Translations under genes and position numbers: made by a program | The notes under the pieces: model-generated | Told to the model about the DNA's origin: nothing | Databases searched by the model: none | What the model saw: the letters and a program-made list of their open reading frames with translations, nothing else | Shown: piece after piece, positions 1-53,722 of the stretch | Layout of the letters: each line of letters begins with the position of its first letter | Numbering within the stretch: position 1 is the first letter of the stretch | Assembly (NCBI GenBank): GCA_028819435.1 | Contig: JAPPLK010000114.1 | Span: 1-53,722 of the forward strand | DNA from: Nitrospira sp. | GTDB taxonomy: Bacteria > Nitrospirota > Nitrospiria > Nitrospirales > UBA8639 | Direction: 5' to 3' | DNA: 53,722 bases

Positions 1-64
1 CATTGCCGGATAACCCCTGTTTTCAATGGAGTGACGCCCGAATCTGGCGGCTGGGTAGTTGAAA

Positions 65-817
65 AGGTGGCTCGGGAAATCTGAACAAGAGGGATAAGTG
101 ACATTTCTGCTCACGAGCGGCATGATTGCCGTCGATGAGGAGGAATCATGATGAAACGACTACGCCGAAACCATCGCCCGGCTATCGGCGCCCGACCATG
201 TCGCCCCCGACGCCGGAGCACCAGATTTACCCATATCTGTTACGGAAGCTGACCGTCACCCGCCCCAGTCACGGCTGGGCGATGGACATCACGTATGTGC
301 CCATGGCGCGCGCGGGCGTGTATCTGGTGGCGGTTCTTGACTGGTTCAGCCGTAGGATCCTCGCCTGGCGGCTCTCGCTGACGCTGGAGACGGGGCCGTG
401 CGTGGAGACGTTACGCGACGCGCTGGCCGGGCACGGCACGCCCGAGCTCATGAACACGGAGCAGGGCAGCCACTTCACCTCCGTCGCCTTCCTCACGGTC
501 TTGCAGGACGCCCAGAGTGCCATCAGCATGGACGGCAAGGGCGCCTGGCGCGATCATGTCGTGGTCGAACGGTTCTGGCGGACGATCAAATACGAGGAAG
601 TCTATCTGCGCACTTATCGAAGTGTCTCGGAGGCGCGGCGCGGTCTAAGCCGCTATCTTGCCTTCTACAATCGGAGCAGACCGCAGTCATCGCTTGGCGG
701 ACAAACACCCGACCAAGTCTCTTGCAACCCGCCGACGCCCATCCCGGCGGCGGCATAACCAGAGCGGAGAGCCACTTATCGACAGTCCGCAAACTGTTCA
801 AAATAACCGAGCCACCT
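65..817 (+). mobile_element. IS3-family element, internally deleted, both terminal inverted repeats present
   Basis: AGGTGGCTCGG at 65-75 is matched by its reverse complement CCGAGCCACCT at 807-817. A subterminal TGAACA lies 17 bases inside each end, and a GATAAGTG motif follows further in on both sides. The ends enclose one transposase fragment and no orfA. The element is about 755 bp, whereas complete IS3-family elements are usually 1.2-1.5 kb, so it reads as a deletion derivative. The outer boundaries are only accurate to a few bases and no target duplication was resolved. Confidence 0.7.
126..758 (+). pseudogene. IS3-family transposase OrfB, N-terminally truncated
   Basis: This is the rve (retroviral integrase-like) catalytic core of an IS3-family OrfB. 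Recognisable homology starts near residue 20 with IYPYLLR and continues through WAMDITY (first catalytic Asp), ISMDGKGAWRD, VVVERFWR with the catalytic Glu, YLAFYNRSRP and the C-terminal TPDQV. The helix-turn-helix region that normally precedes the core, roughly 70 residues, is missing, and the upstream frame contains stops. The second catalytic motif, normally NTDQGSQFTS, reads NTEQGSHFTS, so the catalytic Asp is replaced by Glu. With no orfA partner and this substitution, the protein is probably inactive. Confidence 0.8.
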
Positions 818-1023
818 CCCATATCCTTCTTCCCTTGGTTTTATTGAATCAGTGAGTCCGCTTTTATGGCTGACACAGGATCGAAGAGTACTTAATGTTG
901 TTATGTGTGGCAATAAAAAAAGGTTTGTTGGATGCCCAAAAGGTGTTTGGTCTGTCAGGCTGTCTTTCTTGACGGGCTTTTTATTGCGTCCCTAGAATGA
1001 TTTTCCGGTTTTTAAAGGAGAAG

Positions 1024-1160
1024 CAACGCAGCATGCGCGATGACGTGGTGGTGATAGGAGGGGGGCTGGCGGGGTCGGAAGCGGCGTGGCAGGCGGCGGA
1101 GCGCGGTGCCCGGGTCACGCTGTAGGAGATGCAATCCAAGCAAGGGACCGCAGTACGCAA
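1024..1160 (+). repeat. Direct repeat, upstream copy of the trmFO 5' end
   Basis: This 137-base block matches 5731-5867 with about 10 mismatches and no gaps, at a constant offset of 4707. It starts eight to nine bases before the trmFO start codon and ends about 40 codons into the gene. The pair brackets the toxin-antitoxin island. Confidence 0.9.
1033..1160 (+). pseudogene. trmFO: trmFO 5' fragment (about 42 codons) with an in-frame stop
   Basis: The frame reads [20 protein letters not shown], the FAD-binding N-terminus of TrmFO, then stops at a TAG (1123-1125) where the intact gene has TAC for Tyr. Past about 1160 it diverges from trmFO completely. A good Shine-Dalgarno sequence, AAAGGAG (1014-1020), precedes this copy. 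The intact gene at 5740 has no comparable SD. The native leader of trmFO may therefore have stayed with this fragment while the working gene was separated from it by the island. Confidence 0.85.
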
Positions 1161-1208
1161 ACCTCGGCATTTTACTGTCAAAACAAGAGGCCTCTCTCCA
1201 ATACGGCG

Positions 1209-1255
1209 TTGCGGGATAACTCAAGTGGATCTATAATGGTTCCAAAATAGAACCA
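1209..1255 (+). promoter_or_regulatory. Promoter and operator-like inverted repeat of the first vapBC module
   Basis: A -35 TTGCGG (1209-1214) and a perfect -10 TATAAT (1232-1237) are 17 bases apart. The inverted repeat TGGTTC-N7-GAACCA (1237-1255) begins at the last base of the -10 and covers the likely transcription start. Ribbon-helix-helix antitoxins usually bind such palindromes to autorepress their operon, so this is the inferred operator. Confidence 0.6.
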
Positions 1256-1268
1256 CATGGAGGTGAGG

Positions 1269-1505
1269 ATGTCCGTCAATCTTTCCATCAAAAACGTTCC
1301 GAAAGAATGGGTGGAGCACCTGCGGCAACGCGCCAGGAAACACCATCGTTCGCTCCAGGGTGAATTACTTTCCATTTTGGAAGACAGCCTGAACCAGCAG
1401 GACACGATTTCCCCACAACGTCTGTTGTCAGAATTACGGCAACGAGGCTTACGCACGCCCAAGGAATCAGTGACAATCGTGAGGAAAGACCGGGATGGCC
1501 GTTAA
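1269..1505 (+). CDS. VapB/FitA-like antitoxin (ribbon-helix-helix)
   Basis: A 78-residue protein starting MSVNLSIKNVP. The N-terminal strand followed by two amphipathic helices is the FitA/Arc-type ribbon-helix-helix DNA-binding fold. The charged C-terminal part (about residues 40-78) is where such antitoxins wrap the PIN toxin. The start at 1269 is preferred over the ATG at 1257 because GGAGG (1259-1263) lies five bases upstream of it. The 3' end overlaps the toxin gene by 11 bases, so the two are translationally coupled. Expected role: neutralise the toxin and repress the promoter just upstream. Confidence 0.8.
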   Translation: MSVNLSIKNVPKEWVEHLRQRARKHHRSLQGELLSILEDSLNQQDTISPQRLLSELRQRGLRTPKESVTIVRKDRDGR

Positions 1506-1878
1506 GGTCATTGATACGTCTGCCTTGGCCGCGGTTGCGTTTGCCGAACCCGACGGCCAACGGATCGCGGTTCAATTGGAAGAGCATGACTTGATCGCTC
1601 CCCACCTGTTACCCTTTGAGTTGGCGAACGTCTGCCTTACCAAGATTCGAAGGCATCCGGTGAAGAGGGAGTTACTGTTGGCTGGTTATGAGATGATCAG
1701 TCGCCTGCCCTTGACGTTCATGGTCGTCAACATGACAGAGGTCGTGACCCTCGCCGAAGCCAAAAAATTAACAGCGTATGACGCGTCCTTCTTATGGCTC
1801 GCCCGGCAGTTGGACGTCGAATTGGTGACGTTGGATAAGACGTTAGCAAAACAGGTGAGTCCCCGAAAAGCCAGATGA
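1495..1878 (+). CDS. vapC: PIN-domain toxin (VapC-like RNase)
   Basis: A 127-residue PIN-domain protein, the normal length for VapC. The N-terminal VIDTSAL carries the first metal-binding Asp, FELANV supplies the conserved Glu, and TAYDASFLWLA plus LVTLDKTLA hold the C-terminal acidic residues of the active site. VapC toxins are Mg-dependent endoribonucleases that usually cut tRNA or rRNA loops; the target here cannot be read from sequence. The gene overlaps its antitoxin by 11 bases. All expected active-site residues are present, so the module looks functional. Confidence 0.85.
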   Translation: MAVKVIDTSALAAVAFAEPDGQRIAVQLEEHDLIAPHLLPFELANVCLTKIRRHPVKRELLLAGYEMISRLPLTFMVVNMTEVVTLAEAKKLTAYDASFLWLARQLDVELVTLDKTLAKQVSPRKAR

Positions 1879-1913
1879 ATCGTTCCTCCCAGGGGTTCCA
1901 TCTATTGTATAAT

Positions 1914-1952
1914 GGGGGTTCACCTCGGCACGACAAGGTGCTTTTGTTTCGG
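1914..1952 (+). repeat. Toxin-downstream repeat, copy A
   Basis: Begins GGGGTTCACC and continues CACGACAAGG then CTTTTGTTTCGG, starting about 35 bases after the first PIN toxin stop codon. Related copies follow the second PIN toxin (2669) and HicA (4087). Confidence 0.6.
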
Positions 1953-1985
1953 GATTTGACTCATGACGGCGACCATTTTATACTC

Positions 1986-2249
1986 ATGCCTATGAGTAAG
2001 CGGCTGCAAGTGATACTCGACGACAAGGAAATGCGTGACATTCAACGGACCGCCAAACGGCAGCAGATGACGGTGGCGGAATGGGTGCGGCAAGCCTTAC
2101 GTGCCGCGCAACGCCAGGTGCCGCTGACCGACACCAAAAAGAAGCTGGGAGTGGTTCGCGCGGCGGCCCGGCATGATTTTCCGACCGGCGACATCGATCA
2201 AATGCTTCGAGAGATCAATCAAGGGTATCAAATCGAGACCCCTTCATGA
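1986..2249 (+). CDS. Antitoxin of a second VapBC-type module (ribbon-helix-helix)
   Basis: A protein of about 87 residues beginning [13 protein letters not shown]. The strand-helix-helix pattern ([34 protein letters not shown]) is typical of CopG/Arc-type antitoxins, and the acidic, flexible C-terminus fits the toxin-binding part. The open frame extends to 1875, but those codons overlap the preceding toxin gene and repeat copy A, so the start is placed at 1986 or the ATG six bases later. No strong SD is visible. A TATAAT box at 1908-1913 may be its -10. The stop overlaps the next start by four bases (ATGA). Confidence 0.7.
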
Positions 2250-2656
2250 TTTTCATCGACTCCAACGTCCCGATGTATCTGGTTGGAGCGACCCATCCCA
2301 ACAAAGTTCTCGCCCAACGAGCCCTAGAAACCTGGGTCGCTCATGATGAGCGGCTGGTTACGGACGTGGAGGTCTTACAGGAAATCCTGCATCGGTACGT
2401 GGCGATTGCTCGGCGCGAGGCCATTCTTCCGGCGTTTGAGGCCTTGACGGGTATTGTGGACGAAATCTTTCCCGTCGAGCGACGGGACGTGGAGCGTGTC
2501 AAGGATATCGTGCTTTCCACCGAACGATTATCTGCCCGAGACGCACTCCATCTTGCCATCATGGCACGTCATGGGATCAAGCGGATCATGAGTTTTGATG
2601 AAGGTTTTGACGGTGTTCCAGGGATTATTCGCATGACCGACAAATCTCTTGGCTAA
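2246..2656 (+). CDS. PIN-domain toxin of the second VapBC-type module
   Basis: A 136-residue PIN protein. [11 protein letters not shown] carries the first catalytic Asp, [12 protein letters not shown] the conserved Glu, [12 protein letters not shown] the third acidic residue and IMSFDEGFD the last. It belongs to the PIN subgroup whose C-terminal half reads S-A-R-D-A-L-H. The start overlaps the antitoxin stop by four bases, a standard toxin-antitoxin arrangement. The predicted activity is RNA cleavage; the target is unknown. It is only distantly similar to the other PIN toxin in this island, so this is not a tandem duplication. Confidence 0.85.
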
Positions 2657-2668
2657 TGTCGGAGTGAC

Positions 2669-2760
2669 GGGGTTTCGTCCCCGCCCGACGAGGTCCTTCG
2701 ACTTCGCTTCGCTACGCTCAGGACAGGCCCTTTTGTTTCGGCAAAAGTGCCCAAACCCAT
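2669..2760 (+). repeat. Toxin-downstream repeat, copy B, with a second repeat nested inside
   Basis: Starts 12 bases after the second PIN toxin stop. GGGGTTTCGTCC and CCCGACGAGG lead in and CCCTTTTGTTTCGGCAAAAG follows. Between them sits an unrelated dispersed repeat, TTCGACTTCGCT...CGCTACGCTCAGGACAGG (about 2697-2727), also seen near 29480-29524. CTTTTGTTTCGGCAAAAG is itself a near-perfect palindrome. Confidence 0.6.
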
Positions 2761-3101
2761 GTCCGCCCTGGCGTGTCCCCTACGGGGCGACTTGAAACTA
2801 AATTACATGCCGTGACCACTCGCTTTGCTCAAACAGGTGCCGCCGGAGGAGTCAAATTTGGTTCCGCGGCGAAGCCGCCCTCGAAGACCGAAAGGCAACT
2901 ACCTAAAAATTGGGGAATTATCCCAATAACTTGGCAGATAAATTCGTGCTATTGGGGTGGACGGTGTCAGGATCCGTTATGGCGGGGGTCGGCATTAGAC
3001 TCATGGGAATATGTAATGCGAACAATGCATATTCCATACTTTGGTAGAACGGGCTTAGGTGCTGCCTACCTGCGCTGGTATGGCGCCATTCCATAAAGCG
3101 A
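2761..3101. other. Intergenic stretch without a supported gene
   Basis: An open frame of about 107 codons crosses this stretch on +, but its first part lies in repeat sequence, it has no SD and its composition resembles no protein I recognise. Base composition shifts from GC-rich to AT-rich near 2900. I see no RNA gene, insertion element or clear promoter here. It is probably degraded mobile DNA. Confidence 0.5.
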
Positions 3102-3437
3102 TTATTCAAATGGCAGGCTCTTGTTCAGTGCTTGGTTTAATGCGTGGCGTGTCCGGTTATCCTCGGTGATCTCCGGGATCATTGCCCTGAGTTCCGCAAT
3201 ACATTGATCATTGCGATCCGGGCAACATTGGTATAGCGTTTCAAGCAAGTGCTTCAAGAATTCATCGTGCCCATTTATGATACGGCATAAATAGACGATT
3301 TCTTTCTTTAATTCGGCAACATCGTCAGATGGTAGTTTCGGGTTAGTTTTAGGTATGGATTGTAGTCTCTTAATTTCCTCCACCATGGAGCCTGGGCCGT
3401 CATCTGAAGCGGGGAATGGAGAAACAGTCGATTGCAT
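3102..3437 (-). CDS. Small protein of unknown function (about 111 residues)
   Basis: Not recognised. The start at 3437 (MQSTVSPFPASDD) is preferred over an upstream in-frame start because AGGAG lies seven bases before it. The protein is soluble and largely helical. It has a Pro/Ser-rich N-terminal 40 residues, then an acidic segment (DDVAELKKEIVYLCRIINGHDEF) with heptad-like spacing and a Cys-rich spot (LYQCCPDRNDQC). It is the only minus-strand gene in this island, between a PIN toxin and the HicBA module, and is AT-richer than the housekeeping genes. Confidence 0.5.
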   Translation of the reverse strand: MQSTVSPFPASDDGPGSMVEEIKRLQSIPKTNPKLPSDDVAELKKEIVYLCRIINGHDEFLKHLLETLYQCCPDRNDQCIAELRAMIPEITEDNRTRHALNQALNKSLPFE

Positions 3438-3474
3438 AAAATATCTCCTAGTTAGTGGCAAACGGAATCGGCTG

Positions 3475-3510
3475 GGCCTGAGGTGGCAGACACCACCTCA
3501 GGCCATTTTT
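3475..3510 (+). terminator. Perfect 12-bp hairpin with a T-run
   Basis: GGCCTGAGGTGG (3475-3486), loop CAGACA and CCACCTCAGGCC (3493-3504) form a perfect 12-base stem followed by ATTTTTA on the + strand. The form is a Rho-independent terminator read left to right. It lies upstream of the minus-strand gene start at 3437, so it may insulate hicBA from incoming + strand transcription. Confidence 0.7.
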
Positions 3511-3648
3511 ATCGTATTTTAATATAGTATCTCTTCTAGAGCTAGCCTTCAAGTTATCAGGATAATTCCCAAAAATTGACAGTGTCTGAAGAATTCTTTA
3601 ACGTTCAACCTATTGATCAAACAGTCTAGGCAGTTGTGGAGGCGTGCG

Positions 3649-3864
3649 ATGCCTAACGAATTCACGGCGATTATCGAACAAGATGAGGAATGGTTTATTG
3701 CGTATTGCCCGGAAATTCCCGGGGCGAATGGACAAGGCAAAACACAAGAAGAAGCAAGGAGCAGTCTTGCTGATGCTATTGCCCTCATTTTGCAAGATCG
3801 TCGCGAAGATGCCCTCCGAGGAACCCCACCTGAAGCGATTCGAGATACGGTGACTCTTGGGTGA
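3649..3864 (+). CDS. hicB: HicB-family antitoxin
   Basis: A 71-residue HicB-type protein: MPNEFTAIIEQDEEWFIAYC, then PEIPGANGQGKTQEEA and a helix ending in ALILQDRRED. This is the partial RNase H-like fold of HicB antitoxins. The start at 3649 has GGAGG (3638-3642) six bases upstream; the longer frame from 3613 has no SD. No C-terminal DNA-binding domain is visible, so this is the short form. The stop overlaps hicA by four bases. Unusually for hic loci, the antitoxin comes before the toxin. Confidence 0.85.
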   Translation: MPNEFTAIIEQDEEWFIAYCPEIPGANGQGKTQEEARSSLADAIALILQDRREDALRGTPPEAIRDTVTLG

Positions 3865-4052
3865 AACGGAGCGTCTTGCTTCGCCACTTGCGCAAACACG
3901 GCTGCCACTTGAAGCGTGAAGGTGGCGCGCATTCACTTTGGATCAATCCTGCTACTGGCTCGGTCGAAGCTATCCCTCGCCATACCGACATTGCCGATCG
4001 GTTAGCCCAAAAAATTTGTCGAAATCTGTCGTTACCTGTTCCGGGAAGTTAG
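3861..4052 (+). CDS. hicA: HicA-family mRNA interferase toxin
   Basis: A 63-residue double-stranded-RNA-binding-fold toxin starting at GTG 3861. It shows LLRHLRKHGCHLKREGGAHSLW with the catalytic His in the GGAH motif, then a strand and the basic helix typical of HicA (AIPRHTDIADRLAQKICRNL). HicA proteins cleave mRNA and tmRNA. The length is normal for the family. The start overlaps the hicB stop, so the pair is translationally coupled and probably functional. Confidence 0.85.
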   Translation: MKRSVLLRHLRKHGCHLKREGGAHSLWINPATGSVEAIPRHTDIADRLAQKICRNLSLPVPGS

Positions 4053-4086
4053 TACAACATCTCTCATTTTTTGAATTTTTTTAGCA

Positions 4087-4141
4087 GGGGTTCGCCACCT
4101 CACGACGAGGCACCTTTATTTTGGCGAAAGTGTCAAAATTC
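4087..4141 (+). repeat. Toxin-downstream repeat, copy C
   Basis: GGGGTTCGCCACC, CACGACGAGG, then CACCTTTATTTTGGCGAAAG, starting 34 bases after hicA. It is recognisably the same element as copies A and B, more diverged and AT-richer. Confidence 0.55.
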
Positions 4142-4200
4142 ATTTTTGCAATGAGCAACATTCCAGGGAACTGAAAAGTCCATAGATAGGATATCATTAG

Positions 4201-4794
4201 ATGTTCCATTGCACTATCGATGATGAGCATATTGTTTTGTTAGATCCTGAGGCTCGCGGGATTCTTTTAGATGCGACAGATAACGCAGGTGAGGCATTGA
4301 CTTACAACATGCTCGATATCGGTGGTGGAACAAAATCAATGGATAAGAACCGTGATGTTATTATCGAACAACTCCAAAAACTCAAATCGGAAGATGTTGA
4401 ATCATTTCGGAAGAAATATTGCTTTCGGAGTATGTGGGGCGAAGATAGTATCTATGCTCTCTTCCCTCTAATGGATGGGTATCGACGCCTATTTTCTTGG
4501 GCCGACATTCCCGAACTCATTAATTTCGCGGAGGTTTTGGCTATGCCAGGGTCAATCTATGACTATGTCAAGCCAGACTTCATAACCCTTTGCTTGCAAT
4601 CACGGCAGGGCCTTTTGGGTCGAAAACGATGTACGATATTGTCCTGGGAAATTCCCACAGATTCGATAGAGCACGTCTTTGGTACAACGAAGAATTTTGT
4701 CATGATGCTAAAGGCCCAAAAGGTTGTATTTTCGGAACTTGGCATCGCAGTCGAGAGTAGATCAAAAGAAACAGAGGATAAGCTTTTTAAATGA
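4201..4794 (+). CDS. Protein of unknown function (197 residues)
   Basis: Not recognised. It starts at ATG 4201 just after an AT-rich leader (GATATCATTAG) and has no signal peptide or membrane segment. Visible features are a Gly-rich turn LDIGGGTKSMDKNRD (about residues 39-53), a charged helix, and an aromatic centre (SMWGEDSIYALFPLMDGYRRLFSW). Base composition is clearly AT-richer than the flanking operons, as for its neighbour at 4928. The two may have arrived together; 133 bases separate them. Confidence 0.55.
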   Translation: MFHCTIDDEHIVLLDPEARGILLDATDNAGEALTYNMLDIGGGTKSMDKNRDVIIEQLQKLKSEDVESFRKKYCFRSMWGEDSIYALFPLMDGYRRLFSWADIPELINFAEVLAMPGSIYDYVKPDFITLCLQSRQGLLGRKRCTILSWEIPTDSIEHVFGTTKNFVMMLKAQKVVFSELGIAVESRSKETEDKLFK

Positions 4795-4927
4795 TGTAGC
4801 TATGACAAGTTGTCTACTATGTGCGCCGCAAGACGCACAATAAAGCACAAATCGTCCTGAAGGCAGCAAGTGGCGTAATTATCGTTATGCGGTGCCTTTC
4901 TGTCGGTTTTTCAAAGGTGGAATCGTT

Positions 4928-5611
4928 TTGAAAATCACAGTTCGAGACGACATTGATAAGTATATTGCCTTCTTTAGGGATAAGACGGCAGAAATAGGTC
5001 GACTTGAAGTACTTCCGATTTACAGAAAAATTCTTTACTTAGTTGAGGTTGATACGCTTAGCCGTGCAGCCTTCCCTAGTGAAAAGGGTCATAAAACCCG
5101 AGTAATGAAATTTTTGGATGAGTGCTCTAACTGGAATGAAAGAGACAGGGTCAGCGCAACACATCTGGAGCTTTCTCTCGAAAAAAATGGAAAAAGCTCA
5201 GGACTACTTTTCGATCTCATTAATGACCGAATCAACAAATGTGGAACACGCATAGATGCAAGCGGGGATCTAACTTTTGAAGAGGTTAAGAATGTCGCCT
5301 GTTCAGATGATTTAGGAATTGTGGATGAGGCTCGGTATGCCAAGCTTTTCTATACATACCGAAATATTTTGATTCACGAATTTCGAGAGCCTGGCAAGTC
5401 TGCGATTCCATCTGTTGATGACCTTTCACCATTTTCGAAAGCGGTAGAGGACGCATCTACTGGGGAAGAAACATGGGAATTTGTTTTTCCGGTTAAATTT
5501 CTGGCGAGATTGTGTGAAGGTAGCATAGATGGACTTGAGAAGTACCTTATAGAAAATAATCAAGATCCTTATGACTCCTACGAATTTGGGACACTATGGT
5601 CGCGTTCATGA
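4928..5611 (+). CDS. HEPN-like protein of unknown function (about 227 residues)
   Basis: Not assigned to a named family. The protein is predicted to be mainly helical, and YRNILIHEFREPG (near residue 150) contains R-N-I-L-I-H, the R-x4-6-H signature of HEPN RNases. This motif is short, so the call is tentative. The start at TTG 4928 is chosen because AAAGGTGG (4913-4920) lies seven bases upstream; a GTG at 4892 would add 12 residues but lacks an SD. HEPN proteins commonly act as toxins or anti-phage RNases, which suits the island, but no MNT-type antitoxin is adjacent. Confidence 0.5.
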   Translation: MKITVRDDIDKYIAFFRDKTAEIGRLEVLPIYRKILYLVEVDTLSRAAFPSEKGHKTRVMKFLDECSNWNERDRVSATHLELSLEKNGKSSGLLFDLINDRINKCGTRIDASGDLTFEEVKNVACSDDLGIVDEARYAKLFYTYRNILIHEFREPGKSAIPSVDDLSPFSKAVEDASTGEETWEFVFPVKFLARLCEGSIDGLEKYLIENNQDPYDSYEFGTLWSRS

Positions 5612-5730
5612 GAATCTTGGTTAATCCATAACTCAATCTAAGATAATCAAACTGTATATGCTTCTCAGATTATCAACCTTCGCACGTGGCGGAACTGGAG
5701 CACCGAAACGGCTTCTTTGGATTGGAAAAT

Positions 5731-5867
5731 CAACGCAGCATGCGCGATGACGTGGTGGTCATAGGAGGGGGGCTGGCGGGGTCGGAAGCGGCGTGGCAGG
5801 CAGCGGAGCGCGGCGTCCGGGTCACGCTGTACGAGATGCGACCCAAGCAAGGGACCGCGGCACACAA
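5731..5867 (+). repeat. Direct repeat, downstream copy (intact trmFO 5' end)
   Basis: Partner of 1024-1160, about 93% identical by manual alignment. This copy keeps the open reading frame. Immediately upstream (5700-5730) the sequence is unrelated to that before the other copy. Confidence 0.9.
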
Positions 5868-7056
5868 GACGGATCAGTTGGCGGAAATCGTGTGCTCGAA
5901 TTCGTTGGGGTCCGCTGATCCTCTCAGCGCGCCGGGTATTTTGAAGGAAGAGATGCGGCTGCTCGATTCGCTGGTCATACGGTCGGCGGAATCGGCACGT
6001 GTACCCGCCGGGGCGGCGCTGGCCGTGGACCGCGAGATCTTTGCGCGCGAAATCACCCGGACCCTGGAATCCCACCCGAATATCCGGATCATTCGAGAAG
6101 AGATCCGGGAGATCCCCACGGACGCCCCGTGCATCGTGGCCACGGGGCCCTTGACGTCCGAGAGCCTGGCGCGGGCCTTGACCGCGCTCACCCACAAAAC
6201 GAACCTGGCGTTTTTCGACGCGATTTCCCCGATCATCGATGCCGAGTCCATTGACATGGACAAGGTGTTCCGGGCGTCACGCTATGAAAAAGGCAGCGCG
6301 GATTACCTGAATTGTCCGATGGATGAAGAAACCTATTCGGCCTTTTACGAGGCGCTGATGGCCGCGGACAAGGTGCAACCGAAGGATTTTGAAAAGGTTC
6401 CCTACTTTGAAGGTTGTCTCCCCATTGAGGCGATGGCGGAACGCGGAAAACAGACGTTGACCTTCGGCCCGATGAAGCCGGTCGGGCTGGTTGATCCGCG
6501 CACCGGCGTCCGGCCACACGCGGTACTCCAGTTACGTGCGGAAAATCGCCATGGTTCGTGTTATAACATGGTAGGATTTCAAACCAAGCTGACATACCCG
6601 GAGCAAAAGCGCGTGTTCCGGATGATTCCGGGTCTGGAACGAGCAGAGTTTCTCCGCTATGGAAGCGTACATCGGAACACCTTTGTGAACTCCCCTGCCG
6701 TGTTGCGCAACACGTTGCAACTGAAGGCGTCCGAAACCACGTGGCTGGCGGGTTGCATCGTCGGGGTGGAAGGCTACGTCGAATGTGCCGCCACCGGCGG
6801 CCTGGCGGGAATCAACGCCGGCCGGGTGCTGGCTGATCTGCCGTTGGTGACGCCTCCATTGGCCACGGCACATGGGGCCTTGCTGCATTATATTACGACC
6901 AGCGACGCCAAGCATTTCCAGCCCATGAATACGAACTTCGGCCTGTTCCCGCCTCTTCCCGTGAACGTGCGGGACAAAGAACAAAAGCGTCGCATGATCC
7001 GCGAACGGGCCTTTGAAGAGTGGCAAACATGGAAACGGCAATCCGCACTTTCCTGA
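5740..7056 (+). CDS. trmFO: tRNA (uracil-54-C5)-methyltransferase, folate/FAD-dependent
   Basis: TrmFO makes ribothymidine-54 in the tRNA T-loop using methylenetetrahydrofolate and FADH2. From ATG 5740 the protein has 438 residues, the usual size. [14 protein letters not shown] is the FAD dinucleotide-binding loop, [10 protein letters not shown] (Cys52) and YFEGCLPIE supply the two functional cysteines, and [13 protein letters not shown] near the C-terminus is the second FAD contact. An upstream GTG at 5686 would add 18 residues, but these are not conserved TrmFO sequence. No good SD precedes 5740. The 3' end overlaps xerC, opening the conserved trmFO-xerC-hslV-hslU operon. A broken copy of its first 42 codons lies at 1033. 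Confidence 0.95.
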
Positions 7057-8003
7057 CGTATCTCAACGTGGAGCGAGGCGCGTCCCGGGAGACGATTCGC
7101 AGTTATGCGTCTGACCTGCGACAATTTGTGGTCTTTCTGAAGACCGTCACGGATACGCTGCCGGAGCCGGCCGGGATCGATGCGTCGCTGGTTCGCCGGT
7201 TTCTGGTGTGGTTGGCCGAGCGACAGGATAAAAAGTCATCGCAGGCGCGGAAGCTTGCGACGCTACGCAGCCTCTTCAAATTTTTGCACCGCCGCGGGAA
7301 GGTTTCGAGTAATCCCGTGGCGAACGTTCGTTCTCCACGGCTGGGGCAACGCTTGCCCCGGGTCCTCACGAAAGACGAGGCGGAGCGGATGCTCGAGTCT
7401 CCTGGTGCCGATGCGGGGACTGCCACCGTTCGGGATCAAGCTATTCTGGAAACGCTCTATTCGACGGGTGCGCGGGTGAGCGAGTTGGTGGGGGTGAATT
7501 GGAGCGACCTGAGTCTTGATGAAGGGATGGTGCGGTTGAAAGGCAAAGGCAAAAAGGAACGCCTCGTGCCGGTCGGGCTGGTGGCGGTCGAGGCGATCCG
7601 GGATTATCTCGCGGTGACACCGGTTCGGGCGAATCCGGCCACGGACAAGGACGCGGCCTCGCCCCTCAAAGGGAAGCCGGCGGATGGCCCGGTCTTTCGC
7701 AATAATCGAGGCGGCCGGTTGTCGGTCCGGAGCGTGGAGCGGATCGTCCGGCGTTACGGCGACCGCTTGCAGGTGGGGACCGTGACCCCGCATACTTTTC
7801 GGCATTCCTATGCCACGCATTTATTGGACGAGGGGGCCGACCTCCGGGTCATCCAGGAAATGCTCGGACACGCGTCGTTAGCCACCACCCAGAAATACAC
7901 ACACTTGGCCACCGATCGCTTGATGGAAGTGTACGATCAAGCCCATCCGCGGTCCGGAAACGTGAAGGCTGGAAAGCCCACTGCCCCGAGGCAATCTCCA
8001 TGA
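7029..8003 (+). CDS. xerC: Tyrosine recombinase XerC
   Basis: A 324-residue Xer-type site-specific recombinase that resolves chromosome dimers at dif with XerD. The N-terminal SAM-like core-binding domain ([24 protein letters not shown]) is followed by the catalytic domain: Arg in STGARVSEL, a Lys in the [10 protein letters not shown] strand, [12 protein letters not shown] (His-x-x-Arg), [14 protein letters not shown] (His and the Tyr nucleophile). Calling XerC rather than XerD rests on the neighbours (trmFO and hslVU). The start overlaps trmFO by 28 bases and the stop overlaps hslV by four. Confidence 0.92.
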
Positions 8004-8542
8004 AGATCCGGTCCACGACGATTCTGTCCGTTCGTCGAAACGGAGTCGTGGCCATGGGTTGCGACGGCCAAGTGACGGTCGGAACCACGGTGATGAAGGC
8101 CAACGCGCGCAAGGTCCGCCGTCTCCATCATGATCAGGTTGTTGCGGGCTTTGCCGGAGCCACGGCGGACGCCTTTACCTTATTTGAAAAATTCGAGGAG
8201 AAATTGGAAGAATATCGAGGCAACCTGACCAGGGCCGCCGTCGAGTTGGCAAAAGACTGGCGGACGGATCGCGTGTTGCGACGCCTCGAAGCGCTGTTGG
8301 CCGTCGCAGACTTGGATCGGTCGTTTCTTATTTCCGGTACGGGTGACGTCGTGGAACCGGAAGACGGGATCCTCGCCATCGGGTCAGGCGGACCGTATGC
8401 ACTGGCCGCGGCTCGCGCACTGATGGACCATTCTTCCTTGACGCCGCCGGAAATCGTCGACAAAGCCATGCGTATCGCCGGCGGCATCGATATCTACACC
8501 AATCACGAGATCGTGATCGAAGAACTGAAGGCACCCTCATGA
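8000..8542 (+). CDS. hslV: ATP-dependent protease HslVU, peptidase subunit
   Basis: A 180-residue N-terminal-nucleophile hydrolase that forms the proteolytic core of the HslVU complex. A five-residue propeptide (MKIRS) precedes [10 protein letters not shown]; its first Thr becomes the nucleophile after self-cleavage. [20 protein letters not shown] and [12 protein letters not shown] are strongly conserved HslV blocks. ATGA overlaps join it to xerC upstream and hslU downstream, so the three are probably co-translated. Confidence 0.96.
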
Positions 8543-9915
8543 ATTCCGACGCCCCGGCGGTGAAACTCGATAGCTTGTCTCCTCGCGAAATCGTCGAAGT
8601 CCTCGACCGGTACGTGATCGGACAACGCGACGCCAAACGGATGGTGGCCATCGCCTTGCGAAATCGATGGCGCCGCCAGCAGCTCAGTCCGGAACTGCGT
8701 GAAGAAATTTTCCCGAAGAACATCGTCATGATCGGGCCGACGGGCGTGGGCAAGACGGAAATTTCCCGGCGATTGGCGAAACTGGCCGACGCCCCGTTCA
8801 TCAAAGTCGAAGCGTCGAAGTTTACCGAAGTGGGGTACGTGGGGCGCGACGTGGAATCGATCATCCGTGACCTGACCGAACAGTCGGTCAACCTGGTGAA
8901 AAGTTCGTCGCTTCAGCGAGTCGAACGGAAGGCCGAAGACGTGGCCGAAGATCACGTGCTCGATTTGTTGCTTCCTCCGAGTCCGTCTCGAACCGCGGAG
9001 GGGCAGGAGAATGAGCCGGGGCAACCGACGCCGGGTGACGCCACGCGACAAAAGCTACGCAAGCAATTACGGGAAGGCGGGCTGGATAACCGGACCGTGG
9101 AGATCGAAATCAAGGAGCGCGGGCTGCCCGTCGGGATTATCTCCAACGTCGGAGGCATGGAAGAACTGGAAAATCATTTGCGCGACATGCTTGGCGGGTT
9201 GATGCCCGGCAAGAAGAAAAACCGGGTCATGAAAATTCCCGACGCCCTGAAATATTTTGCACAGGAGGAAGCGCAGAAACTGATTGACATGGACGAAGTG
9301 ACGCGCGACGCCATCGAACGGGTCGAGCAATCCGGCATCGTCTTTTTGGATGAAATCGATAAAATCGCAGGCCGGGAGAAACACATGGGGCCCGACGTGT
9401 CACGGGAAGGCGTGCAACGGGATTTGCTGCCGATTGTCGAAGGAGCGACCGTCAACACGAAATACGGGCCGGTGAAGACCGACCATATTCTGTTTATTGC
9501 CGCCGGAGCGTTTCACGTGGCCAAGCCGACTGATCTGATTCCCGAGTTGCAGGGCCGGTTCCCCATTCGAGTCGAGTTGGAACCCTTGACCAAAGACGAC
9601 TTGGTGCGCATTTTGACGGAACCCAGGAACGCCCTGGTGAAACAATATCAGGCCTTGATGAAAACCGAAGACATCACGCTGGACTTTACGAAGGAAGGCA
9701 TTGACGCCATTGCAGCCATTGCCGTGGAGGTCAACGATCGTACGGAGAATATCGGTGCGCGCCGGCTGTTCACGATCGTGGAGCGGCTGCTCGAAGAAGT
9801 GTCCTTCGAGGCGCAGGAACTGCAAGAGAAAAAAGTGGTGATCGACGCACCGTACGTGCATGAACATTTGAAGGAGATCGTCAAGGACCAGGATCTGAGC
9901 CGGTACATCCTGTAG
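8539..9915 (+). CDS. hslU: ATP-dependent protease HslVU, ATPase/unfoldase subunit
   Basis: A 458-residue Clp/Hsp100 AAA+ ATPase that unfolds substrates and feeds them to HslV. Visible landmarks are [14 protein letters not shown] at the N-terminus, Walker [10 protein letters not shown], the pore motif GYVG, the I-domain (about residues 110-240), Walker [21 protein letters not shown] (sensor and arginine finger region) and the C-terminal LSRYIL that docks into HslV. Full length. It is the last gene of the trmFO operon; a palindromic repeat begins 33 bases after its stop. Confidence 0.97.
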
Positions 9916-9947
9916 AAACGCAAGCCGTCGTTTCCGCCGTGAATTTA

Positions 9948-10026
9948 CTCCCTCTCCCTTGGTGGGAGAGGGCTGGGGTGAGGGGGAAGAAGAACTGGAT
10001 TCCCGCTAACGACTGCGGGAATGACA
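9948..10026 (+). repeat. Two dispersed palindromic repeats
   Basis: 9948-9986 is CCCTCTCCC, a short loop, GGGAGAGGG and a tail GCTGGGGTGAGGGGG, also found at 35990 and 43695. 9995-10026 is the TGGATTCCCGC...GCGGGAATGACA palindrome, found again near 11655, 27143 and 29424. Both can fold into hairpins and may act as terminators or mRNA stabilisers between hslU and argB. Confidence 0.7.
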
Positions 10027-10038
10027 AGTGGTTGTCCC

Positions 10039-10932
10039 ATGAACAGACTGATCAAGAAAGCGGACGTCCTCGTCGAAGCGTTGCCCTACATCCGGACGTT
10101 TGCGGGAAAGACCATCGTCATCAAATACGGCGGGAAAGCCATGGTTGAGGATGAACTGAAGGATGGCTTTGCCGAAGACGTGGTGCTGATGAAATACGTC
10201 GGCCTCCATCCCGTGATCGTGCACGGCGGCGGGCCGCAGATTGATCAAATGCTGTCCCGGCTGGGCATGAAGCCGACCTTCAGACGAGGCGTCCGGGTCA
10301 CGGATCAAGCCACCATGGACGTGGTCGAAATGGTCCTGGGCGGAAAGATCAACAAGGAAATCGTGACGATGCTCAATCAACACGGGGGGAAAGCCGTCGG
10401 CATCACCGGAAAGGACGCGCAGTTCATCGTGTGCAAACCGTTTTCCGCAAAGGCTTGGGCACAGGGGTTGAGCCACGAGCCTCACGGTCAGGCGGATGAA
10501 GAGTACGGCTTCGTGGGGGAGGTCGATCGGATCGAACCGCAGATCATCACGAAACTGCAGCAGGAGAACCTGATCCCGGTCATCGCTCCCATCGGTGTCG
10601 ATCGCAAAGGCAAACCGCATAACATCAACGCGGACCTTGTGGCCGGCGCCGTAGCCGGTGCATTGAAAGCGGAAAAACTGTTGATGCTCACCGACGTTCG
10701 GGGCATTCGGGGTGCCAACAACCGGCACCTGCCCACGGTGTCCAGGAAAGACGTCGAACGCATGGTGAAGAAGGGCACGATCAGTGAAGGCATGCTGCCC
10801 AAGGTGCGGGCCTGTTTAGCCGGTATCGAAGCCGGAGTGCAAAAGGCCCACATTATTGACGGCCGGATCGAGCACGCCGTCTTACTGGAGATTTTCACGG
10901 ACAAGGGAATCGGCACGGAGATCGTGGCATGA
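10039..10932 (+). CDS. argB: Acetylglutamate kinase
   Basis: A 297-residue amino acid kinase catalysing the second step of arginine synthesis, phosphorylation of N-acetylglutamate. IVIKYGGKAM carries the phosphate-contacting Lys, VIVHGGGPQID binds substrate, GGKINKEIV and NINADLVAGAVA are conserved, and TDVRG plus EGMLPKV close the active site. The start at 10039 is chosen over 10021 because the 18 extra bases belong to a dispersed repeat. The other arginine genes are not in this window. Confidence 0.95.
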   Translation: MNRLIKKADVLVEALPYIRTFAGKTIVIKYGGKAMVEDELKDGFAEDVVLMKYVGLHPVIVHGGGPQIDQMLSRLGMKPTFRRGVRVTDQATMDVVEMVLGGKINKEIVTMLNQHGGKAVGITGKDAQFIVCKPFSAKAWAQGLSHEPHGQADEEYGFVGEVDRIEPQIITKLQQENLIPVIAPIGVDRKGKPHNINADLVAGAVAGALKAEKLLMLTDVRGIRGANNRHLPTVSRKDVERMVKKGTISEGMLPKVRACLAGIEAGVQKAHIIDGRIEHAVLLEIFTDKGIGTEIVA

Positions 10933-10969
10933 CCCTATCCCTACTCCCTCTCCCCGCAGCCCTCACGAC

Positions 10970-11599
10970 ATGAAAATCACAAAATCGCAATCCGAGCGGA
11001 AGAATCGTGCCGTAGCGCCGCCACCGGACCGGAAGACCGTGTTGCTGCTGGTTCACCTGCAGAATGACTTTTGTCCGGGCGGAGCCTTGCCGGTTCCTGA
11101 AGGGGATCACGTTATCCCCGTGGCCAATGACTGGATCAGGTTTTTTGCCGGGCAGGGGTACGGGATTGTCGCCACGCGGGATTGGCATCCGGCGGACCAC
11201 TGTTCATTTCAGGAACAGGGCGGACCGTGGCCGCCGCATTGCGTGCAAGGGTCATTGGGAGCCCAGTTCCATCCGGATTTGAAGATGCCGCCCGGTACGC
11301 TGATCGTGTCCGGGGCCACCAATCCGAAAAAGGAAGCCTATTCCGGGTTTGACGGGACCACGTTGGACGAGCGTCTCGAAGATCTGGGGGCACAGACCCT
11401 GTACGTGATCGGGTTGGCCACGGACTATTGCGTGAAGCAGACGGTCCTGGATGCATGCAAGCTGGGGTTTCGCGTCGTGGTCCTGAGGGACGGCGTACGC
11501 GGGACCAACGTGAAACCCGGAGATTCAGATCGAGCGCTGGAAGCCATGCAGGAAGCCGGCGCCATCGTTGCCGATTCGGCCGATTTTGGTGTCGAGTGA
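10970..11599 (+). CDS. pncA: Nicotinamidase (PncA-like isochorismatase-fold hydrolase)
   Basis: A 209-residue cysteine hydrolase converting nicotinamide to nicotinate for NAD salvage. LVHLQNDFCPGGALPVP has the catalytic Asp, DWHPADHCSF the metal-binding Asp/His/His, KKEAYSGF the catalytic Lys, and GLATDYCVKQTVLDA the nucleophilic Cys. The ATG at 10970 (MKITKSQSER) is preferred; the longer frame runs back through the argB 3' end and a half repeat. The N-terminal 20 residues are basic and not conserved. Confidence 0.88.
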   Translation: MKITKSQSERKNRAVAPPPDRKTVLLLVHLQNDFCPGGALPVPEGDHVIPVANDWIRFFAGQGYGIVATRDWHPADHCSFQEQGGPWPPHCVQGSLGAQFHPDLKMPPGTLIVSGATNPKKEAYSGFDGTTLDERLEDLGAQTLYVIGLATDYCVKQTVLDACKLGFRVVVLRDGVRGTNVKPGDSDRALEAMQEAGAIVADSADFGVE

Positions 11600-11654
11600 C
11601 AACGTGACACCCAGTTATCTCTCTACCTGCAACGCACACCAGATAATCTCTTGC

Positions 11655-11687
11655 TGTCATTCCCGACATCTTTAATCGGGAATCCAG
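11655..11687. repeat. TGGATTCCCG-type palindromic repeat (reverse orientation)
   Basis: GTCATTCCCG...CGGGAATCCA lies between the convergent pncA and xthA genes. It is the inverted form of the repeat at 9995-10026 and probably serves as a bidirectional transcription stop. Confidence 0.6.
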
Positions 11688-11707
11688 TGTCTTTGCTTTT
11701 ACCCGAC

Positions 11708-12481
11708 CTACGCCACCTGCAACGCACACCAGACGGGTGTATGATCGGAAGGCTTCTCCTTCCCGCGGGGGCCTTTGTCCACCCCGGAGTCGACGAACAG
11801 GTCAGCCGCCTGCGGAGAGAGAAGCAGGTGGTTGATCCGTAACCCCTGATCCTTATTCCAGCACCCGGCCTGGTAATCCCAAAACGTGTACACGCCAACA
11901 TGGGGGTGCCGGGCGCGAAGCGCATCGGTCAAGCCCAAGTAACACAAGGTTTGAAACCGGGCGCGGGTTTCGGGGTGACAGAGCGCGTCGTTGGCAAACC
12001 CTTCGGGATCGTACACGTCGTCATCCGTGGGACAGACGTTGTAATCGCCGCCCAACACCAACGGCTCCTCGTGCGCCAGCAGGGTACGAGCGTGGGCGAT
12101 CAGGCGATCCATCCACGCCAGCTTGTAGGAAAATTTGTCCGTGTCGATCGGATTGCCGTTCGGCAGATAGATAGACGCGACGCGAATTGAGCCAATAACG
12201 GCTTCGAGGTACCGGGCCTGCACATCGGTCGAATCACCGGGCAACGTTCGTTGTTCCACCTCGATGGGCTGTTTCGCCAGAATCCCCACGCCATTGAAGG
12301 TTTTCTGTCCGACAAGCGCAACGTGGTAGCCCACGTCTTCAATCTCGGCGCGAGGGAACCGCTCCTCCGTAGATTTCAGTTCCTGGAGTAACAGGACGTC
12401 CGGGCTCACCTCTCTCAAATAGTCCGTCACGTGCGGCAAACGGACGTTGATGGAGTTCACGTTCCACGTGGCAATCTTCAT
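11708..12481 (-). CDS. xthA: Exodeoxyribonuclease III
   Basis: A 257-residue AP endonuclease/3'-5' exonuclease of the endonuclease-exonuclease-phosphatase family. MKIATWNVNSINVR, LLLQELKSTEERFP (metal-binding Glu), GGDYNVCPTDDDVYDP (Asp and Asn) and the C-terminal KPSDHTPVW (catalytic Asp-His) are all present. It lies 44 bases downstream of polA on the same strand, so the two base-excision-repair enzymes are probably co-transcribed. Confidence 0.95.
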   Translation of the reverse strand: MKIATWNVNSINVRLPHVTDYLREVSPDVLLLQELKSTEERFPRAEIEDVGYHVALVGQKTFNGVGILAKQPIEVEQRTLPGDSTDVQARYLEAVIGSIRVASIYLPNGNPIDTDKFSYKLAWMDRLIAHARTLLAHEEPLVLGGDYNVCPTDDDVYDPEGFANDALCHPETRARFQTLCYLGLTDALRARHPHVGVYTFWDYQAGCWNKDQGLRINHLLLSPQAADLFVDSGVDKGPRGKEKPSDHTPVWCALQVA

Positions 12482-12525
12482 GCCGGGAAGATTCTAAAGA
12501 GTTCCGTTGATTCGCGGCAAATTTC

Positions 12526-15330
12526 TCAATGCACGTTGCCCCACGATTGGCCTTGGCCTATGTCCACGGTCAGCGGCACAGACAGAGAAAGCGCGGGCAG
12601 GCACGCTGATTCCATGATGTCCTTCACCACGCCGGCCGTTTGATCGGCGACCGCTTCATCCACTTCAAAGAGCAATTCGTCGTGGACCGTCAGCAGCATG
12701 CGGGCTCGCGTGTCGAGGCCATGCCGCGCCAGTGTCGGGGGTACGCGAATCATGGCGCGTTTCAGCACGTCTGCGGCCGTGCCCTGGATTGGAGCGTTGA
12801 TCGCCGCGCGTTCGGCAAAATTGCGCCGGGCGGCATTCTTGTCGTGGATGCCCGGCACGTGGCACCGGCGCCCGAAGAGCGTTTCCACGTATCCATGTTC
12901 GCGACAGAACTGCTTGGTCCGGTTCATGTAGTCCTGGATGCCCGGGTATCGTTCAAAATAGGCCTTCATGTACGCCGCGGCTTCCTCGTTGGAAATGCCC
13001 AATTGGCGGCTCAGCCCGAACGCGCTGATCCCGTAGATGATGCCGAAATTGATGGCCTTGGCTTGCCGCCGCATTGCCGGGTCCACCGTGCCGGCATCAA
13101 CGCCAAACATCTGGGCTGCGGTCAGGGCATGAATATCCAGGCCTTCGTGGAACGCGCGTTTCAACGCGTCGATCCCGGCGACGTGGGCCAGGAGCCGGAG
13201 TTCGATTTGGGAGTAGTCCAAGGACAGCAGGATACGTCCGGGTTCGGCCACGAACGCATGGCGAATCTTTCGGCCGTCTTCGGTTCGAATGGGAATGTTT
13301 TGCAGGTTGGGATTTATGGAAGACAGGCGACCCGTGGACGCCGCAGCCATGGCAAAGGACGTGTGCACGCGACCGGTGCGCGGGTTGACCTGTTCGATCA
13401 GGGCGTCGGTATAGGTGCTCTTGAGTTTGTCGAGCTGTCGCCATTCCAGCACCGTGGCCGGCAGTTCATGTCCCTCGGCGGCCAGTGATTCCAGCACGTC
13501 GGCGCCGGTGGCATAAGCGCCGGATTTCCCCTTGTGCCCTCCCTCCAAGCGCAGTTCGTCGAACAGGACCTCACCGAGTTGCTTTGGGGAACCCACGTTG
13601 AATTCGCGACCAGCGAGCCGGTAAATGTCCTGCTCCAATGCATGCTGGCGTTCTGCGAATTCCCGGCTGAGTTGTTCCAGTTTCTCCCGGTCCACGCGGA
13701 TGCCGTCGGTTTCCATGCCGGCCAATACCGGCACAAGGGGCCGTTCCAGGGTCTCGTAGGGCGTCACCATGCGTTCGGCCAACAGGCGGGGTTTGAGAAA
13801 CCGGTGAAGCCGCAAGGTCACGTCCGCGTCTTCTGCGGCATAGGCCAGGGCCCGGTCCAGCGGAACCAGGTCAAAGGTGATTTGTGATTTCCCCGTGCCG
13901 GTCACGTCCTTGAACGGAATCGTCCGATGGTCCAAATGCAGCGCGGCCAATTCATCCATGCCGTGGCCATGGACGCCCCCGTCCAGGACGTAGGACATCA
14001 GCATGGTATCATCCAAAGGCGAAACGGCGACGTCGTATCGTCGCAGCACCACCACGTCGTATTTCAGGTTATGGCCGATTTTCAGCACCGAGGGATCGGT
14101 GAAGAGTGGCCTCAGCAGGTCCAGCGCCGCGTCGAGCGGAATTTGTTCGAGCGATTCCGGTTGTGGAGAAGGCGGCTCCTCCCCGGCGGTGGAACCTTCC
14201 GGTTCGGCCGCGGCCGCTGGCAGGCGGTGCGCGAGCGGGATGTAGCACGCGTGGTCGGGTTGTACGCACAGGGAGATACCGACCAGGTCCGCAAGGCTTT
14301 CATCCGGCGACGTGGTTTCCGTATCGAGTGCTACGGCACCGGCGTAGCGGGCCCGGGTTACCCAGTCCTGCAGGACTTCAATGGATTGGACCAGTTCGTA
14401 ACGGGTGCCGGCCGGAGTTTCTTCGGTCTTGGGCGTGGCTTCCCCGGAGGCCAGCCGGTGTTGAACCTTGGCCATGACCGACCTGAAGCCCTGTTCTTCG
14501 AGGAATGCCAGTAATTGCGCGGGGTCCGGGTCCTGGCGTCGCAACTCGGATACGGTTACGTCCATCGGCACGTCATCCCGTAGACGAACCAGTTCACGGG
14601 AGAGCTTGGCTTGCCCGGCGAAGTCAATAAGGCTTTGACGTCGTTTCGGTTGTTTGATTTCGGATGCCCGCACGAGCAGGGAATCCAGGTCGCCGTAGGC
14701 TTGAATGAGTTGGGCCGCGGTTTTCACGCCGATGCCGGGGACCCCCGGGACGTTGTCCGTGGAATCACCGGCCAAGGCTTGCACGTCCACGACCTGCTCC
14801 GGGCCCACGCCGAACTTTTCCTTCACCTCGGCCGGCCCGATCCTCCGGTTTTTGAGGGCATCGAACATGCTCACCCGGTCGGACACCAATTGCATCAGGT
14901 CCTTGTCCGAGGACACGATCATGACGTCGAACCCGTCCGCTTGAGCGCGTCGTGCATAGGTGGCGATCAGGTCGTCCGCTTCGAACCCGGGCCGTTCGAG
15001 GCATTCGACGTTGAAGGCCCGCGTCGCGTCGCGCACCAAAGGGAATTGGGGGATCAGTTCGTCGGGCGGGTCCGGGCGGTTGGCTTTGTACTCGGGAAAA
15101 ATCTCGTTGCGAAAGGACTCCCGGGCCGAATCGAAAATCACGGCCACGTGCGTGGCCTGAAGATCATCCAACAGTTTGAGCAACATGTTGGTAAATCCGA
15201 GAACGGCGTTCACGGGTGTCCCGTCCGGCCGGGTCAGCACCGGGAGTGCGTGAAACGCCCGGAACAGGAAACCGGACCCGTCCACCAAACACAGGTGCCG
15301 GTCCGGAGCGTCTCGGGATTCTGTTGTCAT
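12526..15330 (-). CDS. polA: DNA polymerase I
   Basis: A 934-residue family A polymerase for Okazaki fragment processing and repair. The 5'-3' exonuclease domain spans about residues 10-310 (LVDGSGFLFRAFHAL, GIGVKTAAQL helix-hairpin-helix). The 3'-5' proofreading domain keeps its acidic residues in ALDTETTSPDE and HNLKYDVVVL. The polymerase domain shows motif A LDYSQIELRLLAH, motif B KAINFGIIYGISAFGLS and motif C TVHDELLFEV. The start at 15330 (MTTESRDAP) is used; 64 upstream in-frame codons are not PolA-like. It is divergent from the gene at 15556. Confidence 0.97.
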   Translation of the reverse strand: MTTESRDAPDRHLCLVDGSGFLFRAFHALPVLTRPDGTPVNAVLGFTNMLLKLLDDLQATHVAVIFDSARESFRNEIFPEYKANRPDPPDELIPQFPLVRDATRAFNVECLERPGFEADDLIATYARRAQADGFDVMIVSSDKDLMQLVSDRVSMFDALKNRRIGPAEVKEKFGVGPEQVVDVQALAGDSTDNVPGVPGIGVKTAAQLIQAYGDLDSLLVRASEIKQPKRRQSLIDFAGQAKLSRELVRLRDDVPMDVTVSELRRQDPDPAQLLAFLEEQGFRSVMAKVQHRLASGEATPKTEETPAGTRYELVQSIEVLQDWVTRARYAGAVALDTETTSPDESLADLVGISLCVQPDHACYIPLAHRLPAAAAEPEGSTAGEEPPSPQPESLEQIPLDAALDLLRPLFTDPSVLKIGHNLKYDVVVLRRYDVAVSPLDDTMLMSYVLDGGVHGHGMDELAALHLDHRTIPFKDVTGTGKSQITFDLVPLDRALAYAAEDADVTLRLHRFLKPRLLAERMVTPYETLERPLVPVLAGMETDGIRVDREKLEQLSREFAERQHALEQDIYRLAGREFNVGSPKQLGEVLFDELRLEGGHKGKSGAYATGADVLESLAAEGHELPATVLEWRQLDKLKSTYTDALIEQVNPRTGRVHTSFAMAAASTGRLSSINPNLQNIPIRTEDGRKIRHAFVAEPGRILLSLDYSQIELRLLAHVAGIDALKRAFHEGLDIHALTAAQMFGVDAGTVDPAMRRQAKAINFGIIYGISAFGLSRQLGISNEEAAAYMKAYFERYPGIQDYMNRTKQFCREHGYVETLFGRRCHVPGIHDKNAARRNFAERAAINAPIQGTAADVLKRAMIRVPPTLARHGLDTRARMLLTVHDELLFEVDEAVADQTAGVVKDIMESACLPALSLSVPLTVDIGQGQSWGNVH

Positions 15331-15555
15331 GATCGTCAGCCTGGCTCTTGCCTTGCCTTTGTCGGGATTCCCATCGGTGCAGCGGACGGGCATCGGCTCG
15401 GCATCGCGCCATTCTATCAATCCGATAAGGAAAAATGCAGCTATAACGCGAGGCTCGGAGAGCAGTGGTGGGTCAGTTTGAATTTGTAGTCCCCCACTTT
15501 TTCCCTCTTTTCTCCATCGCATTATGATAGATTTCCGGCAAAGAAGTGAGGGACT

Positions 15556-16020
15556 ATGTTGTTGAGAAAGTCATTCCGTACCTTGGCGGGATTTGGCAAG
15601 CGAATCGAATTCTGGATTATTGGACGTATGCTCAAGGAAGGGCTTGACGTGTATCTTCCTTTGGTCGATGACGACGCGGTAGATGCACTCATTCGCCGAC
15701 CAAATGGCACCATTGCCTTGGTGCAGATCAAGGCGCGATCACAGGATGTACGTTCAGGCGACGCGGGACTCTTCGCTGGCATTACTCATCCCAAAAAACG
15801 CACAGATTATTGGTTCGTGTTTTATTCCGAACGAATGAACGAGATGTGGATCATCACCTCGAACGAGTTTATCAGAGAAAGCCACCAAAACAAGAAGGGC
15901 AAGAATGCAGGGAGCCGCACCATTTGGTTCAACGGAACGCGCCGCGGCATTGAGTATACGAAACCACGGTTTGAGAAATACGTGGCGGCTGATTTTAGCC
16001 GTATTGTCGGCAAGAAATAA
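15556..16020 (+). CDS. Putative PD-(D/E)XK-fold nuclease-like protein
   Basis: A 154-residue protein of no named family that I recognise. A basic N-terminal helix (LLRKSFRTLAGFGKRIEFWIIGRML) precedes VDALIRRPNGTIALVQIKARS, where the Asp and Q-I-K spacing matches the core of PD-(D/E)XK nucleases such as the DUF4365 group. The C-terminal half is rich in aromatics (DYWFVFYSERMNEMWII). It starts with GTGAGG 7-12 bases upstream. It is the first gene of an AT-rich accessory patch next to polA. Nuclease activity is inferred from the motif only. Confidence 0.5.
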   Translation: MLLRKSFRTLAGFGKRIEFWIIGRMLKEGLDVYLPLVDDDAVDALIRRPNGTIALVQIKARSQDVRSGDAGLFAGITHPKKRTDYWFVFYSERMNEMWIITSNEFIRESHQNKKGKNAGSRTIWFNGTRRGIEYTKPRFEKYVAADFSRIVGKK

Positions 16021-16086
16021 TGGCCGCCGCTTCATCGGCTTCGAGAAATTTTTGCAGACGAGGACGGGCGAGAACATCGAAAAGAC

Positions 16087-16145
16087 TCTGGATTCCCGAT
16101 TACAAATAGCCTGTCCTTGACGTTAGTAATCGAGGATCGCGAATG
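16087..16145 (+). repeat. TGGATTCCCG-type repeat, interrupted
   Basis: CTGGATTCCCGATTAC opens and GGATCGCGAATGAC closes the element, with CCTGTCCTTGACG inserted between. It appears to be a diverged or composite copy of the repeat at 9995. Confidence 0.45.
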
Positions 16146-16170
16146 ACGGCAAGGAGTTTGTACGGGAAAA

Positions 16171-16258
16171 CATAGCATTGCTATTTTTGCTATGATCTTA
16201 TGCGAAATTGCTATATTCAGCTATGTTTTTGCTATGCACTGCATAGCGTGATGCTATG
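16171..16258. repeat. Array of GCTAT(G) motifs at helical spacing
   Basis: GCTAT occurs at 16180, 16189, 16210, 16220, 16231 and 16253, and its inverse CATAGC at 16171 and 16242. Steps between the direct copies are 9, 21, 10, 11 and 22 bases, close to multiples of one helical turn. The array lies upstream of the gene at 16387 and could be a cooperative protein-binding region. Confidence 0.6.
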
Positions 16259-16350
16259 AAAAATAGGTGACTTATGTGTTTGGGGCGATGTCGAGGAGAA
16301 CGATCATGTATGAGGACTTGACGGGCAAGGCGTAGGTGCTTGTATTGAAC

Positions 16351-16380
16351 TTGTCTTTTCTTTTTCTGTTAAAATATACT
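16351..16380 (+). promoter_or_regulatory. Candidate promoter giving a leaderless transcript
   Basis: TTGTCT (16351-16356) and TATACT (16375-16380) are 18 bases apart. The ATG at 16387 lies only six bases after the -10 box, where transcription should start, and no SD precedes it. Confidence 0.4.
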
Positions 16381-16386
16381 CAAGCT

Positions 16387-16758
16387 ATGGATTCCATAAA
16401 AGACAAAATGGCGATTCACCATGAATCGACGCCCTTCTTCACTTTCGACAATGGATTGAATGCTCAAATGGGGTCTACAGGGATTTTTATTCGCCCCAAT
16501 GAAAATCCATTGAATCCACCTCTACGCTTTATTAGAAACTTCGTTGTTCCCGAAGATTTTGAGCAGAAAACCTTTCTTGATTATTTGGATGACGTTTACA
16601 CTTCCCCAGATCAAATAGAGCTTCTTCCAATAAAAAGAAATCCTTTGCTATCTTATCTATGGACCATACACCGCGTAAATCGTGTTATTAAACGGGTTTT
16701 TAGTAGCCTTCCTCGCATTGATGAATTAAAAAATGACGAACCACGAAGAACCTCCTGA
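16387..16758 (+). CDS. Protein of unknown function (123 residues)
   Basis: Not recognised. It begins MDSIKDKMAIHHES; an upstream in-frame start at 16336 would add a Leu-rich stretch encoded by promoter-like sequence and is not used. It has no signal peptide. The middle contains FDNGLNAQMGSTGIFIRPNENP and an acidic FLDYLDDVYTSPDQIE segment. The last 26 bases overlap the DUF2335 gene, so the two are probably expressed together. Strongly AT-rich compared with polA. Confidence 0.5.
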   Translation: MDSIKDKMAIHHESTPFFTFDNGLNAQMGSTGIFIRPNENPLNPPLRFIRNFVVPEDFEQKTFLDYLDDVYTSPDQIELLPIKRNPLLSYLWTIHRVNRVIKRVFSSLPRIDELKNDEPRRTS

Positions 16759-17143
16759 ATCACAGCTAAAACCTGACCCCATTCAGAAACTTCCCCCATT
16801 ACCACCAGGCGATCAAGGTCCTATCATAGAGTTTCGCGTAGGCCCATTCCCTCCACCTGATGAACTGCGACAGTACGAAGAACTCTTGCCAGGGTTCACA
16901 GACAGATCTATGACGTTTATTGAAAATGAGCAACGGGCGCAAATCGACGCACAGAATCAAGTATCCAGCAATCAAAGACTCCAAATAATATTGTCTGGGG
17001 TTATTTCCGCTTTGACAATTGTTGCAGGGGTGATTCTTGCTTTGTTGGGCTATCCATCCCAAGGGATAATATTTGGTCTAGGTGGTACACTGCTCGGAAC
17101 TATTCGATTTATTATTGGACGTTTTTTCAATGGACATGGATAA
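16733..17143 (+). CDS. DUF2335-family small membrane protein
   Basis: A 136-residue protein matching the DUF2335 pattern: a Pro-rich N-terminus, then PPPDELRQYEELLPGFTDR and a helix IENEQRAQIDAQ, followed by two predicted transmembrane segments (about residues 86-106 and 109-131, rich in Ile, Leu and Gly). The family has no established biochemical role and is often found in accessory DNA. It overlaps the preceding gene by 26 bases and ends 38 bases before the Cas2-like gene, so the three may form one small operon. Confidence 0.7.
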   Translation: MTNHEEPPESQLKPDPIQKLPPLPPGDQGPIIEFRVGPFPPPDELRQYEELLPGFTDRSMTFIENEQRAQIDAQNQVSSNQRLQIILSGVISALTIVAGVILALLGYPSQGIIFGLGGTLLGTIRFIIGRFFNGHG

Positions 17144-17181
17144 AATCCATTTCGTAGCTATAAGTTACGCAGGAGAAACCA

Positions 17182-17439
17182 ATGAAGTACATGATTTGCT
17201 ACGATTTGTATAAACCTGTTCAAAATTACGAGGCCCTCTATAAAACATTACGGGAAAATTTTGGAGCCACACGGGTTCTTTACTCTCAATGGGTCTTTCG
17301 CCGAATTAACACAAACGCTGCTGGTCTACGAGACTATTTCAAGAAATTTTTAGACAGTGACGACCGGCTCCTGATTGTTTCTCTCGATAGCTCCGACTGG
17401 GCCGGATGGAATCTCATGGCCAAGATTAGTGAATTGTAA
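17182..17439 (+). CDS. Orphan Cas2/SinR-like ferredoxin-fold protein
   Basis: An 85-residue protein with the Cas2/VapD-type ferredoxin fold: first strand MKYMICYDL ending in the conserved Asp, helix YEALYKTLRENFG, strand TRVLYSQWVFR and the late strand DRLLIVSLDSSDWAG. In Cas2 the Asp after strand 1 supports nuclease or structural roles; related stand-alone proteins are often annotated SinR-like. AGGAG lies upstream of the ATG. There is no cas1 and no repeat-spacer array in the window, so a CRISPR adaptation role is unlikely. Confidence 0.65.
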   Translation: MKYMICYDLYKPVQNYEALYKTLRENFGATRVLYSQWVFRRINTNAAGLRDYFKKFLDSDDRLLIVSLDSSDWAGWNLMAKISEL

Positions 17440-17529
17440 ATTGCTCATTAAGAGTTCGAGCGCCTTGCCTTCCGCTTTCTCGACTCCGGGTTCCAGATGA
17501 ATCTTACCTTGCCACCAGCAGACTTTCAT
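17350..17529 (-). CDS. Small protein (59 residues), antisense to the end of the Cas2-like gene
   Basis: Not recognised. The start at 17529 has an excellent SD (AAGGAGG, five to six bases upstream), and the gene lies 62 bases downstream of the GH65 gene on the same strand. The first half (MKVCWWQGKIHLEPGVEKAE) looks protein-like. The second half is read from the opposite strand of the Cas2-like gene, overlapping it by 90 bases. Convergent overlap of this length is unusual, and one of the two 3' ends may be acquired. Confidence 0.45.
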   Translation of the reverse strand: MKVCWWQGKIHLEPGVEKAEGKALELLMSNLQFTNLGHEIPSGPVGAIERNNQEPVVTV

Positions 17530-17591
17530 GTGTTCCTCCTTACGCCTGTCAAGTTATCTCCATAAGTCCCACAACAGGCCCCGGCGGGTGT

Positions 17592-19982
17592 TTACAGGTT
17601 CGTCTTGATAGTGTGTCCGGGTGTGAGGACGTGGGATTCGTTCTTGATGGAAACCGGAATCGGGGCTGCACGACCCGGACGTGAGGCGAGTTGCAGTCCG
17701 TCCCGCGTGACGGTCATGTCCAGGGAGTGTCCACGATACTTCAGCCGGAGGTGAAGGGCTTCCACTGCCGAAGGAAGGCAGGGATTGAAACAGAGCGTGC
17801 CGTTCTTGGCTTCCCATCCCGTATAGGCGCGCTGAATCAGGTCCACTGTCCCGGCCATGGCTCCCGTGTGGATGCCTTCCGCGGTGGTGCCTGCTTGCAG
17901 GTCAGACACGTCCACGCCCAACGCATCCTTGAACAGTTCCCAGGAAGCTTCAGGGTCTGACCTCGTCATGGCCCAAGCATGCACCACCCGGCTGAGTGAA
18001 GACCCGTGCGCCGTTCGCGCCGAGTAATACTCGACGTTCCGGGAAATGGTGGCGGTTTCGAGGGGATAGCCCAACCGGTCGAAAAGGGATTGCAGTTCCT
18101 CCTTGGAAAACAAATAAAAGAGCATCAGCACGTCGGCCTGTTTCGAGAGTTTGTAACGGTTCGTGGTATCCCCTTCGGCTTCGAGGATGCGGTCCAGCCG
18201 GTGAATGTCCCCGTATCGTTGCCGGTAGCCTTCCCAATCAAATTCCGCCAATGCCCCATACCCTTCGAATTGGCTGATGATCCCCTCGTCGTGAAACGGC
18301 ACGAACATCTTCCGGCTGATGTCTTCCCACAAGGCGACCTCGGTTGGGCTGACGTGCAGGAGATCCCGCACCTCGTTTCGACTTGATTGCTCGAGCCGGT
18401 CCAGAAGTTCCAGTGCCCGGCACAGGATCCAGACCACCATGACGTTGGTATAGGCGTTATTGTTCAGACCCGGGGTTTCGGCGTCCGGATACTCATCGTG
18501 GTATTCATCGGGTCCCATCACCCGTAAAATCTCATAACGTTCCTTGTCGGAATTGTATGATGTGACGCTTACCCAAAACCTGGCGATCTCCAGGAACATT
18601 TCCGCGCCGGCGCCTGAAAGAAATTCCCAGTCGTCGGTGGTTTCGGCGTACTGCCAGACGTTGTAGGCGATGGCCGCGTTCACGTGCCGTTGAAGCAGAC
18701 TGTTATCCGGGATCCATCGGCCGGATTTGGGGTTCAGGTGCAGGACTTGGCTTTCTTCACGGCCGTTGCTGCCGCTTTGCCAGGGATACAGCGCCCCGCT
18801 GAACCCGGCTGTTGCGGCGTTCCGCCTGGCCTGTTCGAGGCGCCTGTGCCGGTACATCAACAGCGCCTTCGTCAGGGCCGGGAATCGCAGTGTCAACACC
18901 GGGAAAATGTACAGTTCATCCCAGAAAATGTGGCCCCGATACGCCTCGCCGTGCCATCCCCGTGCGGGAACGCCCGCGTCCAACTCGACCGTATGCGACG
19001 AAACCGTTTGCAGCAGGTGGAAGAGGTGCAACCGTAGCGTGAGTTGTGAGCCTTCGCCGCCCTGGAGGCCCAAGTCACACTGCTGCCAAACCTGATCCCA
19101 GTGCTGGGTGTGCGACCGGAGCAGGTCCTCGAACCGTCCGGTGTGCACGAGGGCATCGCGAGCTTCTTCTCCGCATTCCGAAATGCCGTGATCGCGCGAG
19201 GTATACAACGACGTGATTTTTTCAATGGTCAATGACTGTCCTTCCGTCATGGGAATCATACATTCCTGGCCGATGTAGTCCCGTTGCTGCACCGGGGTCC
19301 TGGGCAGGTCTGGCCAGGCCGCATCCGGGAAAAACCCGGTGCGTGCGGCCTGGGCGATGCGGATTTTCGATTGAGTCGTTTCCGTACATAGAAAGATCCC
19401 GTCGTGCTCGAAAGCAAAGGCTTCCAGGGGAGATAAGTGAAGGTTGTTCAGGGCCGCGTAGCGCGGCACGCCGGTGTTGCGGACCCGGCCGTCGAGGCCG
19501 GTATGAATCTCCAACGGGCCGGACCAATTGTCAGGGGTGATTACGACCTCCACCCCGGCGAGATGCGGATCATTCAAATGGACGAAACGGCGGCTGTTGA
19601 CCGTGGTCTTTCGCCCTTCGCGATCCTGAAATTGATACGAACGATGCAGGACCCCGGTCTTCAAGTCCAGGGTTTGTTGGTACGAGAGCAGGTCAACGGC
19701 CTGGATGTTGAACCACTCATCTCCGGGGTGGCGAAAGGTGAGGATCAACCAATTCGGCAGGTTCACGAGGTCTTCATTCTCGATCGTCCGGCCTTCGATT
19801 TCGGTCTGCAACCGGTTGTATCCGCCGGCCAGGTAGGTTCCCGGGTAGTGCGTGGCATCGGCGTTGGCTTCGGGAGCCGCCCCGCGGGTGGCAAAATACC
19901 CGTTGCCCAGCGTACACAGGGCTTCGCGCAGGCGTTCCTTCGCGGGGTCGAACCCGTCGTAGATCAATGCCCAGTCGCTCAT
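17592..19982 (-). CDS. Glycoside hydrolase family 65 phosphorylase (trehalose/kojibiose/maltose-type)
   Basis: A 796-residue GH65 enzyme. These phosphorolyse alpha-glucosides with inversion, giving beta-glucose-1-phosphate. The N-terminal beta-sandwich spans about residues 1-270, then the (alpha/alpha)6 barrel holds HIFWDELYIFP, SGSNGREESQ and the catalytic Glu in VMGPDEYHDEYPD, with KQADVLMLFYLF and HGSSLS forming the phosphate site, and a small C-terminal domain. Its start overlaps the gene for a beta-phosphoglucomutase/trehalose-phosphatase fusion by four bases, which favours trehalose or trehalose-6-phosphate as substrate. Exact specificity cannot be read from sequence. Confidence 0.85.
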   Translation of the reverse strand: MSDWALIYDGFDPAKERLREALCTLGNGYFATRGAAPEANADATHYPGTYLAGGYNRLQTEIEGRTIENEDLVNLPNWLILTFRHPGDEWFNIQAVDLLSYQQTLDLKTGVLHRSYQFQDREGRKTTVNSRRFVHLNDPHLAGVEVVITPDNWSGPLEIHTGLDGRVRNTGVPRYAALNNLHLSPLEAFAFEHDGIFLCTETTQSKIRIAQAARTGFFPDAAWPDLPRTPVQQRDYIGQECMIPMTEGQSLTIEKITSLYTSRDHGISECGEEARDALVHTGRFEDLLRSHTQHWDQVWQQCDLGLQGGEGSQLTLRLHLFHLLQTVSSHTVELDAGVPARGWHGEAYRGHIFWDELYIFPVLTLRFPALTKALLMYRHRRLEQARRNAATAGFSGALYPWQSGSNGREESQVLHLNPKSGRWIPDNSLLQRHVNAAIAYNVWQYAETTDDWEFLSGAGAEMFLEIARFWVSVTSYNSDKERYEILRVMGPDEYHDEYPDAETPGLNNNAYTNVMVVWILCRALELLDRLEQSSRNEVRDLLHVSPTEVALWEDISRKMFVPFHDEGIISQFEGYGALAEFDWEGYRQRYGDIHRLDRILEAEGDTTNRYKLSKQADVLMLFYLFSKEELQSLFDRLGYPLETATISRNVEYYSARTAHGSSLSRVVHAWAMTRSDPEASWELFKDALGVDVSDLQAGTTAEGIHTGAMAGTVDLIQRAYTGWEAKNGTLCFNPCLPSAVEALHLRLKYRGHSLDMTVTRDGLQLASRPGRAAPIPVSIKNESHVLTPGHTIKTNL

Positions 19983-21556
19983 GGCGTGCGGCCTTCCAGG
20001 TGACGACTCAATCGCATGAGAAATTCTTTCACCTCATGGGGGTCTTGCAATGAAAAAGACGCAGACGAAAAGCGCGAGCCGTGCTCCACCACGATCCCCA
20101 CGCCGCGCTCGACCAACTCACGAAACGCGTGTTCGTCCGTGAGATCGTCGCCGATGTACACGGGCTGGTATTGGCGCTCCTTCCATTTCAGACCCTCCAG
20201 CAACCACAACAGGGCTTTCCCTTTATCCCAGTCGAGCTGCGGTTGCATTTCAAAGACCATCTTGCCTGCCGAGCGCCGGAGATCGGGAGACTCGGCCATG
20301 ACCCGGGTGACGGCCTCTTCGACCTTGGAGACCTCACCGGGATCGACCAGGCGATAATGCACCGCGATGGAGAATTTTTTTCGCTCGATCAGGGTGCCGG
20401 CAACGGGTTCGAGGAGAGGCCGCAGCATGGCCTCCGCGTGATCGAGGGCCTTGGAAAACTGCGTTCCGACTTCATGGGACAGGGCGAAGTGTTCCGGCCC
20501 GGCAATGTCGAATCCATGGCTGCCGGCGTAGATCAGCGAGTTCAAGTTGACGAGATCCGTGACGTCCTTGCGGTCCCGGCCACTGATGATCCCCACCGGA
20601 CATTGACGACTCAATGCGTCCAGGACGTCCCGCACGTCCTGAGTCAACACGGCCAGTTCGGGCCTGTCCACAATCGGCGTCAGGGTGCCGTCGTAATCCA
20701 GAAACACCACCACCGGTTGTTGCCCCAATCGCGCCAGTACGTCTTCGAATCGATCGAGTGCGGACGGCAGGGCCGTGGCGCTACGCCAGGTGATCCCGGC
20801 TTCGTCCCGGACCACGAGTTCCTCCAAATCCGGGACGACCACGTCTCCGCCGTGAGCAGACAAGGCGTCAGCCTGGCCGACGCGATCAAGGCCCACGACC
20901 AGGCCGAAGCATCCGGCCCGTCCGGCTTCCACCCCGGCCAACGCGTCTTCACACACCACGGCTCGTTGAGGCAGGACCTCCAAACATTCGGCAGCTCTCA
21001 AGAAGGTGTCGGGGTGCGGTTTCCCGCGCAGGCTCAAGGCACGGGCATCCCGGCCGTCCACCATCACCTCGAACAGGTCCGTCACACCCGCGGCTTGCAC
21101 GATGACCCGGCCGTTTTCACTGGCCGTGACGATCGCGGTTTTTTTGCCCAGAGATTTGAGCAGCCGCATGAGCGCGACCGTCGAGGGAAAGACCTCCACC
21201 CCGTTTTCGTGGAGGGTCTTCAGAAACTGGACGTTCTTGCGATTCCCCAGCCCGCAAACGGTTTCACGCTCAGGCGGGTCCGAGGGGTCTCCATGGGGCA
21301 GCGTGATGCCGCGGGAAGCCAGAAAACTGGTCACGCCGTCGTACCGGGGCTTGCCGTCCACGTAGGCGCAATAATCATTGACGGGGTCGAAAGCTTGAAA
21401 CGGCTCCCCGGTTTGCCCGGCTTGCGTCCGGAGATAATCATCAAACAGGTGTTTCCAGGCTGCCGCATGAACCGCCGCGGTCCTGGTGATGACCCCGTCG
21501 AGGTCAAAAATCGCGGCATCGAACCCGCTCAATTCCAGTATGGGTTGATCCGTCAC
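19979..21556 (-). CDS. Fused beta-phosphoglucomutase and trehalose-6-phosphate phosphatase
   Basis: A 525-residue two-domain HAD protein. The N-terminal half (about 1-250) is a beta-phosphoglucomutase: IFDLDGVITRT with the nucleophile and acid/base Asp, the cap motif, TASENG, GKPHPD and CEDALAGVEAG. The C-terminal half (about 275-520) is OtsB-like: FLDYDGTLTPI, GIISGRDRKDV, YAGSHGFDI and YIGDDLTDEHAF. It could isomerise beta-glucose-1-phosphate from the downstream GH65 enzyme and also release trehalose from trehalose-6-phosphate. Starts at GTG. No OtsA-type synthase is in the window. Confidence 0.88.
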   Translation of the reverse strand: MTDQPILELSGFDAAIFDLDGVITRTAAVHAAAWKHLFDDYLRTQAGQTGEPFQAFDPVNDYCAYVDGKPRYDGVTSFLASRGITLPHGDPSDPPERETVCGLGNRKNVQFLKTLHENGVEVFPSTVALMRLLKSLGKKTAIVTASENGRVIVQAAGVTDLFEVMVDGRDARALSLRGKPHPDTFLRAAECLEVLPQRAVVCEDALAGVEAGRAGCFGLVVGLDRVGQADALSAHGGDVVVPDLEELVVRDEAGITWRSATALPSALDRFEDVLARLGQQPVVVFLDYDGTLTPIVDRPELAVLTQDVRDVLDALSRQCPVGIISGRDRKDVTDLVNLNSLIYAGSHGFDIAGPEHFALSHEVGTQFSKALDHAEAMLRPLLEPVAGTLIERKKFSIAVHYRLVDPGEVSKVEEAVTRVMAESPDLRRSAGKMVFEMQPQLDWDKGKALLWLLEGLKWKERQYQPVYIGDDLTDEHAFRELVERGVGIVVEHGSRFSSASFSLQDPHEVKEFLMRLSRHLEGRTP

Positions 21557-21731
21557 GTCGTGAAAAGTATGGAAAAGTCTCTGACCGCTGTATCAGGAAA
21601 TTCTACAGGGAGAGACCTACAAGATGATGCTTGAAAATGTCAATGCCGTTTGATGATAAATCAGGCATTGTTCCGGAGGGTGTGGCGATACGCTCTTGGG
21701 AGGCCAAACACCGGCTCAGCTCGGCCCCGCT

Positions 21732-22060
21732 CTACTCACGCAGCGCGCCGAAGGCGCCGGCCACGCCGCCGCGCTCGAACACACCTGCGGCCTCCCCGGC
21801 CTCCGGTCCGTAGAACGCGCCCTCCACCTGCCCCAGCGTGTGGTTCACGTCAGTGCCGGCGAGGTTGTTGCCGTCCGTCGGCAGACCAAAGGTCCCGTTG
21901 GCGCGACCGGTAGATCGGTCCATGCGAACCCGGGCGGGCCGCTATAACGCTGGCCCTGGGCCACCGCCCCGGCTGAGGGGGCGAGGCCATCCAGCGTCAG
22001 GGCCAGAGAGTGGTCGTCGAAGTCATAGACGAGCATGGAGCGGCCCTCCACCTCAACTCC
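21732..22060 (-). pseudogene. Decayed fragment of a TbpB-like beta-barrel domain protein
   Basis: Two overlapping frames give one continuous domain. The first (to about 21905) reads SMLVYDFDDHSLALTLDG; the second continues NGTFGLPTDGNNLAGTDVNHTL, then VEGAFYGPEAGEAAGVFERG and GVAGAFGALRE before a stop. The G-A-F-Y-G-P and G-V-F-E-R pattern is the C-terminus of transferrin-binding-protein-like eight-stranded barrels. A frameshift near 21905-21925 and the missing N-terminus mark it as broken. It lies directly downstream of the spondin/barrel gene and shares its very high GC. Confidence 0.65.
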
Positions 22061-22104
22061 GGCCGGGGCTTGCGGGAAGTGAACAAACGAGGTAGCGCCC
22101 CAGG

Positions 22105-25100
22105 TCAGAAGCGTCGTCGTACCTCCAGCATGACGCCGTGATCGGGCGCACCGGCGGTGGGCTCACGCCAGGTAGTCTCCAGGTGCGCGTCGAGCCCCGC
22201 GCCTGCAGCGAGTCGCATGCCCGCGCGCCAAGTCACGGCCCGCGTATCGGTGAGCGAGAATCCGGCATAGGGTGTAGTGGTGCCGCTGGTGCCCGGTGTG
22301 GCGAACCCGTAGCCCAGCGCTGCCTCCAGCCTCGGCTCATAGCGCGTCGCCGCCGCGGCCGGCGACCTCGACACGCCCTCGTTCCATAGCCGTGACACGC
22401 CGCTGGCGGCCACGCCTAAGGCCGGCGAAACGCTCAGCGCCAGGCCTCGGCCGTCCGCACCCGGGTCGACGCGCACCAAGCCGGCCACGCCCCACTGCCG
22501 GTAGCTGCCGCGGCCGAGAAGTGTGCGGGCGCGCGCCTGTATCGTCAGCCCTTGGGCCGGATGGCTCCAGCGCACGCCACCGCCGAGTTCCAGGCCCGTA
22601 CCGGTCTCGCCGTCACCGCCGTCGTGGCGCACGCCGACCTCCAGGACCGGGACGACGACCGAGCCCGAGACGAGGGTCCAGGTCTGTTGTCCTTCCAGAG
22701 CCATGCGCAGGCGTTGTGCGGCTGCGTTCAGGGCCACCAGTGGGCCGTCGCCGTCGGCCTCCCACTGCGTGATCCACGCCTCTCCCTTGAGCGCCAGCAC
22801 CATCTGCCCGGCCGCCAGCAGCGTCCCACGGGCTCCGGCACCCGCGCTCCACGCGGTCGCCTCACTGTCGTACTTCCCGACCGTCGCGTCGTTCAGGTGT
22901 ACCTCGCCGCGACCAAGCGTCGCGGCCGCCCACCCTGTCAGGCGCTCGTGCGCCGTCCACCCCAGGTAGGGCATCAGGCTCGTCATCCGGCTTTGGTAGG
23001 TGCCCGTCACCGATGGTTCGCCACCTTGGTCAGTCCAGTCGAAGGTGCCCCGCGCGTGCGACAGCGCGAGGCCTCCCAGCAGGCGCTCGCTGAGCCGGAC
23101 ATCCGCGCCGAGGTGGGCGTTGAGCATGCCGCCGTCCCAGTCGGTGACGCGGCCGCCCGAGAGCGCGGTCCAGTCCACCGCGCCCCATAGCACCGGGGCC
23201 AGTCCCCCGGCGTCGCCGGTGGCTGACAAGGGCAGGACGAACTCGCTACCCGCGAGGAGCTGGGGTAGGTCGGGCAGGGCCGCGCCGGTCGCCAGCGTCC
23301 CCGCAAGGTTCGCTACAGCGGTTTGCAGCTCGTATCCGGCCACCTGCAACCGGGCTGCCGTGCGGGTCGCGGCCAGCCGCTCGCTCACCGCGGCGAATGC
23401 GCTTCCCGCGGCCAGCCGCGCGGCCTCGGGCAGCACCGTCCGATGCACCCGGTTCAGCCGTGACACGGTGGCGGCGTCACGCACCTCGACGGTCACCTGG
23501 GTCTCCGCCACGCGCTCCCGGGAGTCGGTGGCCTGCACCGTCAGGGTGTAGCGGCCCGTCGCCTCGCCGGGGCCGACATAATGCACCGCGCCCGTGGCCG
23601 CATCGACCTGGAACAAGCCGTCTCCCCCAGACGCGAGGGTGTAGGTAACCCCGGTTCCCGCCGCGCGTACCACCCCGGGGGCGCCCCCGGGGTCACGCAC
23701 CGGCGCTGGTCCCACCAGGTTCTCCGCCAGCGTGAACGCGAATCGCGTCGCCACAAACTCTGGCCCAGACTCGTCGGGACCACTGCCGTCATCCCCGCCA
23801 CCCTTATCGTCATCGGCGACCGTCACTGTGACGGAGTCCGCCGTAACCCGCGCATAGTCGCCGGTGCCGCTCACCGTATGGGTAATCGAGACGGTATCTT
23901 GCGTCGTGTCGGCGTCCTGCTGCGGCGTGACTGTCACTGTCTGCGCCTGATTCCAGTTTCCGCTCGTTCCGCCAGTAAAGGTCAGCGTGACGCTGTCCGC
24001 CGGCGGGCCGCTACCTGTGTGTACCTTCACCACCGCATCCTCGCTGGTTGCGGTTACCGTCACGCTGGTCGTCGGTGCCTTGGTCAGCACCATTGTGTAG
24101 GTGTCCGCTGTCCCGCCCTCGGTCAGGCTGAGCGTGCCTTTTGAAACCATCACCCCGGCCACCGTCCCGGTGTCGTCGTCGGTGATGCTGAAACTCGCGG
24201 TGCCGGATGACGTGGCCCCACCGCCGAGACCCGAGTGGGTGGGGGTTCCGAGGGCTACCGTTACCGTCTCGGCAGTACCCTCGTCAATCGTATCGTCCCT
24301 TGCGGACAGCGTGAGGGTCGCCATCCGCGCGCCCGAGCCAAAAACAATATTGGCGCTGCCGCTGTTCAGGTTGTTGTAGGTCACACCCGGCGTGGGCGTG
24401 CCCGCGAGCATGTAGTCCGTGTTGCGCCGGGCAGCGCCGCCGAAGGTTAACGGCACCGTCAGCGACTCGCCCGCTGCCAGCGCCCGGTTCAGGGTCACCG
24501 TGATGGTTTTCGTGCCGCCGGTCTCGGGAATGTTTCCCTCGGCTGCGGAGAGCGTGACCTGGGTGGAGTCGTTGTCGTTCACCGTCACCGAGGCCGAGGA
24601 CGGACTGACCACCGTGTAGCCGTTGCCGCTGGCCACGGTCACGGTCACCGAGCCGTTCGGTTCGTCGGTGTTGTCGTTCACCGTGGCAACGCTGTAGGTG
24701 GTTGAGGTCGTGCCCGCGTCGATCCGGACGGTCTTGCTGCCCTGGTGGGTTGTGGCGACGAAGTCCCTGCCATTGTTGCTGTTCTCTGAGACGTTCAGGT
24801 TGACCGTCAGGTTCGACGACGGCGCGGGATTTGCCGAGACGGTGAAACTCGCGCTGGTACCCTCGGTGACCGGGCCACTTCCGCGTACCGACAGTTTCAC
24901 CTGATTCATGAGTTTGAAGGTCATCCTTGCCACACGAACGTTTGTAAATTTGCCCTTTCCCTTCAGGCTGCTGATTGCGACATGGGGGTTGCTGGCAGGA
25001 TTGCTCAGCGACCAACCAGTCCCTTCCTCGGTGCCGGCGTCGTAAGCAAACAAGTCCACGGTGCGAGAAGAGTACCAGTTCCCGTTTCCGTCCAGGAGAG

Positions 25101-25665
25101 AAAAACCCGAGAGGCCCACGAACCAGTCCGGGGAGGGGCCGAGCATGGATAAAATGGTAAAGAGAGGATAATCCTTGCTGAATTCAACGGTTGTCGTCTT
25201 TGTAGCCTCACCGCCTCCGGACACGCTGAAACGTATAATCGTTTTGACGTTGTTGCGTTCTCTTGCTGCTACAAGTTCACTATTAAATCTTGTCGTGGAG
25301 CCGATTTCCGCTACATTCTCCACGCCAGCGGTGGCCAGGCTGCCCGCTGCCCAGAAAGTCTCATCGTTGTTGTGCGCGGCGCCTATCAACGTCGTGAAAT
25401 GTGCGCCGCCTGGAGCCCCAGGCGGCGTACTTTGCGCATTCCAGTTGCCCTCGAACGTTATGGTATAGGTGGCCGTATTCTGCGCGCGCGCCGGTTCCGG
25501 TTTTATGCCGAGGGCCATGCAGGCAGCAAGAAGAAGTCCGGTGATGATGCTGAAGGTGCTTCGAGAAATGCTGAGGAATCGCGGCTGAGGCGCACGGCCC
25601 CGTGCACGGATATCGTCACTGCGCCACGGAAAGAACAACCCACCGCCTGACTTCAGTTTCGCCAT
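22105..25665 (-). CDS. Spondin-domain, Calx-beta and beta-barrel surface protein
   Basis: A 1186-residue exported protein. A hydrophobic stretch at about 38-52 after a long basic N-region ends in PARAQ, a likely signal cleavage site. Residues 64-255 resemble a spondin_N domain (TYTITFEGNWN, DWFVGLSGFSLLDGNGNW, RTVDLFAYDAGTEEG). About 258-620 hold three Calx-beta-like repeats with Asp-rich ends (NDND, DDDT, ADDD). About 640-735 is cadherin-like (FAFTLAENL, LFQVDAATGAVHY). About 810-1186 is an autotransporter-type barrel with alternating aromatic strands, ending in Phe. GC content and codon use are higher than in neighbouring genes, suggesting transfer. Probably a calcium-dependent adhesin; no strong SD was seen. 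Confidence 0.75.
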   Translation of the reverse strand: MAKLKSGGGLFFPWRSDDIRARGRAPQPRFLSISRSTFSIITGLLLAACMALGIKPEPARAQNTATYTITFEGNWNAQSTPPGAPGGAHFTTLIGAAHNNDETFWAAGSLATAGVENVAEIGSTTRFNSELVAARERNNVKTIIRFSVSGGGEATKTTTVEFSKDYPLFTILSMLGPSPDWFVGLSGFSLLDGNGNWYSSRTVDLFAYDAGTEEGTGWSLSNPASNPHVAISSLKGKGKFTNVRVARMTFKLMNQVKLSVRGSGPVTEGTSASFTVSANPAPSSNLTVNLNVSENSNNGRDFVATTHQGSKTVRIDAGTTSTTYSVATVNDNTDEPNGSVTVTVASGNGYTVVSPSSASVTVNDNDSTQVTLSAAEGNIPETGGTKTITVTLNRALAAGESLTVPLTFGGAARRNTDYMLAGTPTPGVTYNNLNSGSANIVFGSGARMATLTLSARDDTIDEGTAETVTVALGTPTHSGLGGGATSSGTASFSITDDDTGTVAGVMVSKGTLSLTEGGTADTYTMVLTKAPTTSVTVTATSEDAVVKVHTGSGPPADSVTLTFTGGTSGNWNQAQTVTVTPQQDADTTQDTVSITHTVSGTGDYARVTADSVTVTVADDDKGGGDDGSGPDESGPEFVATRFAFTLAENLVGPAPVRDPGGAPGVVRAAGTGVTYTLASGGDGLFQVDAATGAVHYVGPGEATGRYTLTVQATDSRERVAETQVTVEVRDAATVSRLNRVHRTVLPEAARLAAGSAFAAVSERLAATRTAARLQVAGYELQTAVANLAGTLATGAALPDLPQLLAGSEFVLPLSATGDAGGLAPVLWGAVDWTALSGGRVTDWDGGMLNAHLGADVRLSERLLGGLALSHARGTFDWTDQGGEPSVTGTYQSRMTSLMPYLGWTAHERLTGWAAATLGRGEVHLNDATVGKYDSEATAWSAGAGARGTLLAAGQMVLALKGEAWITQWEADGDGPLVALNAAAQRLRMALEGQQTWTLVSGSVVVPVLEVGVRHDGGDGETGTGLELGGGVRWSHPAQGLTIQARARTLLGRGSYRQWGVAGLVRVDPGADGRGLALSVSPALGVAASGVSRLWNEGVSRSPAAAATRYEPRLEAALGYGFATPGTSGTTTPYAGFSLTDTRAVTWRAGMRLAAGAGLDAHLETTWREPTAGAPDHGVMLEVRRRF

Positions 25666-25940
25666 TACCGTATAGAATTGTTTCTGCCCCGATTTATAAT
25701 ACCTTTACGCACTCTGAATCAACCGGCATGTATTTTTACACCGGAGACTTTTAGAAGTCACCCTGTCAAGGGAGAGCATTCTTTTTTCCCGGCCATTTCC
25801 GGTTTCGAATTTACGGCAGGCCTTCGCCACATTTTCCGACGTCTGCTTTGTGGTCGGGTTCTCTCGCGTCGCCGATTTCTTGCAAAGACGGGTGCGTCTG
25901 CGTATGCTCAATCGTACGTCAGGATAGCGCAGGTCACGGT

Positions 25941-27023
25941 ATGTCGGAACAACAAAAAATAGACGCAGCCCGCAAGGAAATCGACCGGCTGGACGATGAA
26001 ATCATCCGGCTGCTCAACGAGCGCTCCGGTCACGTCATCACGATCGGCAAGGCGAAGCGGCAGGCGAACCCGGAGGGCCTGCTGCACACTGCGGGACGGG
26101 AGGCCTTCGTGGTGGAACGGCTGGTGCGTCAGAACACCGGTCCCTTTCCCAACGAGGCGATTCGCCCGGTGTACCGGGAAATCATGTCCGCCTCGTTGTC
26201 GTTGGAAGGCGCGCAGACCGTGGCGTACCTGGGCCCCTCGGCCACGTTTACGCATTTGGCGGCCTTGGGGAAATTCGGCGAGTCCGCCCAATACGTGCCG
26301 GTCAACGGGATCCAGGAAGTGTTTGACGCCGTGGAACGCGACCGCGCGATCTATGGGGTCGTGCCGATTGAAAACTCGACCGAAGGCGTGGTGAATCATA
26401 CCCTCGACATGTTTATCGACTCCAACCTGATGATCTACGGGGAAATCATGCTGGAAATTTCGCATCATCTCATGTCGAAGAGCGAACGAATCGAGGATAT
26501 CGAAAAGATTTATTCCCATTCGCATGCCCTGGCGCAGTGCCGGAATTGGTTGAAAACCAACATGGACAAGGTGCCGCTGGTCGAAGCCCCGAGTACCTCG
26601 CGCGCGGCCGAACGGTGCCGGGAGGAGCCTCGCGCCGCGGCCATTGCTTCCGAACTGGCGGCCAACATGTATGGTTTGCACGTGTTGAAATCAAGAATCG
26701 AGGATAACATCAACAACTATACAAGATTCCTGGTGTTGTGCAGGCATGGCGCCGAGCCCACGGGAAAGGACAAGACGTCCGTCATGCTGTCGGTGAAGGA
26801 CAAGGCCGGTGCGCTTTATGACCTGCTGCGGCCCTTTGCCTCCAACGGCATCAGCATGACCAAAATCGAGTCACGACCCTCGCGTCGCAAGGCCTGGGAA
26901 TATATCTTTTTTGTCGATTTCGAAGGACACATGCAAGAAGACCGGATCCGCCGGACCATCGAGGAACTGAAAGGCCGGTGTTTATTCATGAAAGTGCTCG
27001 GTTCGTATCCCGCCCATTCCTGA
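25941..27023 (+). CDS. pheA: Chorismate mutase / prephenate dehydratase (P-protein)
   Basis: A 360-residue bifunctional enzyme for phenylalanine synthesis. The chorismate mutase domain is residues 1-90 (ARKEIDRLDDEIIRLLNERS with the active-site Arg and Glu). The prephenate dehydratase domain is about 95-270 (YLGPSATFTHLAAL, VVPIENSTEGVVNHTLD, the TRF-type motif in NNYTRFLVL). The ACT regulatory domain is about 280-360 (KDKAGALYDLLRPF, IESRPSRRKAWEYIFFVD), implying feedback inhibition by phenylalanine. The start at 25941 is chosen because the upstream 31 codons are not PheA-like. First gene of the aromatic cluster. Confidence 0.95.
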   Translation: MSEQQKIDAARKEIDRLDDEIIRLLNERSGHVITIGKAKRQANPEGLLHTAGREAFVVERLVRQNTGPFPNEAIRPVYREIMSASLSLEGAQTVAYLGPSATFTHLAALGKFGESAQYVPVNGIQEVFDAVERDRAIYGVVPIENSTEGVVNHTLDMFIDSNLMIYGEIMLEISHHLMSKSERIEDIEKIYSHSHALAQCRNWLKTNMDKVPLVEAPSTSRAAERCREEPRAAAIASELAANMYGLHVLKSRIEDNINNYTRFLVLCRHGAEPTGKDKTSVMLSVKDKAGALYDLLRPFASNGISMTKIESRPSRRKAWEYIFFVDFEGHMQEDRIRRTIEELKGRCLFMKVLGSYPAHS

Positions 27024-27035
27024 GAAGAGTCGATG

Positions 27036-27186
27036 TTCAGTCATTCCCTTCGACAAGCTCAGGACAGGCGTTGACAGAATAAGAGGCTGACCACGCCATA
27101 TTTGTCATCCTGAACGAAGAGAAGGATCTCCTTGCTGTCGTCCCCGACCCGATCGAGGATCCAGCTCTTTCGGTCGGGAATGACAG
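27036..27186. repeat. Cluster of dispersed repeats between pheA and hisC
   Basis: TCCCTTCGACAAGCTCAGGACAGG (27044-27067) belongs to the family also seen at 2697 and 29480. It is followed by TGTCATCCTGAACGAAG and, at about 27143-27186, a TGGATTCCCG-type palindrome in reverse orientation ending GGTCGGGAATGACA. No gene is visible. Confidence 0.6.
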
Positions 27187-27201
27187 AGGAGAGAAGGTCG
27201 A

Positions 27202-28305
27202 ATGCCCATCCGAATACATCCCGACATAGCCAAGCTTGTTCCGTATTCACCGGGGAAGCCCCTTGATGAGTTGGATCGGGAATTGGGAATCGGGGGAGCC
27301 GTGAAGCTCGCGTCCAATGAAAATCCTCTCGGCTCCTCCCCCAATGCGATTGCGGCATTGGATGAGGGAAAAGAAACCCTGCATCTCTATCCGGACGGCG
27401 GTGCGCATCATCTGACCCGCGCGCTGGCCGACAGGTGGAAGGTATCCGGCGATCAGGTCGTCGTGGGCAACGGGTCCGATGAAATCATCAGCCTGCTGGT
27501 CAAGACGTTCATGTCCCCCGGAGAGGAAGCCGTGATGGCGGATCACACCTTCGTCATGTATCGGCTCGCCGTGACCGGCGGGCACGGGGTCTGCGTAGAG
27601 GTGCCCTTGAACGACTGGCGTTACGATCTTCCGGCCATGGCGCGGGCCGTGACCGATCTAACGCGGGTGGTGTTCGTCTGCAATCCCAACAACCCCACGG
27701 GCACCATGGTAACCCGCGATGAAGTCCGGGAGTTCATGGCCGCGGTTCCGGATCACGTGATCGTGGTGTTCGACGAAGCTTATTATGAATACGTCCGTGA
27801 CCCGCAGTATCCCGACGCTCTCGAATACGTTCGACAAAACCGGGCGGTGGTGGTGTTGAGGACGTTTTCCAAGATTTACGGGCTGGCGGGATTGCGGATC
27901 GGATACGGACTCACGACGCCGGAGATCGCCGGGTATCTGCATCGCGTGCGTAACCCCTTCAACGCCAATACCCTGGCGCAATTCGCGGCGCGAGCCGCGT
28001 TGGGAGACGAACGACACGTGGCCGCGAGCCGCGCGCTCAATGAAACGGAAATGGCATCGGTGGACAACGGGCTTCGCGCATTGGGATTGGCGCCCCTTCC
28101 CAGCCAGGCCAACTTTCTCTATTTCGATACGCGCCGCGACGGCCGTGCCGTGTTCGACCGGCTTCTTCAAGAAGGAGTCATCGTTCGTCACATTGTCGGT
28201 TCGATGCTTCGCGTCACGATCGGACGGCCGGAGGAAAACCGTCGATTTCTGACGGCCTTGGGTCGCGTGCTGGAATCACTGCCGATGGATAAGGATTCCC
28301 GATGA
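27202..28305 (+). CDS. hisC: Histidinol-phosphate/aromatic aminotransferase (class I/II PLP enzyme)
   Basis: A 367-residue fold-type I aminotransferase. KLASNENPLGSSP binds substrate, VGNGSDEII and CNPNNPTGT contact PLP, FDEAYYEY carries the pyridine-binding Asp, and RTFSKIYGLAGLRIGYG holds the Schiff-base Lys. The family is HisC. The position between pheA and aroF suggests it also, or mainly, transaminates phenylpyruvate or hydroxyphenylpyruvate. Its stop overlaps the next gene by four bases. Confidence 0.93.
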   Translation: MPIRIHPDIAKLVPYSPGKPLDELDRELGIGGAVKLASNENPLGSSPNAIAALDEGKETLHLYPDGGAHHLTRALADRWKVSGDQVVVGNGSDEIISLLVKTFMSPGEEAVMADHTFVMYRLAVTGGHGVCVEVPLNDWRYDLPAMARAVTDLTRVVFVCNPNNPTGTMVTRDEVREFMAAVPDHVIVVFDEAYYEYVRDPQYPDALEYVRQNRAVVVLRTFSKIYGLAGLRIGYGLTTPEIAGYLHRVRNPFNANTLAQFAARAALGDERHVAASRALNETEMASVDNGLRALGLAPLPSQANFLYFDTRRDGRAVFDRLLQEGVIVRHIVGSMLRVTIGRPEENRRFLTALGRVLESLPMDKDSR

Positions 28306-29315
28306 TTATCGTATTCAAGCCGACTGCCACGGAAGAGGACATTGATCACGTGACGGATCGACTCCGGGAACTGGGCCTGAAATCGCAAATGTCACGCGGT
28401 GAGGAGCGCACCATCATCGGGGTGATCGGCGACGAGCGTCTGTTGGGCAACCAACCGCTCACGGTGTTCCCCGGCGTGGAAAGCGTGACGCCCATTTTGA
28501 CGCCGTGGAAACTGGTGGGCCGGGAGTTTCAACCCCAGGACACGACGATCGCGGTGGACCGGGTCACGGTGGGCGGCAACCGGTTGGTGGTGATGGCCGG
28601 CCCTTGTGCCGTTGAGAAATTGGAAGTGACCGTCGGGATTGCGCATGACGTCAAAGCCGCCGGGAGCGCGATCCTGCGGGGCGGTGCGTATAAACCACGC
28701 ACCTCTCCTTATTCGTTTCAAGGTCTTGGCCGGGAAGGGCTCGATTTCCTGGTTGAAGCCAAGAAGCAAACGGGGATGCCCGTGGTCAGCGAAATTCTGG
28801 ACCCTCGTGACACGGACGTATTTCTGGAAAAAGCCGACGTGATTCAGGTCGGGGCCCGGAACATGCAGAACTTCGAATTGCTCAAGGAAGTCGGGGCCTA
28901 TGACAAGCCGGTTCTCTTGAAACGAGGGCTGTCCGCCACGATCAAGGAATTTTTATTGTCGGCCGAATACATCATCTCCCGCGGCAATCGCAACGTGATG
29001 TTGTGTGAACGCGGCATCCGCACATTTGAAACCCAGTATCGGAATACGTTGGATCTGGCTGCGGTGCCGACGTTGAAAAAACTCTCGCACTTGCCGGTGA
29101 TCGTCGATCCCAGTCATGCGACGGGCAAATGGGACCTCGTGGCTCCCATGGCCAAGGCCGCCCTTGCGGCGGGTGCCGACGGGCTTCTGATCGAGGTCCA
29201 TTCGAATCCGGAATGCGCCCTCTGCGATGGCGAGGAATCGCTCAAACCCAGCCGGTTCAAGGAATTGATGGACGAACTGAAGGTTCTCGCGCACGCCGTG
29301 GGACGAGAATTGTAA
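28302..29315 (+). CDS. aroF: 3-deoxy-7-phosphoheptulonate (DAHP) synthase, type I beta
   Basis: A 337-residue first enzyme of the shikimate pathway, joining phosphoenolpyruvate and erythrose-4-phosphate. Residues 1-70 form the ferredoxin-like regulatory domain of the I-beta class ([17 protein letters not shown]). The barrel has [57 protein letters not shown] and IEVHSNPE with the metal ligands. ATGA coupling to hisC shows that precursor supply and transamination are co-regulated here. Confidence 0.95.
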
Positions 29316-29325
29316 CCCGCCGTTT

Positions 29326-29524
29326 CCCCTCCTTTGTAAGGAGGGGTAGGGGAGATAGAGGGTTTCTCTGGTAGGGGCGGGCGGGCGACCGGCCGGTCGC
29401 CCCTACGTCTGTGAAGAGAACGACCCTGGATTCCCGCGTTCGCGGGAATGACGGATAGGAAGACGAACGTCGTTCATGCCTGTCCTGAGCGTTCTTCGAC
29501 TTCGCTGTCGCTACGCTCAGAACG
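29326..29524. repeat. Cluster of four different dispersed repeats between aroF and tyrA
   Basis: In order: CCCCTCCTTTGTAAGGAGGGG (about 29327-29347), GTAGGGGCG...CGCCCCTAC (about 29372-29407), TGGATTCCCG...CGGGAATGAC (about 29425-29453) and CCTGTCCTGAGCG...CGCTACGCTCAG (about 29480-29520). Each recurs elsewhere in the window. No gene is visible; the cluster separates two halves of the aromatic pathway. Confidence 0.75.
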
Positions 29525-29554
29525 AACGGAAGCGAAGGGAATCACTGCACGCGG

Positions 29555-30427
29555 ATGCCTATGACCGTCCATTTCAAACAAGTCACGATTGTCGGAGTCG
29601 GTTTGATCGGCGGCTCCATGGGGATGATCCTGAAGCGTGAGGGGCTGGCCGATCGCGTCGTCGGCGTGGGCCGGACTCTGGCCAATCTGGAATTGGCCGT
29701 GCAAGTCGGGGCCATTGATGCATATGAGCGTGATCCCAAGGCAGCGATTCCGGGGACGGAGTTGGTCATTCTCGCCACGCACGTGGAAAGTTACGCCGGG
29801 CACCTCAAGGAATGGGGACACCTCCTGGATCCCGGAACGATCGTCAGCGACGTGGGAAGCGTCAAGGGCCCCCTGGTGGAACAGGTGGAAGCACTGGTTC
29901 CGGCCGGCGTGCATTTCGTGGGTGCGCATCCCATCGCCGGGAAGGAATCGTCCGGGGTCGGGGAAGGGTCCGTCGATTTGTTTGGCAATGCCCTGTGTCT
30001 GGTCACGCCGACGGCGAACACCGATCCCCAGGCCCTCCGCATGGTGCAGCACGTCTGGGAAACCATGGGAAGCATTGTCCGGTCGATCGACCCGTTTGTG
30101 CACGATTGGATCCTGGGAGCGGTCAGCCACCTGCCCCACGTGGCAGCCTTCGCACTCATGAACGCCTTGACGGATCTTCAGGAACGGGACGAGGCGGATT
30201 TACCGGACTATGCCGGCGGCGGCTTGCGGGATACGACCCGAATTGCGGCCGCGTCTCCGGAAATGTGGCGCGATATTTTTCTGTGGAACGCCGATAATCT
30301 TCTCACGATGATCGAAGCCATGGAAAAACACTTACAACGCTTCAAGGCGTTGATCCAAGCCAAGGACGGCCCGGGCTTGGAGCGCGAAATCGCCAAGGCG
30401 CGGGAAGCGCGGCAGCGGCTGAAATGA
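29555..30427 (+). CDS. tyrA: Prephenate dehydrogenase
   Basis: A 290-residue NAD(P)-dependent enzyme for tyrosine synthesis. VTIVGVGLIGGSMGM is the Rossmann nucleotide loop, VSDVGSVKG and FVGAHPIAGKESSG include the catalytic His, and AVSHLPHVAAFALMNA belongs to the helical dimerisation domain. No ACT domain follows. ATG 29555 or 29561 could be used. Coupled to aroA by an ATGA overlap. Confidence 0.93.
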   Translation: MPMTVHFKQVTIVGVGLIGGSMGMILKREGLADRVVGVGRTLANLELAVQVGAIDAYERDPKAAIPGTELVILATHVESYAGHLKEWGHLLDPGTIVSDVGSVKGPLVEQVEALVPAGVHFVGAHPIAGKESSGVGEGSVDLFGNALCLVTPTANTDPQALRMVQHVWETMGSIVRSIDPFVHDWILGAVSHLPHVAAFALMNALTDLQERDEADLPDYAGGGLRDTTRIAAASPEMWRDIFLWNADNLLTMIEAMEKHLQRFKALIQAKDGPGLEREIAKAREARQRLK

Positions 30428-31719
30428 GTACGCTCACGATTACGCCGCAAGGACCCTTGCGCGGGACGCTTCAAGTGCCCGGTGACAAATCCATCACCCA
30501 TCGGGCCTTGCTCGCCAGCGCCTTGGCCGAAGGCTCCGCCACGATTACAGGCTATTGTCGAGGAGAAGATTGCCTGAATACCCTCCATGCCTTGCAGATG
30601 TTGGGCATCAACGTCGAAGTCGAAACGGACACGGTTCGAGTCTGGGGTAAAGGCTTGGGTGGATTGACCGAGCCCGTGCAGCCGTTGGATTGCGGCAATG
30701 CCGGGACGGGCCTTCGCCTGCTGGCGGGCGTGCTGGCCGGCCAACCGTTTTTTTCAATCCTGACGGGTGACGACTCGCTACGCCGCCGCCCCATGGGCCG
30801 GATCGTCAACCCCCTGCGCATGATGGGCGCGGCCATTCAAGGCAGGAAAGGTGGAGAATTGGCGCCGCTGGCCATCCAGGGAGGAGCCTTACGGGGCATT
30901 GAATATCAATCGCCGGTCTCGAGTGCGCAGATCAAGTCGGCGGTCCTCTTTGCGGGCCTGTTCGCCGAGGGAGAGACCCGGTTCTCCGAGCCCTTGCAAT
31001 CGCGGGACCATACCGAGCGGATGTTCAGGTATCTGGGAATTCCGCTCGAAATCGATGGGTGTCGCGTCGTCCTGAAGGGACGCCCCACCTATGCGGCCAA
31101 GGATCTGTCGGTTCCCGGTGACCTGTCCGCGGCTGCCTTCTTTCTCGTAGGTGCGACCCTGGTTCCCGATTCCGAGGTCCGGATCGACAACGTTGGCCTC
31201 AATCCGGCCAGGACGGGGATCTTGGATATTCTCGGCGAAATGGGCGCTGATATCAGGATCGTCAATCCCAGGGAAGAGGCCGGTGAGCCGGTGGGGGATC
31301 TGGTGGCCCGCACGGCCCCGCTACGCGGGGTGACCATCGAAGCCGCACGCGTCCCCAAAATGATCGACGAATTTCCCATTTTTTGCGTGGCCGCGGCACT
31401 GGCCCAAGGCCGGACCGTGGTGACGGGTGCCGAAGAGTTGCGCGTCAAGGAAACCGACCGGATCCGGACCATGGCCGCGGAACTCACCACGCTCAACGTC
31501 CCCATTCAGGAAACCCCGGACGGATTCATTCTTGAGGGGGGTGCCTCCATCAAAGGCGGGACTTGCATGAGCCATGGCGACCATCGCGTCGCCATGGCCT
31601 TGGCCATCGCCGCGTTGACCGGTGACGCGCCAACGACCATTCTCGATACCGGCTGCATTGCGACCTCCTTCCCGGATTTTCATGACAACCTGTTGGAATT
31701 ATTGACAATTTCACATTGA
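30424..31719 (+). CDS. aroA: 3-phosphoshikimate 1-carboxyvinyltransferase (EPSP synthase)
   Basis: A 431-residue two-domain enzyme adding enolpyruvate to shikimate-3-phosphate. VPGDKSITHRALLASALAEG holds the substrate-binding Lys/Ser/Arg, GNAGTGLRLLAGVL the conserved N-A-G-T motif, SSAQIKSAVLFAGL, KETDRIRTMAAEL and HGDHRVAMALAIAA further active-site residues. Full length. A miniature inverted-repeat element starts 13 bases after its stop. Confidence 0.95.
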   Translation: MSTLTITPQGPLRGTLQVPGDKSITHRALLASALAEGSATITGYCRGEDCLNTLHALQMLGINVEVETDTVRVWGKGLGGLTEPVQPLDCGNAGTGLRLLAGVLAGQPFFSILTGDDSLRRRPMGRIVNPLRMMGAAIQGRKGGELAPLAIQGGALRGIEYQSPVSSAQIKSAVLFAGLFAEGETRFSEPLQSRDHTERMFRYLGIPLEIDGCRVVLKGRPTYAAKDLSVPGDLSAAAFFLVGATLVPDSEVRIDNVGLNPARTGILDILGEMGADIRIVNPREEAGEPVGDLVARTAPLRGVTIEAARVPKMIDEFPIFCVAAALAQGRTVVTGAEELRVKETDRIRTMAAELTTLNVPIQETPDGFILEGGASIKGGTCMSHGDHRVAMALAIAALTGDAPTTILDTGCIATSFPDFHDNLLELLTISH

Positions 31720-31732
31720 ATTCTATAATAAT

Positions 31733-31874
31733 GGAACCTCTGAGTTATTGTGATAGCGGGATGCAGGGCAAGGCGTCCTGCAGCGAAACCCGAGGCTTAT
31801 CAGAGAGATAGGTGAGGGTTGAGCGAGGACACAACGCAGCCCTGCGCCCGATAGTGCAGTAAATCAGAGGTTCC
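31733..31874 (+). mobile_element. Miniature inverted-repeat element, copy 1 (142 bp)
   Basis: Ends GGAACCTCTGA and its inverse TCAGAGGTTCC; flanked by an exact 4-base target duplication TAAT (31729-31732 and 31875-31878). The core reads GATAGCGGGATGCAGGGC to GAGCGAGGACACAACGC. It carries no gene. It separates aroA from cmk. Confidence 0.85.
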
Positions 31875-31895
31875 TAATGCCTTTTTCCGGGGACC

Positions 31896-32579
31896 GTGGA
31901 GACATCTGCCCAAAGGCGAGGCTTCCTCATCACGATTGATGGCCCTGCCGGGGCGGGGAAGAGTACGACGGCGCGGGCGTTGGCTGCGCGTTTGGGGTAC
32001 GCCTATCTGGACACGGGCGCCCTTTACCGCACGGTTGCCTGGGTGGTCCGGCGAGCAGGGATAGATTGCGCCGACGTCGAGGCCATGGAGGCGCTGTTGT
32101 CCTCAATGGATTTTCACGTGTCTCTCGACGAGGGGGTGACGCGAACGTTTATCGACAACGAGGAAATCACCGGACAATTGCGTTCACCCGAGATCAGCCG
32201 GTTGGCGTCGACCGTGGCGGCGCTACCGTACGTGCGCGACCGGTTGTTACCGATTCAGGCACGGTTTAACCGTAAGGGCGGAATCGTGGCTGAAGGCCGG
32301 GACATGGGAACCCGGGTGTTTCCCGAAGCGGACGTGAAATTTTTTCTCGAGGCGGACATCGAGACACGGACGACTCGCCGGCACCGGGAGACGGTGCGCG
32401 ACGGTCATCCCGAAACACAGCCGGATACCCGGCGGGCCATTGAGGAACGGGACGCCAACGATCTCTCGCGAGTAACCGCGCCGTTGAAGCCGGCCAGTGA
32501 CGCGGTCGTGATCGATTCCTCGTTCTTGACGGTTGAGCAGGTGGTGGAACGTATGCTGGCGTGGATTCCGGGTGAGTAG
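31896..32579 (+). CDS. cmk: Cytidylate kinase
   Basis: A 227-residue P-loop kinase phosphorylating CMP and dCMP. IDGPAGAGKSTTARALA is Walker A, YLDTGALYRTVAW, AEGRDMGTRVFPEADVKFFL and RHRETVRDG are conserved CMP kinase blocks with the substrate-binding residues, followed by the lid and DDVV-like SDAVVIDSS. The start is taken at GTG 31896, just 22 bases beyond a miniature element; no convincing SD is seen, so the native leader may have been displaced. It overlaps the start of plsC. Confidence 0.93.
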   Translation: METSAQRRGFLITIDGPAGAGKSTTARALAARLGYAYLDTGALYRTVAWVVRRAGIDCADVEAMEALLSSMDFHVSLDEGVTRTFIDNEEITGQLRSPEISRLASTVAALPYVRDRLLPIQARFNRKGGIVAEGRDMGTRVFPEADVKFFLEADIETRTTRRHRETVRDGHPETQPDTRRAIEERDANDLSRVTAPLKPASDAVVIDSSFLTVEQVVERMLAWIPGE

Positions 32580-33213
32580 CGTGGTCTATGGAGTCCTGTG
32601 GATTCTCACTCGCGTGGCCGGCCGCGTGTTCCTGCACTATCGGACGCGGGGCGTGGAACACGTCCCGGCTGCGGGCGGGGTATTGTTGGCGGCGAATCAC
32701 GCGAGTTACGCGGATATTCCGTTGTTGGGTTGCGGGGTCCGGCGTCGCCTCTTTTACCTGGGACGGGCCAATTTATTTTCCTGGCCCTTGGTGGGGCCAA
32801 TCCTTCGGTGGCTGGGATGGATTCCGTTGAAGACCGAGCGACTGGACCGACAAGCGTTCCGTACAGCGGTGGAGTTGCTCAAGGCGGGCAAGGCCGTGGT
32901 CATTTTTCCGGAGGGGACGCGAACGTTGGACGGCACGCTGCAGCCCGGCAAACCGGGCATCGGGGTGCTCGTGGCCGAAGCCCGGTGTCCCGTCGTGCCT
33001 GTCTATCTCAGGGGCACGTATCAGGTGCTTCCGACCGGGGCGTCCCGACTGACCCGGCATCCGGTGGAAGTGTCGTTCGGCGAAACCATGGATTTTCAAG
33101 AGGAATGCCGGCAATACCAGGGAAAGGAACTGTACCAACGGATCAGTCAGACAGTAATGGCGCGGATTGCCGAATTGCGCGGCGTGGATCATTCGGCAGT
33201 ACCGACAACATGA
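32572..33213 (+). CDS. plsC: 1-acyl-sn-glycerol-3-phosphate acyltransferase
   Basis: About 213 residues, membrane-associated, converting lysophosphatidate to phosphatidate. AANHASYADIP is the catalytic N-H-x4-D box, FPEGTRTLDG the substrate-binding box, and GVLVAEARCPVVPVYLRG the third conserved block. A hydrophobic N-terminal segment anchors it. GTG 32572, overlapping the cmk stop by eight bases, or GTG 32581 is the likely start. Confidence 0.9.
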   Translation: MSSVVYGVLWILTRVAGRVFLHYRTRGVEHVPAAGGVLLAANHASYADIPLLGCGVRRRLFYLGRANLFSWPLVGPILRWLGWIPLKTERLDRQAFRTAVELLKAGKAVVIFPEGTRTLDGTLQPGKPGIGVLVAEARCPVVPVYLRGTYQVLPTGASRLTRHPVEVSFGETMDFQEECRQYQGKELYQRISQTVMARIAELRGVDHSAVPTT

Positions 33214-33284
33214 ACCAGAGAGATTGAGCCTCCACGTCGGTTCCGGCTCGATCCCCGCAACAACGGTTGCCGAAAGGCGATTGT

Positions 33285-33310
33285 GTAGGGGCGGACCCCC
33301 GTGTCCGCCC
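33285..33310 (+). repeat. GTAGGGGCG-type repeat in the rpsA leader
   Basis: 26 bases, GTAGGGGCGGACC then CGTGTCCGCCC, ending 19 bases before the rpsA start. It matches 34983-35008 inside rpsA at 22 of 26 positions. Confidence 0.75.
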
Positions 33311-33329
33311 GAGGAATGAGGAATCATCG

Positions 33330-35057
33330 ATGAGCATGGAAGTCGCTGAAGAAATGGACCGCGGGGCACTGGAAGCCCTGTATGAAGAAAGCTTCAAAAA
33401 TTGCGAAGAAGGCACGATTACGGAAGGCCGGGTCGTGGTTATTCAAAAAGACCGGGTGATCGTGGACATCGGGTATAAATCCGAAGGCATCATTTCGACG
33501 AACCAGTTTATGCCTGACGAACTGAACACGTTGACCGTTGGTGACCGCATCCAGGTGTACATTGAGCAGCGTGAAGACGCGGAAGGGAATTTGCTCCTCT
33601 CCAAGGAAAAAGCCGACAAGATGAAAATCTGGGATGAGCTGGAAGTCGCGCATCAGGAGGAGCGGGAAGTCCAAGGGAAAGTGGTCTCGCGCATCAAAGG
33701 CGGCATGATGGTGGATATCGGGGTGAAGGCCTTTTTACCCGGTTCGCAAATCGACCTGACGCCCGTTCGCGACCTGGATGGCCTGGTCGGTAAGACCTTC
33801 CCGTTTAAAATCATCAAAATTAATCATCGCCGCGGCAACGTGGTGATTTCCCGCAGGGCCCTCCTGGAAGAAACGCGGGACAAGCGGCGACAAACCACGC
33901 TCTCGACCCTCGCCGAGGGGCAGTTACTGGAAGGCACCGTGAAAAATATCACCGATTACGGCGCGTTTCTGGATTTGGGCGGCATCGACGGCCTGCTGCA
34001 CATCACCGACATTTCCTGGGGACGGGTCGGTCATCCCTCCGATATGTTTGCCGTTGGGGACAGGTTGGAAGTGCTCGTGCTCAAGTACGACCGCGAGTCC
34101 GGACGCATATCCTTGGGGCTCAAGCAGAAGACCGCCGATCCCTGGATGAACATCGCCTCCAAATACCCCGAGGGGTCGCGGGTGAGCGGCAAGGTCGTCA
34201 GCCTGACCGATTATGGCGCATTCGTGGAACTGGAGCCGGGTGTCGAGGGGCTCGTCCACGTCTCGGAAATGTCCTGGACGCATGAAGTGCGCCATCCGTC
34301 ACGGGTGGTTGCGGTGGGAGACGCCATCGACGCGCAAGTGCTGCACGTGGACCAGCAAGGTCGCAAGATTTCACTCGGGATGAAACAGACTGCACCGAAT
34401 CCGTGGGACGTCATTCAAGCCCGCTACCCGGTGGGCACGCAAATCGAGGGGAAAGTCAAGAGCGTCACGGACTTCGGGGCCTTCGTGGGATTGGACGAAG
34501 GCATCGACGGCCTGATTCATATTTCGGACATGTCGTGGACCAGACACGTCAAGCATCCTTCGGAATTGTTCAAGAAAGGACAACGGGTGTCCGCGGTCAT
34601 TTTGCGCATCGACAAAGAAAAAGAGCGGTTGTCGCTGGGCTACAAGCATCTCACGGCAGACCCGTGGGAAGCGGATATCCCGGCGCGGTATCAGGTGGGC
34701 AGCGTCGCGAACGGGACGGTTTCCAAGATCGCGGATTTCGGCGTGTTCGTCGAACTGGATGGGGACGTGGAGGGGTTGATCCACGTCAGTGAAGTCGGGC
34801 CGGACGGGGCGAATAAGCTGGAGGAGAACTTTGCCATAGGCCGAAACGTGACCGCGAAGATCGTCAAAGTCGATTGTGAAGAACGGAAAATTGCATTGAG
34901 CGTGAAAGACTGTCCGCAGGAACCGGGAAGCCAGGCAACCGAAGCGGCGAGCGACCAGTGCAACATCGACCCGGAACCCGACGTAGGGGCGAACCTGCGT
35001 GTTCGCCCTGACCCTGATCAAGAGCAGGACGTCCCGCCCTCGACGGAAACGACGTAG
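33330..35057 (+). CDS. rpsA: 30S ribosomal protein S1
   Basis: A 575-residue RNA-binding ribosomal protein with six S1 OB-fold repeats, starting near residues 29, 112, 200, 285, 372 and 460 (for example KNITDYGAFLDLGG, SLTDYGAFVELEPG, SVTDFGAFVGLDEG, KIADFGVFVELDGD). It helps 30S subunits bind mRNA. The start at 33330 (MSMEVAEEMD) is chosen; the upstream in-frame codons are a dispersed repeat. The C-terminal tail after the last S1 domain includes DVGANLRVRPDPD, encoded by another copy of that repeat. Confidence 0.96.
   Translation: MSMEVAEEMDRGALEALYEESFKNCEEGTITEGRVVVIQKDRVIVDIGYKSEGIISTNQFMPDELNTLTVGDRIQVYIEQREDAEGNLLLSKEKADKMKIWDELEVAHQEEREVQGKVVSRIKGGMMVDIGVKAFLPGSQIDLTPVRDLDGLVGKTFPFKIIKINHRRGNVVISRRALLEETRDKRRQTTLSTLAEGQLLEGTVKNITDYGAFLDLGGIDGLLHITDISWGRVGHPSDMFAVGDRLEVLVLKYDRESGRISLGLKQKTADPWMNIASKYPEGSRVSGKVVSLTDYGAFVELEPGVEGLVHVSEMSWTHEVRHPSRVVAVGDAIDAQVLHVDQQGRKISLGMKQTAPNPWDVIQARYPVGTQIEGKVKSVTDFGAFVGLDEGIDGLIHISDMSWTRHVKHPSELFKKGQRVSAVILRIDKEKERLSLGYKHLTADPWEADIPARYQVGSVANGTVSKIADFGVFVELDGDVEGLIHVSEVGPDGANKLEENFAIGRNVTAKIVKVDCEERKIALSVKDCPQEPGSQATEAASDQCNIDPEPDVGANLRVRPDPDQEQDVPPSTETT
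34983..35008 (+). repeat. GTAGGGGCG-type repeat inside the rpsA coding sequence
   Basis: GTAGGGGCGAACC then CGTGTTCGCCC, read in frame as part of the S1 C-terminal tail. Same length as the copy in the rpsA leader. Confidence 0.8.
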
Positions 35058-35074
35058 AGGATTGACGCTGAGGT

Positions 35075-35965
35075 ATGAGCGACGGACCTTCAAGAACATC
35101 TCCTTCCAAGTGGCGACGGGTCCTCTGGATCGTTGTCGTTGCCGGGACGTTAGCCGTGGCGGGGAATGCGTTGTTCCCGGAACTCGCCACAGTCGGCAAG
35201 GAGCGCATCGCGCTCGTCAGGATCGAAGGCCCTATTCTGGATTCGCGATCCACCGTGGATGAGTTGGAATCGTATGGCCATGATCCGCTCGTCAAGGCCA
35301 TTGTCATTCGGATCGATTCTCCGGGCGGCGGGGTTGCGGCTTCTCAAGAGATTTATAATGCGGTCAAACGGGTGCGGGCGGAAAAACAAAAAACGGTTGT
35401 GGCCTCCATGGGAACGGTGGCGGCGTCCGGCGGGTATTATATCGCAGTCGCCTCCGACCGTATCCTGGCCAATCCCGGAACCCTCACGGGCAGTATCGGC
35501 GTGATTATGCAATTGGCCAATTTTGAAGAGCTCATGGACAAAATCGGCGTCAAAAATTTTGTCATCAAGAGCGGACGGTATAAGGACGTGGGGTCTCCGT
35601 TTCGCATGATGGGTGAAGAGGATCGGAAGCTGTTGCAATCGGTCATGGACGATGCTCATCGTCAGTTTATCGAGGCCGTGGCCGAAGGGCGCGCGCTGGA
35701 CGTCGCCGACGTTGAAGTCTTGGCCGATGGACGGGTGTTGACCGGGCAACAGGCCAAAGACGTGCTTCTCGTCGATGATCTGGGAGACCTGAAAGACGCC
35801 GTCAAACTGGCGGCGAGAATGACCGGGATAAAAGGCTCTCCGGCAGTGATCGAGACGACACCGGAATTTTCATTCCGTGATTGGCTGGTGGGGTCCCTGT
35901 TCGGCGACACGCCCGCGTTGCCGCTTCAAACGGGAATAAACCTCATGTATTTCATGGCGCTGTAG
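35075..35965 (+). CDS. sppA: Signal peptide peptidase SppA
   Basis: A 296-residue serine protease of family S49 that digests cleaved signal peptides at the inner membrane. A single N-terminal membrane anchor (about residues 15-33) is followed by RIDSPGGGVAAS, GTVAASGGYYIA with the Ser nucleophile, and IKSGRYKDVGSP with the catalytic Lys. The length matches the short, single-domain form. It starts 17 bases after rpsA. Confidence 0.93.
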   Translation: MSDGPSRTSPSKWRRVLWIVVVAGTLAVAGNALFPELATVGKERIALVRIEGPILDSRSTVDELESYGHDPLVKAIVIRIDSPGGGVAASQEIYNAVKRVRAEKQKTVVASMGTVAASGGYYIAVASDRILANPGTLTGSIGVIMQLANFEELMDKIGVKNFVIKSGRYKDVGSPFRMMGEEDRKLLQSVMDDAHRQFIEAVAEGRALDVADVEVLADGRVLTGQQAKDVLLVDDLGDLKDAVKLAARMTGIKGSPAVIETTPEFSFRDWLVGSLFGDTPALPLQTGINLMYFMAL

Positions 35966-35989
35966 AAAATCTCTCCTCTCCCCTCTTTT

Positions 35990-36030
35990 CTCCCTCTCCC
36001 CTGGTGGGAGAGGGTTAGGGTGAGGGGGGG
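35990..36030 (+). repeat. CCCTCTCCC...GGGAGAGGG palindromic repeat
   Basis: Second copy of the repeat at 9948, lying between sppA and the HU/IHF gene; hairpin-forming. Confidence 0.7.
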
Positions 36031-36082
36031 GTAAGCCCGGTGAGCGCAAATGGCGCCGAATCAGTCATCAAGGAGAGGAGTC

Positions 36083-36385
36083 ATGACCAAGGCACACCTG
36101 ATTGAGAAAGTGGTGGAAAAAGCCAAAACGCTCAGCCGCCGTGACGCGGAAAAGGTGGTGAATGGTATTTTCGACTCCATCCGTGACGCCTTGAAGCGAG
36201 GTGAGAAAACGGAGATTCGCGGGTTTGGCAGTTTCCGGTTGCGCGTCAGGCGCACCAAGGACGGGCGAAACCCGAAAACCGGAGAGACCGTATCCGTGCC
36301 TGAAAAACGCATGCCGTTCTTTAAGGCGGGTAAAGAGGTCAAGGAATTACTCAACGAAGAAAGGCCGTCGTATGAGCAATCCTGA
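36083..36385 (+). CDS. HU/IHF-family DNA-binding protein
   Basis: A 100-residue nucleoid protein. MTKAHLIEKVVEKAKTLSRRDAEKVVNGIF forms the helical dimer body; EIRGFGSFRLRVR and GRNPKTGETVSVPEKRMPFFKAGKEVKE form the beta-arms, with the Pro that intercalates and bends DNA in the RNPKTGE loop. The ATG at 36083 has AGGAG seven bases before it (AGGAGAGGAGTC). Its position after rpsA-sppA resembles ihfB, but HU cannot be excluded. The gene overlaps the next by 14 bases. Confidence 0.9.
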   Translation: MTKAHLIEKVVEKAKTLSRRDAEKVVNGIFDSIRDALKRGEKTEIRGFGSFRLRVRRTKDGRNPKTGETVSVPEKRMPFFKAGKEVKELLNEERPSYEQS

Positions 36386-37355
36386 CCCGACGTTGACGGC
36401 TCCGGCCTGGACCCCTGAAGCCCTCGCGCGGCTCGAGCGCGCCCCGGTTTTTTTACGCGGCATGGTCAGACGCCTGGCGGAAAAGAAAGCCCGCGAGTTG
36501 GGGGAAAACGAGATCACCGGGGAAATGTTGGACCGGTTCAAGCGGCAGATGATGGGGAGCATGGGCGGAGAAGCGGGAATGGCCGAAGCCGCCGATCAGA
36601 TGGCCCAAGGCAAATTACCCTGGACCGCGGAAGCGAGCAAGCGGTTGGAAAGCGTCCCCGAGTTCATGCGGGCCATGATCAAACAAATTACCGAAGAGGT
36701 GGCGCGGGAACGGGGACACTTGGAAGTCAACGTGGAACTGTTCGAAAAAGTCGAAGCCATGGGGGAACAGGCCGAGGCCCGGATGGCGCCGGTGGAATGG
36801 ACCGAAGGGGCGCAGGCGATGCTCCGGGAAAAAGTGAAGGATTCTCCGCCCATTGCCTTGGAATTCGTCACGGATATGCTGAAGCGGGACGCGGAAGACC
36901 TGGCGCGGGAAGCCGGCCTGGCTACGATTGATGAACCCACGTTGTTCAAGATCTGGGAGGCGCCGCAGGAAACCGTGGCATGGACTGACGAAGCCTGGAA
37001 ACGGTTGCTCACGTCGCCGGATTTTGTGCGTAGCGGGATTCGCAAGGCCGCGGAGCGGCGGGCCAGAAAGCTCGGGTTGCGGGAAATCGATTCCGAACAC
37101 CTGACCACGTTCCGGAACGAAGCCATGATGAAAGCCGTCAAGCGGATCAGAAGTTTCGGGTACCAGGAATTGACGTTTGACGCCTTCGACGACGCGTTGG
37201 TGAAAGTCAAACGCTTGAAAGGGAACAGCCAAGCCGAGCAGCGCCTTGAAGAAATCCGCGACTTCATGACCAAAGAAAAACCCGAAGTCGGTGTACTTGG
37301 CGAAGAACTCATGGACCGGTTCCGCAAATATCTCAAAGGCGAAGGCAAACTTTAG
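36372..37355 (+). CDS. Protein with four tandem PCP_red-type domains
   Basis: A 327-residue protein built from four repeats near residues 12, 78, 138 and 205. Each opens W-T-x-E-A and continues RLERAPVFLRGMVRRLAEKKARELG or a variant, then an I/V-T-x-E block. This is the small domain found at the C-terminus of the light-independent protochlorophyllide reductase B subunit. No photosynthesis genes are near, so the domain has another job here, perhaps binding a cofactor or partner. Translation is coupled to the HU/IHF gene. Its stop codon TAG uses the first base of the element at 37355. Confidence 0.75.
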   Translation: MSNPDPTLTAPAWTPEALARLERAPVFLRGMVRRLAEKKARELGENEITGEMLDRFKRQMMGSMGGEAGMAEAADQMAQGKLPWTAEASKRLESVPEFMRAMIKQITEEVARERGHLEVNVELFEKVEAMGEQAEARMAPVEWTEGAQAMLREKVKDSPPIALEFVTDMLKRDAEDLAREAGLATIDEPTLFKIWEAPQETVAWTDEAWKRLLTSPDFVRSGIRKAAERRARKLGLREIDSEHLTTFRNEAMMKAVKRIRSFGYQELTFDAFDDALVKVKRLKGNSQAEQRLEEIRDFMTKEKPEVGVLGEELMDRFRKYLKGEGKL

Positions 37356-37497
37356 GAACCTCTGATTTGCTGCACTATCGGGCGCAGGGCTGCGTTGTGT
37401 CCTCGCTCAACCCTCACCTATCTCGTTTGATAAGCTTCGGGTTTCGCTCCGGGACGCCTTGCCCTGCATCCCGCTATCACAACAAATCAGAGGTCCC
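37355..37497 (-). mobile_element. Miniature inverted-repeat element, copy 2 (143 bp)
   Basis: Starts GGAACCTCTGATTTG and ends AAATCAGAGGTCCC; flanks TTTA and TTGA match at three of four bases. It has opposite orientation to copies 1 and 4. It lies exactly between two convergent genes and supplies part of the stop codon of one and the whole stop of the other. Confidence 0.85.
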
Positions 37498-38128
37498 TTG
37501 AGCCCCCCGGTGCGGACCGGGCGGCTTCTCTTGCCAGTCGATCCACCAGCTCGTTATACACGTCGCCGGAATGAGCTTGCACCTTGTGCCACGTCAGGCT
37601 CATGCCCAGGGCCCGGACCCGTTCCGTGTATGCTTGAGTAAAGGACGTCCGGGTTTTCCACGTACCCTCCACCCAACTGGCCAACCCCTGATAGTCGAAA
37701 TGGATCTCAGCGGCTCGAATGCCGCGAGCCCGGCACCATTCCAATGCCTGTAAGACGGCCTGGATTTCTCCGGCCACGTTACGATGCCGGCGCGCCTCAA
37801 CGGGCACGTCGTTCCCACTCGCCCGGTGGAGTTCCCGTTCTCCGTCAAGGATGACGTAAGCCCAGCCGAAGTTCAGACGGCCATTGCTGTTCGGCAAACA
37901 TGATCCGTCGACCCAAACGTGTATGGCATCGTTTGTCGGAAGGGTCCCGGTCGGTGGAAGGCCGGTCGTCGCATCGGCATAGGATTCTCCCATAAACGAC
38001 AAGGCTTGAGCTTTCGTTGGAAAGGCTTTGTAAATGGCTCCGGGAAATCCCTTGACCTGCTCTTCACACGAGGGCCAAGTGGTATAGACCCCGGGCTGGC
38101 GTCCCTTACGCACGGCGTAGAACTTCAC
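37487..38128 (-). CDS. rnhA: Ribonuclease H with N-terminal viroplasmin-like domain
   Basis: A 213-residue hybrid RNase H. Residues 1-48 form the viroplasmin/RNHBD duplex-binding domain (FYAVRKGRQPGVYTTW, VKGFPGAIYKAF). The catalytic domain has the acidic residues in HVWVDGSC, GEIQAVLQALEW, IHFDYQGLASW and NELVDRLA. It degrades RNA in RNA/DNA hybrids. The start is GTG 38128, five bases after the TPR lipoprotein stop. The last codons (R-D-L) and stop are encoded by the end of the miniature element, so the original C-terminus was altered. Confidence 0.88.
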   Translation of the reverse strand: MKFYAVRKGRQPGVYTTWPSCEEQVKGFPGAIYKAFPTKAQALSFMGESYADATTGLPPTGTLPTNDAIHVWVDGSCLPNSNGRLNFGWAYVILDGERELHRASGNDVPVEARRHRNVAGEIQAVLQALEWCRARGIRAAEIHFDYQGLASWVEGTWKTRTSFTQAYTERVRALGMSLTWHKVQAHSGDVYNELVDRLAREAARSAPGGSRDL

Positions 38129-38133
38129 GGCGC

Positions 38134-39273
38134 TTATTCACCTTTGAGGCGTTTCACGCGTTCCAGGACGAACCGGATTCGTTTGGCTTCCCTGGGGATG
38201 CCTTCGACCAGGGCCAGATAGGTCTCGTATTCTTCAATCGCGCGCCGGGTGTCGGTCTGTTCGAGGCTGTTTGCCAAATAAAACCGGGCTTCGGCAAAGT
38301 TCGGGCGCAGGATGAGTGCCCGTTGAAAGAGTGCAATGGCACGGTCCCGCTGTTGTTGCTCGGCCAGGACTCGGCCGAGATTGCTGATGATCGCCGGAGC
38401 ATTGGGGCGTAGCGAGAGGGCTTGTTCCAGTTCAAGTTGCGCGTCGGCCAGTTGGCCTTGATCAAGAAACGCCAGGCCCAGTCGATGGTGCGCTTCGGCG
38501 ACGCGAGCCTCATCCTTAAGCCCAAGTTGAATGGATCGCCTGTAGGCGTCGACGGCAATCGCCGGTTGCGCGGTTCCACAGGACCCGAATAACGCGGCTT
38601 CCCCTCGTGCGAATTGCTGAAGGCCCAGGAAATCGTCGCTTGAGTCCCTCTCCGGCGAAGGCTCTCCCGGCGTCGTGGAACCACTTCGGTTGAGATCCGG
38701 CAGAAAGGTTTCATGATAACTTGACAGGAGTTGCTCGTATGGATCGATCGCCAGGGAAGCCACGAGTAACATCGGATCTTTCTCGCTCTCCAGCACCAGG
38801 TATTGGGTCGTGCTGGTGTAATCTCCGGTCCGGTACAGGACCGCGGAACGCGCGCTCTCCCGGGAAAGGAGTTGCGTAGGATCGATATAAAACGTGGACG
38901 ACGGGAGGAGTTCGGATAAGGTTTGCCGTAGCACGGGATACGCTTTTAAGGAGAGCCCTTTGTTGTAACGAAATACGGCCCCGACCAGGCGCTGCTCATC
39001 ATTGAAAAAGTAAAACCGGTCGTGGTCGGGCTGCCCGCTTTGCGCCGAACGTTGCAGTTGTTCTCCTGAGCCCCAGGGCACCTGTTCATAGCGGAAGCCC
39101 TGCCAGTGTTTGACAACACTCTCCTTGGCGTCGCACAGGTGCGACGCGCCCAACAGTTCGAGATCACTCGCCGAAGGAGGGAGCATGGGGTCGAGACTCG
39201 GTACCGGCGTGGGTCCACAAGCCGTCAGCAGGCTCAACCACAAGATAAACGTCCATGCCCCTGGCGGGTTCAC
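38134..39273 (-). CDS. TPR-repeat lipoprotein
   Basis: About 379 residues. ILWLSLLTACG is a lipobox with the lipidated Cys close to the N-terminus, so the protein should be membrane-anchored and face the periplasm. The C-terminal third has three TPR repeats (HHRLGLAFLDQGQLADAQLELEQAL, ISNLGRVLAEQQQRDRAIALFQRAL, ARFYLANSLEQTDTRRAIEEYE). The middle is not recognised. The start, GTG 39273, is uncertain; the frame runs on through the tRNA gene upstream, which cannot be coding. Confidence 0.65.
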   Translation of the reverse strand: MNPPGAWTFILWLSLLTACGPTPVPSLDPMLPPSASDLELLGASHLCDAKESVVKHWQGFRYEQVPWGSGEQLQRSAQSGQPDHDRFYFFNDEQRLVGAVFRYNKGLSLKAYPVLRQTLSELLPSSTFYIDPTQLLSRESARSAVLYRTGDYTSTTQYLVLESEKDPMLLVASLAIDPYEQLLSSYHETFLPDLNRSGSTTPGEPSPERDSSDDFLGLQQFARGEAALFGSCGTAQPAIAVDAYRRSIQLGLKDEARVAEAHHRLGLAFLDQGQLADAQLELEQALSLRPNAPAIISNLGRVLAEQQQRDRAIALFQRALILRPNFAEARFYLANSLEQTDTRRAIEEYETYLALVEGIPREAKRIRFVLERVKRLKGE

Positions 39274-39335
39274 TGCTGAGCGGGTGGGGAAAGACCTCAA
39301 ACTCGACCTGTGTCGTTCAGTGAAGAATGAAGAAA

Positions 39336-39410
39336 TGGTGGGCGATACTGGTATCGAACCAGTGGCCTCTTCCGTGTGAGGGAAGCGCTCTCCCACTGAG
39401 CTAATCGCCC
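39336..39410 (-). tRNA. tRNA-Val (anticodon CAC)
   Basis: A 75-base tRNA with encoded CCA. The acceptor GGGCGAT pairs with ATCGCCC, the D-arm is GCTCAGTGGGAGAGC, the anticodon stem-loop CTTCC-CTCACAC-GGAAG places CAC at 34-36, and the T-arm CTGGTTCGATACCAG is canonical. It reads GUG codons. Confidence 0.95.
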
Positions 39411-39423
39411 ATAAAACAAGTCT

Positions 39424-39452
39424 ATCATAGCCCGCTGATTCCTGACAATGAA
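39424..39452 (-). promoter_or_regulatory. Candidate promoter of tRNA-Val
   Basis: On the minus strand, TTCATT (39452-39447) and TATGAT (39429-39424) are 17 bases apart, with the tRNA 5' end 14 bases beyond the -10. Confidence 0.4.
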
Positions 39453-39480
39453 CCGCATGCCACCTTTGACGGACAACCAC

Positions 39481-39537
39481 GGGGGTTTGTCCCTACGTTG
39501 TTGTAGGGGACGGCCCCTGTGCCGTCCCGCCGGGTTA
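39481..39537. repeat. Inverted pair of GTAGGGG-type repeats
   Basis: GGGGGTTTGTCCCTACG followed by TTGTAGGGGACGGCCCC and GTGCCGTCCC: two related repeats facing each other upstream of the BASS transporter gene. Confidence 0.6.
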
Positions 39538-39628
39538 ACGTAGCGCAACCGGACAATCAGAGAACAGAGCCAACGTTGCAAAAAAGAGGTGGCTCTCGAT
39601 CTCGAAGATTTGCCACAATGCCTGTTCC

Positions 39629-40615
39629 ATGGATGATTCCGCGAGACACCACATCGGCCATCGGCCTCCGGCAAAGCACGTTCCGACGAGCGGCGTCCCG
39701 TCTTGGTTAAAGCTGCTTCAAGACGGCTTTCTCGTATGGGTCCTGCTCGGAGCCGCCTGGGGTTGGTTCATGCCGGGTCCCGCGGCCTCAGGGAAAATCT
39801 GGATTCCCGAAGCCCTGGCTGCCGTGATGCTCGGGATGGGAATGACCCTGACGCACCGGGACGTGCTCACCCTGCGTCAGGGAGGCCGGATGCTGCTGCT
39901 GGGCGTGGTCTTCCAGTACGTGGTGATGCCACTGGGCGCATGGGGCATCGCGACAATCCTGGGCCTGCCGAAACTCTTGGCGCTCGGCGTGATCCTGGTC
40001 GGGGCCTGTCCCGGGGGAACGGCCTCGAACGTAGTGGCCTACCTCGCCCGAGGCGACGTGCCGTTATCCGTGGGTATGACGACGGTCTCGACGTTGCTCA
40101 GCCCGCTCTTGACGCCCCTGTGGATTTGGCTTCTCGCCTCCACGTGGTTGGCCATTGATCCTCTCCCGCTTTTATGGACGGTCACGAAGATCGTATTGTT
40201 GCCGGTGGCTGTGGGCATGTTTCTTCGCCGCGTATGGCAACCGAGTTCCTGGTTTTTTGAAGGCATTCTGCCGCTCGCGTCAATGTTCATGATCGCATGG
40301 ATCGTCGGGGTCATCGTCGGGTTGAATCACGATCAACTTCACGTGGCCGGTTTGATCGTGCTGGCCGTGGTCCTGCATAACGCGCTGGGTTTAACGCTCG
40401 GGTATTGGGGCCCTCGACTGGGGAAAGTTTCGCCTCGCCTTTGCCGGACCGTGGCCCTCGAAGTCGGTATGCAGAATTCCGGGCTGGCCGTGGCCTTGGC
40501 TGTGGCCCATTTCGGCCCGGTGGCCGCCGTCCCCGGTGCGGTTTTCAGTATTTGGCACAATGTAACCGGCCCCTTGTTGGCGACTATCTGGCGCCGGCAG
40601 CATAGGAACCTCTGA
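39629..40615 (+). CDS. Bile acid:sodium symporter (BASS) family transporter
   Basis: A 328-residue membrane protein with about nine to ten hydrophobic segments. GACPGGTASNVVAYLARGD and EVGMQNSGLAVALA are the paired crossover motifs that bind Na+ and substrate in the BASS fold. Bacterial members carry bile acids, pantothenate or 2-oxo acids; the substrate here is unknown. The first 22 residues are polar and the start is not certain. The final codons R-N-L and the TGA come from the miniature element at 40605, so the natural C-terminus has been replaced or cut. Confidence 0.88.
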   Translation: MDDSARHHIGHRPPAKHVPTSGVPSWLKLLQDGFLVWVLLGAAWGWFMPGPAASGKIWIPEALAAVMLGMGMTLTHRDVLTLRQGGRMLLLGVVFQYVVMPLGAWGIATILGLPKLLALGVILVGACPGGTASNVVAYLARGDVPLSVGMTTVSTLLSPLLTPLWIWLLASTWLAIDPLPLLWTVTKIVLLPVAVGMFLRRVWQPSSWFFEGILPLASMFMIAWIVGVIVGLNHDQLHVAGLIVLAVVLHNALGLTLGYWGPRLGKVSPRLCRTVALEVGMQNSGLAVALAVAHFGPVAAVPGAVFSIWHNVTGPLLATIWRRQHRNL

Positions 40616-40786
40616 TTTAGTGCACTATCGGGCGTATGGCTGCGTTGTGTCCTCGCTCAACCCTCAACTATCTCTCTGATACGCTTCGGGTTTCGCTCCG
40701 GGACGCCTTGCCCTGCATCCCGCTATCACAATAAACCTGTCCTCGACGCTTGTCCCCGACGTTTTTAATCGGGGATCAGAGGTTCC
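40605..40786 (-). mobile_element. Miniature inverted-repeat element, copy 3 (182 bp, with nested insertion)
   Basis: Same ends (GGAACCTCTGATTTA and ATCAGAGGTTCC) and core as the other copies, in the same orientation as copy 2. About 40 extra bases near the right end carry TTGTCCCCGACG and AATCGGGG, a TGGATTCCCG-family fragment. Flanks CATA and TATA match at three of four bases. Confidence 0.85.
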
Positions 40787-40840
40787 TATAGAGATTGAAA
40801 ACGACATGTAGTATCCATATTCACAGATTTACACTACATC

Positions 40841-40869
40841 TTGACTTAATAAGTGTAACTTGCTAAGTT
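40841..40869 (+). promoter_or_regulatory. Candidate promoter of the Pal lipoprotein gene
   Basis: TTGACT (40841-40846), a 17-base spacer and TAAGTT (40864-40869), in an AT-rich stretch. The implied 5' leader is about 120 bases and holds no ORF or riboswitch that I recognise. Confidence 0.45.
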
Positions 40870-40994
40870 TTAAAAATTAAGGAGTTAAGCTGGCATGACC
40901 TGAAACCCGAAGAAGATGCGTCAAAGTAGCAAGTTTATCGTTCTCCATCAATTCAGGTCGGTCGAGGGATGCAATAACAAAAGGAGGGTTCCGC

Positions 40995-42029
40995 ATGGCC
41001 AGCATAAGGGCGAAGAACGTCGTTGCTCTGATTGTTATCGGCATGGGTCTGTTGGTGACGTTGTCGGCATGTGAGAACTCGAAATATGCCGAAGTCATGA
41101 GCACGGAAGATTTATTGGCAGACGGTCAAACGGCGACAGTTTCTGATACCGACACGCAGATGGAGAGACAGGCACACAGTGATCAAACTGGCGGTTCGTT
41201 CGAGGGACAATCCATCGACGAGGAGTCATTGGGCTTGTCAGAACCCCTCGTGTTTGCCCTGGAACCTCCGCCGAGTCCGGCCTCGCCTGCTCGCGATGCA
41301 CCCGGGTCCGATGCTGAGGCGACGCCTTCATCTCCTGCGCGTGTTCTTCCGGACGGATATTTGCAATCCCCGCGTGTGGAAGGAAGTCCGGCATCGGACT
41401 ACGTTCCCGGCTCACCCCCTCAAGTTTTTCGGGATACCCGTGTCAGGGAGTTTCGCGTCAGTGCCTTGGATCAGCCGACGAAGGAAATCGTTCAAGCTGA
41501 GGTGCTGACACCGACACCGGCACCCGTGAGTGAAGTCACGCAGAAACCCTTGTCAACAGAGGAACCCGTTGCCGAGCCGGAGATGGAGATCGTCAAACTT
41601 GACCCATCCGATTTCGTTTCCGAAGCACCGGAGCCGCCGCTGGAAGCCAGCCGCATTGAAACGGGCGTGGAGTCAGAGTTGGACGACGTCTTTTTTGATT
41701 TTGATCAATACGCAATTCGTTCCAGGGATATTCCCGTGTTGGAGAAGAATGCCGAACTGCTGAAAGAGACCTACAAAGCATCCAACGTGCTGATCGAAGG
41801 CCATTGTGACGAACGCGGGACGGGGGAGTATAACCTGGAATTGGGGAAACGCCGGGCGCAAGCCATCAAAGAGTATTTGATTGATCTGGGAGTCGAGGCA
41901 TCCAGAATTCAAATTGCCAGCTACGGGAAAGAAAAACCATTTTGCGCGGAATCCACGCCAAACTGCTGGCAAAATAATCGACGCGGACATTTTGTGCAGC
42001 GCGTCCTCCAGACCTCCTTGTCAAAGTGA
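40995..42029 (+). CDS. pal: Peptidoglycan-associated (OmpA-family) lipoprotein, long form
   Basis: A 344-residue outer-membrane lipoprotein. AAAGGAGG lies six to seven bases before the ATG. The signal ends in the lipobox LLVTLSACE. About 190 residues of Pro/Glu-rich, low-complexity linker follow (SPASPARDAPGSDAEATPSS, TPTPAPVSEV), much longer than in typical Pal proteins of 150-220 residues. The C-terminal OmpA domain is complete: VFFDFDQYAIR, LIEGHCDERGTGEYNLELGKRRA and SYGKEKPFC. It binds peptidoglycan. No tol genes are in the window, so the Tol-Pal link is family knowledge. Confidence 0.85.
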   Translation: MASIRAKNVVALIVIGMGLLVTLSACENSKYAEVMSTEDLLADGQTATVSDTDTQMERQAHSDQTGGSFEGQSIDEESLGLSEPLVFALEPPPSPASPARDAPGSDAEATPSSPARVLPDGYLQSPRVEGSPASDYVPGSPPQVFRDTRVREFRVSALDQPTKEIVQAEVLTPTPAPVSEVTQKPLSTEEPVAEPEMEIVKLDPSDFVSEAPEPPLEASRIETGVESELDDVFFDFDQYAIRSRDIPVLEKNAELLKETYKASNVLIEGHCDERGTGEYNLELGKRRAQAIKEYLIDLGVEASRIQIASYGKEKPFCAESTPNCWQNNRRGHFVQRVLQTSLSK

Positions 42030-42153
42030 GTGGACGCAGAAAGTTGCGCAATCCAAGCGTTCGGGGACATGATAAGACCACGTCGGCAGTCGTCGTGGGC
42101 GAACCGGCGAAAATCCTGATTGCCGAATTCATGTCCCTTCACGGGCTGCGCAC

Positions 42154-43623
42154 GTGCGGAAACTCGAAACACTGAATTTTGACAACACCTACACCCGGTT
42201 GCCCGAAATTTTTTTTGAACGGGTGATGCCCACGGGTTTTGAATCCACCCACCTGGTCAGTTTCAATCCTTCAGCCGCGGCCTTGATCGACTTGGACCCG
42301 GACGAAGCCAAGCGCCCGGAGTTCCACGAGGCGATGGGCGGCAAACTCCTCCTGCCGGGCAGCGACCCCATTGCCATGCTCTATGCCGGCCACCAGTTCG
42401 GTCACTACGTGTCACCGCTGGGCGACGGCCGGGCGATCCTGTTGGGCGAAGTGCGCAATGGCCGGGGCGAGAAGTGGGACCTGCACCTGAAAGGGGCGGG
42501 GATGACCCGCTTTTCACGGGACGGCGACGGCCGGGCTGTGCTTCGTTCGACGGTCCGGGAGTACCTGTGCGGTGAGGCTATGCACGGTTTGGGCATCCCG
42601 ACGACCCGATCCTTGTGTCTCATCGGCAGCGATGAAGCCGTGCTGCGGGAAAACGTGGAGACCGGCGCGATGCTCGTGCGCATGGCCCCGAGCCACGTCC
42701 GGTTCGGGACGTTTGAAGTCTTCTTTTATCGACGTCAGTTCGAGCACCTTAAGACGCTGGCGGATTACGTCCTGACTTGGCACTTTCCCCATCTTGGTGA
42801 CGGTCCCGATGCCTACGCGCGATTCTTGCGTGAGGTGGCCGAACGGACGGGCAGGTTGATTGCCCAATGGCAGGCCGTGGGCTGGGCGCATGGGGTCATG
42901 AACACCGACAACATGTCGATCCTCGGGCTGACCCTCGACTACGGGCCCTATGGCTTCATGGATGATTTCAGCCCGGGGTTCATTCCCAATCATTCCGATC
43001 ACCATGGCCGCTACTCGTTTCAGAACCAGCCTGATATCGGGTATTGGAACGTCCGCGCGATTGCCCAGGCCCTGTCCCCCCTGGTGGAGGAAGCCGGCGT
43101 GCTTGGGGCTCCTGAAATCTATGAAGCGACCATGCAGCAGACCTATGCGGATTTGATGCAGGCCAAGTTGGGATTGAAAGAAGCCCGTGAAGGCGACGAC
43201 AAGCTCCGGCGCGATCTGCTCGCGCTCATGCATAGCAACCACGTGGATTACACGAATTTTTTTCGGGCGCTCGGAACCTTCAACCAGGCTGATCCCTCTG
43301 CGAACGGACACCTGCGCGATCAGTTCCTCGACCGGGAAGGATTCGACTGGTGGGCGGACCGGTATCGCGCCAGGCTCAAAGCCGAGCACAGTGTGGACAC
43401 CGACCGCAAGGCAGGCATGGACGCCTGCAATCCCAAATACGTGTTGAGGAATTACCTTGTCCAAGTCGCGATTGAACGCGCAGCCCGGCACCGGGATTAC
43501 TCCGAGATCGACCGCCTGCGGGAACTGCTGCGTCACCCGTTCAATGATCAACCCGAGATGCACGAGTATGCCGCCCCGCCGCCGGATTGGGGCAAACAGA
43601 TCATGGTGAGTTGCTCGTCGTAG
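42154..43623 (+). CDS. selO: Protein adenylyltransferase SelO
   Basis: A 489-residue pseudokinase-fold enzyme (YdiU/SelO family, UPF0061) that transfers AMP from ATP to Ser, Thr or Tyr of target proteins. YAGHQFGHYVSPLGDGRAILLGE, the ATP-binding LHLKGAGMTRFSRDGDGRAVLRS, GVMNTDNMSILGLTLDYGPYGFMD with the metal-binding Asn/Asp, and the family C-terminal region are present. The start is GTG 42154. The C-terminus (QIMVSCSS) has Cys where many family members have Cys or selenocysteine; here it is an ordinary Cys codon. Confidence 0.93.
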   Translation: MRKLETLNFDNTYTRLPEIFFERVMPTGFESTHLVSFNPSAAALIDLDPDEAKRPEFHEAMGGKLLLPGSDPIAMLYAGHQFGHYVSPLGDGRAILLGEVRNGRGEKWDLHLKGAGMTRFSRDGDGRAVLRSTVREYLCGEAMHGLGIPTTRSLCLIGSDEAVLRENVETGAMLVRMAPSHVRFGTFEVFFYRRQFEHLKTLADYVLTWHFPHLGDGPDAYARFLREVAERTGRLIAQWQAVGWAHGVMNTDNMSILGLTLDYGPYGFMDDFSPGFIPNHSDHHGRYSFQNQPDIGYWNVRAIAQALSPLVEEAGVLGAPEIYEATMQQTYADLMQAKLGLKEAREGDDKLRRDLLALMHSNHVDYTNFFRALGTFNQADPSANGHLRDQFLDREGFDWWADRYRARLKAEHSVDTDRKAGMDACNPKYVLRNYLVQVAIERAARHRDYSEIDRLRELLRHPFNDQPEMHEYAAPPPDWGKQIMVSCSS

Positions 43624-43694
43624 CGGTGGGACTTGCCTTTCTTCTGTCATTCTTGGATGTGCTTACCCATGCGTTGACAATTTCCGCTCCGCAA

Positions 43695-43733
43695 CTCCCT
43701 CGCCCTTTGTGGGAGAGGGCCGGGGTGAGGGGG
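43695..43733 (+). repeat. CCCTCGCCC...GGGAGAGGG palindromic repeat
   Basis: Third copy of the repeat at 9948 and 35990, lying upstream of the zinc peptidase gene. Confidence 0.7.
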
Positions 43734-43758
43734 CTATTCTCATCATCAGGATGAAATC

Positions 43759-44445
43759 ATGATACGAAGCGTTCTTCTGTTAGTCCTGATCCTGATCGTG
43801 TTGATCGGACCCCAGTTGTGGACCAAATGGGTTTTCAACAAACATCGCGGTCACCGTAACGACTACGCCGGGACGGGCGGTGAACTGGCCCGGCATTTGC
43901 TCGATCGCTTTGAGATGTCGCACGTGCGGGTCGAGACCACGGAACTTGGAGATCACTATGACCCGCAGGCCAAGGTGGTCCGGTTGCTCCCGGATCACTA
44001 CAACGGCAAGTCGTTGACCGCGGTGACAGTCGCGGCGCACGAGGTGGGACACGCGATTCAAGATCGAACCGGGTACGGGCCGCTGCACGAACGCACGAAA
44101 CTCATCCGGTTGGCGCAGGGGGCGGAAAAGGCCGGGTCCTTCGTCATGCTCGGAATTCCCATCGTCGCCGGGCTGACCCGTTCGCCGGCCGGCGGCTTGC
44201 TGGTATTGCTGGCCGGGCTTGCCGTGATGTCGATGGGAGCGTTGGTGCATCTCGTGACTTTGCCCGTGGAATGGGACGCCAGCTTTCGCCGCGCCCTGCC
44301 GATCCTCGAACAAGGACACTATATTCCCCCGAAGGACGTGGAAGGCGCGCGCACCATCCTGACGGCCGCCGCACTCACGTACGTGGCGGCGTCACTGGGC
44401 GGGTTGTTGAACATCTGGCGCTGGATCATGCTCATGCGACGGTGA
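43759..44445 (+). CDS. Membrane zinc metallopeptidase (Zn_peptidase_2 / YugP type)
   Basis: A 228-residue inner-membrane protein. An N-terminal transmembrane helix (residues 3-20) precedes a soluble part with HEVGH at 94-98, the metal-binding H-E-x-x-H motif. Two or three further hydrophobic segments follow, with LPVEWDASFRRAL supplying the family's conserved Glu. It belongs to the neutral zinc metallopeptidase family of PF04298; its substrate is not known. Confidence 0.88.
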   Translation: MIRSVLLLVLILIVLIGPQLWTKWVFNKHRGHRNDYAGTGGELARHLLDRFEMSHVRVETTELGDHYDPQAKVVRLLPDHYNGKSLTAVTVAAHEVGHAIQDRTGYGPLHERTKLIRLAQGAEKAGSFVMLGIPIVAGLTRSPAGGLLVLLAGLAVMSMGALVHLVTLPVEWDASFRRALPILEQGHYIPPKDVEGARTILTAAALTYVAASLGGLLNIWRWIMLMRR

Positions 44446-44548
44446 GCGGCAGGCTTGGTCATTTCATTCCCCTGGGCTTGGCGGCGCCTCTCGGCTGGGC
44501 CAAAGGCGGGAAATGCTGGAAAACAATTCATTCCGAGGGAAAGAGAAT

Positions 44549-44791
44549 ATGAAGCGTGATGTGACAAGCGTTCTGGTTGCGCTTGGACTGTTGTTTTCTC
44601 TGATCGTCGGTTGTGGCGGAGAGAGTCCGGAGAGCCTCTTTGAAACGGCGCAGTTCGAGGAAAGGCAGACCAACGTTGCCCACGCCAGGCAATTGTATCA
44701 ACGAATCATTCTTGAACATCCGGATTCGGAATGGGCGAAACTGGCAGAGGCGCGGTTGCAGCAGTTGGAGAAGTCCGCTGCTCCGCAATGA
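44549..44791 (+). CDS. Small lipoprotein with one TPR-like unit
   Basis: An 80-residue protein beginning MKRDVTSVLVALGLLFSLIVGCGG, a lipoprotein signal with Cys22. The mature part has one TPR-like helix pair (ARQLYQRIILEHPDSEWAKLAEARLQQLE), similar to a single repeat of BamD or YbgF. GGGAAAGAG before ATG 44549 is the likely SD; an earlier in-frame ATG at 44513 would disturb the signal peptide. Possible role: periplasmic scaffolding. Confidence 0.65.
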   Translation: MKRDVTSVLVALGLLFSLIVGCGGESPESLFETAQFEERQTNVAHARQLYQRIILEHPDSEWAKLAEARLQQLEKSAAPQ

Positions 44792-44942
44792 AGAAGAAAC
44801 ATAATGGCTGATGAAATGAGTTTATTGCGAAGGAAATTTCAGCGGCATATACTACGGACACTTCAGCCTCTCCGGTGCAACATTCAACTTTATCCTTCTT
44901 ATTTAGTTGGTTGGATTTCGCTAGGGTTTCGGAGAAAGCATT

Positions 44943-46103
44943 ATGATTTCTTCATATTATTACAAAGATAATTACAAGGGTAAACAATCAGACGAATGGG
45001 AGTTTGAAGAAACTGCGTTGAATAACGTAAACCTGATTGTCGGTGCCTCTGGGTCTGGTAAAACCAGGTACCTAAATACAATTTTTAACCTTTCGAGTTT
45101 TATTGCACGTGGTCAAGAACGTGGAGAACCGTTTAGGCCTTGATCTTGGAGGCTAACCGTAAAAACCGAAGAATATGAATATATATACGAATATGACGCT
45201 GTAATAATCAATGGCAAAAATCAAATCAAAAAAGAAGTGGTAAAGCGTAAGCGTATGGGTTCTCAAAATGAACTGGACGTCCTGATTGATCGAACACCTG
45301 ATAACTTTATTTTCTGCGAAAGCCCGCTGCCAAAACTCCAACTTGATAAACCAGGAATCACTCTTCTCAAAGAAGAGGAAAAGATCAGTCCCCTTTATGA
45401 AACCTTCTCAAAAGTGCAAATAAGAAAGTTCAATGATGAAGGGTTAAAGGATGCGCTCGTCTACCAGAATGTGACACCGGAATTACTCAATCTTTCCAAA
45501 TCAAATGATGGGCTGTTGGCATTATGGAAATCCCAAAGCGCCCTTAGTGCCAAGCTATTTCTTTTAAAGGAAAAGTTTCCCGAACAGTATAACTTGATCG
45601 TAGGTGCCTTCAAACAAGTCTTTACTTCCATTAAAGACTGTGAAGTTGCCATACTCGAAAATCCTCCAATAAGTATTCAGGTTAATGGAGTGGTCCCCGT
45701 CTTTCTCATAAGAGAAGAGAAAGTAGGCAAAACGATACCGTTGCCTGAACTCTCATCAGGAATGCAAAAAGTTTTATTGATTCTTGCCGACATCATTACC
45801 TTACCAAAAGGTTCAATCTATATAATCGATGAATATGAAAACTCACTCGGAATAAATGCCATGGATTTTCTCCCGGAATTTTTGGCTGCGCATAGCACAA
45901 ACATTCAATTTTTTGTTACGACTCATCACCCCTACTTGATTAACAGTATGCCCATGAAAACGTGGAGAGTCTTTCACAGGGATGGCTCAAAAGTATTTAT
46001 TAAAGGTGGCGAAGAGTTTGAGCAGAAATATGGCAAATCAAAGCAAAAGGCTTTTGTTCAACTCATTAACGATCCTTTTTATTCCGGCGATGAATTGCAA
46101 TGA
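44943..46103 (+). pseudogene. AAA ATPase of an ATPase-TOPRIM defence pair, interrupted by one in-frame TGA
   Basis: The frame is open from 44943 to 46103 (386 codons) except for a single TGA at 45141-45143. Before it lies Walker A VGASGSGKT (residues 33-41). After it come the ABC-type signature LSSGMQKVLL, Walker B IYIIDEYENSLG and the switch-like FFVTTHHPYLINS, as in AAA15/OLD-type ATPases. No frame change is needed to join the halves. The gene is therefore either recently inactivated by one nonsense change, read through, or affected by a base error. Its stop overlaps the TOPRIM gene by four bases. Confidence 0.8.
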
Positions 46104-46759
46104 ATGTGTATTTGATCGTTGAAGGCAATGTTGGAGAGAAAAAAGTTTACGCGCATTGGGTTCCGCTAGTTAATCCGAGCCTTAGCATCGTTAATAGTCT
46201 CGATGCAGTTCAACATAATAACGTGATCATTTATTCTGGTGGAGGGTACCCTAATTATTTAGATGTCATTGAAGCTGGAGTTGAAGATGTTTCTACTAAT
46301 AAGCAATTAGACAGACTCGTAATCTCTGTTGATTCAGAAGAAATGTCGTACCAAGAAAAACGGCGGGAAATTGATGGATTCGTGAAAGCACTTGGGAAAA
46401 AACTTGATTACAAAATTATCGTTCAACATTTTTGTCTCGAAACATGGGCACTTGGCAATCAAGTCATAGTTCCAAGAAAACCAAAAGACATTCAGCTTCG
46501 CAATTATAGAAAGTATTTCGATGTCCTAAATAACGATCCCGAACTCCTGCCTAGTTCTCCAGAAGGTAGCCTAAACCGTTCTCAATTTGCAGAGCGTTAT
46601 TTGAGAAAACTGTTGCACGAGAAATACAGAAATCTTACTTATACAAGAAGAAATCCCAAGGCCCTCTTGCATGACACGTATTTCAAGCGCGTAAAAATGA
46701 GATTGGAGACAACAGGGCACATTGCAAGCTTTGAAGATTTTTTAGCCGCTTTTGTGTAG
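46100..46759 (+). CDS. TOPRIM-like protein, partner of the AAA ATPase
   Basis: A 219-residue protein. MNVYLIVEGNVGEKKVY has the N-terminal Glu of a TOPRIM fold, and LDRLVISVDSEEMSYQ provides the acidic D-x-E-E-like motif after the next strand; CLETWALGNQ resembles the conserved block of RloB/DUF4276/DUF4435-type effectors. Pairing of such proteins with AAA15 ATPases is known in OLD, PARIS and RloAB-type systems, where the TOPRIM protein is the nuclease effector. Which subfamily it belongs to cannot be settled from sequence reading alone. Confidence 0.65.
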   Translation: MNVYLIVEGNVGEKKVYAHWVPLVNPSLSIVNSLDAVQHNNVIIYSGGGYPNYLDVIEAGVEDVSTNKQLDRLVISVDSEEMSYQEKRREIDGFVKALGKKLDYKIIVQHFCLETWALGNQVIVPRKPKDIQLRNYRKYFDVLNNDPELLPSSPEGSLNRSQFAERYLRKLLHEKYRNLTYTRRNPKALLHDTYFKRVKMRLETTGHIASFEDFLAAFV

Positions 46760-46926
46760 GCGCTACCTCATTACAGGACCATTCAAGCTTACGAGCACGA
46801 ACGTCTTTGGCAAGACCAAAATTGCTATTCGGCCCGCAACCATGGGTCCTTTCTCGCACACAAGGGGTGCGAATTACCCTAATTACCAAAAGTTATTTTG
46901 ATCTTTCCCTTTTTCTCGAAATCTCG

Positions 46927-47811
46927 ATGAAAAAGCAGAATGAAAAATCGTTTGGCGAATTCCAAAAGGAAGGTCATCTTTGGATAACCCTTTCGACAGG
47001 TGAGTACTATCCAGACGTGCTTCCCCTTGCCTGTGAATTATATAAGCCTGTACTTGTGACATTTGGGCAACTCCTCAAGGGTGCGCATTCATCAACTGAT
47101 TTATTCACGGCAATAGCAGAGACCACCCCACAATGGATGCGAATACAGTTGTGTCGCGTCTTCCGAAAATATGTGAGCCCCGACACACCCGTTGAGATGC
47201 TGAAGAAAAAAAGTGCAGCGGCCGACATTTGTGACCGTTTCGGCAAGAGATTTCGGAGGATTGCTGAGGTTCAAGCCAAGTTCCAATCACGCCCAATGCC
47301 TGATGAAGCATTATGTGCTGTGCTATGGGAGTACAAAGACAGGGGACAAAAGGGTTACGATCTAACCGAACGACTTTTCACGATCGTACGAGAACACTTC
47401 AAGTCACTGGAAATAATTGGACCAGAGTGTGCAGGAAAAGACATCATCTTAGGCGAACTGTTCGAAGACTATCCCAAAGCTGACCGTCCAGTGGACTTCG
47501 TCCTTCTTCATAAAGGCAAGCCTCTAGCTGTCGGACTAGCCAGGTACGACTCTGATCGTGGAGGAGCGCAAGAAGATGATAGAACCGGACAGTACCGAGA
47601 CTGTGCAAGCGAAGTGCTTAGTTACGCAAAGAGCAGGAACATACCTTTGAAGGTCATTTTCCTTAATGATGGGCCAGGATTACTTCTTGGCTCGATGTGG
47701 CGAGACTATGCATACATAGAGGACTCTTGGCCTAGATCGGTCAAGGTCGTGACGCTAAGAATGGTTCCTGAGCGCATTACTCTTACGTGGCTCAAATCCA
47801 AGGGATTTTGA
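46927..47811 (+). CDS. Putative type II restriction endonuclease-like protein
   Basis: About 294 residues from ATG 46927 (MKKQNEKSFGEFQ); a TTG at 46807 would add 40 doubtful residues. The C-terminal half contains RPVDFVLLHKGKPLAVG, then LARYDSDRGG and QEDDRTGQYRD, and PLKVIFLNDGPGLLLGSMW. A strand with Asp followed by a second strand is the general layout of a PD-(D/E)XK core, although a clean E-x-K is not visible. The gene ends two bases before a DNA methyltransferase start, the classical restriction-modification arrangement. The function is inferred from this context. Confidence 0.55.
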   Translation: MKKQNEKSFGEFQKEGHLWITLSTGEYYPDVLPLACELYKPVLVTFGQLLKGAHSSTDLFTAIAETTPQWMRIQLCRVFRKYVSPDTPVEMLKKKSAAADICDRFGKRFRRIAEVQAKFQSRPMPDEALCAVLWEYKDRGQKGYDLTERLFTIVREHFKSLEIIGPECAGKDIILGELFEDYPKADRPVDFVLLHKGKPLAVGLARYDSDRGGAQEDDRTGQYRDCASEVLSYAKSRNIPLKVIFLNDGPGLLLGSMWRDYAYIEDSWPRSVKVVTLRMVPERITLTWLKSKGF

Positions 47812-47813
47812 CC

Positions 47814-49772
47814 GTGGCAACAGGCGTACCCAATAAATCTCATCTTAATCGAACTGAGAGGGCGAGTATCGCCTACAAAGGCAAGGAAGATCCTTCCTCT
47901 ATCCTTAACGGCGAACGGGAGCCTTTCGAGAAGATCCATTCAGGCACTTCGGATAAGCGCCTGTACTTTGGTGAGAACCTTTTGGGCCTAAGAGCGCTCC
48001 TTTCAGATCCAGACGTCGCAGGCAAAGTGACTCTTGTCTATATTGATCCACCATTTTCGACACAGGGAACGTTTCTCTCCAGAAAACAGCAGAAAGCATA
48101 TGAAGACAATCTATCTGGTGCGAGTTATGTAGAGCATCTGAGAGCACGTCTCATTCTTCTTCGAGAACTGCTGTCAGACAAGGGATCAATTTATCTGCAT
48201 CTCGACGAGAACATGGTTTTTGAAATGAAGCTTATCATGGACGAAGTCTTTGGTTTTTCCAACTATCGAAACCTAATAGTACGGAAGAAATGCAACCCCA
48301 AAAATTATACCCGAAAGGCTTATGGCAATATCGCTGATTTCATTCTCTTCTATTCAAAAACGGATAACTACGTTTGGAATCGTCCAGTCGAATCCCTTTC
48401 GGAAGAGAGCAAAAGAGAATACCATTATATCGAACCCCAAACAGGACGGCGCTATATGAAAGTCCCTATCCATGCTCCGGGAACACGCAACGGGGCAACT
48501 GGGGGGGCATGGCGAGGAATGCTCCCTCCACCAGGAAAGCATTGGCAGTATACTCCAAAGACGCTTGATGAAATGGATGCACGGGGAGAGATTTTCTGGT
48601 CAGGCAACGGCAACCCCCGAAGGAAAGTCTATCTAGATGAACATTCTGGGGTTGGTCTTCAGGATATCTGGTTGGATTTTCGTGATGCCCACAATCAGAA
48701 CGTTAAGATAACTGGGTATCCAACTGAGAAAAATCCAGATCTTCTTCGTCGAATCATAGGGGCATCATCGAATCCCGGAGATTTGGTGTTGGATTGTTTC
48801 GTTGGTTCTGGAACGACTTTAGCCGTTGCCGATGAAATGCAGCGACGTTGGATTGGTATGGATAACAGCCTAGAATCTCTGTCCACCATATTGAAACGCT
48901 TTGAGCGCGGCCTTTTCCTAATGGGGGATTATGTTCAGCAACGCCAAGACATAACGGAAGGAATTCCTCAACAACCAACGCTGTTTGATACGCTTGATGT
49001 AGGCGCGACATTGCCTGCTTCAATTGAGAATGGAGAACATAAGCCTATCGAGGATTTCTCGATGTTTGTCGCTAAGGACACTCCGTCAGAAGTCTATTCT
49101 ATTGTAACGACATGGAAGCAGAGAAATAATCTGTTAGGCGCACATAAGAGCAAAAGACTGCCAGTGGTTTCGGAGCCTACCAATTTTGCGAATATATGTT
49201 ATCAATTACACAGAAGAGATAAAAAGCTCGCCAAGATAATTGATTCAGTAGGTCCGTGTACTTTGGTAAACGGCCACGCTGGCTTCGACTTTTTGGTTGA
49301 TGCTATCATTGGACAGCAACTTTCCAAACAGGCTGCAGCTACTATTATTAAGCGCTTCCGAAGGTTATTTCCCTCTAGGCGTGCTACGACAAGTAAGTTC
49401 TTGGGCCTTCCAAAAGAAAAAGTGCTCAAGGCTGGTCTATCAAAGCGGAAGTACGATTACATCAGGGACTTGGCCAGAAAGATAGAAGATAAGCAGTTGA
49501 GACTGTCTCGGCTAGGAGAAGAGGATAATGCTACGGTCCGGCAGGTCCTGAAGAAGGTGAAAGGCATAGGTGACTGGACCGTTGACATGTACTTGCTTTT
49601 TGGCCTTGCAAGGCTTGATGTATTTCCTGTTCATGATCTAGCCCTCAGAAAAGTTATGTGTAAGGTATATGGATTCGATGGCAATGATTCGGAAGAAGCC
49701 AGAAAAATAGCTGAAAAATGGAAACCGTATCGTAGCGTGGCTTCCTGGTATCTGTACAAGTTCGGTGCGTGA
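47814..49772 (+). CDS. Fusion of a beta-class DNA methyltransferase and an AlkA-type DNA glycosylase
   Basis: A 652-residue two-enzyme protein from GTG 47814. Residues about 45-375 are an amino-methyltransferase of beta class: VTLVYIDPPFST (motif IV, DPPF at 78-81) comes before VLDCFVGSGTTLAV (motif I, about 325-338). DPPF favours N6-adenine methylation. Residues about 450-652 are a HhH-GPD glycosylase: FLVDAIIGQQLSKQAAATI, LSKRKYDYIRDLA, the hairpin VKGIGDWTVDMYLLF and FPVHDLALRK with the catalytic Asp near 608, then KWKPYRSVASWYLY. Both halves keep their key residues and no frameshift is needed. The domain pair follows a restriction-like gene, suggesting modification plus base excision. Confidence 0.88.
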   Translation: MATGVPNKSHLNRTERASIAYKGKEDPSSILNGEREPFEKIHSGTSDKRLYFGENLLGLRALLSDPDVAGKVTLVYIDPPFSTQGTFLSRKQQKAYEDNLSGASYVEHLRARLILLRELLSDKGSIYLHLDENMVFEMKLIMDEVFGFSNYRNLIVRKKCNPKNYTRKAYGNIADFILFYSKTDNYVWNRPVESLSEESKREYHYIEPQTGRRYMKVPIHAPGTRNGATGGAWRGMLPPPGKHWQYTPKTLDEMDARGEIFWSGNGNPRRKVYLDEHSGVGLQDIWLDFRDAHNQNVKITGYPTEKNPDLLRRIIGASSNPGDLVLDCFVGSGTTLAVADEMQRRWIGMDNSLESLSTILKRFERGLFLMGDYVQQRQDITEGIPQQPTLFDTLDVGATLPASIENGEHKPIEDFSMFVAKDTPSEVYSIVTTWKQRNNLLGAHKSKRLPVVSEPTNFANICYQLHRRDKKLAKIIDSVGPCTLVNGHAGFDFLVDAIIGQQLSKQAAATIIKRFRRLFPSRRATTSKFLGLPKEKVLKAGLSKRKYDYIRDLARKIEDKQLRLSRLGEEDNATVRQVLKKVKGIGDWTVDMYLLFGLARLDVFPVHDLALRKVMCKVYGFDGNDSEEARKIAEKWKPYRSVASWYLYKFGA

Positions 49773-49814
49773 GGAACTGAATAAAGAAAGAATAATTCAG
49801 TCGTTTTAATTTGG

Positions 49815-50120
49815 TCATTTCCCCAGCTTCCTCAGCACTGCTTCCGCCGGGGTTTCCAGCCTCTTTTTGTGATTGCACTCGTGGCACGACGGGACGGTGT
49901 TGCCCTTGGTGGATTTCCCGCCGCGGGCCAGGGGCACCACGTGGTCCATGGACAGTTGGTCCGGCTGAAACAGGTTGCCGCAGTAGTGGCAGCGGCCTTT
50001 GTGGAGTTGCTGTTTCCACCAGGGCGTGCGTTTGAGGGCGCGGGCTTTGTCCCGCTCTTTGCGAATCCGTTTGGCGGTTTCGGGATCAGGGTCGATTTCG
50101 AAGTAGGGTTCGAGGGGCAT
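49815..50120 (-). CDS. HNH endonuclease
   Basis: A 101-residue HNH nuclease. CHYCG (Cys44, Cys47) and PSCHECN (Cys79, Cys82) bind structural zinc; SMDHVVPLARGGKSTKGN carries the D-H pair and the Asn of the active site. A basic N-terminal helix (KRIRKERDKARALKR) may contact DNA. It lies convergent to the methyltransferase-glycosylase gene and 26 bases downstream of a HicB-like gene. A role in defence is suggested only by position. Confidence 0.88.
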   Translation of the reverse strand: MPLEPYFEIDPDPETAKRIRKERDKARALKRTPWWKQQLHKGRCHYCGNLFQPDQLSMDHVVPLARGGKSTKGNTVPSCHECNHKKRLETPAEAVLRKLGK

Positions 50121-50138
50121 GACTTCTACCTCCCCCTA

Positions 50139-50162
50139 ACCCCTCCTTACAAAGGAGGGGAG
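50139..50162. repeat. CCCCTCCTTACAAAGGAGGGG palindrome
   Basis: Copy of the repeat at 29327 and 53627, in reverse orientation. It encodes the last residues and the stop of the HicB-like gene on the minus strand. Confidence 0.75.
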
Positions 50163-50323
50163 GCAGAACTCACCATCGAGTGATAGGCATCTCTAATGTT
50201 TGTTTCTAACTCGTCCAAGGTTGCCCCTCGGCTGAATACACCGGGAACTTCTTTGAGTTTTCCGACGTACGATTCATCATCCATCCAGTATTCAAGTGTA
50301 AAGAAGTTTTCTGAGATTTGCAC
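50147..50323 (-). CDS. Orphan HicB-like antitoxin-family protein (58 residues)
   Basis: From GTG 50323 the frame reads VQISENFFTLEYWMDDESYV, then GKLKEVPGVFSRGATLDELE and TNIRDAYHSM. E-V-P-G-V-x-S-x-G-x-T-x-E/D-E-L-E-x-N-I is the HicB-family signature. No HicA toxin is adjacent. The C-terminus (S-P-P-L-stop) comes from a dispersed palindrome, so the natural end may have been lost. No convincing SD was found near the start. Confidence 0.6.
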   Translation of the reverse strand: MQISENFFTLEYWMDDESYVGKLKEVPGVFSRGATLDELETNIRDAYHSMVSSASPPL

Positions 50324-50438
50324 GTGTGAGCCCGGGAAAGGAAATTCTCCTGGCGACGGTTCCGGGCTAGTGTCGGGTGATTATCTTGGTTGAACAAAAT
50401 GGCTTTGGCGAGGACTCGGGAGGGTGTATACTGTCAGC

Positions 50439-51056
50439 ATGTCTCAGCCGGAATCATGGAAACGGGTCCTTCGGTTTACAGCTTTGACGGTGGCGTTTTG
50501 CATGGGCGGGTTGAGTTGGGCTGCGACCGGCAACGGCGTGTTCCAGGGATTCCTTCACCATATCGCCTTGCAAATTGACCGGGACAAAGTTGATTTTGCG
50601 GTCGCGGAATCCTGCACCTCCTGGTTTTATGAGCAATTGAAACAACCGGGTCGCCCTGACGTGCAACAGCTTTCTTTCGTCACGGAAGAAGACCGCTCCC
50701 ATGCGTGTGCCGGTCGATACCCCGGCATCAATGAAGCACGTCAGGCCTTTGCGCATAGCCAATCCACGCTCTCGTTGAGCCTGACGTTTTATCAGTTGGC
50801 TTTGGTGGCCGATCGTGATGATGATGAGCACTATGATGCGGGCGAGTTACAGGATATCCTGGCGTCCCTGAACGTGGCGCCGTTGCCGGGCGACCATCTT
50901 CAACTCCTTGCGATGCTGACGGGAAAATTTGACGACGTTCGTGAAGCGATTGAATTCACGGTCCTCACCGATAGCATGCAGGCGTTGTACAGCAAGGGGT
51001 ACCGGTTCACCGATGCGGATCAGGCCGCGATGAGTCGAGTCACGGGCGAGTCCTGA
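50439..51056 (+). CDS. Exported protein with EF-hand-like segment
   Basis: About 205 residues, unknown family. MSQPESWKRVLRFTALTVAF starts a signal peptide ending near SWAAT. In the mature part, DRDDDEHYDAGELQDIL has the Asp spacing and helix of an EF-hand calcium loop, and FHHI/FVTEEDRSHAC segments are unremarkable. ATG 50439 is preferred over 50424 for a normal signal length. A miniature element begins 22 bases after the stop. Confidence 0.6.
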   Translation: MSQPESWKRVLRFTALTVAFCMGGLSWAATGNGVFQGFLHHIALQIDRDKVDFAVAESCTSWFYEQLKQPGRPDVQQLSFVTEEDRSHACAGRYPGINEARQAFAHSQSTLSLSLTFYQLALVADRDDDEHYDAGELQDILASLNVAPLPGDHLQLLAMLTGKFDDVREAIEFTVLTDSMQALYSKGYRFTDADQAAMSRVTGES

Positions 51057-51077
51057 TACCGCAGGAATCCTCCCCAA

Positions 51078-51220
51078 GGAACCTCTGATTTGATGTGGTA
51101 GCGGGATGCAGGGCAAGGCGTCCCGGAGCGAAATCCGAGGCTTATCAAGAGAGATAGCCGAGGGTTGAGCGAGGACACAACGCCGCCATGCGCCCGATAG
51201 CGCAAAAAGCAGAGGGTTCC
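51078..51220 (+). mobile_element. Miniature inverted-repeat element, copy 4 (143 bp)
   Basis: GGAACCTCTGATTTG at the left, CAGAGGGTTCC at the right, same orientation as copy 1. Flanks CCAA and TCAA match at three of four bases. The right end touches the stop codon of the HEAT gene at 51221. Confidence 0.8.
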
Positions 51221-51874
51221 TCAAGACATTCGTTCGACGGCTTCCCGTGACCGACTCCGTACGGTCTGATCCCAGTCCTCCTTCATCGTATATTCCAATT
51301 TGGTTTTGGCTTCCGTGGCGCGCATGCGTCCCAGGGCCAATGCCGCACAACCCCGCACGTACGCGTGGTCGTCTTCCAACGCCTTGATCAACAGGGGAAT
51401 GCTTTCCCTGTGTTGCACGACGCCCAGGTAGCTGGCGGCCATGCCCCGGTGACGGTGCTGTTTGTCGCCCAGTGATCGTTTGAACGTATACAGGAACACC
51501 TCGGCCATGTCCGTGGCAACACTTTCCAAGCCTTCCAGTTGAAACTCGTTCAGTTCAATCAGTTGGCTCGCAAGATCGAACCGTTTACGTGGCGCCTTTT
51601 CGTTGGAAAATTGTTTGAGGAGCCCGTCTCGCCGTTTCTTTTTGTTTTTGGTACGCTTGACCTTGCGCATGTTCACCCACGTGATGAGTGTGAGCGCGAC
51701 GACCAGAAACAGGACTGGGACGACTTCATCGACAATAAAGTCCTGAGTGTCGAAGTCCAAATGGTTCCAGATCCAGATCCCGCCGACAATCAGGATGATC
51801 AAGGCCAAAGCCACGCTGATGTTGGCCTGTCCCCGTTGATTGGTCAGATGAGATGGAGGCGCGTCGATGGCCAT
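51221..51874 (-). CDS. Membrane-anchored HEAT-repeat protein
   Basis: A 217-residue protein with two hydrophobic segments (about 18-36 and 48-66), a basic stretch (RKVKRTKNKKKRRD) and a C-terminal helical repeat region. HEAT/PBS-lyase-type units are visible in MAASYLGVVQHRESIPLLIKALEDDHAYVRGCAALALGRM. It probably binds partner proteins on the cytoplasmic side. It sits 11 bases after the SirB1-like gene on the same strand. Its TGA lies within the apparent target duplication of the miniature element. Confidence 0.75.
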   Translation of the reverse strand: MAIDAPPSHLTNQRGQANISVALALIILIVGGIWIWNHLDFDTQDFIVDEVVPVLFLVVALTLITWVNMRKVKRTKNKKKRRDGLLKQFSNEKAPRKRFDLASQLIELNEFQLEGLESVATDMAEVFLYTFKRSLGDKQHRHRGMAASYLGVVQHRESIPLLIKALEDDHAYVRGCAALALGRMRATEAKTKLEYTMKEDWDQTVRSRSREAVERMS

Positions 51875-51885
51875 GACGCCAAGTG

Positions 51886-52761
51886 TTAGTGGACGTGTGG
51901 GTGATGCTCCCGGCTTTCAAGGGCGGTCAGCAGCCGGCGAAATCGCTGGCCATCGGTCGTCTCTTGACGGGTTTCGTACACGGCGATGAGGTTGCGAAGC
52001 ATGCGCGCCAGGATCTGGGCATGGGAGCAGGATTCAAGATAACGACGGTCAAACTCGACGCCATGGCTCTGTAACAGTCGCGCACAATCCTTTTCCGTGA
52101 GCAGGGTTCCTTCGTGAAAACAGTCAATGAACACGGGCTCGGTCCGTAACCCGACGAGAAAATGGCCCGGCAAGCCGATTCCGGTCACGGGCACGCCAAG
52201 CCGTTGCCCCAGGAGTAAATACACGACCGACAAACTGATCGGAATCCCGACGCGGTCGTCCAGGACGCGATGCAAAAAACTGTTGTTGGGATCGTAGTAT
52301 CGTTGCGCGTTTCCCCGAAATCGCAGGGTCTGAAACAGGTACTCGTTCATGTGGCGCACGACTTGGCGAAGAGGGCCTGACGACAAGGGCCGGAGTTCGG
52401 CGGCCATCTCGTCCAGTCGTTGCCGATAAGGGGTCGTCTCCATTTCAGGGTCCCCTGCCCGGGCAATCAGGAAGGCTCCGACTTCCAGGTCGAGCTCGCG
52501 TTCTGAAGTCTTGAGGAGCATATCCCAGTGTCGTTCGACGTCCGCTTGAGCAATGTCCCCGATGACAGTCCGGATGCGCGTGGCCAGGGAGGGCTCGTCG
52601 CAGTTCGCGAGGGCTGTTCTGAGGAAAGGGAGAGCCTCGGAGCCGGCATCGACGAGGTGCCGGTGAATCTGCCGGGCGATGCGGGGATCCTGGTCGGAGA
52701 GCAGGTGGACCAGCGCTTCGACGTCTGTTCGTTCAATTGAGGATGAAGGTGCGTTCTTCAT
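51886..52761 (-). CDS. SirB1/transglutaminase-like family protein
   Basis: A 291-residue protein of the SirB1_N family. After an N-terminal helical part with HEAT-like character (LLSDQDPRIARQIHRHLVDAG), the family core reads NEYLFQTLRFRGN, YYDPNNSFLHRVLDDRVGIPISLSVVYLLLGQRLG and GIGLPGHFLVGL. In transglutaminase-like proteins the Cys-His pair is catalytic; here Ser replaces the Cys position (PISLS), so it may be non-enzymatic. The start at ATG 52761 is used; the frame upstream overlaps the permease gene. Confidence 0.85.
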   Translation of the reverse strand: MKNAPSSSIERTDVEALVHLLSDQDPRIARQIHRHLVDAGSEALPFLRTALANCDEPSLATRIRTVIGDIAQADVERHWDMLLKTSERELDLEVGAFLIARAGDPEMETTPYRQRLDEMAAELRPLSSGPLRQVVRHMNEYLFQTLRFRGNAQRYYDPNNSFLHRVLDDRVGIPISLSVVYLLLGQRLGVPVTGIGLPGHFLVGLRTEPVFIDCFHEGTLLTEKDCARLLQSHGVEFDRRYLESCSHAQILARMLRNLIAVYETRQETTDGQRFRRLLTALESREHHPHVH

Positions 52762-52787
52762 CGCGCCGAAGTTCGGTCCCACGAACC

Positions 52788-53573
52788 CTACCCGATTGCC
52801 CGGCGGAAGGCTTTCGCCCCGCCGTACAGGCATACGGCGTCGAAGATGGCCAGGATCACGAGCGCCATGCCGACCTGGGGAATGGCCGCGTCCCATCCCG
52901 TAATGATGAGCGGGCGGACGGCGTCGATGACCCAGGTCATCGGATTCACCATGGCGACTGCCTGCATCCATCCCGGCATGGCTGACAGGGGCACGAGCGC
53001 CGAACTGAGAAAAATCATGGGTAGGGACAGAAAGCCCAGCATGGAAAAGAAATCTCCGTGGCTTTTGACGGAAAACGCCAGGGCCATGGAGATGGCGGTC
53101 AGTCCCACGCCGAACAGCATCCCGATCACCAGAATTACAGCGATGCCCGGCAGTCCGGTTTCGAGGCGCACGCCGAAGACGAACGCGATGCTCAGGATGA
53201 CCAGGATCTGCATGCCGGTAATGGCCATCACGAAGAGATACCGACTCAGGATCACGGATGAACGGTGAATGGGCGTGGACATCATGCGTTCCAGGAATCC
53301 GTTCTCTTTGTCGAACAACAGATCGACGCCGCCGGCCAGCCCGTTGTTGAGGACCGTCATGACGACCACCCCGCCAGCCAGGAAACTCATGTAATTCGGG
53401 GCTTGCAGGACCTGGATGTTGGCGGCATGCTGAAAGAGGCTGCCGAAAAAGATCAGCCAGAACAGCATGGGCTGGACCAGGGTGAACAGCATGCTGAACT
53501 TCTCCCGACTGAGCCGGCGGACCCACCGCATCGTCAGGGCGAGCACTTCCTGTCTGTAGTGTTGGAACGTCAT
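52788..53573 (-). CDS. ABC-2 type exporter permease
   Basis: A 261-residue inner-membrane permease with six predicted transmembrane segments. LVQPMLFWLIFFGSL, ENGFLERMMSTPIHRSSVILSRYL and the late VNPMTWVIDAVRPLI are typical of the DrrB/ABC-2 family. ATG 53573 is the start. The C-terminal tail of a matching ATP-binding subunit lies upstream on the same strand, so this is one exporter operon. The exported substrate is unknown. Confidence 0.9.
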   Translation of the reverse strand: MTFQHYRQEVLALTMRWVRRLSREKFSMLFTLVQPMLFWLIFFGSLFQHAANIQVLQAPNYMSFLAGGVVVMTVLNNGLAGGVDLLFDKENGFLERMMSTPIHRSSVILSRYLFVMAITGMQILVILSIAFVFGVRLETGLPGIAVILVIGMLFGVGLTAISMALAFSVKSHGDFFSMLGFLSLPMIFLSSALVPLSAMPGWMQAVAMVNPMTWVIDAVRPLIITGWDAAIPQVGMALVILAIFDAVCLYGGAKAFRRAIG

Positions 53574-53618
53574 GTGCAAGAACGATCAGGCCCTTTTGCC
53601 TTTTGAATTCCCCCCCTG

Positions 53619-53657
53619 TCTTCCCCTCCTTTGTAAGGAGGGGCGAAGGGGAGGTAG
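53619..53657. repeat. CCCCTCCTTTGTAAGGAGGGG palindrome
   Basis: Third copy of this repeat, with flanking CTTCC and GAAGGGGAGG, between the ABC ATPase and permease genes. Confidence 0.7.
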
Positions 53658-53660
53658 AAA

Positions 53661-53722
53661 CTATTCCTCCTCCACCGCGTCCGGGGTCCCGCCCCGTAAT
53701 CCATGCCCGGTGTGGGCGACGA
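53661..53722 (-). CDS. ABC transporter ATP-binding subunit, C-terminal end (partial)
   Basis: Only about 19 codons are inside the window: VAHTGHGLRGGTPDAVEEE and a TAG stop. L/H-T-G-H-x-L-R is the usual C-terminal motif of DrrA-type ATPases, and the gene precedes an ABC-2 permease. The rest lies beyond the window edge. Confidence 0.6.
   Translation of the reverse strand, partial: VAHTGHGLRGGTPDAVEEE

Follow-up and report, generated by a model that had tools for sequence, protein, structure and literature searches.

In the human proteome, the spondin domain is among those confined to matrix proteins (accessible part of PMC4224354). A gene of Nitrospira whose product appears to begin with such a domain raises the question of what an animal-type module does on a bacterium, how it reaches the cell exterior and where it came from. 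To address it, we have analysed a window of 53,722 nucleotides, the whole of contig JAPPLK010000114.1. A preliminary description had read the gene as a spondin-type domain joined to Calx-beta repeats and an autotransporter-like barrel, possibly a large adhesin, and had taken its GC content as a sign of recent transfer. The predicted architecture runs from a leader through a Spondin_N domain, Calx-beta repeats and a cadherin-like stretch to a helix and a barrel. The features of the locus are as follows.

22105..25665, minus strand: whole gene, a single open frame of 1186 aa; orthologue G009/L087
25480..25665, minus strand: putative leader, residues 1-62, long and basic, with a hydrophobic helix (35-51) and an ARA-Q export-type cleavage site, judged by eye
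24910..25479, minus strand: Spondin_N (F-spondin) domain, residues 63-252, from Pfam, PDB matches and predicted fold
25126..25128, minus strand: D180 of PSPDW, counterpart of the F-spondin calcium ligand D325 (alignment against PMC3117680)
25027..25041, minus strand: D209-AGT-E213, counterparts of calcium ligands D354 and D358 (D358 via its main chain; PMC3117680)
24565..24906, minus strand: Calx-beta domain 1, residues 254-367, by fold match to CALX CBD1 (3ead)
24172..24564, minus strand: Calx-beta domain 2, residues 368-498, within the best Pfam stretch
23800..24171, minus strand: repeat 3, residues 499-622, beta-rich, modelled with low confidence; similar repeats occur in its own and sister genomes
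23467..23772, minus strand: cadherin-like stretch, residues 632-733, after an acidic Gly/Ser linker; Pfam score below cut-off
23347..23475, minus strand: long helix ahead of the barrel, residues 731-773, in whole-protein and barrel-only models
22105..23346, minus strand: predicted outer-membrane beta barrel, residues 774-1186, from fold and A4 alignment, ending VRRRF-stop
21732..22060, minus strand: decayed remnant, in two frames, of a Slam/TbpB-like lipoprotein gene, open in G009 and part of the same insert
~21645..25767, no strand: insert without counterpart in seven congeneric species, edges within about 100 bases

Scans at the gene returned no promoter-like site (0.4 in shuffled sequences) and two terminator-like sites against 3.7 in shuffles, and no tandem repeats were found in the window.

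The identity of the N-terminal domain was confirmed by sequence and fold searches. Pfam Spond_N (PF06468) matched residues 65-236 with an E-value of 3.5e-38 and 132.1 bits (cut-off 24), covering profile positions 1-174 of 194, and the NCBIfam spondin model NF038123 scored 88.6 bits (cut-off 40). In the PDB, phmmer recovered spondin-1 (3q13, 5.9e-23) and spondin-2 (3d34, 1.9e-21), and VIA-align placed the predicted fold on mindin 3d34 with a Z of 20.2 and 2.9 Å over 180 residues at 28% identity. The model includes the helical insert (helices 113-121 and 125-136) of the F-spondin-domain fold, which the accessible part of PMC3117680 describes as a calcium-binding C2 variant with sulphate sites. 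The window domain carries the PSPDW and DAGT[DE] motifs with all three putative calcium ligands (D180, D209 and E213). D180 is conserved in 87 of 87 bacterial spondin domains, D209 in 86 (one is truncated) and the full triad in 83, the conservation of PSPDW, but not of DAGT, being partly built in by the scan pattern used to collect the domains. Mindin is an integrin ligand (accessible part of PMC6484411); its integrin-binding LEV is VEF here, with Glu in 40 of the 87 bacterial domains, so that binding to integrins is not to be expected as a rule. Of the 87, 83 contain no Cys and hence no F-spondin-type disulphides.

Calcium-binding-type repeats had also been proposed, and for the Calx-beta domains both Pfam and modelling agree with this. 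The best Calx-beta stretch (PF03160, residues 364-498) scored 33 bits against a cut-off of 27, and the model of Calx-beta domain 1 matched CALX CBD1 with a Z of 12.4 and 2.1 Å over 105 residues. Repeat 3 has no Pfam match of its own, and the cadherin match (PF00028, residues 670-728) reached 24.3 bits, under the cut-off of 28.8, hence the term cadherin-like. A T1SS/RTX adhesin was considered and rejected, no RTX family being present among the Pfam matches.

We then asked how such a protein might leave the cell. The leader helix is present in the model, although with a pLDDT below 50. In the whole-protein model, VIA-align matched the barrel to EspP 8bnz (Z 19.6), Hbp 3aeh (18.9) and AIDA-I 4mee (18.1), values that were 20.6, 19.4 and 18.8, respectively, in the barrel-only model; over the type Va autotransporters EspP, Hbp, NalP, AIDA-I and BrkA, Z ranged from 15.5 to 20.6. 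The match is not exclusive, other barrels lying near in score (CymA 18.1, FhaC 16.6, OmpG 15.3) and the TonB-dependent receptor PirA heading the Foldseek ranking by E-value. Model confidence is middling, with a mean pLDDT of 57.6 for the whole protein and 69.5 for the barrel alone. Classical autotransporter barrels have 12 strands. Here the barrel-only model contains 18, with confidence falling towards the end; the autotransporter matches span approximately residues 730-1097 and five more predicted strands lie beyond. Neither PF03797 nor TIGR01414 matches the window protein in Pfam and NCBIfam. The autotransporter-like barrel of the preliminary description is thus upheld by predicted fold (Z about 18-20) and not by family models. 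The protein ends in VMLEVRRRF, a C-terminal aromatic beta-signal that is identical in L087, and paralogous barrel frames of the genus end in F or W; outside the genus, 12 of 18 full-length barrel relatives in the A4 alignment have a non-aromatic C-terminus.

Taken together, these results make it probable, in our judgement, that the gene encodes a self-exported, calcium-dependent surface adhesin or host mimic with a spondin tip in a sponge-associated Nitrospira. This reading, consistent in both sequence and predicted fold with the suggestion of a large adhesin, draws on the domain make-up, the predicted folds and calcium ligands, conservation between two species at a dN/dS below 1 and the occurrence of the domain in many sponge-recovered bacteria. 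From these we infer that the protein is exported and exposed at the surface, that the repeats act as a stalk, what the tip binds and what the benefit is. The leader would take the protein across the inner membrane, and the C-terminal helix and barrel would lodge in the outer membrane and export the N-terminal part in a type V-like manner. Calcium-binding Calx-beta and cadherin-like repeats would form a stalk exposing the spondin domain, a C2-like calcium-binding beta sandwich, at its tip. In calcium-rich sea water the tip would most likely touch the extracellular matrix, the cell membranes or the glycans of the sponge, and such contact could anchor the cell in the host or disguise it as host matrix.

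A scan of named genomes yielded 564 relatives, the best 80 of which were studied in detail. All 80 are MAGs; they come from nine phyla and contain 83 spondin frames, 19 of which have the same barrel at their C-terminus: 8 from Gemmatimonadota, 7 from Pseudomonadota, 3 from Bacteroidota and 1 from Nitrospirota. PF03797 matches two of these 19 (set A2). A T9SS sorting tag was found in 6 of 50 scanned barrel-less spondin proteins. The occurrence of different exits, barrel or T9SS tag, with the same domain argues that the spondin domain acts outside the cell. Partner domains were of adhesion types, namely fn3 (12), Calx-beta (11) and cadherin (10) in the 50 barrel-less proteins, and Big_9 (14) and Cadherin_5 (14) in the 19 barrel-bearing ones. 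Among the best 80, 49 carry names used in sponge studies and 2 in a coral study, the other 29 being judged by name style only. Seventeen (jk18x) are Ircinia bins, a prefix present in the accessible text of PMC9531527. Assignment of a further 32 rests on the fit of names: 17 (RHO, COS, CAR and APA) fit sponges in the accessible part of PMC8163846, and 15 bear the prefix SB06xx, of which SB0677 alone was found in a sponge paper (PMC12203066). The two coral cases (IP30a) were assigned to coral skeleton by prefix (PMC11070183). Similar tips in many unrelated sponge-derived bacteria may represent a shared tool for host attachment or tolerance. That bacteria of marine sponges, perhaps also of corals, exchange spondin as a widespread module for recognizing or mimicking the host is a more tentative proposal, which we hold to be possible but rather doubtful. 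If it were true, one calcium-binding tip would be wired to a barrel, a T9SS tag or perhaps plain secretion across nine phyla, and a large share of the sponge microbiome would present an identical animal-matrix-like face to its host.

The same domains could serve contact between bacteria, with spondin and Calx-beta repeats binding other bacteria or extracellular polysaccharide, in aggregation or a mesohyl biofilm, instead of the host. This alternative fits the frequent use of Calx-beta, cadherin-like and Big_9 repeats by biofilm adhesins. Mindin binds bacteria and LPS, an activity reported via its TSR part and not its spondin domain (accessible part of PMC6484411), and spondin domains extend to bacteria without ties to sponges: Pseudoalteromonas (accessible part of PMC6316408), Persicobacter, where four plasmid records gave matches to the spondin part only, and other Nitrospirota. 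Strong matches exist in G035, where a TAG breaks the frame, and G047, both of other genera and outside the 395-genome sample of the phylum, and short, weak spondin types in 13 other Nitrospirota genomes. However, within that sample, and with the free-living background counted in Nitrospirota only, matches above 100 bits are confined to the genus of the window (3 of 14 genomes against 0 of 381 elsewhere), and the closest relatives are host-derived MAGs as far as names tell. We therefore consider purely bacterial contact unlikely, while giving it some weight beside the host-directed adhesin.

The GC content of the gene (66.4%, against 57-61% in ten other window genes) had suggested recent transfer. 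The contrast with the surroundings holds for the repeats and the barrel (barrel GC 73%, GC3 0.84) and fails for the spondin part (GC 55%, GC3 0.63). A whole GC-rich gene newly acquired from a high-GC donor would also account for the empty site that seven congeneric species have in place of the ~4-kb insert. Moreover, an otsB+pheA tree did not place the source genome, G000, and G009 as sisters (p-AU 0.02), which could mean transfer. Against this, the orthologue in G009, which shares its assembly place with the congeneric sponge MAG SB0677_bin_15, is 82-84% identical and has the same site and flanks, and dS between the two copies (0.248) equals that of the neighbour otsB (0.244; pheA 0.399). Of 17 further frames in the genus that encode this barrel or these repeats, with GC3 values of 0.68-0.89, 14 also exceed the housekeeping range of the window, and G000 and G001 encode barrels of 71-73% identity elsewhere in their genomes; in two such copies (C42 of the source genome and G001:C37) the N-terminal part is hidden by a run of N or falls outside the contig. 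Recent transfer is thus highly unlikely. Conservation among close relatives at native codon use, which would have refuted the preliminary reading, holds in part: the gene is conserved at this site in one of 13 relatives. Its presence here in 2 of 14 genomes of the genus, a third encoding a different spondin protein elsewhere, indicates that the genus can live without it. Between G000 and G009, dN/dS was 0.37 for the whole gene, 0.22 for the barrel, 0.37 for the repeats and 0.61 for the spondin domain, the highest of the parts, suggesting that the tip changes fastest.

An older acquisition is plausible, given the insert missing from sister species and the spondin tree, which includes only two animal domains and groups the window domain with those of Dadabacteria (SH-aLRT 97). 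AU tests did not reject descent within Nitrospiraceae (p-AU 0.25 for the window, L087, G035, G047 and G002 grouped; 0.35 with G035; 0.53 with G002, the constrained tree being even slightly better), and a Dadabacteria origin therefore stays a lead. Short repeats near the insert amounted to 17 direct and 15 inverted pairs, none clearly bounding it. Carriage by phages, other viruses or plasmids was rejected: 50,697 phage records gave no match, none of 15 pattern-fitting stretches in IMG/VR was confirmed, and plasmid matches were limited to the four Persicobacter records.

Autotransporter passengers are often cleaved, and this one might be a released enzyme or effector instead of an adhesin, but we give that reading hardly any credence, as no catalytic domain appears among the Pfam matches of the protein and the partner domains of relatives are mostly structural, isolated cases such as GSDH and DPBB_1 aside.

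How sponge microbes are recognized and retained is an old question. Few sponge lineages encode secretion systems able to deliver eukaryotic-like proteins, and sponge-enriched genes undergo lateral transfer (accessible part of PMC8163846); here, a host-type domain and its likely exit would be combined in a single polypeptide. Because this is a single domain with solved animal homologues, the idea is directly testable, and it bears on the origin of the animal spondin domain. Calx-beta and cadherin are enriched in sponge microbiomes (accessible parts of PMC9531527 and PMC8163846), with Cadherin_4 and Cadherin_5 depleted in several hosts (PMC9531527, same part). The word 'spondin' does not occur in the texts of these two studies, and in the open-licence PMC literature, judged mostly by title, we came across no description of a spondin domain from a sponge symbiont.

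Compared with known systems, the protein resembles type Va autotransporters in its putative N-terminal leader and passenger, in the predicted helix followed by a barrel and in the C-terminal Phe. It differs from them in the lack of a direct PF03797 match and in about five extra predicted strands. Passengers of that class are usually beta-helices, whereas this one is predicted to consist of beta-sandwich repeats. With the F-spondin domains of mindin (3d34) and F-spondin (3q13) it shares the predicted fold, both motifs and the putative calcium ligands, but its partner domains are others and a barrel is fused. A family name already exists for bacterial spondin domains (NF038123), although that domain model is silent on barrel, host and function. 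Calx-beta and cadherin domains also figure among the eukaryotic-like proteins known from sponge symbionts, along with ankyrin, TPR and fn3. 'Ca. Synechococcus feldmannii' belongs to another phylum, and 'spondin' is absent from the accessible text of PMC6506613; even so, its fibronectin-III/cadherin/autotransporter proteins likewise combine, in a sponge symbiont, animal-type adhesion domains with an autotransporter domain.

The gene at 22105-25665 (minus strand) is a single open frame of 1186 codons whose product consists of the following parts:

N-terminus (minus strand): long leader with a hydrophobic helix (sequence)
Residues 65-236 (minus strand): Spondin_N (Pfam, 3.5e-38)
Residues 364-498, best stretch (minus strand): Calx-beta repeats (Pfam, 6.9e-8)
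Residues 670-728 (minus strand): cadherin stretch, sub-threshold (Pfam)
Residues 731-773 (minus strand): helix before the barrel (predicted structure)
C-terminal part (minus strand): beta barrel with Phe as final residue (predicted structure)

The preliminary description had proposed an N-terminal spondin-type domain joined to Calx-beta repeats and an autotransporter-like barrel, and this reading held for all three parts, for the barrel in the predicted fold. Sequence searches at E < 0.001 returned spondin-1 and spondin-2 as the only solved relatives. In the predicted structure, the spondin part matched the F-spondin domain of mindin (Z 20.2, 28% identity, 180 residues), the Calx-beta part matched CALX CBD1 (Z 12.4, 2.1 Å over 105) and the barrel matched the autotransporter translocators EspP, Hbp, NalP and AIDA-I (Z 18-20), with other barrels close in score (CymA, Z 18.1; FhaC, 16.6; OmpG, 15.3) and a TonB-dependent receptor on top of the Foldseek E-value ranking. 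The three parts of the model thus each appear to match their own kind, at moderate confidence: mean pLDDT was 57.6 for the whole protein and 69.5 for the barrel modelled separately, and ten-residue blocks of the spondin domain scored 66-89 across residues 61-210 and 43-51 across 211-240, including E213. The architecture is well supported, and each part is ordinary.

High GC content had also been taken as a sign of recent transfer. The signal is real, but that interpretation did not stand, since high GC3 is common to barrel/repeat frames of the genus. The spondin part has a GC3 of 0.63; the repeats reach 0.75-0.86 and the barrel 0.84, and ten other window genes gave 0.70-0.745. Among 17 other barrel/repeat frames from the same and sister genomes (GC3 0.68-0.89), 14 exceeded 0.745, a reference drawn from the window's own ten genes for all frames, and three (L019, L056 and L060) did not. 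A like step lies inside the orthologue of Nitrospira sp. SB0677_bin_15 (G009; locus L087, VYFB01000052.1), 0.61 vs 0.83. High GC is therefore a habit of this protein family within the genus and, because GC3 is lower there in both copies, the spondin tip looks like the part that was added.

The query was matched in all 14 genus genomes, the window's (G000) included, each with a barrel-region match. Outside the genus, 5 of 45 relatives matched, four at spondin loci, and no barrel region appeared among the matches listed for these relatives (the G030 match not being among them). Spond_N is rarer, being present in 3/14 genus genomes (G000, G009 and G002) and 5/45 outside. Across 395 Nitrospirota, the same three genomes alone gave matches above 100 bits, and the best matches in 13 others reached 21-43 bits; two relatives outside these 395-genome matches, G035 and G047, have strong spondin domains, the G035 frame holding a TAG. 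Further barrel copies (G000:C42:57-1904 and G001:C37:1-1776), 71-73% identical to the window barrel, end at an N run or contig edge, so that their tips are not visible. In the one-contig genome G010, an open frame of 13,364 aa contains a match to the barrel family (contig C1, positions 2109101-2110258), and other frames there span 12,361, 9,287 and 9,184 aa; these are possibly giant surface proteins.

The G009 orthologue occupies the same site between otsB and pheA (genes around it: otsB, GH65, pheA) and is 82% identical over its full length, its neighbours being 90-96% identical to those in the 2.6-Mb window genome (window included). The otsB-pheA gap measures 231-722 bases in seven other species; both genes lie on separate contigs or far apart in G007 and G011, and otsB was not found in G002, G008 and G010. 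A tree of otsB and pheA did not place G000 and G009 as sisters (p-AU 0.02), and dS between them was 0.248 for the window gene, 0.244 for otsB and 0.399 for pheA. A single insertion before the species split, followed by losses in G001 and G013, is the simplest history, leaning on this two-gene tree; transfer into the same site in G000/G009 could also have occurred. Sponge Nitrospira reads were matched to the name SB0677 in the available part of PMC12203066, the sponge link within the genus being through that name alone. Inside the insert, between the window gene and otsB, lies a remnant of a second surface-protein gene:

21732-22060 (minus strand): Slam/TbpB-like surface lipoprotein remnant in two frames, open in G009

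Its G009 counterpart (L049, about 9084-10080) is an open, lipoprotein-like frame of 331 aa with TbpB_B_D at its end (27.1 vs a cut-off of 26 bits) and a Slam-lipoprotein match below cut-off (30.3 vs 80). The insert therefore appears to have brought in genes for two surface proteins. Elsewhere in the window, an N6/N4 DNA methyltransferase fused with an HhH-GPD DNA glycosylase domain (47787-49772, plus strand) and an AriA-like AAA ATPase (45237-46103) share a region of low GC (39-49%) that may be a defence island containing an unusual gene fusion, and two PIN-domain genes (1495-1878 and 2246-2656, plus strand) are perhaps VapC-like toxins.

Scanning named genomes with five aligned domains (tblastn) gave 564 relatives. 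The best 80 of these are all titled MAG and, going by the NCBI rank of each title, represent nine phyla. Their names mark 17 as Ircinia bins (PMC9531527) and fit the sponges of PMC8163846 for another 17; 15 are SB06xx, two carry the prefix of a coral-skeleton bin (PMC11070183) and 29 have no habitat match. Of these genomes, 23 viewed whole contained 1 to 3 matches each. The window-type barrel ends 19 of the 83 spondin frames in the best 80 of 564, and L101 would be a twentieth, with spondin and barrel in adjacent frames around an N run. Pfam was run on 19 barrel proteins (the window protein and 18 of the 19, L147 being omitted for N) and on 50 of the 64 others; partner domains were of Ig-like, cadherin-like, fn3, PKD and Calx-beta types, PF03797 occurred in 2/19 barrel proteins and a T9SS tag in 6/50 barrel-less ones. 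That different phyla use unlike exits for one domain argues that it acts outside the cell.

In the spondin tree (89 rows, 185 columns; SH-aLRT as the only branch support), the window and L087 domains grouped with eight Dadabacteria domains (SH-aLRT 97), in whose frames the window-type barrel was not seen (L095 leaves its contig). The nearest barrel outside the genus is gammaproteobacterial (L140 and L151, 34%), and this disagreement suggests domain shuffling. Against it, the domain is short, branch support is by SH-aLRT only and AU tests leave standing trees that keep Nitrospiraceae domains together (p 0.25-0.53). Phyla cluster on the tree yet intermix, with 18 changes against a minimum of 8 and 49 after shuffling, a pattern to which paralogues and misbinned contigs can contribute.

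We take the window protein as a predicted type V-like surface adhesin or host-mimic, in which a Ca-dependent, C2-like spondin tip would be the exposed part. dN/dS between G000 and G009 was 0.61 in the tip and 0.22 in the barrel, so the part presumed to be exposed changes fastest. The integrin motif of mindin is not generally retained in the bacterial domains, and the Ca ligands of the window domain are those of F-spondin in the available part of PMC3117680. As far as literature searches tell, the novelty lies in the combination of parts and in its spread in sponge-recovered bacteria.
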